A stretch of DNA of 35,602 bases from Clostridia bacterium. Lineage in GTDB: Bacteria; Bacillota; Clostridia; Oscillospirales; CAG-272. The notes under the pieces were generated by a model, which searched no databases, was not told where the DNA came from, and saw only the letters and a list, made by a program, of their open reading frames with translations. How positions within the stretch are numbered: position 1 is the first letter of the stretch; each line of letters opens with the position of its first letter. This document shows, piece after piece, positions 1 to 35,602 of the stretch. The translations under genes were made by a program, and so were the position numbers. The stretch covers positions 1 to 35,602 of the forward strand of contig JAFTJZ010000012.1 in NCBI GenBank assembly GCA_017456145.1. The letters are read 5' to 3'.

Positions 1-172
1 AGACTTGGGGCTTTGCCCCAAACCCCACTTAAGGTGCTTTTTCGAGAAAAAGCACCTTAAGAATCCTTAAAAAGCTTTTTCAAAAGGATCATTTTATGGG
101 TTTTCGCCCCACCGTGTTGGGTGGAGAATGCTTTGGTCTATAGTCTGAGGGGCTGCGCCAATGACGCAGCCC
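1..172. repeat. 172-bp dispersed intergenic repeat, copy 1
   Basis: This non-coding stretch downstream of htpG is repeated at 8135-8306 in the same orientation, with 5 differences in 172 aligned bases and no indels (differences at local bases 22, 102, 141, 160 and 164). It contains a perfect 12-bp stem with a 4-base loop at 33-60 (AAGGTGCTTTTT, loop CGAG) and ends in a GC hairpin (GGGCTGCG/CGCAGCCC, about 150-172). The right-hand hairpin may also act as a terminator for htpG. The element may extend left beyond the window. No gene is seen in 1-197. Confidence 0.9.
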
Positions 173-197
173 CACATATTTTCGGACTTTTGCCGTA

Positions 198-2090
198 TCA
201 CATCAGGCCGCAGACCAGCGCGCTAATCTCGGCAGGGTTGTCGATGGTCAGTCCATTGATCAATCTTGCCTGCGCGTAGAGGATCTTGGTGTAGTCGGCA
301 AGGCGGCTCTTATCGCTCTGTGCCAGCGCGCGCAGCTTGTCCGCCACGGGGTGGGATGCATTGATCTCCAGCACCAGCGTTGCCTTGGCGCGGTTCTCCT
401 CGCCGCCGGGCATCTTCCCCAGCACCTTTTCCATCTCGACCGACAGCTCACCCTCACTGGAGAGCGAGACGGGGTGGGAGCCCAGCGTGTTGGTAAAGCG
501 CACCGCGCTGACCGCGCCCGCAAGTGCCTCCTTCATGGCATCAAAGAGCGTCGTTGCGTCCTCGTTTTCCTTTTTAAGCGCCTCTTTTTCCTCGTCGGTG
601 CCAAGGTCCAGCTTTTCGGTGCAGACGTTGGTAAACTTCTTCCCCTCATATTCGGCGAGCATCTTGATGGCAAACTCGTCTACGTCGTCGGTCAGGTACA
701 GCACCTCAAAGCCGCTGCCCCGCACGCTCTCCACCTGCGGCAGCAGGGCGATCTTGTCCACCGTCTCACCGCAGGCGTAGTACACAGCCGTTTGCGACTC
801 GGGCATACGGGACAGATACTCCTTGAGCGTGACGTACTTTTTGTCCTCTTGCGCCAAGGAGCTGCGGAACATGACCAAGTCCTTGAGCTCATCCTTGTGC
901 ATCCCGTACTCGGAATACAGGCCGAACTTGAGCTGCAGCCCGAAGGCATCGAAGAACTTTTCATACGCAGCGCGGTCGCTGTTCATCAGCTTTTCCAGCT
1001 CCGCGCGGATCTTTTTATCGATCGCCTTTGCCATGACCTTGAGCTGGCGATCGTGCTGCAGCATCTCACGGGAGATGTTGAGCGACAGATCGGCGCTGTC
1101 CACCAGACCGCGGACAAAGCCGAAGTGATCGGGGATCAGATCCGCGCACTTTTCCATGATCATGACGCCGCTGGAATAAAGCTGCAGCCCCTTCTCATAA
1201 TCGGTGGTGTAATAATTGTAGGGCGCACGCGCAGGGATAAAGAGCAGCGCCTCATAGGTCGCAAGCCCCTCGGCACGGACGTGAATGGTCTTTGTCGGCT
1301 TTTCAAAATCATAGAATTTGTCTTGGTAGAAGTGCTCGTACTCCTCCTGACTGACCTCGGTGGGATTTTTCTTCCACAGGGGGGTCATGCTGTTGAGCGT
1401 CTGCACCTCGCGGATCGTTTCATACTCGTCGCTGTCCTGCTTTTTGCGGGAGGTCTCGACCTCCATGCGGATGGGATAGCGGATATAATCGGAATATTTG
1501 CGCACCAGCTCGCGGATGCGGTATTCCTGTAGATATTCACCGTACTTTTCGTCCTCGGTGTCGTCCTTGAGATGCAGCGTGATGGTGGTTCCGATTTCGT
1601 CGCGGCTGCCCTTCTCTACGGTGTAGCCCTCAACGCCCTCGGACTCCCAGATCCATGCGTCGCTGCTGCCGACGGCGCGGGTGATAACGGTGATGCGATC
1701 AGCCACCATGAACGCCGAATAAAAGCCGACGCCGAACTGACCGATGATGTCCACGTCCTCCTTTTTCTCGTTCTCCTGCTTAAAATCGAACGAGCCGCTC
1801 TTGGCAATCGTGCCGAGATTGTTCTCCAGCTCCTCGGGCGTCATGCCGCAGCCGTTGTCGGTGATGGTGATGGTGCGAGTCTTCTCGTCAACCGCCAGGT
1901 CAATGGCAAGGTCGCCGCGGTTGACGCCCAGCGACGTTTCGGTCAACGAGCGGAAGTAGAGCTTGTCCAGCGCGTCGGAGGCGTTGGAGATCAGCTCACG
2001 CAAAAAGATCTCCTTGTGCGTATAGATCGAATTGATCATCATGTCCAAGAGTTTCTTGGATTCGGTTTGAAATTGCTTTTTTTCAGCCAT
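198..2090 (-). CDS. htpG: Chaperone protein HtpG (Hsp90 family)
   Basis: A 630-aa cytosolic ATP-dependent chaperone, the usual length for bacterial Hsp90. The N-terminal GHKL ATPase motifs are intact: RELISNASDA (catalytic Glu32, Asn36), DNGCGM (Asp78) and GQFGVGF (about 118-124), followed by the middle domain and the C-terminal dimerisation domain; the eukaryotic MEEVD tail is absent, as expected. The start is supported by AAGGAG 11 bases upstream. It is a single-gene unit with its own consensus promoter (2199-2226) and a CIRCE operator (2168-2194) in the leader, so HrcA repression and heat induction are likely. The product is very secure. Confidence 0.98.
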   Translation of the reverse strand: MAEKKQFQTESKKLLDMMINSIYTHKEIFLRELISNASDALDKLYFRSLTETSLGVNRGDLAIDLAVDEKTRTITITDNGCGMTPEELENNLGTIAKSGSFDFKQENEKKEDVDIIGQFGVGFYSAFMVADRITVITRAVGSSDAWIWESEGVEGYTVEKGSRDEIGTTITLHLKDDTEDEKYGEYLQEYRIRELVRKYSDYIRYPIRMEVETSRKKQDSDEYETIREVQTLNSMTPLWKKNPTEVSQEEYEHFYQDKFYDFEKPTKTIHVRAEGLATYEALLFIPARAPYNYYTTDYEKGLQLYSSGVMIMEKCADLIPDHFGFVRGLVDSADLSLNISREMLQHDRQLKVMAKAIDKKIRAELEKLMNSDRAAYEKFFDAFGLQLKFGLYSEYGMHKDELKDLVMFRSSLAQEDKKYVTLKEYLSRMPESQTAVYYACGETVDKIALLPQVESVRGSGFEVLYLTDDVDEFAIKMLAEYEGKKFTNVCTEKLDLGTDEEKEALKKENEDATTLFDAMKEALAGAVSAVRFTNTLGSHPVSLSSEGELSVEMEKVLGKMPGGEENRAKATLVLEINASHPVADKLRALAQSDKSRLADYTKILYAQARLINGLTIDNPAEISALVCGLM

Positions 2091-2167
2091 GATTTGTTTT
2101 GCTCCTTATATATATGAAATTAAATCCGTTTTCGAGGCTGCAGAGTCACGGTGTGGATATTTCGGAA

Positions 2168-2194
2168 TTAGCACTCTCGATCGCGGAGTGCTAA
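2168..2194. promoter_or_regulatory. CIRCE operator (HrcA site)
   Basis: The sequence is TTAGCACTC, nine bases, GAGTGCTAA: an exact match to the CIRCE consensus bound by the heat-shock repressor HrcA. It starts just downstream of the htpG -10 box and overlaps the expected transcription start, so bound HrcA would block htpG transcription. Confidence 0.96.
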
Positions 2195-2198
2195 TTCT

Positions 2199-2226
2199 AT
2201 TATACCACACTTTTTTCGTTTGTCAA
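2199..2226 (-). promoter_or_regulatory. htpG sigma-A promoter
   Basis: Reading the minus strand, TTGACA (2226-2221), a 16-bp spacer and TATAAT (2204-2199): both hexamers match consensus. The expected start point falls on the edge of the CIRCE element. Confidence 0.9.
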
Positions 2227-2230
2227 GGGG

Positions 2231-2304
2231 TTTACAATTTTTTTACAATTTGTTTGGGGCAAGAGCGCTTCACTCCCCCGCCCCGCGCAAAAAATTTACA
2301 ATTT
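2231..2304. repeat. Three TTTACAATTT direct repeats upstream of the GH92 promoter
   Basis: TTTACAATTT occurs at 2231-2240, 2242-2251 and 2295-2304. The steps are 11 and 53 bp (about one and five helical turns), so all three lie on one face of the DNA, and the last copy is 26 bp upstream of the GH92 -35 box. They may be regulator sites, but AT-rich chance repetition is possible. Confidence 0.4.
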
Positions 2305-2330
2305 CATCCAAGATATCCGTCGGAGTGCTC

Positions 2331-2359
2331 TTGACTTCTCCTTCATTTCGTGATAAACT
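2331..2359 (+). promoter_or_regulatory. GH92 gene promoter (extended -10)
   Basis: TTGACT (2331-2336), a 17-bp spacer ending in TGA, then TAAACT (2354-2359). This is a good sigma-A promoter with an extended -10 (TGnTAAACT), the same -10 sequence as the promoter of the 1294-aa surface protein gene at 23641. Confidence 0.75.
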
Positions 2360-2417
2360 ATACGTAGTATCATCAACCCGTGCGCCGCACTGCGGCGAAG
2401 AAAGGACGGAGCCCGCC

Positions 2418-5400
2418 ATGAGCACACAACCGCTATACTTTACATCCTTTGAACCCATTCCCACCGATGAGGAATCTGCCGCAGGCACCTCCCTGCCCGA
2501 GATCTTCCCCATTCAACGCAGCGAAGGCATCAGCGCGCTGACCGTCACCGTCTCCGGCGGCCCTGCCCGCAACCGCGGCGGACTTTGCGCCAATTGCGGC
2601 TGGACGGGCGCACACGCAGCGCTCCTGCGCGGCACCCACACCGTCAGCGGTGCAGCCTCGGCTTGTGCCGTGCTTGCCGACGGACTGTCTGTCACGATTA
2701 CGCCGGGGATTCATCTTTCCTACCTCATTTTCCCCGATTGCGCCACCCCCGACACCGATTTTTCCTATACCTCCCATTATGTTGCCGTTGATCTCGCTTT
2801 TAGTGACGGCACGCATCTGTCCGAGCTTTCTCTGCCCGACCAGAACGGGCACACCGTCAGCGCACGCGCGCAGGGGCAGACCCGCTCGCTGTTCACCCGC
2901 GAGTGGAACTATATCGAGGTCGATCTGTCCGCCGCCGCAGGCAAGACGGTAAGCGCTGTGCTGCTCACCTATGACAAGCCCGAGGGCCAGGGAGAGATCT
3001 TTACCTATGTGGACGATATCAAGCTTGCCGCTTGCCAGAGCCGCATCAGCCAAAGCCCCGCAGATGACGTTCTCATCACCCGCGGTACCATGAACAGCGA
3101 CAAGAGCCGCGGGCTGATGTTCCCTGCCGTCTGCGTTCCCAACGGCTTTAACTTCTGGGCGCCCGCCTCCTATACGCATCGTTTCTTCTACGATTATCAG
3201 GAATCCTCGCTGGTCGATTTCCGCATCTCGCATCAATCCAGCTATCACCTTCTGGATCACGGTGTGCTGCAGTTCATGCCCAACGTCACGGCGACCGCCG
3301 CAGAGGACGCCCAGCTGAATGAATCTGCCCGCCGCAGCCATTTCTCACACGAGAACGAGATCGCCCACGCCCACGAGTATGCCGTCACCTTTGATGAGGA
3401 CTCCCCCGCAGGCACCTCTCGCGTACAGATCACTCCGACCGATCACGCCGCCGTCATCCGCATCACCTTCCCGCCCTTTGCCGAGCGAAGAAATATCATT
3501 TTTGATTGCCACAATACCTCGGGGCTGATCAACACCAAGGGGACCCTCTCCTTTAGCGGCTGCTCCTTCCGCGCCGTGGTGGATTATCACTTCTCCCAGC
3601 TTGATGCGGGAGATACCCTGATGTACGTCTACGGCGAATTTGACTGCCGCCCCGAAAATGCGGCGACCGTCCCCGGCCCCCGCCCCTACGGCATGGTACA
3701 ATTTGCCCCCGGTAACGATTGCGTTACCATGCGCATTGCGACCTCCTACATCAGCACCGAGCAGGCACGCAGAAACCTGCATCTGGAGGTAGGCGATGCC
3801 TCCTATGAGGAGATCCGCGATCGCGCCATGCGCCTTTGGAACGACCTTCTGGGCGTCATCGAGATCGGAGAGGGTGCCACCGAGCAGCAGCGCATCACCA
3901 TGCGCTCCTCTCAGTACCGTATGTACGCCTACCCCACCAATTATTCCGAGAATATCGGCACGGCAGAATCCCCGAACATCGTCTACGCCAGCCCCTACCA
4001 GAGCACCAACGAGCGCCCCGTCACCGTACAGGGGCAGATGTACACCTCCAACGGGTTCTGGGACACCTACCGCACTGCCTGGACAGCCTACGCGCTGCTG
4101 ACCCCCCACCGTGCGACGACACTGCTCGAGGGCATATTGCAGCACTACCGCGAGACAGGCTGGGTCGGGCGCTGGCTGACCCCTGCCGCCGCCAACTGCA
4201 TGGTCGGCACCAGCTACGACATCATCTTTGCCGACGCGCTTGCCCGCGGTGTCAACTTCAACACCGAGCAGGCATGGGGCGCCTCGGTTCGCTCGGCAGC
4301 CTGCCCGATGCAGCGCTGCTTTGGTCGTGCCGGCGGACACACCGCACCGCTGCTGGGCTATACCCCCAACGGCATCTGCTGGACACTGGAGAACGCGACC
4401 TCCGACGCCGCCATTTCCCGCATGGCCAGAACACTCGGCAAGCGAGACGAGGCGATCTATTACGCCAACCGCGCGCTGTTCTACGTCAACGTCTTTGACC
4501 GCGCACTGGATTTCTTCGTCCAGCGCGACAGCAACGGAGAGTTTGTGGCAAACGAGGAAAATTTCTGCCCGATGAAGTGGGACTACGGCTATGTTGAGAC
4601 CAATGCATGGGGCACAGCCTTCTCGGTCACCCACGACGTACAGGGCTTGACGACTCTGTACGGCGGACGCGAGGCGACCATAAGAAAGCTGGACGCTCTG
4701 TTCTCTGCCCCCGCCCGTCATTACCGCGATAACGGCACCTGGCAGCACGAGATGATCGAGGCGCAGGACATTCGCCTGGGGCAGTACCAGCATTCCAACC
4801 AACCCTCGCATCACATCTGTTATCTTTACAACTATCTGGGTCAGCCGTACAAGACCCAATGGCTCACCCGCGACGTGCTCGATCGTCTGTACGTCGGCAG
4901 CCCCATCGGGCAGGGTGTTTACGGCGACGAGGACAACGGTGAGCAGTCGGCATGGTACGTGCTCTCGGCGCTCGGATTCTATCCGATGAACACGGGCACG
5001 GATGAATACTGCATCACCTCCCCGCTGCTGCCCGAGGTCACGCTGCATCTGCCCACGGGAGACCTGCACATTCGCGCCGTGGACAACAGTTCCCGCAACG
5101 TCTACATTCAGCGCATGGAGATCGACGGCAAGCCGTACAACCGTTGTTTCATCACGCATGGTGCATTGACGGCTGCGCGTGAGATCGTCTTTTACATGGG
5201 CGATCACCCCTCTGATTTCGGCACGGGCACGGACAGCTTGCCCTCTTCGTGGACCCGCGGAGCGCTGCAGCCCGTTCCCGCTACGGATCTGGTTGACAAG
5301 GCAAGCATCACAGCCGATACGGACATCACCGCGCTGCATGACAACAGCACCATCAGTGAGCTTTGTGTCGAGGGCGGTAAGCTGACCGTAACGTACCGCT

Positions 5401-5675
5401 TTGCCGATCCCATGACCGTACAGATTCTGACGGTCGCCTGCGGCAAGGAGCCCGCAGCAGCCCCCGATGCGCTGCATCTGGAGGTCTCTGCCGATCCCGA
5501 GGGCGACGTATGGCAGACGCTGGATTGCAGAGAGGGGCTGCGCTATGAGTTCCCCAACATGATCAAGCCCTATGCGCCCATCGCGCCCGCACCATACTAC
5601 CGTTATCGTCTGACATTGACCCGCGCCGACGCGACGCCCATGGCGATTGGCGAGGTTGAGCTGATTGGAAAATAA
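2418..5675 (+). CDS. GH92 family alpha-mannosidase (probable exo-alpha-1,2)
   Basis: A 1085-aa protein; GH92 enzymes are Ca2+-dependent inverting exo-alpha-mannosidases that trim mannose from N-glycans and mannans. Family signatures seen: GFWDTYRTAW, ETNAW (Glu727, the expected catalytic acid), HE at 777-778 (the His-Glu pair linked to alpha-1,2 specificity in characterised members), HSNQPSHH, and GDEDNGEQSAWY (Asp837/Asp839, expected base). An extra beta-sandwich-like module (about 1-210) precedes the GH92 N-domain and (alpha/alpha)6 core; the last ~170 residues look like a C-terminal sandwich. The start is set by GGAG six bases upstream; the frame stays open further upstream, but that part overlaps the promoter. 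There is no signal peptide, so a cytoplasmic role on imported mannosides is inferred. Residue assignments come from remembered family alignments. Confidence 0.93.
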   Translation: MSTQPLYFTSFEPIPTDEESAAGTSLPEIFPIQRSEGISALTVTVSGGPARNRGGLCANCGWTGAHAALLRGTHTVSGAASACAVLADGLSVTITPGIHLSYLIFPDCATPDTDFSYTSHYVAVDLAFSDGTHLSELSLPDQNGHTVSARAQGQTRSLFTREWNYIEVDLSAAAGKTVSAVLLTYDKPEGQGEIFTYVDDIKLAACQSRISQSPADDVLITRGTMNSDKSRGLMFPAVCVPNGFNFWAPASYTHRFFYDYQESSLVDFRISHQSSYHLLDHGVLQFMPNVTATAAEDAQLNESARRSHFSHENEIAHAHEYAVTFDEDSPAGTSRVQITPTDHAAVIRITFPPFAERRNIIFDCHNTSGLINTKGTLSFSGCSFRAVVDYHFSQLDAGDTLMYVYGEFDCRPENAATVPGPRPYGMVQFAPGNDCVTMRIATSYISTEQARRNLHLEVGDASYEEIRDRAMRLWNDLLGVIEIGEGATEQQRITMRSSQYRMYAYPTNYSENIGTAESPNIVYASPYQSTNERPVTVQGQMYTSNGFWDTYRTAWTAYALLTPHRATTLLEGILQHYRETGWVGRWLTPAAANCMVGTSYDIIFADALARGVNFNTEQAWGASVRSAACPMQRCFGRAGGHTAPLLGYTPNGICWTLENATSDAAISRMARTLGKRDEAIYYANRALFYVNVFDRALDFFVQRDSNGEFVANEENFCPMKWDYGYVETNAWGTAFSVTHDVQGLTTLYGGREATIRKLDALFSAPARHYRDNGTWQHEMIEAQDIRLGQYQHSNQPSHHICYLYNYLGQPYKTQWLTRDVLDRLYVGSPIGQGVYGDEDNGEQSAWYVLSALGFYPMNTGTDEYCITSPLLPEVTLHLPTGDLHIRAVDNSSRNVYIQRMEIDGKPYNRCFITHGALTAAREIVFYMGDHPSDFGTGTDSLPSSWTRGALQPVPATDLVDKASITADTDITALHDNSTISELCVEGGKLTVTYRFADPMTVQILTVACGKEPAAAPDALHLEVSADPEGDVWQTLDCREGLRYEFPNMIKPYAPIAPAPYYRYRLTLTRADATPMAIGEVELIGK

Positions 5676-5684
5676 AGCATGAAA

Positions 5685-5739
5685 ACGGGGGTGAGTCAAA
5701 TGCAGGAATGCATGGATCCTCACCCCCGTCGTTTTATTT
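5685..5739 (+). terminator. Intrinsic terminator of GH92 gene (GGGGGTGAG family, copy 1)
   Basis: The stem ACGGGGGTGAG/CTCACCCCCGT (5685-5729) encloses an inner ATGC/GCAT stem with loop aggaat, and is followed by a T-rich run. It begins 9 bases after the GH92 stop and belongs to the same family as the hairpins at 7943 and 11754. Confidence 0.88.
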
Positions 5740-5855
5740 TGCGAGCCGTGCGGAAAGTAAGGAGAGATAAGTTCTATTGCAAAAATGCGCTTGCAAAATC
5801 AAGCTTTTTCAGGATCAAATGTAAGTTTTGTTAAGTTTTATGTGGATTTCTCCTA

Positions 5856-5884
5856 TTGAAAAAGCAGCGGCAAGCCCTTATAAT
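5856..5884 (+). promoter_or_regulatory. Promoter of beta-helix lipoprotein gene
   Basis: TTGAAA (5856-5861), a 17-bp spacer and TATAAT (5879-5884). Just upstream are two TTGCAAAA copies and a GCTTG/CAAGC inverted repeat (5788-5804) that could hold a regulator. Confidence 0.88.
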
Positions 5885-5944
5885 ATACATACGGGCATTG
5901 TTGCCCATCATCAGAAATTCGAAAAAATCATACGGAGGAACCTT

Positions 5945-7918
5945 ATGAAAACGCTGAAACACCTTGTTCTTTTCATTCTCATGCTCTCGACGGGCATCCT
6001 GTGTCTTGGCGCCCTTGCCGCCTGCGGCAATCCCACCGATGACACGCCCCCCGAGCCAATCGACAAAGACGACGATTCCCTCTCGCAGGAGAGTGCTCCC
6101 ACTCCCGCGCAGACCATGACCGTATTTGTCGATGCTGTCAACGGTAGTGACGACAATATCGGCAATATCGTCTCTCCTCTTGCTACACTTAACGCCGCCA
6201 AGGAGCTGGTGCGCGATCTGCACAGCGGCGACAACCGCACCACCCCCGTCACCGTCTATCTGCGCGAGGGAACGCATTTCCTTGCGGACACCCTCAAGCT
6301 CAGTGGCAAGGACAGCTACACCACCTACACTGCCTATGAGGATGAGAAGGTCACCATCTCCGGCGGTACGGTCATCACGTCCTGGAGCGAGAGCAGTGGC
6401 GGCATCTGGGTCGCCAATGCCAAGGACATTGAGAGCCGCGACTTTTTCGTCAACGGTGTCCGCGCCACCCGCGCCCGCACCGATTTCTCCCCCACCGTCA
6501 TCGATTTCACCAAGGAGACCGTCACGGTCTCCAACCGCGAGCTTGCCGATCTGGAAAAGCCCCGCGACCTGGAATTTGTGCTGAAAAATTACTGGAATCT
6601 TCCCCGCATCTGTGCCGAGAGTGCCGTGACCAACGACGACGGCACCACCACCTTTACCATGGTGCAGCCGGGCTGGAACACCTATTATGAGACCGCCACG
6701 CTGGGCGGCGCCGCGGTCAACGCAAACCAGTTCTTCTACGCCGAGAACGCCTACGAATTTTTGGACGAGCCGGGCGAATGGTATCTGGATACCGCTGCGG
6801 GCAAGATCTACTATATGCCGCGCGAGGGCGAGGACATGACCACCGCCGACGCGGTGCTGGGGCGCTTGGAGCAGCTGGTCACCCTGACCGGCGGCAAGAC
6901 CTCCGTGATCAACGAGGTGTCCTTCACGGGGCTGACGTTCAGCCACACCACTTGGATGCAGGCATCGAGCGATGCGGGACTTTTGACCATTCAGGCAAAC
7001 TTCTACAAGCGCAAGGGCACCACCGCCGCAACGCAGTGGAGCAACGATAACTGGGTCACCCCCTCTGCCGCCATTGAGGGTAAGCACACCACCGACGCGA
7101 TCTTCACCGACAACACCTTCTGCAACCTGGGAAATGCGGCACTCCATCTCTCCACGGGAACCAAAAACGCACGCATCACCAAGAACAGCTTGTACGACTG
7201 CGCAGGCTCGGGCATTATGCTGGGCGGCTTTGCCACGGCAGACCACGACATCATCCACAAGGACGGCAGCAACAAGGACACCAACTGGTATCTGGTCTCC
7301 GAGAACAATCTCATTGAGGACAACGTCATCGACAACATCGGCAGCGTCTACGCAGGCGGCGTCGGCATCTGCGTCGGATACGTTCGCGACACCGCGGTCT
7401 CCCACAACACGCTGACCAATCTTCCCTACACCGGCATTTCGTTCGGTTGGGGCTGGGGCTGTAACGGGCAGGAGCTGCGTGACGCCTACTATTCGGATGA
7501 AAACGGCATTTTCCTGTTTTCGGGCAATGAGATCAGCAACAATTATATCTACAACATCATGAACGTATTGTTTGACGGCGGCGGCATCTACACGCTGGGG
7601 CGCAACGACAATACCGTCATCGAAGGCAACTACATCGAGAAGGTCAACAACGACTACGGTGCGATCTATCTGGACGACGGCTCGGTCGGCTTTACCGTTT
7701 ACGATAACGTCATCAAGGACGCATATCGCAACTACATCTACAAGGGTGACCGCAACCACATCTACGACAACTACACCTCCTCGGGTACGGCAAAGCAGCC
7801 CGATTATGACCTGCGCACACCGCTGGATCCGCAAAATCCCGATTATACGTTTGAAAACAACTATGACTGGGATGAGGACGCGGTAGAAAAGATCCGCCAA
7901 AAAGCCGGCGCGAGATGA
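5945..7918 (+). CDS. Right-handed parallel beta-helix lipoprotein
   Basis: A 657-aa lipoprotein. The start is set by GGAGG seven bases upstream. A lipobox (LAAC, Cys27) ends the signal peptide, then comes an acidic linker (about 28-60). The opening TVFVDAVNGSDDNIGN, followed by SPLATLNAAKELV and a GTHFLADTLKL segment, is typical of extracellular beta-helix proteins acting on polysaccharides (pectate-lyase fold; GH141-type enzymes share this layout). Repeating coils such as NNLIEDNVIDNIGSVYAGG and GNYIEKVNNDYGAIYLDDG fill the second half. A surface enzyme or glycan-binding protein is likely, but the substrate cannot be named. It is monocistronic, between its own promoter and terminator. Confidence 0.85.
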   Translation: MKTLKHLVLFILMLSTGILCLGALAACGNPTDDTPPEPIDKDDDSLSQESAPTPAQTMTVFVDAVNGSDDNIGNIVSPLATLNAAKELVRDLHSGDNRTTPVTVYLREGTHFLADTLKLSGKDSYTTYTAYEDEKVTISGGTVITSWSESSGGIWVANAKDIESRDFFVNGVRATRARTDFSPTVIDFTKETVTVSNRELADLEKPRDLEFVLKNYWNLPRICAESAVTNDDGTTTFTMVQPGWNTYYETATLGGAAVNANQFFYAENAYEFLDEPGEWYLDTAAGKIYYMPREGEDMTTADAVLGRLEQLVTLTGGKTSVINEVSFTGLTFSHTTWMQASSDAGLLTIQANFYKRKGTTAATQWSNDNWVTPSAAIEGKHTTDAIFTDNTFCNLGNAALHLSTGTKNARITKNSLYDCAGSGIMLGGFATADHDIIHKDGSNKDTNWYLVSENNLIEDNVIDNIGSVYAGGVGICVGYVRDTAVSHNTLTNLPYTGISFGWGWGCNGQELRDAYYSDENGIFLFSGNEISNNYIYNIMNVLFDGGGIYTLGRNDNTVIEGNYIEKVNNDYGAIYLDDGSVGFTVYDNVIKDAYRNYIYKGDRNHIYDNYTSSGTAKQPDYDLRTPLDPQNPDYTFENNYDWDEDAVEKIRQKAGAR

Positions 7919-7942
7919 GCAAGGAATATTTCGAGACATATA

Positions 7943-7999
7943 TGGGGGTGAGCTTCCAATGCAAAAACGCATGGGAAGCTCACCCCCGTCTTTTACTTT
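7943..7999 (+). terminator. Intrinsic terminator (GGGGGTGAG family, copy 2)
   Basis: GGGGGTGAGCTTCC (7944-7957) pairs with GGAAGCTCACCCCC (7974-7987) around an ATGC/GCAT inner stem with loop aaaaac, then GTCTTTTACTTTT. It lies 25 bases after the beta-helix gene stop. Confidence 0.88.
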
Positions 8000-8093
8000 T
8001 TACTTTGTGGCTGCACAGCGCAATTTTTGCCTGCTTTGCAGAAAAAAACGCAAATTCCCCGCGGCAAAAAACTTACCGTCGGCTTTATAGGCA

Positions 8094-8116
8094 GGGCTGC
8101 GCCGATGACGCAGCCC
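8094..8116. repeat. GC hairpin matching the right end of the 172-bp repeat
   Basis: GGGCTGCG, a short loop and CGCAGCCC repeats the hairpin that closes the 172-bp element, here just before copy 2. It may be the relic of an earlier tandem copy. Confidence 0.6.
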
Positions 8117-8134
8117 CGCTCTTTGTCGACGAGC

Positions 8135-8306
8135 AGACTTGGGGCTTTGCCCCAACCCCCACTTAAGGTGCTTTTTCGAGAAAAAGCACCTTAAGAATCC
8201 TTAAAAAGCTTTTTCAAAAGGATCATTTTATGGGTGTTCGCCCCACCGTGTTGGGTGGAGAATGCTTTGGTCTACAGTCTGAGGGGCTGCGCCGATGTCG
8301 CAGCCC
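8135..8306. repeat. 172-bp dispersed intergenic repeat, copy 2
   Basis: It aligns end to end with bases 1-172 at about 97% identity, including the perfect AAGGTGCTTTTT stem-loop and the closing GC hairpin. It lies just beyond the stop of the minus-strand transporter gene, the same relation that copy 1 has to htpG. Together with the hairpins around it, it fills the gene-free stretch 7919-8317. Confidence 0.9.
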
Positions 8307-8317
8307 TGCCCGCATCA

Positions 8318-9286
8318 CTAAGCCACCATAAAAAGCACTGCACCGACGACGCTGAGAACAAGGCTGATCGCGCTGTAGCGATCGATCCGCTCACCGAAGA
8401 AGATGCGTCCGAAGATGGCGGTCAGCACGATGACCGACGCGCTGATCATCGGGAACTGGATGGAGGCATCCATAATGCGGGCGCACTCCTGCGAGAAAAT
8501 ATTCGCGACGCCGTTGCAAACGGCATACCCCAAGCCAAAGCCCGCCAGCACCAGCAGCTTTTTGCCCGTCGCGGGACTCTCACGCGTGACGTCCCAAAAA
8601 ACGCTGCGGAAGGCCCCGCGCTCGCCCTTGATCCTTCGGGCGGTGGCATAAACCACCAGCAGCAGTGCTGAGATCACCAGCTGAATGACGGCACACAGCA
8701 TGGTGAAGGCCCCCGAGGAGATGGCATCCGCATGAATGGAGTGTGCCTTGGTCACAATGCTGATCGAGCCGTTAAAGGTAAACAATATCAAGCAAAGGCC
8801 ATGGAACAAAAGGATTTTTCCCACGCTCCGTGTGCCGGTGTCCTTCTCTGCGGCAGCGCCTTTCCCACCCTTGGGCAGCACGTTCGGAATGATGGCAGCA
8901 ATCAACACGGCGATCGCGATCAGCTTGAGCGGCGGGCAGGGCTCCCCCAGCATCAGCACTCCGTACCCAAACGGCAGCACCATGCCGCCGATCAGCATAT
9001 ACGTCGTCACCACTGCCATGTTGCCAAGGCGCATGGCGGGGATATTGCAAAGATTCATGGTAACGGCACAGCCGACGTAGAGCAGACCATACAGCAGTGC
9101 CGCACCGCTGAACTCAAAAGCAAAGCCGTTGAGCGGCAGAAGATAACAGACCATCAGCGCGCTGATCAGCACACCGTTCCACAAGCCCACGTGAGGGGCA
9201 GCGGAGGCACGGCGGGAAAAGCTTTTGGTGAAAATAAATTGCACGGAAAACAGTGTGCAGGCAAGCGCGAGATATATGTATTCCAT
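8318..9286 (-). CDS. DMT superfamily (EamA-like) transporter
   Basis: A 322-aa integral membrane protein starting MEYIYLAL. The start is chosen because GAGGA lies seven bases upstream; an in-frame ATG further upstream would lie in the promoter region. About ten hydrophobic helices in two halves separated by a charged loop (KGGKGAAAEKDTGTRSVGK) match the drug/metabolite transporter fold. The final helix block, FFGERIDRYSAISLVLSVVG, is typical of EamA proteins. The substrate is unknown. It has its own promoter (9336-9364), is divergent from the 9489 lipoprotein gene, and runs into repeat copy 2. Confidence 0.85.
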   Translation of the reverse strand: MEYIYLALACTLFSVQFIFTKSFSRRASAAPHVGLWNGVLISALMVCYLLPLNGFAFEFSGAALLYGLLYVGCAVTMNLCNIPAMRLGNMAVVTTYMLIGGMVLPFGYGVLMLGEPCPPLKLIAIAVLIAAIIPNVLPKGGKGAAAEKDTGTRSVGKILLFHGLCLILFTFNGSISIVTKAHSIHADAISSGAFTMLCAVIQLVISALLLVVYATARRIKGERGAFRSVFWDVTRESPATGKKLLVLAGFGLGYAVCNGVANIFSQECARIMDASIQFPMISASVIVLTAIFGRIFFGERIDRYSAISLVLSVVGAVLFMVA

Positions 9287-9335
9287 GTGGGAGTCCTCGG
9301 CATCGATAAAACTTCCGCTTTTGCGGTGCGGTTTC

Positions 9336-9364
9336 ATTATACACGATTTTTTCGCAAAAAGCAA
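9336..9364 (-). promoter_or_regulatory. DMT transporter promoter
   Basis: On the minus strand, TTGCTT (9364-9359), a 17-bp spacer and a perfect TATAAT (9341-9336), about 50 bases upstream of the start codon. Confidence 0.8.
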
Positions 9365-9445
9365 TGGATTTTTTCCATTTTTTTATAGACTTTTTGCATA
9401 TTCATTCCTTGGACAACAAATATTCATGGTGGGTTCATAATTTTA

Positions 9446-9454
9446 TGCTATACT
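9446..9454 (+). promoter_or_regulatory. Extended -10 promoter of Pro-Glu/SH3 lipoprotein gene
   Basis: TG-C-TATACT (9446-9454) lies 34 bases before the start codon. No good -35 is seen at the right distance, as is common for extended -10 promoters. Confidence 0.55.
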
Positions 9455-9488
9455 TGGCTATCTTACCCCCATGAAAGGACGAACTGTT

Positions 9489-11747
9489 ATGAAAAAATTT
9501 TCATTCACGCCCGGACACCTCCCCGCTCTTTTGCGTCTGCTCTGTCTTGTGTTGTGCGCGGCGATGCTCTGCGTACCGCTCCTGACCGCTTGCCAAAACG
9601 AGCAACAGCCGCCCGATGACGGGCAAGATACGCAGCAGGACACGCCCGACCCTGAACCCGAGCCTGAGCCTGAGCCCGAGCCCGAGCCTGAGCCCGAACC
9701 TGAGCCCGAACCTGAGCCCGAAGATCCCAACAAGGAGATTTTTTACGCCGATCTCAACGGAGACAACACGGACGACTTGGTGGTTGTCGATAAAACCGCC
9801 GCCTCGCCTCTTAGGATCGTTGACGGCAAAAGCGGCGAGACGCTTTTCGTCAGCAACTTCGGCGCGTCCTCGAAAACGGGCGGTGTGGCGCTGTACGTGG
9901 AATACGGCAGCGGTGCACTTTTAGAATGGTACGCATATGAGGAGGTCTCCCCCTCTGACTACCGCACCCGCACTCTGACACTGCGCTACGAGCTGTATTC
10001 GCTCCATCCGCAGACCAACGATAAGATTACCATCGCGCGGTATGCAAAAGTTTATAACACCTCCCGCCGCTCCTCTTATGAGGCCTCCCTTTATGAGCTG
10101 CTCGACGCGCTGAATCGTTTGGAAGAATTGTTCTCCTTCTCCTCTGTTCTTCTTGACACCTCCACGGGGACGCTGATCTACGGCGACTCCGAACATCCCA
10201 CGGTACCGCAATACGAATACGTATACACTGAATTTACCCCCGTCGAGCCTGCCCCTACGGCGGAGAGCATGATCGAGAGAATGCAGGAAAGCATGGCATC
10301 GGTCAACAACATGGATGCCTACAGCTATATCGGCATGACCGCCAAGGGCTACGGCGGTGCCTCCGCGATGGATATGTCGATGATCCTGCAGGAGACGAAT
10401 ATGCGCATCGAGGATCTGCGCGGCGACCCGCGCGTACAGTGTGAGCTGATCATCGGCGACCAGGCCATGAACGTCGTATATGCAGGCTCGACCTATTACT
10501 ACGATGCAGGCGACCAAGGTAAGTTCATGGTCATCCTGACGTACGAGGAGTATATGGCGTTGCTGGGCGCACAGACGGACGACGTTGATGACGCGATGTA
10601 CGGCACGGCCTTGTTTGAAACGGTCGAGCTGGTCAAGGACAACGAAGGATATTGGACCATCACCATGACCGATCCCGTCAAGGAGCTGCAGGACGAGCTG
10701 TACGCCTCCATGGCTGCATCTTTAGGGGAGAGCGTCTCCATGCTCTCCAACATCACGGTCTCCTACGCCATTCAGCTGGACGAGGAATATCGCCAGAAAA
10801 AGCAAGGCTTGGTCGTAACGGTCTCCCTGGATCTGAGCGAGAGCTACGGTGCGGACGCATATGCCGTTGTCGAGACGCTGTTTCTGTACGAATACAGCGG
10901 GTATGACGACCCGCAGCGTGTCACCATTCCCGCCGATTATGCCGAGTATATGCCCTGCGTTTACAGCGATCTGTATGAATCGGACAGCGATGCGTATCTG
11001 ATGTATGGAGACGATTTCAACGGCGATGGCGTGATGGAGATGATCTATCTTGTCAGTGACACCGGACACGCGCCCACCCAGCCCAAGATCAACATCGGCA
11101 TCTACGACCCCACCAGAGGCGATTTCATCCACTGGACGAACGTCACCCGCACGCATTTTTGGGGTGAGGGCATCTATATCTACTACGACGAGAACGAAAC
11201 GCCTTATCTGCTGTCCTACAAGATTTTGCGCGACACCCAACGGGCCGAGTTGACCTATTCGATCTACCGTTTCCTGCCCGAAACGAACGGCATCTTCACC
11301 TATCAGGACGTCCTTGCGTCTCGGACGGAATATCTGGATGAGATTCATGGCTGGGAGAGCAATGCGGCGGTGCTGAATGCCTTCCTTGACGAGCTCAACA
11401 GTTATATGGAGAACAGCTGGATGATCGCGGACACCTCCACGGGTGAGCTGTGGGTCGCTCTGGAGGACATCTTCATCGTTGACCCGATGTGGCTGTTTGC
11501 CGAATATGAAAATGAGTTCCCCGAGGGGTACACCTTCGCACGTACCACGCTGGAGGTCACGAGCTTTGCGCTCAACGTCCGCTCCGCACCGATGGTAAGT
11601 GCCGAGAATGAGCCCTCCAACGTCATCGGATATCTGAGCATGGGCGAGAGCGTCGTCTGCCTTGCCACCGACGGTGAATGGAGCTTGATCCTCTATAACG
11701 GAGAAACGGGCTATATCTCCAACAAATATGTGATAGAAAGACCGTAA
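9489..11747 (+). CDS. Surface lipoprotein with Pro-Glu stalk and C-terminal SH3b domain
   Basis: A 752-aa lipoprotein; the start is preferred over an ATG six codons upstream because AAAGGACG precedes it. The signal peptide ends in LLTAC (Cys35). A Pro-Glu dipeptide stalk (about 55-80) leads to YADLNGDNTDD, a Ca-binding FG-GAP/EF-hand-like loop; a second one, DDFNGDG, lies about two thirds along. Between them is a region resembling lipoprotein-carrier-like folds (MDMSMILQETNMRIEDL onward). The C-terminal ~60 residues (ALNVRSAP, then GEWSLILYNGETGYISNKYV) are a bacterial SH3 domain, which usually binds cell-wall peptide. A wall-contacting, membrane-tethered role is likely; the precise function is unknown. 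Confidence 0.85.
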   Translation: MKKFSFTPGHLPALLRLLCLVLCAAMLCVPLLTACQNEQQPPDDGQDTQQDTPDPEPEPEPEPEPEPEPEPEPEPEPEDPNKEIFYADLNGDNTDDLVVVDKTAASPLRIVDGKSGETLFVSNFGASSKTGGVALYVEYGSGALLEWYAYEEVSPSDYRTRTLTLRYELYSLHPQTNDKITIARYAKVYNTSRRSSYEASLYELLDALNRLEELFSFSSVLLDTSTGTLIYGDSEHPTVPQYEYVYTEFTPVEPAPTAESMIERMQESMASVNNMDAYSYIGMTAKGYGGASAMDMSMILQETNMRIEDLRGDPRVQCELIIGDQAMNVVYAGSTYYYDAGDQGKFMVILTYEEYMALLGAQTDDVDDAMYGTALFETVELVKDNEGYWTITMTDPVKELQDELYASMAASLGESVSMLSNITVSYAIQLDEEYRQKKQGLVVTVSLDLSESYGADAYAVVETLFLYEYSGYDDPQRVTIPADYAEYMPCVYSDLYESDSDAYLMYGDDFNGDGVMEMIYLVSDTGHAPTQPKINIGIYDPTRGDFIHWTNVTRTHFWGEGIYIYYDENETPYLLSYKILRDTQRAELTYSIYRFLPETNGIFTYQDVLASRTEYLDEIHGWESNAAVLNAFLDELNSYMENSWMIADTSTGELWVALEDIFIVDPMWLFAEYENEFPEGYTFARTTLEVTSFALNVRSAPMVSAENEPSNVIGYLSMGESVVCLATDGEWSLILYNGETGYISNKYVIERP
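9650..9721 (+). repeat. Hexanucleotide tract encoding Pro-Glu repeats
   Basis: Tandem CCCGAG, CCTGAG and CCCGAA hexamers encode the Pro-Glu stalk. Because the unit is six bases, slippage would change the stalk length without breaking the frame. Confidence 0.85.
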
Positions 11748-11753
11748 ATCATT

Positions 11754-11803
11754 ACGGGGGTGAGTCAAATGCGATCATGCATTTGACTCACCCCCGTCTG
11801 ATT
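11754..11803. terminator. Bidirectional terminator (GGGGGTGAG family, copy 3)
   Basis: A perfect 19-bp stem (11754-11772 with 11779-11797) with loop gatcat lies between two convergent genes. The T-rich flank favours the plus strand, but the stem could serve the GH38 gene as well. Confidence 0.88.
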
Positions 11804-14371
11804 TTATTCGCAGATCCGCACCGTCTTGATCTCAAACGGGCGGAAGGTGAGCGTGTCAAGCGCGGCGGAGAGCACCTTCTCCTCCAGCGGATCGACCTCA
11901 TAAGCGCGCATCCCGTCGGGCAGCGGCAACGTCTGCTCTTTTCCGTAGCTTTCGTACAGACGAACGATCAAAGCACCACCTTCGTCCCGCTTGATGGCGG
12001 TCGTCTGAAGGCTTGTGCCGTCACACGAGAGCGGGAAGAGCGCAGCATTCCCCTGCCCTGCCTTGACCGTCGCGGCGAGCGAGGGCGTGGGCGTGACGTA
12101 GCGCAGACCGAACGCCGCAGGGTCTGCCGCCTCGGGCGTACCATCGCAGATCGACATGGCGTATTCAAAGACGTGATGTCCGTGGTCGCGCGCGCCCTCA
12201 TTGGCAAATTCCAACACGGTCGGGCTGCGCAGTAGGCTGATCTGCATGACATTATCCTTGACACGGCAGCCGGGCGTCCCCTTATTATACAGGATCACGC
12301 TGACATGGTTCTTTTTATCGTACGTGGCGAACCAGTTCTGGGCGGGCCATTCGTCCTCGATCCCCAGATGCTTATGCACCTCAATGGCATCGGGGCGGTA
12401 GAGCATCCCGTAGGGGATCTCATAATATGCGCCGTCGCCGTGGTCAAAGCAGAGCGGGAAGTCGGCATACAGGTGGGTATCCTGCCCCTCCCAATCGACC
12501 TCTGTGCGCCAAAAGATCTTGTCCACGCCGTCATAAAGCGTAGCGGTCTTGACCCAGCGCAGCGCGGCAATGCCGCGCGCGGGATCGGTGTAGCCGCCCT
12601 TGGTCACAAGTGCGCGCCACCCATCTCCCGTGACGATCGACGTCTCGGCATCGGCAAGCGGAATGTACCACGATTCCTCGGCAAGACGTCCCCATGCGTG
12701 ACCCCAATCGTAGGAAACGGAAAGTCTGCCCGCACCCGCACCGACATGCTGCAGGTTTCTCTTTTTGTCAAGCACACCCTTCTCACTCACCAGATAATAC
12801 TCGTTTTCAACAAAATCCCCGGCACCCGGCACGGGCTCTTTTTTCTCGGCGACGCGCCAGTAGATCACGCCCACGCTCATGGCAGGCAGCGACAGTTGCG
12901 TCTGCACCTCGGCAGCACAATCCAACGCATTGTCCTGCACAAACAGGGACAGCACGGGCAGCGCACAGCCATTCTCATCACACAGCTCAACGCCCTCAAA
13001 AACGTGGGGATCACGGACAACGATGGTCTGCGGCATATCCTCCCACGCCTTGCTTGTGGGGTTGACGGTCAGCACGGCGTGCCAGCCCTCCTTCTCCTTG
13101 ACGGGGGTACGTGCCTCGATCGCCTGCATGGCTCTCTTACGGATGCGCCCCACCGCGCTGTAAATGTCGCGGCAAACGGTCAAAAGCTCCTCATACGAGG
13201 CGTCGCAGTGCGAGGCGGTGACACAATCGTGGAACTGCAAAAAGGACAACAGACACCAGATGCGTCCGAAGGTCTTGTGCGGATATTCCTTCGCAGGCAG
13301 CGCCAAGGCCGCCAGCTTTTCGGTGGACAGGGTCAGCTGCTCCAGCATGCGATTCTTCTTCTTGAGCTCAATGCGGGAGGTATAGCAGCCCGTTGCCACG
13401 GGGTTGCCCTCGACGCGCGCGTCGATATTCTCCCCGTCAACGCTGCCTTCCTTGACGTCGTCGATCAGCTTACCCCAGACGTGCTCCAACAGCTCTGCGT
13501 GGGTCATGCAGACAACATCAATTCCCCGCTGTGCACACAGAGAGGCAAGCATTTTGGGATAATCCTCCATGTGCAGCGTCTCCTCGGAGGAGATCCACAT
13601 GACGTACTCCTCCTTTTCGGATGCCGCAAATTCATCCAGCATTTCGGCAGTGCTGCAGCGGGGTCCCGCATAATAGACCAAGCCCTCCCGCTCGCGGGGC
13701 AGCTCATGGTAGCGAAAATCGTAGCTGTAATCCATACCCGAGCCGTCGCAGATGGCGCAGCCTTCTCCGTGGCAGGCAGGGCAAGCGGTGTATTTATAAC
13801 AATCGGGATAGTGGAAATGATCGCAAAGTCCCGGCCTCCACAGCACGATCTCGGAGCCGTCAAGTCCTCGCCAGACCGGCTTTTTGTTCATAAAGACGCG
13901 GTCGTACTGTGTGATGCCGTGGTAGCCGAGCAGTGAGAGAATCTGGGGCAGCTGGGCGGGCAGACCGAAGGTGTCGGGAAGATCGGCGTACCTTGGGCGG
14001 GTGCCGAAGGTCTCCAGATAATATTTAATGCTGTAATAATGGTTGCGGACGGCAGACTCGCCGCAGGGGATGTTGTAGTCGATGACCGTCGTGCCGCCGC
14101 CGAGCAGCTCGAGCTTTCCCTCTCCAATCAAGCGGGCAACGCGCTCCCTTTGGTCGGGATTGCGCTCCAAGAATTTCTGCACGACCAAGGACTGCTCGAT
14201 GCTGTACTTCCAGCCGTCGTTCTCGACAAAATCCAGATATTGAGAGATCAGCGCCTCTTCAATATCACTATAAGGGTGGATGACATTGCCCCCGTAGGTA
14301 TAATGGTTGGTAAAGCAGCGCCGCCACGAGGGGTCCATATGGTTGCGCGCAACGATCATAAGCTTTTTCAT
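11804..14371 (-). CDS. GH38-family alpha-mannosidase with an inserted CxxC zinc-finger-like motif
   Basis: An 855-aa protein with no signal peptide, probably acting on imported or cytosolic mannosides. The start MKKLMIV is chosen for GGAG six bases upstream; an ATG four codons earlier has no such site. GH38 signatures: ARNHMDPSW (zinc ligands His11, Asp13), LPDTFGLPAQLPQIL (expected nucleophile Asp133) and FLQFHDCVTASHCD (a histidine zinc-ligand region), then the long beta-sandwich C-domain ending PFEIKTVRI. Oddity: residues 197-213 read CPACHGEGCAICDGSG, a DnaJ-type CxxCxGxGCxxCxG arrangement not expected in the catalytic domain. It follows a decayed gene from the promoter at 14742 and is convergent with the 9489 gene. 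Confidence 0.9.
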   Translation of the reverse strand: MKKLMIVARNHMDPSWRRCFTNHYTYGGNVIHPYSDIEEALISQYLDFVENDGWKYSIEQSLVVQKFLERNPDQRERVARLIGEGKLELLGGGTTVIDYNIPCGESAVRNHYYSIKYYLETFGTRPRYADLPDTFGLPAQLPQILSLLGYHGITQYDRVFMNKKPVWRGLDGSEIVLWRPGLCDHFHYPDCYKYTACPACHGEGCAICDGSGMDYSYDFRYHELPREREGLVYYAGPRCSTAEMLDEFAASEKEEYVMWISSEETLHMEDYPKMLASLCAQRGIDVVCMTHAELLEHVWGKLIDDVKEGSVDGENIDARVEGNPVATGCYTSRIELKKKNRMLEQLTLSTEKLAALALPAKEYPHKTFGRIWCLLSFLQFHDCVTASHCDASYEELLTVCRDIYSAVGRIRKRAMQAIEARTPVKEKEGWHAVLTVNPTSKAWEDMPQTIVVRDPHVFEGVELCDENGCALPVLSLFVQDNALDCAAEVQTQLSLPAMSVGVIYWRVAEKKEPVPGAGDFVENEYYLVSEKGVLDKKRNLQHVGAGAGRLSVSYDWGHAWGRLAEESWYIPLADAETSIVTGDGWRALVTKGGYTDPARGIAALRWVKTATLYDGVDKIFWRTEVDWEGQDTHLYADFPLCFDHGDGAYYEIPYGMLYRPDAIEVHKHLGIEDEWPAQNWFATYDKKNHVSVILYNKGTPGCRVKDNVMQISLLRSPTVLEFANEGARDHGHHVFEYAMSICDGTPEAADPAAFGLRYVTPTPSLAATVKAGQGNAALFPLSCDGTSLQTTAIKRDEGGALIVRLYESYGKEQTLPLPDGMRAYEVDPLEEKVLSAALDTLTFRPFEIKTVRICE

Positions 14372-14425
14372 GTGATTCTCCATTCCGCCGCCATTGCGGC
14401 AAGTGATATATTGTTGAGTATCTCC

Positions 14426-14676
14426 TTAACCAAGCTGCTCTTGCTTGATAAAAAAATCATTCAAGCCCGCCTCCCGAACGAAACAAGGCTCCGGCAGCAG
14501 CTCCTCAAAGCCGGGACTCCGCACGAATATCCTTGCCTCCCCACCGCGTCCAAGGTAAATTCCTTTCTGAACAGAGGGGCGGGATCATAGAGGAAATAGG
14601 CAGACGGACCTGCCTGCGCGCCGATGTACACGGCATTTTCAAAAGCGGCTACGCCGTTGTCGCAAGTCGGTTTCAT
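14426..14676 (-). pseudogene. Frameshifted 5' remnant of a glycoside hydrolase gene (rhamnosidase-like)
   Basis: From the ATG at 14676 the frame reads to PAPLFRKEFTLD and then loses sense. Shifting frame near 14545 gives ARIFVRSPGFEELL and continues to a stop at 14426. PLFRKEFTL followed by ARIFV.SPGF..L resembles the N-terminal sugar-binding part of alpha-L-rhamnosidases and similar enzymes. Only about 80 residues remain, so the rest has been deleted. It sits directly after a perfect promoter and 54 bp before the GH38 start, so the promoter now drives GH38 through this relic. The family match is from memory and is tentative; it could instead be a leader peptide. Confidence 0.42.
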
Positions 14677-14741
14677 GTCAACATGCTCTCTTTTTTATTC
14701 GGAGCCAATTTCCTTGAGGATCAACTTGCATCGTTTGCTTT

Positions 14742-14770
14742 ATCATACCACATCTGTCTCGTTTTGTCAA
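14742..14770 (-). promoter_or_regulatory. Promoter of GH38 transcription unit
   Basis: On the minus strand, TTGACA (14770-14765), a 17-bp spacer and TATGAT (14747-14742). It lies about 370 bases upstream of the GH38 start, across the decayed gene, and no closer promoter was found. Confidence 0.88.
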
Positions 14771-14823
14771 TGCACCCGCAAAAAAAAATATTTGAAAAAT
14801 TCCGCACATCCCGCAGCGCAAAG

Positions 14824-14854
14824 AAAAGACAAAGGGCGGACACCAAGTCCACCC
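14824..14854 (-). terminator. Terminator of lipoprotein-XRE operon
   Basis: On the minus strand, GGGTGGAC and GTCCGCCC form an 8-bp stem (one G-T pair) followed by TTTGTCTTTTC. It lies 50 bases after the XRE gene stop and just before the GH38 promoter. Confidence 0.7.
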
Positions 14855-14903
14855 CAAGTCAATGTGTCTATTCCCGCGGGTCTCCCCTGCGCGTATTGGC
14901 ACT

Positions 14904-15977
14904 TCAATCCTTACACAGCGCGCCACAGCGGTCATACAGCTCCCGCAGCGTCCGTCGGTATGGCGCATATACGCCGCTCTCATCCAGGAGCAGCTCTGCC
15001 ATCATATGGCAGGACATGTGCAAAGCACTCGGATATTGCGGCGGGTCAGGCGTATCGATCCATGGGGAGAGCGGCACCGAGCAAGGTTCGCTGACATATC
15101 TCAACTGCCGCCGCACGAGCGTGAAAAAGTGTGTCATACTTTCCGCCGCCTCCGTATCCAGCCCCATCAGCCGCTGCTGCCGCGCAAGAAGCAGATAGGC
15201 GCGACACAACTCGCTCTCGTAATACCCCGCGTAATCTTCCCCAAGGACGGTTCGCCACAGCGTCACACTTGCCCTGCAGCGCATCAAGCGCAGCTTGGGA
15301 GGGGCGTCGTCGGGCAGGATGTCACGGTACGCAGCCTCGGCGATACTCATGGCAGTATAGGTCGTCCTTGCCGCTTGCTTTTGCAGCTTTTCGCCTTGCA
15401 TCACATAGCGCGCATACGATTCCCGAGCGTCCCGCAGCGAGGGCAGCTTTTGATAATATTCCCCTACCCGTGCGCGGATGCTCTCCTCGTTACACGCCGC
15501 ACAGATACGAATCATATATCGCCGCGCCGCCATGACCAGCGAATACTTGGTACAGGCTTGCTCAAGCAGTGCCATGGGAGTGAATAATTTCCCGACCCGC
15601 TCCGCGCTGCACAGCCGCTCATGATACGTCAGCTGCAACAGCGTCACGCACAGTCCATACGCGGCGGGATTTTGGCAAACGCTCTCATACAGCAGCGTCC
15701 ACGCCTCCTCTTTCTTTCCCTTCCGACACAGCTGCGCGCTCTTTTGTCGTACCTTCTTCTCAACACTGCGACACCGTTGCTCGTCCGTACCGAGCAGTGC
15801 ATCGGTAGTCGTGTGGAACAGCAACGCCAAACGCGACATAATCAGCACGTCGGGCAGGACCAGATCTCTTTCCCATTTGGAGACCGTCTGGGTCGATACC
15901 GACAGCATCCGTGCCAGCTGCTCTTGCGTCAGTCCCTCCTTGATGCGATGATTTCGAATGTTTTCGGACAGTTTCAT
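14904..15977 (-). CDS. XRE-family transcriptional regulator with long helical C-domain
   Basis: A 357-aa protein. Residues about 5-61 are a standard HTH_3 domain (IRNHRIKEGLTQEQLARML, then VSKWERDLVLPD). The remaining ~295 residues are helical and Cys/Arg-rich with TPR-like spacing (KKEEAWTLLYESV, EAAYRDIL, ELCRAYLLLARQQ) and may sense a peptide or metabolite. AAAGGAG lies seven bases before the ATG. It is 53 bp downstream of a lipoprotein gene in the same direction, probably one operon, so the lipoprotein may report to, or be controlled by, this regulator. The target is unknown. Confidence 0.85.
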   Translation of the reverse strand: MKLSENIRNHRIKEGLTQEQLARMLSVSTQTVSKWERDLVLPDVLIMSRLALLFHTTTDALLGTDEQRCRSVEKKVRQKSAQLCRKGKKEEAWTLLYESVCQNPAAYGLCVTLLQLTYHERLCSAERVGKLFTPMALLEQACTKYSLVMAARRYMIRICAACNEESIRARVGEYYQKLPSLRDARESYARYVMQGEKLQKQAARTTYTAMSIAEAAYRDILPDDAPPKLRLMRCRASVTLWRTVLGEDYAGYYESELCRAYLLLARQQRLMGLDTEAAESMTHFFTLVRRQLRYVSEPCSVPLSPWIDTPDPPQYPSALHMSCHMMAELLLDESGVYAPYRRTLRELYDRCGALCKD

Positions 15978-16030
15978 AAGCGGCTCCTTTCAAACTTCAG
16001 GCGCAAGTCCGGCGTCATCGCGGGACATTT

Positions 16031-16981
16031 TCACCCCTTTTCGCCAAGGCTTTTGATGGCAACGATGCCCCACACCCCCTCCAACTCCTGCGGCAGCGTA
16101 TAGGAAGTCTCCCGGACGGCGGTATAGTTCCCTGTGATCCCCGCGACCTTGGCATACGGGGTATCGTGATCCGTATAAGCGATGCGAACAAATTGGTTGT
16201 ATTGATACTGCGCGGGGGCGGTGCGATCGATCGGCTCCATTTCCCCATGAAGCAGTCGTGTATCCAGCATGTAGATGCGGTCGGGATCCTGTCCGTCGAA
16301 CAGGACAAAATCCGCGCTGAAGGGCAACGAGGTCGGCAGCAGATAATCGTAGCGCCACACCGCAGCCAGTGAGACCATCCAATCCCCTGTGATCAGCTCG
16401 TGGGTGATGTGGTCATATTTAGCCTTGGTCACGTACATACCCTCGTATGTGACGTTTTGAATATATTGTCCATAGCACTCCCCCTCATACGGGGTGAAGG
16501 AGATCTCATAGGTAAAGTGCTCAAAGGCGGCACCCGAATAAAAAACGAAATAATTCTGCCAGCCCGCCGCAAAGCCATCGAATTGCTTTTCCTCGGTATA
16601 CACGGGCTGTAACGTGTCATCGCAACAACGGCCGACAAGGCGCAACGAAAGCGGGAACGCACTGCGGTTTTCCACGCTGACAATGGCGACATTGCCATCC
16701 ATATACCGATAGAGGTTGTATTTAACGACCAGCTCCCCCTGCGCGGACTCGTTCGTGGCGGAAATTGGGAAATGTTCTTCCTTTTCATATTGCTCCACCG
16801 CGTCGGTAATGACGTACTCGGGCGGCGGGGCACTTTGCATGATGGTGGATTTTGGCAGCTCGCGTTCGGGAGTTTGCGCCACGGCCTCCCGAAAGACGTC
16901 ATATTTCCCTTCCTCGGTGCCGCAGCCTGTCAGCATCAAAAGCAGGGCAAGCATCCCTGCCCATATTCTGCTTTTTTTCAT
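16031..16981 (-). CDS. Hypothetical lipoprotein
   Basis: A 316-aa protein with a clear lipoprotein signal (LLLMLTGC, Cys20). The mature part is beta-rich; a central stretch (VKYNLYRYMDGNVAIVSVEN, then FPLSLRLVGRC) looks like an immunoglobulin-like or NEAT-like sandwich. No known family is recognised. AGAGG lies eight bases before the ATG. It is the first gene of a two-gene unit with the XRE regulator, transcribed from a TATAAT promoter at 17032-17060. Confidence 0.8.
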   Translation of the reverse strand: MKKSRIWAGMLALLLMLTGCGTEEGKYDVFREAVAQTPERELPKSTIMQSAPPPEYVITDAVEQYEKEEHFPISATNESAQGELVVKYNLYRYMDGNVAIVSVENRSAFPLSLRLVGRCCDDTLQPVYTEEKQFDGFAAGWQNYFVFYSGAAFEHFTYEISFTPYEGECYGQYIQNVTYEGMYVTKAKYDHITHELITGDWMVSLAAVWRYDYLLPTSLPFSADFVLFDGQDPDRIYMLDTRLLHGEMEPIDRTAPAQYQYNQFVRIAYTDHDTPYAKVAGITGNYTAVRETSYTLPQELEGVWGIVAIKSLGEKG

Positions 16982-17031
16982 TGAATGTACCTCTCTTTTT
17001 GGGATTCCTCGGGATTTCCCCGGTATCTCTC

Positions 17032-17060
17032 ATTATAGCAGAGCTACATCGCCGCGGCAA
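17032..17060 (-). promoter_or_regulatory. Promoter of lipoprotein-XRE operon
   Basis: On the minus strand, TTGCCG (17060-17055), a 17-bp spacer and TATAAT (17037-17032), 50 bases upstream of the lipoprotein start. Confidence 0.8.
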
Positions 17061-17084
17061 TGAACAATTCGGACACCTCGTGTC

Positions 17085-17135
17085 CAAAAAAACGGGTTCA
17101 CCACACCCCGTGCAGGAGTCACAGTGACCCGTTTT
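17085..17135 (-). terminator. Terminator of the GH32/43-like and SGNH operon
   Basis: On the minus strand, AAAACGGGTCAC pairs with GTGAACCCGTTTT around a GC-rich loop, then a run of seven T. It lies just after the SGNH gene stop. Confidence 0.8.
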
Positions 17136-17150
17136 CTCTGATTTATCGTC

Positions 17151-17876
17151 TCAAAGCCCCAGCATCACGCGCACAAGCTCATCGGCAAACAGACGGTTCA
17201 TCTGCCGTGTGGGATGGTTGATGTGATTGGAGAGCAGCGCAGTCGTGTCCACACCGGCGCTCTGCAGCGTCTTCCAAATGGCGTAGCAATCGCACAGCGG
17301 CACCTGCATATCGCGGCAAAGAGCACGGATCGCGTCGATATGGGCGTCAAACGTGCCGTCGTTTTGCATGGCAGCGGTGCGCTCGGCAATGGCGATCATA
17401 TCGGGATCGGTCAGTGCCGCGCTGACGCGGGTATTCATCATATTCGGTGTCATAAAGATCAGCTCGCAGCCCGTCGCGCGGATGGCATCAAAAATGGCGG
17501 CAAGATTCTCTGTATATCGCTCGACACTTCCCTGCGCCGTGCTGCAATCGTTGAGCCCGTAGCAGACGACGCAAAGATCGGGCGCATGGCGCAGCACGTC
17601 CCGCTCGACCCGCGCGCGGCCCCCCGCAGTGTTGTCGCCGCTGATGCCCGCGTTAATGATATTGACCGGCACGCTGGGATAAAGTGTGCAGAAGATGTCA
17701 AACAAATATCGCTCATAGGAGCTCTGCTTATCGTACACCGCCTCGATGGCGTTGTTTTCCTGTTTGTAGATTTCAAAGCAGCCCTGCGTTACGCTGTCAC
17801 CCAAAAAGGCGATGGTCACGCCCTCATGGGCGCGGTTGTTTTGTGCCTTTGCTGCCATTTTTTCAATCAGTTGCAT
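17151..17876 (-). CDS. SGNH/GDSL-family hydrolase (probable carbohydrate esterase)
   Basis: A 241-aa protein with no signal peptide. All SGNH blocks are present: FLGDSVTQG (nucleophile Ser28), NAGISGDN (Gly80), YGLND (Asn109) and NHINHPTRQMNR (His221 of the HP pair). The family removes acyl groups from sugars, lipids or other small esters. GGGAGG lies six bases before the ATG. It is 15 bp downstream of the beta-propeller glycosidase gene, so deacylation of the same glycan is a reasonable inference. The substrate is unproven. Confidence 0.9.
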   Translation of the reverse strand: MQLIEKMAAKAQNNRAHEGVTIAFLGDSVTQGCFEIYKQENNAIEAVYDKQSSYERYLFDIFCTLYPSVPVNIINAGISGDNTAGGRARVERDVLRHAPDLCVVCYGLNDCSTAQGSVERYTENLAAIFDAIRATGCELIFMTPNMMNTRVSAALTDPDMIAIAERTAAMQNDGTFDAHIDAIRALCRDMQVPLCDCYAIWKTLQSAGVDTTALLSNHINHPTRQMNRLFADELVRVMLGL

Positions 17877-17891
17877 GTCATGCCTCCCAAA

Positions 17892-19445
17892 TCAAAGTAA
17901 GCCGCGGATCTCAATGTTCTCCGCGGTCAGTGTTCCGCGGTCGGCAACAAAGCCGAGATGTGACAGCCGGTCGGTGGGCAGCCCGCACTGCAACAGCAGC
18001 ACGTCATCCACGTACACCTCAATGACGCCGTCGATCAAAATACAGCGCACCGCATACCGCTTGCCGTTCTCTACGGCGAATTTTCGCGCCGCAAGGGGGT
18101 CAAAGCTGTACAGGCGATACAGAGCCACCCGCCCTTCCTTCGCCTCAAGCAAGACAACGTAGGGGCATCCGCGCGAGCGCAGGAAAATACCGCCACTGCC
18201 CTGCACGCAAAGCTCGGCGCATACCATGGCAGAGCCTGCCGCTGCGATCTCCTCCGGCAGCGGGATCGATACGGCGTGATAATCCTTGGGCGCCGTCTGA
18301 AGACACAGCACCCCGTCCGCATCGCGCGTCGATACACCGCCGTAGGTCTTCCAGGCAAAGCTGTTGGGCTCATCACACCAGACCTCGGTGGACAGCCGCT
18401 CTCCCAGATGCTCCTCGGGGATGGGGCAGGTGTGTGCGCGCAGCCGCCCGCCGTCCATCTGCAGCACCTTGGGCAACGAGAGGGCGTTTTTTCCATCGGC
18501 ACGGTCAATATAGACCAGCAGCCGCTCCCCGCGATGCATAAAGCTGCGGCAGGTAAAGCCGCTCTGCGTCGGCCCCGCGATCAGGATATTATCCTCCTCG
18601 ATCTCAAGAAACGGCCCATCGGGGCTGTCTGCATAAGCGACAATGGTCGCATTGCTGGCATAGGGGTCGGAAGTGACCGCCCTGCCGCTGTAATTCATGC
18701 CCGAAAGACAGCACAGCACCCATTTGCCGTCCATGTAAAAGACGTCGGGCACCTCCAGCACTCCGTGATGATCGACGTGATAGACAATACGCGGGTCGGT
18801 CCAATGCAGAAGATCATGGCTGCGCAGCATAACGATGACCCCCACAGGGCAGCTGCCGCCAAGATCCGCCGCTGCCGCATAATATCCGCTGTAGCAGCCC
18901 TTCCCGTCCGTATCCTCCCGTTCGACCACGATAAAATCACGCGCATCCACAATGTTCCAATCGTAGTGCGAAAGATTGTTGTAGCCGATCAGACGTCCCG
19001 CACGGGGCGCGCCGTCTGCCGTCGCCACGGGAATGTCGACCGTGTCCTCATTGACGACGACGGGATTTCCCTCCCACGGCTCAAAATGCTCCCAATCGCG
19101 GGAGATGGCAACGCCGATGCGCTGGCTGGTTCGCTCACGATCGCGCATGGTATAGAACAAATAACAAACGTCATCACGATTGACCGCGCAGCCGGTGAAC
19201 TTGCTGTGGAAATCGGCGGGGTTGCTCTCGTCAAGCAGTGGCGGGAGCACACTCGGGCAGCTCTCCCAATGAAAGCCGTCGCAGCTGACAGCGTGTCCGA
19301 CGCCCCATCCCTCTCTCGGATCCCCCGAGGGGGTCAAGGGCCCGTTTTGCAGATAAAAGGCGTGTGTCCGAGTCCCCTGCTCGGTTTCTCGGTTGACAAA
19401 CCACGCGTCCCATTGTACGGCGCACGGATCGGTGTACTTTTTCAT
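17892..19445 (-). CDS. GH32/GH43-superfamily five-bladed beta-propeller glycosidase
   Basis: A 517-aa protein, probably cytoplasmic (no signal peptide). The fold signature is a series of blade motifs: WDAWFV, HAFYLQNGPL, VGHAVSCDGFHW, FTGCAV, IGVAISRDWEHFE, RSHDLLHWTD. Candidate catalytic residues are an N-terminal Asp (6 or 13), Asp170 in ARDF (the RDP aspartate of GH32) and Glu231 in EVPD. The C-terminal ~140 residues form a GH32-C-like sandwich (GGIFLRSRG, VEVYVDD-type strands). The classical WMNDPNG box is missing, so the substrate may not be fructan. It is the first gene of an operon with the SGNH hydrolase, under the palindrome-covered promoter at 19504-19542. Confidence 0.8.
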   Translation of the reverse strand: MKKYTDPCAVQWDAWFVNRETEQGTRTHAFYLQNGPLTPSGDPREGWGVGHAVSCDGFHWESCPSVLPPLLDESNPADFHSKFTGCAVNRDDVCYLFYTMRDRERTSQRIGVAISRDWEHFEPWEGNPVVVNEDTVDIPVATADGAPRAGRLIGYNNLSHYDWNIVDARDFIVVEREDTDGKGCYSGYYAAAADLGGSCPVGVIVMLRSHDLLHWTDPRIVYHVDHHGVLEVPDVFYMDGKWVLCCLSGMNYSGRAVTSDPYASNATIVAYADSPDGPFLEIEEDNILIAGPTQSGFTCRSFMHRGERLLVYIDRADGKNALSLPKVLQMDGGRLRAHTCPIPEEHLGERLSTEVWCDEPNSFAWKTYGGVSTRDADGVLCLQTAPKDYHAVSIPLPEEIAAAGSAMVCAELCVQGSGGIFLRSRGCPYVVLLEAKEGRVALYRLYSFDPLAARKFAVENGKRYAVRCILIDGVIEVYVDDVLLLQCGLPTDRLSHLGFVADRGTLTAENIEIRGLL

Positions 19446-19503
19446 AATGGTCTCCTTTTTTTATTGGTATAAGTATGCGAAGGAATCACAGCAAACACTG
19501 TGC

Positions 19504-19542
19504 GTATGGCATCATGATACCATACATCATAAAAATTGTCAA
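19504..19542 (-). promoter_or_regulatory. Promoter with 22-bp palindromic operator
   Basis: On the minus strand, TTGACA (19542-19537), a 17-bp spacer and TATCAT (19519-19514). A 22-bp near-perfect palindrome (19504-19525, arms GTATGG/CCATAC around ATCATGAT, one mismatched pair) covers the -10 box. A weaker CACAG/CTGTG inverted repeat lies just downstream. This is a typical repressor-operator placement. Confidence 0.85.
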
Positions 19543-19577
19543 GCCCATTTGCGCATTTTTATCGTCAAAAAGAGCGC

Positions 19578-19611
19578 GGGAAACAAAGCGGCGGCACCGA
19601 GGTGCCGCCGC
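19578..19611 (-). terminator. Terminator of 1294-aa surface protein gene
   Basis: GCGGCGGCACC (19588-19598) pairs with GGTGCCGCCGC (19601-19611). On the minus strand it is followed by TTTGTTT. It lies 64 bases beyond the stop codon at 19675. Confidence 0.75.
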
Positions 19612-19674
19612 AGCCGCAAGCTCCGCGCGATGAAAAACGGAGCACGCGGGGAATACATAAGAGTTTGTTGGGAA

Positions 19675-22600
19675 TCAGGCACCCATGCCCCTGCCCCGCT
19701 TGCGCAAGATCAGAACCGTCATGACACCGGCACCCACGGCGCAGGCAAGCACCACCGCCACAACGATGATGATCACGCCGCCCCTGTTTTGCTTGGCGTC
19801 GGGCGTTCGGTCGGCATTACGCTCAACGGGAGAGAGCGTGTCTTGCTCATTGACCGTTCCGATGTCGGGCAGCTCTTCCTCCGATCGAGCGGGATCCTCA
19901 TCCGCGTTGCCGCTGCCCCCCTGAGAGGACGGATCGGAGTTTGTGGCATCTTCGGCGCTCTTGCTCAGATAAAAATTATCGACCTTGAGTGTGACCGAGG
20001 TGTCATCCGTGATGTTTTGCGCGTTGACAAAGTAGATACGGAACTCGGTCGCCGCCGTTTGATCGATCCCCTTGTCAAGTCCTTTGGAGATGGGCAGGCG
20101 TATATGATTCCAGCCATTTTGCAAGTCGCCCGCCACCGCGCGATTCATCTGAGCAAAGCTCCATGACAGCGCACCATCATCCCAGCCTGCTGCCGAGCAA
20201 AGCTCCACAGCGGATGCCGCGACGTTCAACGCCGCATATGCCTCTACGTCCGAGATGTACAGATCAAATTCCAGCGCATCCACCGTCGTCAGATCGACAA
20301 CGGACGGCCCGCCAACGTTAACCAGCGGGATAGAGAGGATGGAACCCGTATTGACCTCCCCGTCCTCAAATGCGCCGAAGGTATAAGAGAGCGAGAATTT
20401 GCCCAGCGTCTTATGCTGCGCATCCACCGTCCAAGCACCGAGGCTCAAATTACAGCCAAACAAAGGAATCCGATCTGCGGCGGTCCACAGTTCGTTCGGA
20501 ATATCCTGCTCCCATGTGGCAAGATTGATCTCGGACTCGAGCTGAGCGGAGCCGTCGGGGAGGATATACATCCGGGTCTGCAGCAGTGACGGATCTGCCT
20601 TCACGCAGGTCAGGCGCACATTGTCAATACGCAAAACGACGTCGGTCGCCGCATCGACATTTGCGGCATCCTGCAAATAGATCGCCACGGTTGTCACGCT
20701 CCCAAGCGTTGTATTTCCCGAGAGCACCCCCGCCCCGATCGGCAGGCGTACGCGGTTCCAGCCCGTCACGACCGTCCCGCCGCACATATCCGCAATGTCC
20801 GCAAACGTCCAGCTGATGCTCCCGCCGCGCCCGTCGGTCGAGTGCATCATGGCACCGACACGCCCGAGCTGCAGTGCGGCAAGCTCCTCGGGGCTGCAGG
20901 AGAGATAGAGATCAAACTCCAGCGCATCCATTCGGCCGGCATCCGTGCCGCCGATCCATCCGTTGGCACTCCCCACCTTGATGACCAAGGGCGCACCGCG
21001 CATGACCGTCGTCTGCATTGAGCCGTCCTCAAGCAGCTCGATCATCTCACCAAAGCGATATTCCAGACATCTCCGTCCTCCCGTTGGCTTGACGCGACTG
21101 CACAGCCAATCCCCGATACCCGCATGACCGCCGTGGATGTACACGGTATGCTCATCGCCATCGGGCAGATCATAATCATAAGAGGTGGGCGTGACATACA
21201 TATGACTTCCGTCCTCCAACAGAAAGATCGTATCTCGCATATAATCGGACCACACGTCCCGATTCATGGGCATAGAAACGATCTCGTCCCACGACGGAGA
21301 GCCGGTATCATCGTAAAAGCCCACGCTGCTTAAGGTCAGGGTCAACTCGGCATCTCCGCAATCAAATTCACTGCTGTTAAAGATGAGGATCTCTTTGAGC
21401 GCACTGCTGTCGTACAGCGCCTCGCTTTGAAATTCGGAGAGCGGAATGAGCAGCGAATATCGCATCTGATCATCGTCGGTTGCGACGATGTACGGGAAAA
21501 GGGAGGAGAGATGTGCGATGGATTGATGATCCAACTGCCTCTCTTTTGACCGCAGCACAATGCTGAACGGCACATCCTTCAACAGCTTTTCATCCGAAAT
21601 ATTCAGATCGATGTACATCATCGTCGCATGGGATATATCGTAGCTCTTCACGGTTTGATATATCGTGCGGAACTGATACCAGATGCTGCCAAGATACTGC
21701 TTTCCCGACACGCTGCCGGTCAGCACCGTCGTGCGGGGCTGCTCGTCGATAAAGGGGTAGACAGGATTGACGCATAGAATCTGTCCGTCATGCGTAATCT
21801 GCATGGTTCTTGCCTCATCGGAGCGCCAGGAGGCACCGTTTGCTGCTGACACAACGACAAGATCACTCGTCGCGCGCAGCGAGGCATCCTTGGCAAAGGA
21901 AACATGATTGATGCCAATGGTCAGCCGCTGATCTCCGCACTCGACATGCTGCCCAGGCGGGAGATAGAACAAAAAGCGATTGAACGCCGTCCAATCAAAC
22001 GAATTCCCCTCAAAGGCGTCAAGTGGGATGAGCAGCGAATACCGCCCGTCCTCCTGCCGCACGACAAAATCAAACAGAGACGGCAGGAGCACATAAGCAT
22101 TTTTATGGTTTGAGGACAGCGCAATGCCAAAGGACACATCCTCAAGCAGCGTCGGCTCGGAGATATTCAGCTCCATATGCAGATACTTCGCCCGCGAAAT
22201 ATTCTCTTTCGTTTTCAGGTTGGCGGTGATGAAGAAGTCTCTATAATCACTCTTCCCCGTCAGATGCCTTGAGACCTTGGTCGTTATGGGCTGCTCGGAC
22301 ATAGGAGGGTATGCAGATACCACGTCCCCGCCCTCGGATCTCGTAAAGCGGAAGTGATCAATCTTGACAGTGACCCTTGTCTGCTCACTTACATTGGCGG
22401 CAGTGGCCATATACAGCCGCAGATAATTGACTGCCGAAAGATCAATCGCCCCGCCGCGCTTGACTCCACGGTCAAACGGCAGCCGCACGCGGTTCCAGCC
22501 AACCTGCGCCTCCCCTACAATGCCGTCGAGGATGTCCTGCAGCGTCCATTCCAACTCGTCTACATCCGCCATGCCCGACGAGGAGAGCTCCACACCCGCG

Positions 22601-23559
22601 ACAGCAAAATCCAGCGCGGTCAGCTCCGCCGGTGTGCAAGAGAGATACAGATCAAATTCCAATGCGTCCATCGCCATGGCGTTGACCGCACTGCCGCCAT
22701 CATGCGAGAACGGCAGTGAGAGAATGGCACTGTGGTTGTATTTCTGACTCACCGTGCCGTCTGCGGCGGCCTGCTCCACCACACCAAAGGTATAGGTCAG
22801 ACACGCATCTCCGGATGCAAGTGATGCATCGTCAAGCAACCAGCTCCCCACCGCGGTGTCACCGTCAAAGAACAAATAGCTGTCAGCGCTCCCGGGATCG
22901 ATGATCGGGGTCGCCTCGATCACATTGTACTCAATTGGCCGCAAGACGGTAGTACCCGTCACCCGCCAACCGCCATCCCCACTCTTTGCCTGGAGATGCA
23001 TGGGTATGACTGCCACATCCCCGATCACCTCGGACGAGGCAACCGAGGCAAAGGAGACGTGCCGCAGCTTGATGACAAGGGTCTCATCCCCGCAGTCGAT
23101 CATGTCCATGCAATACATACGGATACAATTCATGCGCGTGTAATCACACGCATTATCCGTTGCAATCGGCATAAAGGCGGACATGGGCACGTTCAATTCG
23201 TACCAGCCGTCCCCCAATGAGCGCAGACCCGCATTCAGCAGCGGGATCGGGCGGTTGCTCTCCTGTGTGTCCGGGTAGCTCGATGAGGTCAGCTCCAGCA
23301 TGAAATTGACCCCCTCAAGCAGCGAGGGATCGGAAATATACAGCTCCAGACGCATGACAGCAGCTCCCGATATATCATAACTCACATCTTGCGGTGCAAT
23401 AAAGTGAAACACCGGCAAGGGAAAGCCGCTCTTCCCCATAAGTGAGGCGGTGAGCTCCTGCGACTTCTCGTCCTGCTGCGCGAAAACCTCTGTCGTCGTT
23501 GCCGTCAGGCAAGCGAAAAACAAACTAAGAACCAAACAAACATAAATCCATCGTTTCAT
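19675..23559 (-). CDS. Large secreted, membrane-anchored multi-module beta-sandwich protein
   Basis: A 1294-aa protein. The start MKRWIY is set by AAAGGAGGT seven bases upstream. There is a signal peptide (cleaved near EVFAQQ), then six repeating beta-sandwich modules of two types: type A (LELYISDPSLLEGV, LNISEPTLLEDV, LNISDEKLLKDV) and type B (MDALEFDLYLSC, twice, and VDALEFDLYISD, each followed by a GWNR/HIRLPI strand). Type B is shared with the 355-aa and 898-aa proteins. An acidic Ser-rich linker leads to a C-terminal membrane helix (GVIIIVVAVVLACAVGAG) and an Arg/Lys tail (LRKRGRG). It probably binds an extracellular glycan; no catalytic motif is seen. The gene sits downstream of the 21-bp repeat array. 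Confidence 0.85.
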   Translation of the reverse strand: MKRWIYVCLVLSLFFACLTATTTEVFAQQDEKSQELTASLMGKSGFPLPVFHFIAPQDVSYDISGAAVMRLELYISDPSLLEGVNFMLELTSSSYPDTQESNRPIPLLNAGLRSLGDGWYELNVPMSAFMPIATDNACDYTRMNCIRMYCMDMIDCGDETLVIKLRHVSFASVASSEVIGDVAVIPMHLQAKSGDGGWRVTGTTVLRPIEYNVIEATPIIDPGSADSYLFFDGDTAVGSWLLDDASLASGDACLTYTFGVVEQAAADGTVSQKYNHSAILSLPFSHDGGSAVNAMAMDALEFDLYLSCTPAELTALDFAVAGVELSSSGMADVDELEWTLQDILDGIVGEAQVGWNRVRLPFDRGVKRGGAIDLSAVNYLRLYMATAANVSEQTRVTVKIDHFRFTRSEGGDVVSAYPPMSEQPITTKVSRHLTGKSDYRDFFITANLKTKENISRAKYLHMELNISEPTLLEDVSFGIALSSNHKNAYVLLPSLFDFVVRQEDGRYSLLIPLDAFEGNSFDWTAFNRFLFYLPPGQHVECGDQRLTIGINHVSFAKDASLRATSDLVVVSAANGASWRSDEARTMQITHDGQILCVNPVYPFIDEQPRTTVLTGSVSGKQYLGSIWYQFRTIYQTVKSYDISHATMMYIDLNISDEKLLKDVPFSIVLRSKERQLDHQSIAHLSSLFPYIVATDDDQMRYSLLIPLSEFQSEALYDSSALKEILIFNSSEFDCGDAELTLTLSSVGFYDDTGSPSWDEIVSMPMNRDVWSDYMRDTIFLLEDGSHMYVTPTSYDYDLPDGDEHTVYIHGGHAGIGDWLCSRVKPTGGRRCLEYRFGEMIELLEDGSMQTTVMRGAPLVIKVGSANGWIGGTDAGRMDALEFDLYLSCSPEELAALQLGRVGAMMHSTDGRGGSISWTFADIADMCGGTVVTGWNRVRLPIGAGVLSGNTTLGSVTTVAIYLQDAANVDAATDVVLRIDNVRLTCVKADPSLLQTRMYILPDGSAQLESEINLATWEQDIPNELWTAADRIPLFGCNLSLGAWTVDAQHKTLGKFSLSYTFGAFEDGEVNTGSILSIPLVNVGGPSVVDLTTVDALEFDLYISDVEAYAALNVAASAVELCSAAGWDDGALSWSFAQMNRAVAGDLQNGWNHIRLPISKGLDKGIDQTAATEFRIYFVNAQNITDDTSVTLKVDNFYLSKSAEDATNSDPSSQGGSGNADEDPARSEEELPDIGTVNEQDTLSPVERNADRTPDAKQNRGGVIIIVVAVVLACAVGAGVMTVLILRKRGRGMGA

Positions 23560-23591
23560 GGCTGTTACCTCCTTTCTCACAATTCAAGCCA

Positions 23592-23627
23592 TTTCAACAC
23601 ATCTTGAAAATGGGGAAACTTCCCCAT
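23592..23627. promoter_or_regulatory. Two inverted repeats in the leader of the 1294-aa gene
   Basis: ATGGGGAA-ac-TTCCCCAT (23610-23627) and TTTCAA-cacatc-TTGAAA (23592-23609) are perfect inverted repeats lying side by side between the expected transcription start and the ribosome binding site. They could be operators or RNA hairpins. Confidence 0.7.
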
Positions 23628-23640
23628 ATTACGTATATAC

Positions 23641-23723
23641 AGTTTATCATACATTGACAGATGTGTCAATAGCGTGGCGTAAAAAAGCGCAATGCGACAG
23701 CACTTTCTCCGTTTTCCACAAAT
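23641..23723 (-). promoter_or_regulatory. Promoter of 1294-aa gene with upstream Spo0A-like box
   Basis: On the minus strand, TTGACA (23669-23664), 17 bp and TAAACT (23646-23641) with a TG extended -10. The -35 is part of the palindrome TTGACA-gatg-TGTCAA (23654-23669). The box ATTTGTGGAAAACG (23710-23723) ends 40 bp upstream of the -35; its core TGTGGAA differs from the Spo0A box TGTCGAA at one base. Confidence 0.75.
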
Positions 23724-23781
23724 TTCAATGCCGATTTTTGGGCAACATCACGAAACGTCGCGTCATTTTTGATGCCTTTTA

Positions 23782-24239
23782 CCCCGTACAAACCATGACA
23801 TTCCCGCCTTCTCGGTGCGCGTGATCCCCCCATTGTCTGATCTGTAGTCGCGCCATGCACCCCGTACAAACCATGACATATCCCGTATGAATTCATATTC
23901 ACCCCGTATAAACCATGACACACGCCGTATCAAACCGTTAATACCCCGTATAAAACATGACACACCCCGCACAAATATTGACTCGCACGCGGCATCAAGC
24001 TGCCACAACCCCGTATAAAACATGACACACCCCATATAAATATAGACACTTCCTGCGCGCATGGATCTCCGCACCCCGTACAAAGCATGACAATACCCGT
24101 ATAAAAAGCGACATTTGCGCCTGCTCTCTCCCCTCCGCGACAATTGCAGCGCTCTATTTTGTGAGATTTTTTTCAATTCCATGGCAAAAAAAGAGTGTCC
24201 CGACCGCATTGGTCGGGACACCCCGTATAAATGATGACA
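23782..24239. repeat. Array of 19-bp direct repeats in 21-bp steps
   Basis: The consensus CCCCGTAYAAANCATGACA occurs at 23782, 23860, 23902, 23944, 23965, 24009, 24030, 24074, 24095 and 24221, with degraded copies at 23881 and 23923. Steps are mostly 21 or 42-44 bp, and two 65-bp higher-order units start at 23944 and 24009, with a third beginning at 24074. It fills the gap between the 355-aa gene and the promoter of the 1294-aa gene; the last copy lies between the 355-aa stop and its terminator. No real gene is seen in this stretch; a 161-codon minus-strand frame across it only reflects the 7-codon repeat period. Confidence 0.88.
24188..24221 (-). terminator. Intrinsic terminator of 355-aa gene
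   Basis: GTGTCCCGACC (24195-24205) and GGTCGGGACAC (24211-24221) form a perfect 11-bp stem with a 5-base loop. On the minus strand it is followed by TCTTTTTTT, a textbook intrinsic terminator. Confidence 0.93.
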
Positions 24240-24251
24240 TTCCATCAAAAA

Positions 24252-25319
24252 TCACTGCTGTGATTGCTTTTGACGATCCTTTTTCTTGAGCAGCGCGTAG
24301 ACAACGATGTCGGCGATAAAGATCAGTGCAGCACTAATCGAGAGCACCGTGAGCATGGTTTTATCGCTGACTTCAATGGGCTCGACCTTACTGTCGTTCC
24401 CATCGTCACCCCCGGATTCACCAAGGTACTCATCGTACCGCTCCAGCCATCTGCCGACGCGATTGAGCTGGATCTTCGCTCCCATATCGCTCAGCATATT
24501 CTTGACGATACTCTCCTGTGCGTCATATTTCTCGTCCAGCGTCGTGAAAAGCGTACGCCAGCTCTCGGCATTTTTCTTGTACTGTGCGACAATATCGGCG
24601 TTTGTCTCATCCCACTCGGGAATATCCTTCAGCTTTTCTTCCAGCTCGGCGGCAAATTCCTGCGCAACGGGCGTCAGCTTTTCCGTCATCTGTGCCTCAT
24701 AATCGGTCAGGCGGATCGCGTCGATCTTGATGACAATGGGCGTGGCGGGCGCTGCCACAGCATTGACAAAATACCAGCGAAGGTAGTTCAGTCGGGTCAG
24801 ATCAGCTTGCCCGTTGTTGTTCAGCGACAAACGGATCTCGTTCCAGCCGTTCTGCTTGCACTGGGCGAGAATATCCGGCAAGCGCCAGTTGGTCTCCTCT
24901 TTGTCGTGTGTACCTGAGGAGGTCAACTCGAAGGCGTTGTCAGCAAAGGCAACCTGCGACAGCGCGTCCTTGTCGGAGACGTAGAACCAAAATTCCAGCG
25001 TGTCCATCTTGGAGGCGTCGACCGACGCCTTGCCGAGAACATCCTCAAACCGGAAACTAAAACCGGATTGCCCGAGATTGGTCACCTGGTTCCCCTCCCC
25101 GTCGGTATAGGTGCCGAGCGTGTAGGTCAGGCTGGAGTTACCCGCCTTGAAGTCCTTTTGATCCACGGCAAACGCACCGAGCGGCGCGTCGCAAGCAAAC
25201 AGCGGAATGCTGTGCGCGGTCGTAACCGCCTCGACGTTCTCCGTCGCTGCAAATGCAGATATGGTCATGCTCGAGATCAGCAGAGTGAATGTGAGAAGTA
25301 TCGTCAGAAATTTTTTCAT
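24252..25319 (-). CDS. Secreted, membrane-anchored single-module beta-sandwich protein
   Basis: A 355-aa protein: signal peptide (cleaved near SAFAATE), one beta-sandwich module (about 37-207, SIPLFACDAPLGAF to IKIDAIRLTDYEAQ), a charged helical or coiled-coil segment (208-300), an acidic Gly/Asp linker, a membrane helix (about 322-343) and a Lys-rich tail (KKKDRQKQ). It is nearly the same as the C-terminal third of the 898-aa protein; both carry THDKEETNWRLPDILAQ. AAGGAGG lies ten bases before the ATG; a nearer ATG is out of frame. The likely role is glycan or surface binding at the membrane; no enzyme motif is seen. Confidence 0.87.
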   Translation of the reverse strand: MKKFLTILLTFTLLISSMTISAFAATENVEAVTTAHSIPLFACDAPLGAFAVDQKDFKAGNSSLTYTLGTYTDGEGNQVTNLGQSGFSFRFEDVLGKASVDASKMDTLEFWFYVSDKDALSQVAFADNAFELTSSGTHDKEETNWRLPDILAQCKQNGWNEIRLSLNNNGQADLTRLNYLRWYFVNAVAAPATPIVIKIDAIRLTDYEAQMTEKLTPVAQEFAAELEEKLKDIPEWDETNADIVAQYKKNAESWRTLFTTLDEKYDAQESIVKNMLSDMGAKIQLNRVGRWLERYDEYLGESGGDDGNDSKVEPIEVSDKTMLTVLSISAALIFIADIVVYALLKKKDRQKQSQQ

Positions 25320-25360
25320 GGGTCATGATCCTCCTTGTGGGGACGTGTGCATTATGTATC

Positions 25361-25443
25361 ATTTTACCATGAAATGGCGCGTATGTCAATCGATTTTGAG
25401 AATTTGTTTGTCTCAAAGCAAAAATTTGCCGTTTTCGACAAAG
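25361..25443 (-). promoter_or_regulatory. Promoter of 355-aa gene with Spo0A box
   Basis: On the minus strand, TTGACA (25389-25384), 17 bp and TAAAAT (25366-25361), with TG in extended -10 position. The box CTTTGTCGAAAACG (25443-25430) ends 40 bp upstream and contains the exact Spo0A core TGTCGAA (25440-25434). Confidence 0.85.
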
Positions 25444-25614
25444 ACAGCCTCCCAAAATTGTGCATCTTGCCCATGGCAGGGCAGCAACATCAAACGATAA
25501 CAAGATATCAAATCGTATGCACCTTGAAGTCGCGTTGCCGGGAGACTTCCCTTCTGACAGAGGGCGCCGGAGCCTTGTCCGTCCCAAGACCCCGACACAG
25601 CCAAAGGCTGCTCC

Positions 25615-26421
25615 TTACCCCTGCCGATAGATTCTCTCCACCTCGTCAGGGCTCATGCGGAAGAAGGAAACGACCAGATACACTGTCGTCGCCACCGCCA
25701 AAATCACCGTGAAGATGACCGTGGGCGTATCCCACCATGAGCCGCCGCCCAGCGTGGGGAGCAGCATTCCACAGAAATCATAAATGGCGTGCAGCGCCAC
25801 GCAAAGCCAAAGATTGGCGGTCTTGAACAACACCACAGAGCACATCGCGCCGATCAAAAAGGAATACCCGATCTGCATGATGGTCGCGGGCAGCCCCGCG
25901 CCCGCCAACAAATTGACCGCGTGCATCGCGCCGAAAACCGCGGAGGTCAGCAGAATGCTGACCAGCAAGCCCGCGTGGGTACGGCGGCGCGTCTTGGCAA
26001 AGGTCAAAAGAACAACACCGCGAAATGCGATCTCCTCAAACAGCCCGATTGCAAGGCATTCCAAGGCAAAGCAAGCAATATAGATCGCCTCCCCGTGGAC
26101 AAGATACGCATCGCCCCATATCAACGAGAGAATGGGCAGGTTGTTGACCACCACGGCAAGCGGCGGCAGGATAAACAGCAGCGACTTGCCGTATGGCCGA
26201 CGAAAAGGGTGCAGCACGTGATATCCCTGCGACAAAAATATGACGAGAAACACCGCCGCTGCGATCAGCCGCGTCAGCGCCATGGTAAGAATCGGCTGCA
26301 GCACCGCATCGTCGGTCAGCGGTGGGCCGTATTCGATGAAGAGCAGCACAGGCGCGGCGACGGCAATTGCCACCAAGGACGCCCACCGTGGCAGCGTCCT
26401 TGCGCGAACCGTATCAGCCAT
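25615..26421 (-). CDS. CPBP-family intramembrane glutamic endopeptidase
   Basis: A 268-aa membrane protein with about eight helices. The CAAX-protease/ABI motifs are all present: FEEIAFRG (Glu129, Glu130, Arg134), FGAMH (His167) and HAIYDF (His211, Asp215). Such proteases cleave membrane substrates and are often linked to surface-protein or peptide processing. The start ATG overlaps the lgt-like gene by eight bases, with GGGAGG eight bases before it, so translation is probably coupled. The link to lipoprotein or surface-protein maturation is inferred from this pairing. Confidence 0.9.
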   Translation of the reverse strand: MADTVRARTLPRWASLVAIAVAAPVLLFIEYGPPLTDDAVLQPILTMALTRLIAAAVFLVIFLSQGYHVLHPFRRPYGKSLLFILPPLAVVVNNLPILSLIWGDAYLVHGEAIYIACFALECLAIGLFEEIAFRGVVLLTFAKTRRRTHAGLLVSILLTSAVFGAMHAVNLLAGAGLPATIMQIGYSFLIGAMCSVVLFKTANLWLCVALHAIYDFCGMLLPTLGGGSWWDTPTVIFTVILAVATTVYLVVSFFRMSPDEVERIYRQG

Positions 26422-27205
26422 GCGCGATGCCTCCCTGCTCTCCTGCCGCGCGGCGATCCAGATGCCGTTCCAACAAAAACAGCGCCACGGCACCGATAAT
26501 TATCACCAAGGAAAACAGCTGTGAGGGAGATAAGAAGGAAACAATGGTCTGTCCGCGGTCGTCGGCGCGCGCGTACTCGATGAAAAAGCGCCACACGCCG
26601 TAGGCAAGCATATACGTTGGCATCTGGTGCCGCAGCCCCTTTTTCATCATCACAAGCAAAAGCGCAGAGAGCGCAAACAGAAACAGCGCTTCATACAGCT
26701 GCACGGGCACGATGCGATACCCCGGATAAACGGTCTCAATGCCATACCATGCATCCGTTGCCTTGCCGTGGCAGCAGCCCGCCATCAGGCAACCAAGCCT
26801 GCCAAAGCCATGCGCTGTCGTCACGACCGCGGGGGTCAGATCCAGCAGGTCGCGGAAGTGTGCGACAAGGTAATCGCGGGGAAAGAGCAGCCGCCCCACG
26901 CCGAAGTAGTAGACGATGCCGACGATGACGCCGCCGAGCAAGCCGCCGTAAAAGGTCGAGCCGGTGTTGCTGTCCAGACGGAAGTCGCCCACCGAGGCAA
27001 TGTTGTATAAGCCCTGCACCAATATCGCGCAAAGATAACCCAGCAGCACCGCGATGGGTACCATCATCAGTAAGAAGTTGATCATTTTGGCCTTCAATGC
27101 CCGCATATCTCCTTGCAGACGCACCAAATAAATGCCGATAATAACACCGACAGTCATCAGAATACTGTATAGATCCAAGCCTAAAAATAATTTGTAGGGA
27201 TACAT
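26414..27205 (-). CDS. lgt: Prolipoprotein diacylglyceryl transferase-like protein
   Basis: A 263-aa polytopic membrane protein. Lgt attaches diacylglycerol to the lipobox cysteine of prolipoproteins. The signature TTAHGFGRLGCLMAGCCHG (His132, Arg136, Cys139, Cys144-Cys145) matches the GRxGC..GCC.G form common in Firmicutes homologues, and EYARADDRG near residue 215 supplies the second conserved Arg region. The start MYPYKLF is set by GGAGG five bases upstream; an earlier in-frame ATG lies inside the MITE-like repeat. It may be an extra copy beside a housekeeping lgt elsewhere, or a paralogue serving the many lipoproteins here. Confidence 0.87.
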   Translation of the reverse strand: MYPYKLFLGLDLYSILMTVGVIIGIYLVRLQGDMRALKAKMINFLLMMVPIAVLLGYLCAILVQGLYNIASVGDFRLDSNTGSTFYGGLLGGVIVGIVYYFGVGRLLFPRDYLVAHFRDLLDLTPAVVTTAHGFGRLGCLMAGCCHGKATDAWYGIETVYPGYRIVPVQLYEALFLFALSALLLVMMKKGLRHQMPTYMLAYGVWRFFIEYARADDRGQTIVSFLSPSQLFSLVIIIGAVALFLLERHLDRRAAGEQGGIAHG

Positions 27206-27224
27206 AGATACCTCCTTGCCAGTA

Positions 27225-27488
27225 TCATCGTGTAAAAAGAAATGATGTGATCTCGCCGTCCGTGTCGCCGTACTCCACCCAGCGCCCCTCTCCTCATCCA
27301 CCGCTGCGCGTGTCCACATAGGTTTGCCTTCGGTAAACATCCCCGCTGGGGAAGGCTTGCTGTTGATTTGTTCGCACCATCATACTCCACCCAGCGCCTC
27401 TCTCCTCCTCCACCGCTGCGCGTGTCCACATCAGTTTGTCCTTGTCAAACCTCCCCGCCGTATAACACCATTTCTTTTCACACGATGA
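27225..27488. mobile_element. MITE-like element with 27-bp terminal inverted repeats
   Basis: The ends 27225-27251 and 27462-27488 are inverted copies of one another (24 of 27 bases match, core TCATCGTGT and AAAAGAAATG). Inside are two direct copies of a 56-bp segment (27271-27326 and 27383-27438, 52 of 56 identical), 112 bp apart. No transposase is encoded. A non-autonomous transposable element is possible; no clear target duplication was seen. It fills most of the gap between the lgt-like gene and the 898-aa gene. Confidence 0.6.
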
Positions 27489-27527
27489 CAAAACGGAAGG
27501 GGTGCCAACCTAAGTCAGCACCCCTTC
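27488..27527 (-). terminator. Intrinsic terminator of 898-aa gene
   Basis: GAAGGGGTGC (27496-27505) and GCACCCCTTC (27518-27527) form a 10-bp stem; on the minus strand it is followed by CGTTTTGT. It lies 65 bases after the stop codon. Confidence 0.85.
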
Positions 27528-27591
27528 GTTGTTTATTTATCCTTCGTTACGCTGAAGGCAGCGCAACTTGGGAGTGTTGCTTTAGAAAGAA

Positions 27592-30288
27592 TCAGTCTTC
27601 CTTCTTGCGAGCAGCCATGGTGACCCATGCAGCAGCAAGCAGCATCATAGCGCCTGCACCAAGGGTGATAGCAGAGCCGCAGCCGCCCTCATCCTTGGGA
27701 GTATCATCACCGGGAGTCTGGGTCTCGTCTCCACCGGGAGTCTGGGTCTCATCCCCACCGGGAGTCTGGGTCTCATCCCCACCGGGAGTCTGAGTCTCAT
27801 CCTCGGGAGGATTGTTCTTCTGCTCCTCAAGATCCTTGAGGTAGTTGTCATAGTTGCGGAAGGACTTGTTGAGGTTGGTCAGCAGCTTCTTCGCGCCTGC
27901 CTCGGAAACGAGATCCTGTGCGATGGTGCTCAGAGCTTTCAGCTCACCATCCAGCTCGTCGTAAATAGCCTGCCATGCATCGCGGTTAGCCTGATACTGA
28001 GCGATGATAGACTCATCCTCATCATCAAACGCAGGAATGGTACCGATCTTCTCGTTGATCTTTGCAACCATTGCGTCAGCAGCGGGCTTCTCGAGCTCTC
28101 TCTGCTGTGCCTGATAGTCGGTCAGACGGAGGTTGTCGATCTTGATGATGATGGGCTCCTCGGGGAGGTTAGATGCGTTGACGAAGTACCAGCGCATGTA
28201 GTTCAGTCTGGACCAGTCGGTAGCAGTACCGCTGATGGGCAGACGGATTGCAGTCCAAGTGTTGTTCTCGGTAACCTGTGCGAGAATGTCGGGCAGTCTC
28301 CAGTTGGTCTCTTCCTTATCGTGAGTACCTGCGGAGGTCAGCTCCAGAGCGTTATCGCCAAAGCCTGCATTTGCCAGAGCGTCCTTATCGGAAACGTAGA
28401 ACCAGAACTCAAGAGTATCCATGCCGGTAGCATCGATGGACTCTTCACCTGCGAAGTCGATGGTCTTGTAAGCAAAACCGGACTGACCGTTCTGGGTCTT
28501 CTCTACTTCTTCCTTGGTCTCCTTGTCGATCTCGGTCCAAGTGCCGAGCTTGAAGGACAGGGAGGAAGAACCGGACTTGAACTCCTTGTAGTCAACGGTC
28601 CATTGACCGACTGGAGCGTTACAACCGAACAGAGGAATGGAGTGCTCGTCAGCGGTCATCTCTTTCTCGTCAGCCTCGATCATAGGAGGAGTTACAACAA
28701 CCAAATCGGGATCCTGCTCCCAATCGGTGTAGCTGACAGCGACCGTGATCGGAACTTCCTTGCCGCCTTCCTTGAAACGGATCTGACCACCGTTGCCGTC
28801 CTCAACATTGTTGTCGGCAACGCGGATGTACAGAATGAAACCTGCAGAAACGTACTTGGTGGTGTTGATGTAATCATTGACGTTGATGACGTGCAGGCCG
28901 GTGCCGGGAATCGTGTCCTCAGCGTCATAAATGGTAACGTATTCAGATGCCTTGTTCTTGACAGCAACCTGTACCAGTGCCTGCGCACCGCCCAGAGGAG
29001 CAACGACGTAAACGCTGCTGGGAGGAATGTACTCAAAGGTCATCTCATAAACGATCTCAGCTTCCTTATCAGCGAACATGCAATCCGTATTCTGGCTTGC
29101 CGTGCTGATCAGTCTGACGTTCTCGGGCAGAGCAGCCTCGTTACCTACGGGGAGAGTGTACTCCTGGTAGTAGGTAGCAGCGGAGTCGCTGAACTGAACG
29201 TATGCCAGATTGAACTTGATATCGGTCTCGGCAACACCGGTGTTGGTGTAGAGACGGATATAGTTGATTGCGGAGAAGTCTGCACCGTCACCAAGGGCGA
29301 ATGCGGACAGCGGAACGCGGGTGGTGGACCAACCGTTGTAGACGTTGTTGAAGTAACCGGTGTAGTTGCTCTCCTGCTTATCGCACTCGCCGCTGGAGGT
29401 CAGCTCCATCTCGAACTTGATATCCTTCAGAGCATCTGCGCCGTCAATCTTAGCGTAGATATCAACGTAATTGTAGGTGGTCAGATCCATCGGCTCGTCA
29501 AGAACGACGGAGGTGAGCATACCCTTACCTGCACCAACGTCTGCACCTGCACTCATGGTGAAGTCTCTGGTGCCGGCGAAGTCGGTGTAGTTCAAGCCGC
29601 CCCAAGCGCCGCCATTGGTCTTCGCATCCTTCTGGAGCTCAGCAATGGTCTCGCCTGCATCGTTAACGAACTTAATGCTACCGATGTTCATGTCGGCGAT
29701 TACGCCTTCAGGAATTTCGATCTCGCCATCCTGGTCTGCACGGTTGAACCAACGCAGGTCGTTCATGCGGGTCAGATCGGCAGTACCGGATGCCCAGTTG
29801 GTCATGGGGATCGTAATGGTGTTCCAACCCTCAACCAGAGCGCCGCCCTCTGCGTACTGGCTGAATGCAGCAACGTAAGCGTTCTCCTCGTTGTCGGGCT
29901 TACCGTCGGAACCGATCTCCATCTCAAACGTCTTACCGTTCAGGTAATCGGGATGAGACACGTACATCTCAACAACCAGATTAGCTGCGCCGGTGATGTC
30001 GTAGGCAATAGCCTCGTGTGTGTCGGTCTCGTTACCGTTCCAGCTGAACAGAACGCCACCAACGCCATACTTGTTGGGAGCAAGCGTCTTGGTGAGCACT
30101 CCGCCCTCAGGGCTGGCTACGAAAGTACCGCCGTTGAATTTTTCGGCCTCGATACGGATAGTATTCGATTCCGTCGGTCTTGTTTCGCCTTCGGCTGCTG
30201 CATCATCGGTTTCCTCTGCTGCGACTACGAGAGTCATGCAGGACAGGATCATGCAGAGCGCCAAAAGCATTGCTAAAAATTTTTTCAT
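27592..30288 (-). CDS. Abundant-type secreted surface protein with four beta-sandwich modules and a C-terminal anchor
   Basis: An 898-aa protein. Signal peptide (cleaved near VVAAEE), four sandwich modules (about 42-208, 225-366, 370-520 and 549-725), a helical segment (725-826), a DETQTPGG spacer repeated four times (827-867) and a tail GGCGSAITLGAGAMMLL with an RKKED end (Cys870). The fourth module and helical segment match the 355-aa protein. Codons are strongly biased (GCT/GCA, GGT, TCC, AAG, ACC) unlike its paralogues, suggesting very high expression. AAAGGAGG lies 11 bases before the ATG. It is probably a major surface protein, possibly glycan-binding or scaffold-forming; no catalytic motif is seen. 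Confidence 0.87.
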   Translation of the reverse strand: MKKFLAMLLALCMILSCMTLVVAAEETDDAAAEGETRPTESNTIRIEAEKFNGGTFVASPEGGVLTKTLAPNKYGVGGVLFSWNGNETDTHEAIAYDITGAANLVVEMYVSHPDYLNGKTFEMEIGSDGKPDNEENAYVAAFSQYAEGGALVEGWNTITIPMTNWASGTADLTRMNDLRWFNRADQDGEIEIPEGVIADMNIGSIKFVNDAGETIAELQKDAKTNGGAWGGLNYTDFAGTRDFTMSAGADVGAGKGMLTSVVLDEPMDLTTYNYVDIYAKIDGADALKDIKFEMELTSSGECDKQESNYTGYFNNVYNGWSTTRVPLSAFALGDGADFSAINYIRLYTNTGVAETDIKFNLAYVQFSDSAATYYQEYTLPVGNEAALPENVRLISTASQNTDCMFADKEAEIVYEMTFEYIPPSSVYVVAPLGGAQALVQVAVKNKASEYVTIYDAEDTIPGTGLHVINVNDYINTTKYVSAGFILYIRVADNNVEDGNGGQIRFKEGGKEVPITVAVSYTDWEQDPDLVVVTPPMIEADEKEMTADEHSIPLFGCNAPVGQWTVDYKEFKSGSSSLSFKLGTWTEIDKETKEEVEKTQNGQSGFAYKTIDFAGEESIDATGMDTLEFWFYVSDKDALANAGFGDNALELTSAGTHDKEETNWRLPDILAQVTENNTWTAIRLPISGTATDWSRLNYMRWYFVNASNLPEEPIIIKIDNLRLTDYQAQQRELEKPAADAMVAKINEKIGTIPAFDDEDESIIAQYQANRDAWQAIYDELDGELKALSTIAQDLVSEAGAKKLLTNLNKSFRNYDNYLKDLEEQKNNPPEDETQTPGGDETQTPGGDETQTPGGDETQTPGDDTPKDEGGCGSAITLGAGAMMLLAAAWVTMAARKKED

Positions 30289-30315
30289 CGCTCAAAATTC
30301 CTCCTTTAGAGCTTT

Positions 30316-30336
30316 CATAAACGTGTCCCGTTTATG
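30316..30336 (-). promoter_or_regulatory. 5' leader hairpin of 898-aa mRNA
   Basis: CATAAACG and CGTTTATG (8-bp perfect stem, loop of five) begin within a few bases of the expected transcription start. A 5'-terminal stem-loop often stabilises highly expressed mRNAs. Confidence 0.65.
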
Positions 30337-30345
30337 GTTAAGTAA

Positions 30346-30428
30346 ATTTTATCACGAAACGGGCATAATGTCAATGCTTTTTTCAAAATTTGTTCAAAAA
30401 AATTTAACTTTTTACGTTTTCGACAAAG
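30346..30428 (-). promoter_or_regulatory. Promoter of 898-aa gene with Spo0A box
   Basis: On the minus strand, TTGACA (30374-30369), 17 bp ending in TGA and TAAAAT (30351-30346). The box CTTTGTCGAAAACG (30428-30415), with the exact core TGTCGAA, ends 40 bp upstream of the -35. Confidence 0.87.
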
Positions 30429-31166
30429 AAAGCGTCTCCGTTTTGTGCAGGATGACAGAACTGCGTCGTGCAGGGGGGATATTTGCGTTTTTTTGTTTTT
30501 TGAGGGGGGGAGGTTCCTTCTTTCGCGGGTGATGGTGCGAACATAGCGTTCTACCGTTTATTTGCTGATTGTTCATTCTTTGCCTCGGCAAAGAACGAAC
30601 CAAGAAACCGACTTAGGGACTCCGCCCCTAAGAACCCCGCCCATCTCGCGTGCTAACGCGGTCTTGCGACCGCTGATACGCACGCGGTTGTCGCGGTTCG
30701 GAAACTCCGCTTTTCGTCGTGGGAAGGCCACGACGAAAAACATGGTGTTGCTGACGGGATGAAGGCGATAAAACCAAGGTGGAAATCCGGATAGCCACGA
30801 CGAAAAACATGGTGTTGCTGACGGGATGGAAGACAAAATGTCGAAATTGAATTCTGCGAAAACAGCCTTCTAACGGTATTTCGCCATGTTTATGTCCTTT
30901 GTTCTGTTTCGATTTTCTGCAACCTTGTAGGGACCGACCTTCCGGACGGGTTGCGGAGTGTAGGAAATCTAAACCAAATGAAGATTATACGGTCAAAATA
31001 TATTGGTATATTGCGGTGGACACGGTACTCAAACGGGTATATAATATAATAATGTAGCTTTTTTTCGATTTTTTTGGCGGCCAGCGTCGAGCTCGGCGAA
31101 TACCGAAAATCATGTATCTTCCGTTGGTTGTATTTTTATACTCTCGGTTGTGTTTTGCGGCGTTCC
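30429..31166. other. Gene-free stretch of about 740 bp
   Basis: No supported gene is seen. It holds TTTGCC/GGCAAA and TTAGGG/CCCTAA small hairpins (about 30579-30633), the 35-bp repeat pair at 30727-30828, an isolated TGTCGAA at 30839-30845 and an AT-rich tract near 31040. The region may be old intergenic repeats or an RNA of unknown kind. Confidence 0.5.
30727..30828. repeat. 35-bp direct repeat, 67 bp apart
   Basis: A 35-bp segment beginning GCCACGACGAAAAACATGG at 30727-30761 recurs without mismatch at 30794-30828. The 67-bp unit is present about 1.5 times. Confidence 0.85.
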
Positions 31167-32699
31167 CTACTCTGCAAGAGACAGCCGCCAATTTTTGTTT
31201 GCAGAGAAATCCACGGCCGTGCTGTATTCCTCGCCCGTGGTATTCAGCGAGGTTCGATAATCGCCAAGGTAGAGAAGTCCGTTCGCGTCCCAGACGGTCA
31301 GCTGGAAATCACAGCTCCACCGGGCGCTTTCATATCCGTCGATCGCGCGGGTCATATTGCGCACGACCGCCAGCCGTGTGCCGTCCCACAGCATGGCGTT
31401 CTCCATGCCGGAGTCAAATCCGCGCAGCTCGGACAGCTTTTCTTCGGCAACGCCGTCCTCTCTGCCCACCTCGGGCAAGCCCGTCTCAAGCGCCACGGAC
31501 CAGGTCCCATCCGCGCCACGCGCCAAGACGATATAAAACAGCCCACCGTCGTAGTGTCGCAGAACCAGATAGTCCTCGCTCCCATCATAGACACTGTAAT
31601 ATCGCTTATTCTCCGCCGCATCCGCGCACAGCGTTTGCAGCACCGCACCGCGCTCCGGGGAGAGCACATACAGCTGCAGCCGTCCCGTCTCGTCACCGTG
31701 ACCGTTCGTCTCCCGCGCCAACATCAAAAGCTCGCCGCTCTGCCCTGCTCTGCCGAGGTATTCGATCTTGATGTCCAAGGGCAGTGCCACCGCAAGCCCA
31801 AGGCTCTCGGTATCAAGGCGCAGGCCGCCGTTGTCCAGCGTGTGGTAACGCACCGAAAAGAGGCCATAACCCCGAGGCAGATGGGATAGATCCACGAGTG
31901 TTCCCTCGCTGCTGTAGGGAAAGAAGGTAAAATAGATGACGCCTCCGTCCTCATCCGTGACCACGTGGCTGATCATTTCGGGGAAAAAGCAATCACCGTC
32001 GTGCCCGATGCCCGTAGAGGCGGAGGTGTTACTGCCGCCTTGATACTTTCGCATGGTCAGCAACATCCGCTCGCCGGGGAGCACGGGGATCTTAAAATAG
32101 GAAGAAAACGCCGCTGTGATCTGCTGCCAGTGGTCAGTGTCGCCGCGTTGAAACAACCCGCGGTTGAGTATATCTACCTCGAAGGGATAATATTCGTAAT
32201 AGTCGGCAACGGTCAAGGTAAGCTCGCGCGTATCTCCCGCGCGCATCTCATCCCAGACCTGACGCACTGCCTGCTGTATGGGGGTCAGCTCCTCAAGCTC
32301 TTGGGATAAATTCGCGGTGGCGTCATATTCGATCGTGAGCGAGATATCGCGCGGTGTCTGATCCCTCTGCGCGGCAACGCCCAGCGGATGGAACGCATAG
32401 CTGCTCATCGCGCTGTGCCCTGCCCCGTCAAAGGTGAAGGTGTTCTCCCAGAACAGCCGCCCGTCCATTTCCGTCCACGTCTGCAACGTAAGCCCGGCGG
32501 TCGCGGCGAGATCCCCTTCTTCGTGAACCGCGCGCAGCGTCACGGCATCGTGCGGCGTATACACTGCGTATGATGCAACGATCGTACCGCCGACGAGCAG
32601 GGCAAGCACCGTCACAAGCGTCACGATGGTGACCCACAGCTGTCGCCCGGCGTATGTGTTCCCGCCCTTCTTCTGCCTCATTTGTCTCATTTGCCTCAT
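31167..32699 (-). CDS. Membrane-anchored extracytoplasmic protein of the ABC operon
   Basis: A 510-aa protein. The start is chosen because GGAGGT lies seven bases upstream; an upstream in-frame ATG would overlap the ATPase gene. It begins with three MRQ triplets, then KKGG and one membrane helix (about 21-46); the rest is a large outside domain of beta-propeller-like strands (GSEDYLVLRHYDGGLFYIVL, GTRLAVVRNMTRAIDGYESA). No family is recognised. As the last gene of a GntR/ABC operon it may be the sensor or substrate-contact part of the exporter. Confidence 0.75.
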   Translation of the reverse strand: MRQMRQMRQKKGGNTYAGRQLWVTIVTLVTVLALLVGGTIVASYAVYTPHDAVTLRAVHEEGDLAATAGLTLQTWTEMDGRLFWENTFTFDGAGHSAMSSYAFHPLGVAAQRDQTPRDISLTIEYDATANLSQELEELTPIQQAVRQVWDEMRAGDTRELTLTVADYYEYYPFEVDILNRGLFQRGDTDHWQQITAAFSSYFKIPVLPGERMLLTMRKYQGGSNTSASTGIGHDGDCFFPEMISHVVTDEDGGVIYFTFFPYSSEGTLVDLSHLPRGYGLFSVRYHTLDNGGLRLDTESLGLAVALPLDIKIEYLGRAGQSGELLMLARETNGHGDETGRLQLYVLSPERGAVLQTLCADAAENKRYYSVYDGSEDYLVLRHYDGGLFYIVLARGADGTWSVALETGLPEVGREDGVAEEKLSELRGFDSGMENAMLWDGTRLAVVRNMTRAIDGYESARWSCDFQLTVWDANGLLYLGDYRTSLNTTGEEYSTAVDFSANKNWRLSLAE

Positions 32700-32712
32700 A
32701 TGCGCACCTCCG

Positions 32713-33450
32713 TCAAAGTGACTCATCATCCGTCAGCTTGCCGAGCGTTCGCCCCACGCGATCGGCGCGATAATGGTATACCTGTTTGATTTTTTCAACC
32801 AGTGTGGTCTGTCCGTCGTCCAAATCGTCCGTGCCGATGTCGCCAACCAACCGTCCGTGATGCAAAAGCACCGCGCGTCCGATGAAATCGGCGACCTCCG
32901 CAACCAGATGCGTCGAGAGCAGCACCGTCTCATGCGGCTCAAGCAGCCCAACCAGAAGGCGATAAAAGTCCTCACGGTTGAAAATATCATTTGCGGCGAA
33001 GGGTTCATCCATCAGAATATAGTCCGCGCCCTGCGAGAGCGCCATGATGACCTCAAACTGATTCTTCTGCCCCGTCGAAAAGCTGCGCAGTGCCCGCGTA
33101 CGTGGCAGCTCAAAGAAATCCATCAGCCCTGAAAAGCGCTTTTCGGAAAAGCGGGGAAAATGTGCTGCATAAAAGTCGCGGTGTCCCAGCGGCGTCAGCT
33201 CGGGAAAATAAGAGTGCTCGCAGGTAGCAAAGGAAAAGCGGTCAATGTTGTGTCGCGTGATGGGCGCGCCGTCCAGTACGATGCTCCCGCGGCAGGGCAA
33301 ATAGCCCAGAATACTCTTCATCAGCGTGGTCTTCCCCGCCCCGTTTTCTCCGAACAGACCCACGATCTGCCCGCGCGGCAGTGTCAGCGTCACATCCGAC
33401 AGCGCCCGCGTCCAGCCGTAATATTTCGTTACGTTTTTGATCTCCAGCAT
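32713..33450 (-). CDS. ABC transporter ATP-binding protein (YtrB-like)
   Basis: A 245-aa ATPase. Walker A GENGAGKT (34-41), signature STGQK (125-129, a variant of SGGQ), Walker B YILMDEP (144-150) and the switch His in LLSTH are all present. The YYGWTRALSDVTL opening and the gene order match YtrB/EcsA-type exporters. GGAGGT precedes the ATG; the gene begins 12 bp after the previous one, so it is cotranscribed with the membrane genes. It should couple ATP hydrolysis to transport with the two membrane proteins of the operon; the substrate is unknown. Confidence 0.92.
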   Translation of the reverse strand: MLEIKNVTKYYGWTRALSDVTLTLPRGQIVGLFGENGAGKTTLMKSILGYLPCRGSIVLDGAPITRHNIDRFSFATCEHSYFPELTPLGHRDFYAAHFPRFSEKRFSGLMDFFELPRTRALRSFSTGQKNQFEVIMALSQGADYILMDEPFAANDIFNREDFYRLLVGLLEPHETVLLSTHLVAEVADFIGRAVLLHHGRLVGDIGTDDLDDGQTTLVEKIKQVYHYRADRVGRTLGKLTDDESL

Positions 33451-33462
33451 AAATACCTCCGT

Positions 33463-34032
33463 TTATACAAGCACCGCACCCACACCGGCGGGCGTGAGCA
33501 ACATATATAAGATGAAATTGATGAGCAGATGCACCACCATCGCCGCCAGGCACAAGAGCGCACCGCACAGCGGCAGGGCAAACACCCGTCGCCAAAGCTC
33601 CCCACGGCGGGGCAGCCGCCACATGACGTAGATGCTCCGCCCTCCGCGCCAGAAATACCCGTAATGCAACGCCGACAGTGCAAGGACGCAAAGCATCGCG
33701 ACCACATAGCCCCCAAGAATGTCTCCCTTGCCCAAAAGCTCGACGTAGGAAAACATATGTGCATCGGACAGCAGCACCGAGCCCCGCAGCTCGTCCCATC
33801 CGTACAGATCGGACAGCGCCGACAAATACCGTATCCACCAGATCAGCGCGTGATACCCCACGGCGCAGATGGCCAGCATCGCAAAAAAGCCAAGCTCCTG
33901 CCGCAAATCCATCCCCGGCGGGGCGTTTCGCTCGCAGAAAGCGAGCCACCGCTGCCGCCTTGCCTCGCGACGCGCCTCGCGCATCTGTTCACGCGTCAAT
34001 GTCGCGCTTGACTCTTTCGTTTGATTCTGCAT
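33463..34032 (-). CDS. ABC transporter membrane protein (small)
   Basis: A 189-aa protein. The start MQNQTK is preferred (GGAGG seven bases upstream); an in-frame ATG 14 codons earlier lacks such a site. A basic N-terminal segment (EARREARRQRW) precedes about four membrane helices. It overlaps the preceding membrane gene by 44 bases and precedes the ATPase. The role as a permease subunit rests on the operon; there is no recognisable family motif. Confidence 0.75.
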   Translation of the reverse strand: MQNQTKESSATLTREQMREARREARRQRWLAFCERNAPPGMDLRQELGFFAMLAICAVGYHALIWWIRYLSALSDLYGWDELRGSVLLSDAHMFSYVELLGKGDILGGYVVAMLCVLALSALHYGYFWRGGRSIYVMWRLPRRGELWRRVFALPLCGALLCLAAMVVHLLINFILYMLLTPAGVGAVLV

Positions 34033-34825
34033 TCTCTGCGTCCTCCTTCCTATAAATATAGGTGACCAGCTCAACCACGTTGGCGCAGCACAGCATCATG
34101 ACGATAATATCGCCCGCAAGCGATCCCAAGGAGGCGCAAAAGCCAACCAACGTAATCGCCACCATGGCTACGATATTGAGCGGAATATGCCCCTTTCGGC
34201 GGCGATAGGGATACCCCGCAGCGCACATTCCCAGCGACAGGATCAGCAGCGCATTACGGAGGTGGCGGCTGATCTCCTCCAAAGGGAGCAGCCCATGCAG
34301 ATACCCGCTGCGATAAAAGGTGAGAAACAGGGTCTGCTCGCTCCAGGCATACGCGGGTGCCTCCTTGGCATACCACAGCAAAAGCGCCGACATGAGCACC
34401 CCCTGCACGACAAGAAGCAGCGCATAGCAAAGGGTATTGTAAAGGCTCTGCCACCAAAAAATCGTTTTCTCTTCCACGCGCAGCCGCCCCAGTGCCAGCC
34501 CCGCTGTCCGCCCGCTGCCAAAGGAGCAAAGCAATATGCTGAGCAGGATCAGCCCCACCCCTGCGATCGGCGCAGCCCCGCTGCGAAAGATCAGGGTCTC
34601 AGGCGGCGCAAACGCGCCTACCCCCGCAGCCGCAGCCTCCAGCTCCTTTTGCAGCACGGTGTAAAACAAGCCCACCTGCACTGCCGCGGTGGCAAAGATC
34701 AAGACGATCACCCGCGCAAAGGTCCCGCGCAGCAGCAAATACAGAATCGACCAGTGCGCCCGCGCGGCATCGCCTCTCTTTACAACACTCGGTTTATTTA
34801 TACTATCCATAATTGATTGATTCAT
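33989..34825 (-). CDS. ABC transporter permease-like membrane protein
   Basis: A 278-aa integral membrane protein with six or so helices (for example VIVLIFATAAVQVGLF and GLILLSILLCS). The start MNQSIMD overlaps the GntR stop as ATGA, so translation is coupled. A much longer in-frame extension upstream overlaps the regulator gene and is not real. It is the likely transmembrane part of the exporter with the 33463 gene. Confidence 0.8.
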   Translation of the reverse strand: MNQSIMDSINKPSVVKRGDAARAHWSILYLLLRGTFARVIVLIFATAAVQVGLFYTVLQKELEAAAAGVGAFAPPETLIFRSGAAPIAGVGLILLSILLCSFGSGRTAGLALGRLRVEEKTIFWWQSLYNTLCYALLLVVQGVLMSALLLWYAKEAPAYAWSEQTLFLTFYRSGYLHGLLPLEEISRHLRNALLILSLGMCAAGYPYRRRKGHIPLNIVAMVAITLVGFCASLGSLAGDIIVMMLCCANVVELVTYIYRKEDAENAESNERVKRDIDA

Positions 34826-35214
34826 TCCGTTTCCTCCGATATCCGATCCCAATACAGATCGATCAGCTCCTTTGCCTGCGCTCTCTCCAGTCCCATTTGT
34901 TTCATCGCCAAGACCAGTGTACGGGCGTCCTCCCGCATCAGCTCCTCGCGGATGCACGCGATCCTTTGGGCATCCAGACTCATGCAGCTCCCTGCCCCGG
35001 GACGCGATGAGATCAGCTGTGCATCCTCCAGCAGATGATACGCCTTTTGCACGGTGTTGGGGTTGACTCCCAGCAGTGCGGACAGCATCCGCCGCGAAGG
35101 CAGCTCGTCGCCGTCGACGATGCTCCCCGCGATGACTCCTCGCTTGATGTACATAACGATTTGCAAATAGATCGGCGATCGGCTCTCCAGCGTCAACTGT
35201 GCAAATGATACCAT
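34822..35214 (-). CDS. GntR-family regulator of the YtrA type
   Basis: A 130-aa protein: winged-helix domain (about 10-75; PIYLQIVMYIKRGVIAG, then ELPSRRMLSALLGVNPNTVQ) and a short C-terminal helical tail, with no large effector domain, which is the YtrA subfamily pattern. The start MVSFAQ has GGAGAG seven bases upstream. It probably represses its own operon through the two inverted repeats at 35337-35385. In B. subtilis YtrA controls an ABC operon induced by cell-wall antibiotics; the same trigger here is inference. Confidence 0.9.
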   Translation of the reverse strand: MVSFAQLTLESRSPIYLQIVMYIKRGVIAGSIVDGDELPSRRMLSALLGVNPNTVQKAYHLLEDAQLISSRPGAGSCMSLDAQRIACIREELMREDARTLVLAMKQMGLERAQAKELIDLYWDRISEETE

Positions 35215-35336
35215 CGTCTCTCTCCGTTTCTGTTGATTTTCTTGTTCTCTTCTTCTCTTCTTCTCTTCTGCGCTTTTGCGCTCTGCGGCGTCCGAGCTGC
35301 ACCCGCGCCGCGCCTCCGCACACTTACGCGCCAACC

Positions 35337-35398
35337 GTATTATATGCGTAATACAGTTGCTGCAAGTGTATTATACCACTAATACAGTTGTTTGTCAA
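35337..35398 (-). promoter_or_regulatory. Consensus promoter and twin GntR operators
   Basis: The promoter is perfect: TTGACA (35398-35393), 17 bp, TATAAT (35375-35370). Two inverted repeats of the form GTATTA-N6-TAATAC lie at 35337-35354 and 35368-35385, 31 bp apart centre to centre (about three helical turns). The second overlaps the -10, the first lies just past the start site. With the encoded YtrA-type repressor this gives autorepression. Confidence 0.9.
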
Positions 35399-35513
35399 TA
35401 GGTTGGGCAAAATTTTTTATTTTCCGAGGCCGACGGCATCATCCCCCTTCACATTACCGTGTTTCGTAAATTCTCAAAGTAAGTTCCACAGTAGGAAAGG
35501 AGTGGAAGTAAGC

Positions 35514-35594
35514 ATGAGAAATAAGGAAAAAAAGGAACGATCCAACATTCAAAAGATGAAAAAAGAAGGAAAAAGCAGGCAAAATGAGGGGTAA
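35514..35594 (+). CDS. Possible 26-aa highly charged peptide
   Basis: The frame MRNKEKKERSNIQKMKKEG has an AAGGAG site 11 bases before the ATG and a complete stop. It is divergent from the GntR gene. Its composition (Lys, Glu, Asn, Gln) resembles some small spore or stress peptides, but there is no firm family match. A GTG four codons upstream is an alternative. Confidence 0.35.
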   Translation: MRNKEKKERSNIQKMKKEGKSRQNEG

Positions 35595-35602
35595 ATTCCC
35601 TA

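Follow-up and report, generated by a model that had tools for sequence, protein, structure and literature searches.

A box at a fixed distance upstream of three paralogous surface-protein genes in a Clostridia bacterium, with Spo0A as the candidate reader

The window analysed here, that is, the whole stretch of 35,602 nucleotides from a Clostridia bacterium, carries three minus-strand genes for secreted, membrane-anchored proteins, each preceded by a promoter and a short box (Table 1). Signal peptides and C-terminal anchors were called by reading the translations. The probable translation start of gene 1 is not the GTG but the ATG at 23559, which follows AGGAGG. A CAAX-protease-like gene and an Lgt-like gene lie between genes 2 and 3.

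Table 1. Coordinates of the genes, promoters, boxes and leader hairpin at the locus.
Feature	Position	Strand	Description
Gene 1	19675..23580	minus	1301-aa frame; secreted; several CBM-like domain copies; C-terminal membrane anchor
Gene 1 sigma-A promoter	23641..23669	minus	TTGACA-17-TAAACT, TGn-extended
Gene 1 -35 TTGACA	23669-23664	minus	exactly 40 bases from box 1
Box 1 TTTGTGGAAAACG	23722-23710	minus	core TGTGGAA, C4 replaced by G
Gene 2	24252..25319	minus	355 aa; signal peptide; one CBM-like beta domain; helical region; C-terminal anchor
Gene 2 sigma-A promoter	25361..25389	minus	TTGACA-17-TAAAAT, TGn-extended
Gene 2 -35 TTGACA	25389-25384	minus	exactly 40 bases from box 2
Box 2 TTTGTCGAAAACG	25442-25430	minus	exact Spo0A core TGTCGAA
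Gene 3	27592..30288	minus	898 aa; signal peptide; several domain copies; C-terminal anchor
Gene 3 5' leader hairpin	30316..30336	minus	folded; stem with a compensatory pair change in the G003 ortholog
Gene 3 sigma-A promoter	30346..30374	minus	TTGACA-17-TAAAAT, TGn-extended
Gene 3 -35 TTGACA	30374-30369	minus	exactly 40 bases from box 3
Box 3 TTTGTCGAAAACG	30427-30415	minus	exact Spo0A core TGTCGAA

By alignment, identity to gene 2 was 29-50% for seven copies of the domain in genes 1 and 3, the last copy of gene 3 reaching 50%, and on sequence grounds the three genes are paralogs. Genes 2 and 3 had no Pfam or NCBIfam model scoring above cut-off, gene 1 gave no match in a Pfam scan, and gene 3 matched Pfam SGBP_B_XBD weakly, below cut-off. 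The AlphaFold2 model of gene 2, built from window sequences only (pLDDT 81.5, pTM 0.66), combined a beta-sandwich with a helical region and ended in a helix that reads as a membrane anchor. The best four Foldseek matches of this model were CBM8, CBM4, an alginate-binding module and CBM4-2 (E 1.5e-5 to 1.8e-4, TM by query 0.21-0.30), with E 1.5e-5 and TM by target 0.62 for CBM8 7t7y; model and search place gene 2 among CBM-type beta-sandwiches, although TM by query was low. The sandwich resembles those of CBM4/CBM8-like modules and of SGBP-type surface glycan-binding proteins, whereas sequence identity was 10-15% and the proteins described here, in a Gram-positive setting, have a C-terminal membrane anchor; the fold also matched other beta-sandwich proteins, TtX122 and FlaA1, at E < 0.001. 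Judged by fold alone, surface glycan binding is the likely role of the three proteins.

The geometry described in the initial annotation was exact in all three promoters, including box coordinates, the 40-bp distance from box to -35, the 17-bp spacer and the TG-extended -10; boxes 2 and 3 contain the core TGTCGAA and box 1 differs from it by one base (TGTGGAA), also as described. In contrast, the shared promoter layout proved to be the ordinary sigma-A promoter of the source genome: TTGACAN16-18TANNNT occurred 436 times vs. 36 in the reversed control, and TTGAC[A/T] followed by 17 bp with TGn was present in 12 of 14 paralog promoters. The layout is a housekeeping pattern, generic in this genome, and therefore no sign of shared control; it was rejected as such.

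The box behaved differently from the layout around it. The word common to the three promoters, TTTGTSGAAAACG, was found exactly three times in the 2,922,551-base genome, every time at these promoters (one match in the reversed control), and within the window the 13-mer with up to two mismatches occurred nine times vs. 1.37 expected. When box, 40 free positions and TTGACA were searched together across the genome allowing three mismatches, the three promoters matched with none and three other places with three (two matches in the reversed control). Pairwise identity among the boxes was 12/13, 12/13 and 13/13, whereas it was 11/40, 16/40 and 19/40 for the 40-bp stretches between box and -35, and the 17-bp spacers agreed at 5-9 positions; of the 10 bases that precede boxes 2 and 3, seven match. 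Box and distance look selected because they were kept in diverged paralogs while the stretch between them has drifted. From sequence, then, the boxes are a real, selected and shared operator in candidate form, and the proposal that a single regulator acts on the three genes through a fixed box is well supported by the exact 13-mer, the held distance and the drifted intervening DNA.

Other features surround the promoters. The -35 of gene 1 is overlapped by an inverted repeat, TTGACA-CATC-TGTCAA. A second leader hairpin in the window lies at 23610-23627, and 8 of 14 folded leaders had a hairpin near the expected transcription start, a count made with no shuffle control. Stem compensation was seen by eye between gene 3 and its ortholog in genome G003, and between the C6a and C6c paralogs (L071, L072, L079). 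Judged from these folds, the leader hairpin may be a selected RNA structure, with mRNA stability as a possible role. Matches to the core in the C6b and C6d leaders (CCTGTCGAAAAAT, CTTGTTGAAAATA) were rejected as operators, since they lie in or beside leader hairpins. Between gene 2 and box 1, a degenerate 21-bp array CACCCCGTATAAACCATGACA extends over 23780-24239, of which TRF reported 8.6 copies over 23858-24040; the gene 3 ortholog in G003 is preceded by three degenerate copies, and no exact match to the repeat was found in viral contigs. Rfam gave nothing in the window at gathering scores.

Spo0A, named in the initial annotation as the regulator, is encoded in the source genome, which answers the first check proposed there. 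The genome gave one Spo0A_C match (PF08769, E 6.1e-47) and the full-length equivalog TIGR02875 scored 274.8 bits against a cut-off of 200; Spo0A_C was found in all six genomes of the genus. The DNA-reading helix, SRVERAIRHAIEVAW, is identical to that in PDB 1LQ1, which we take to be a Spo0A-DNA complex. The closest named relatives of the protein (73% identity) came from uncultured Clostridia/Oscillospiraceae MAGs, and many of the 80 Spo0A relatives kept originated, by their record titles, from the ruminant gut. The source assembly consists of 117 contigs with an estimated contamination of 7.49%, in line with which several matches were duplicated at the same score or sequence on the contig pairs C45/C87, C25/C94 and C23/C90. 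SpoIIAA/AB/sigF-like genes, named by reading and with all sigma matches below the sigF cut-off, were located on contig C28, where a reversed 0A variant, TTTGACAAA, covers a -35-like site upstream of them; TGTCAAA stands just behind the -10 of the genome's own spo0A. As separate observations, a 245-aa frame beside spo0A in G003 (C144) lacks a receiver domain and comprises two Spo0A_C domains in tandem, their recognition helices altered, and genome G005 (C107) gave two Spo0A_C matches in one frame.

The core was also enriched upstream of the wider surface family. In the 90 bp upstream of the -35 of 14 non-duplicate surface paralogs, forward-strand TGTCGAA ranked first among 16384 7-mers, being present in five genes vs. 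0.17 expected (P ~1e-6, or ~0.02 after allowing for 16384 words), in a test that had been prompted by two of these five genes, namely genes 2 and 3. Without the three genes of the window, TGTCGAA remained in 3 of 11 paralogs, two of them close paralogs of each other. The distance from core to -35 was 44 bp in genes 2 and 3, 26 bp in each of the two close C6 paralogs and 15 bp in the C107 paralog, where TGTCAAG occurs just before TGTCGAA. In the source genome, only genes 1-3 follow the exact 40-bp rule, and a 40-bp box in all paralogs was rejected because the 11 other non-duplicate ones have no such box, two of them (C23, C33) being genes for which no convincing promoter was found. Across the source genome (G000), TGTCGAA lay 18-48 bp upstream of TTGACAN16-18TANNNT at 10 places, nine without one duplicated contig and seven when the two of the window were set aside as well, vs. 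0.6-0.8 expected for the 436 promoters; the control gave 0, but in it the promoter was reversed too.

Conservation outside the genome was less favourable. A search with gene 3 at 1e-25 found matches in 4 of 146 family genomes, its own included, and the only near-full-length relative among them was the G003 ortholog (38% protein identity over residues 1-888). This ortholog has the same kind of sigma-A promoter and its genome has Spo0A; its promoter (L079) contained no box, with five mismatches at 40 bp and a best score of four at 41 bp. Retention of the box in orthologous promoters, the other check that had been proposed, was thus negative at 40 bp for the one ortholog found, and the box was likewise absent upstream of four remoter homologs (G002, G123, G010), where the 40-bp position showed 9-11 mismatches. 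The surface gene was also looked for in named genomes, where all 24 candidate stretches failed.

The spo0A promoters of relatives were examined over 200 bp upstream in 79 sequences, one of the 80 being cut at a contig end. Forward TGTCGAA appeared once vs. 1.0 expected, TGTCAAA 8 times vs. 2.5, reversed TTCGACA 8 times vs. 0.9 (P ~5e-6 if rows are independent, which they are not, being related) and reversed TTTGACA 5 times vs. 2.6. As support for autoregulation these promoters are equivocal. TATGGTA was present in 60 and TTACCAA in 32 of the 79, a conserved element that may partly represent the -10 region. Speaking for Spo0A, whose C. difficile targets include sigH, the SigH-like sigma genes of other genera in the family have TTTGTCGAAAA or TTTGTGGAAAA boxes upstream of their promoters: TTGTCGAAA lies 28 bp before the -35 in L125, L130 and L131, equal to 25 bp on the 13-mer scale, and two g35 genomes (L036, L037) have TTTGTGGAAAA, the 13-mer lying 40 bp from the -35. 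In each of the three among these five proteins that were scanned, spore_sigH was the second-best match, all SigH-type models falling far below their cut-offs.

According to an excerpt of the study of the C. difficile Spo0A DNA-binding domain (PMC3485338), this domain recognises the core TGTCGAA through contacts with G2, C4 and G5, shifts a sigH fragment, and binds with lower affinity when C4 is changed to A. Boxes 2 and 3 have the three contacted bases and resemble the Spo0A boxes of Bacillus and Clostridioides in that TGTCGAA is flanked by runs of T and A; as with known 0A boxes, those described here lie upstream of sigma-A promoters in a genome with a conserved Spo0A. In contrast to known boxes, box 1 lacks C4, three boxes stand at one exact distance, conservation continues beyond the 0A core into AACG, and a single predicted box precedes an already strong core promoter by 40 bp; no tandem second box was found at a fixed distance. 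The TGTGGAA of box 1 counts against Spo0A because C4 is a contact base in the excerpt cited. Taken together, the naming of Spo0A is upheld in part: the presence of spo0A and the top rank of TGTCGAA among paralog 7-mers speak for it, whereas the G003 ortholog without a box and box 1 without C4 speak against it. As the one controlling factor, Spo0A appears likelier than not, and we give slightly better than even chances to the reading that these are Spo0A boxes through which the genes for three secreted, membrane-anchored, CBM-like proteins are regulated together.

The most serious competitor, which we consider unlikely although it retains a real share of the probability, is a different regulator, accepting either C or G at base six and recognising the whole of the longer word, perhaps the XRE-type protein encoded locally. 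Such a regulator would fit a conserved word longer than the 0A core and an exact word confined to a 7-kb cluster, as expected from a local rather than a global factor; the TTTGTGGAAAA boxes at 40 bp before the SigH-like genes of L036 and L037 suggest, moreover, that the choice of C or G may belong to the true motif. An HTH_3 protein is indeed encoded in the window at 14904-15977, above the Pfam cut-off and with all NCBIfam matches below theirs. XRE sites are usually palindromic, however, and the box is not clearly so, and a local regulator would not explain the TGTCGAA core in paralogs on other contigs and at other distances.

It is improbable that the box is instead a fixed-distance upstream element of sigma-A promoters throughout the family, of the form TTTGTCGAAAAYG-N40-TTGACA. 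When an exact -35 was required, a closely similar word, TTTGTCGAAAATG, turned up at this distance upstream of two genes named by reading, each in three genomes: guaB in g67 (G285, G159 and, differing at one further base, G270) and a MinD/ParA-like gene in g55 (G111, G192 and, again differing at one further base, G249). The search for box, N40 and TTGACA with up to two mismatches, however, matched 47 of 295 genomes vs. 28 for the reversed control by our own count of the table, so over half of these matches may be chance. A small peak at 40 bp, 7 of 57 AT-rich spacers among the matches listed, fell to about five independent cases after relatives were collapsed, in a histogram covering 108 of 150 listed matches, and another peak of eight was situated 15 bp nearer, at the edge of the searched range; a family-wide preference for 40 bp is only suggestive. 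In the g67 guaB promoters (L039, L040, L041), an inverted box pair, TTTGTCGAAAATGATATTTTTTCGACAAA, was observed in G159, its first arm 40 bp before the -35; in G270 and G285 a single arm, different in each, has decayed.

Functionless remnants of promoter duplication or gene conversion are a similarly poor prospect, for although the genes are paralogous and the bases just upstream of boxes 2 and 3 largely match, the intervening stretches and the spacers agree poorly around a box intact in all three promoters, and the domain copies of genes 1 and 3 have diverged far from gene 2.

Under the preferred reading, with Spo0A acting on the boxes, the phosphorylated protein would occupy a site ahead of a near-consensus sigma-A promoter, some 76-88 bp from the transcription start; this position, approximately -88 to -76, was obtained by arithmetic from the hexamers and the 17-bp spacer. 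Its binding would tune transcription of genes 1-3 as growth slows, slowing growth being the presumed cue, and the effect would be stimulation rather than block. Stimulation is expected because the site lies upstream of the promoter and not inside or behind it; in an excerpt of PMC12090719, the upstream 0A boxes of spoIIG stimulate a step after RNA polymerase binding and a downstream abrB site acts as a roadblock. By position, stimulation thus seems distinctly more probable than repression. Gene 1 would respond more weakly, as expected because box 1 has lost one contacted base.

More tentatively, and with somewhat less than even confidence, the whole CBM-like, membrane-anchored surface family of these uncultured ruminant-gut Clostridia may be part of the Spo0A regulon, in which case the choice to cease growth or to sporulate would also reset the glycan-binding surface; in this one cluster a fixed single box near -80 would be used, the choice of C or G at a contacted base setting the strength for each gene. 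Because the three promoters share their geometry and one of them differs at one base, the cluster lends itself to comparing how spacing and one contacted base set the output of a far-upstream 0A box. If Spo0A reads the boxes, these little-known gut Clostridia would have the master switch of starvation and sporulation tied to their glycan-binding surface proteins.
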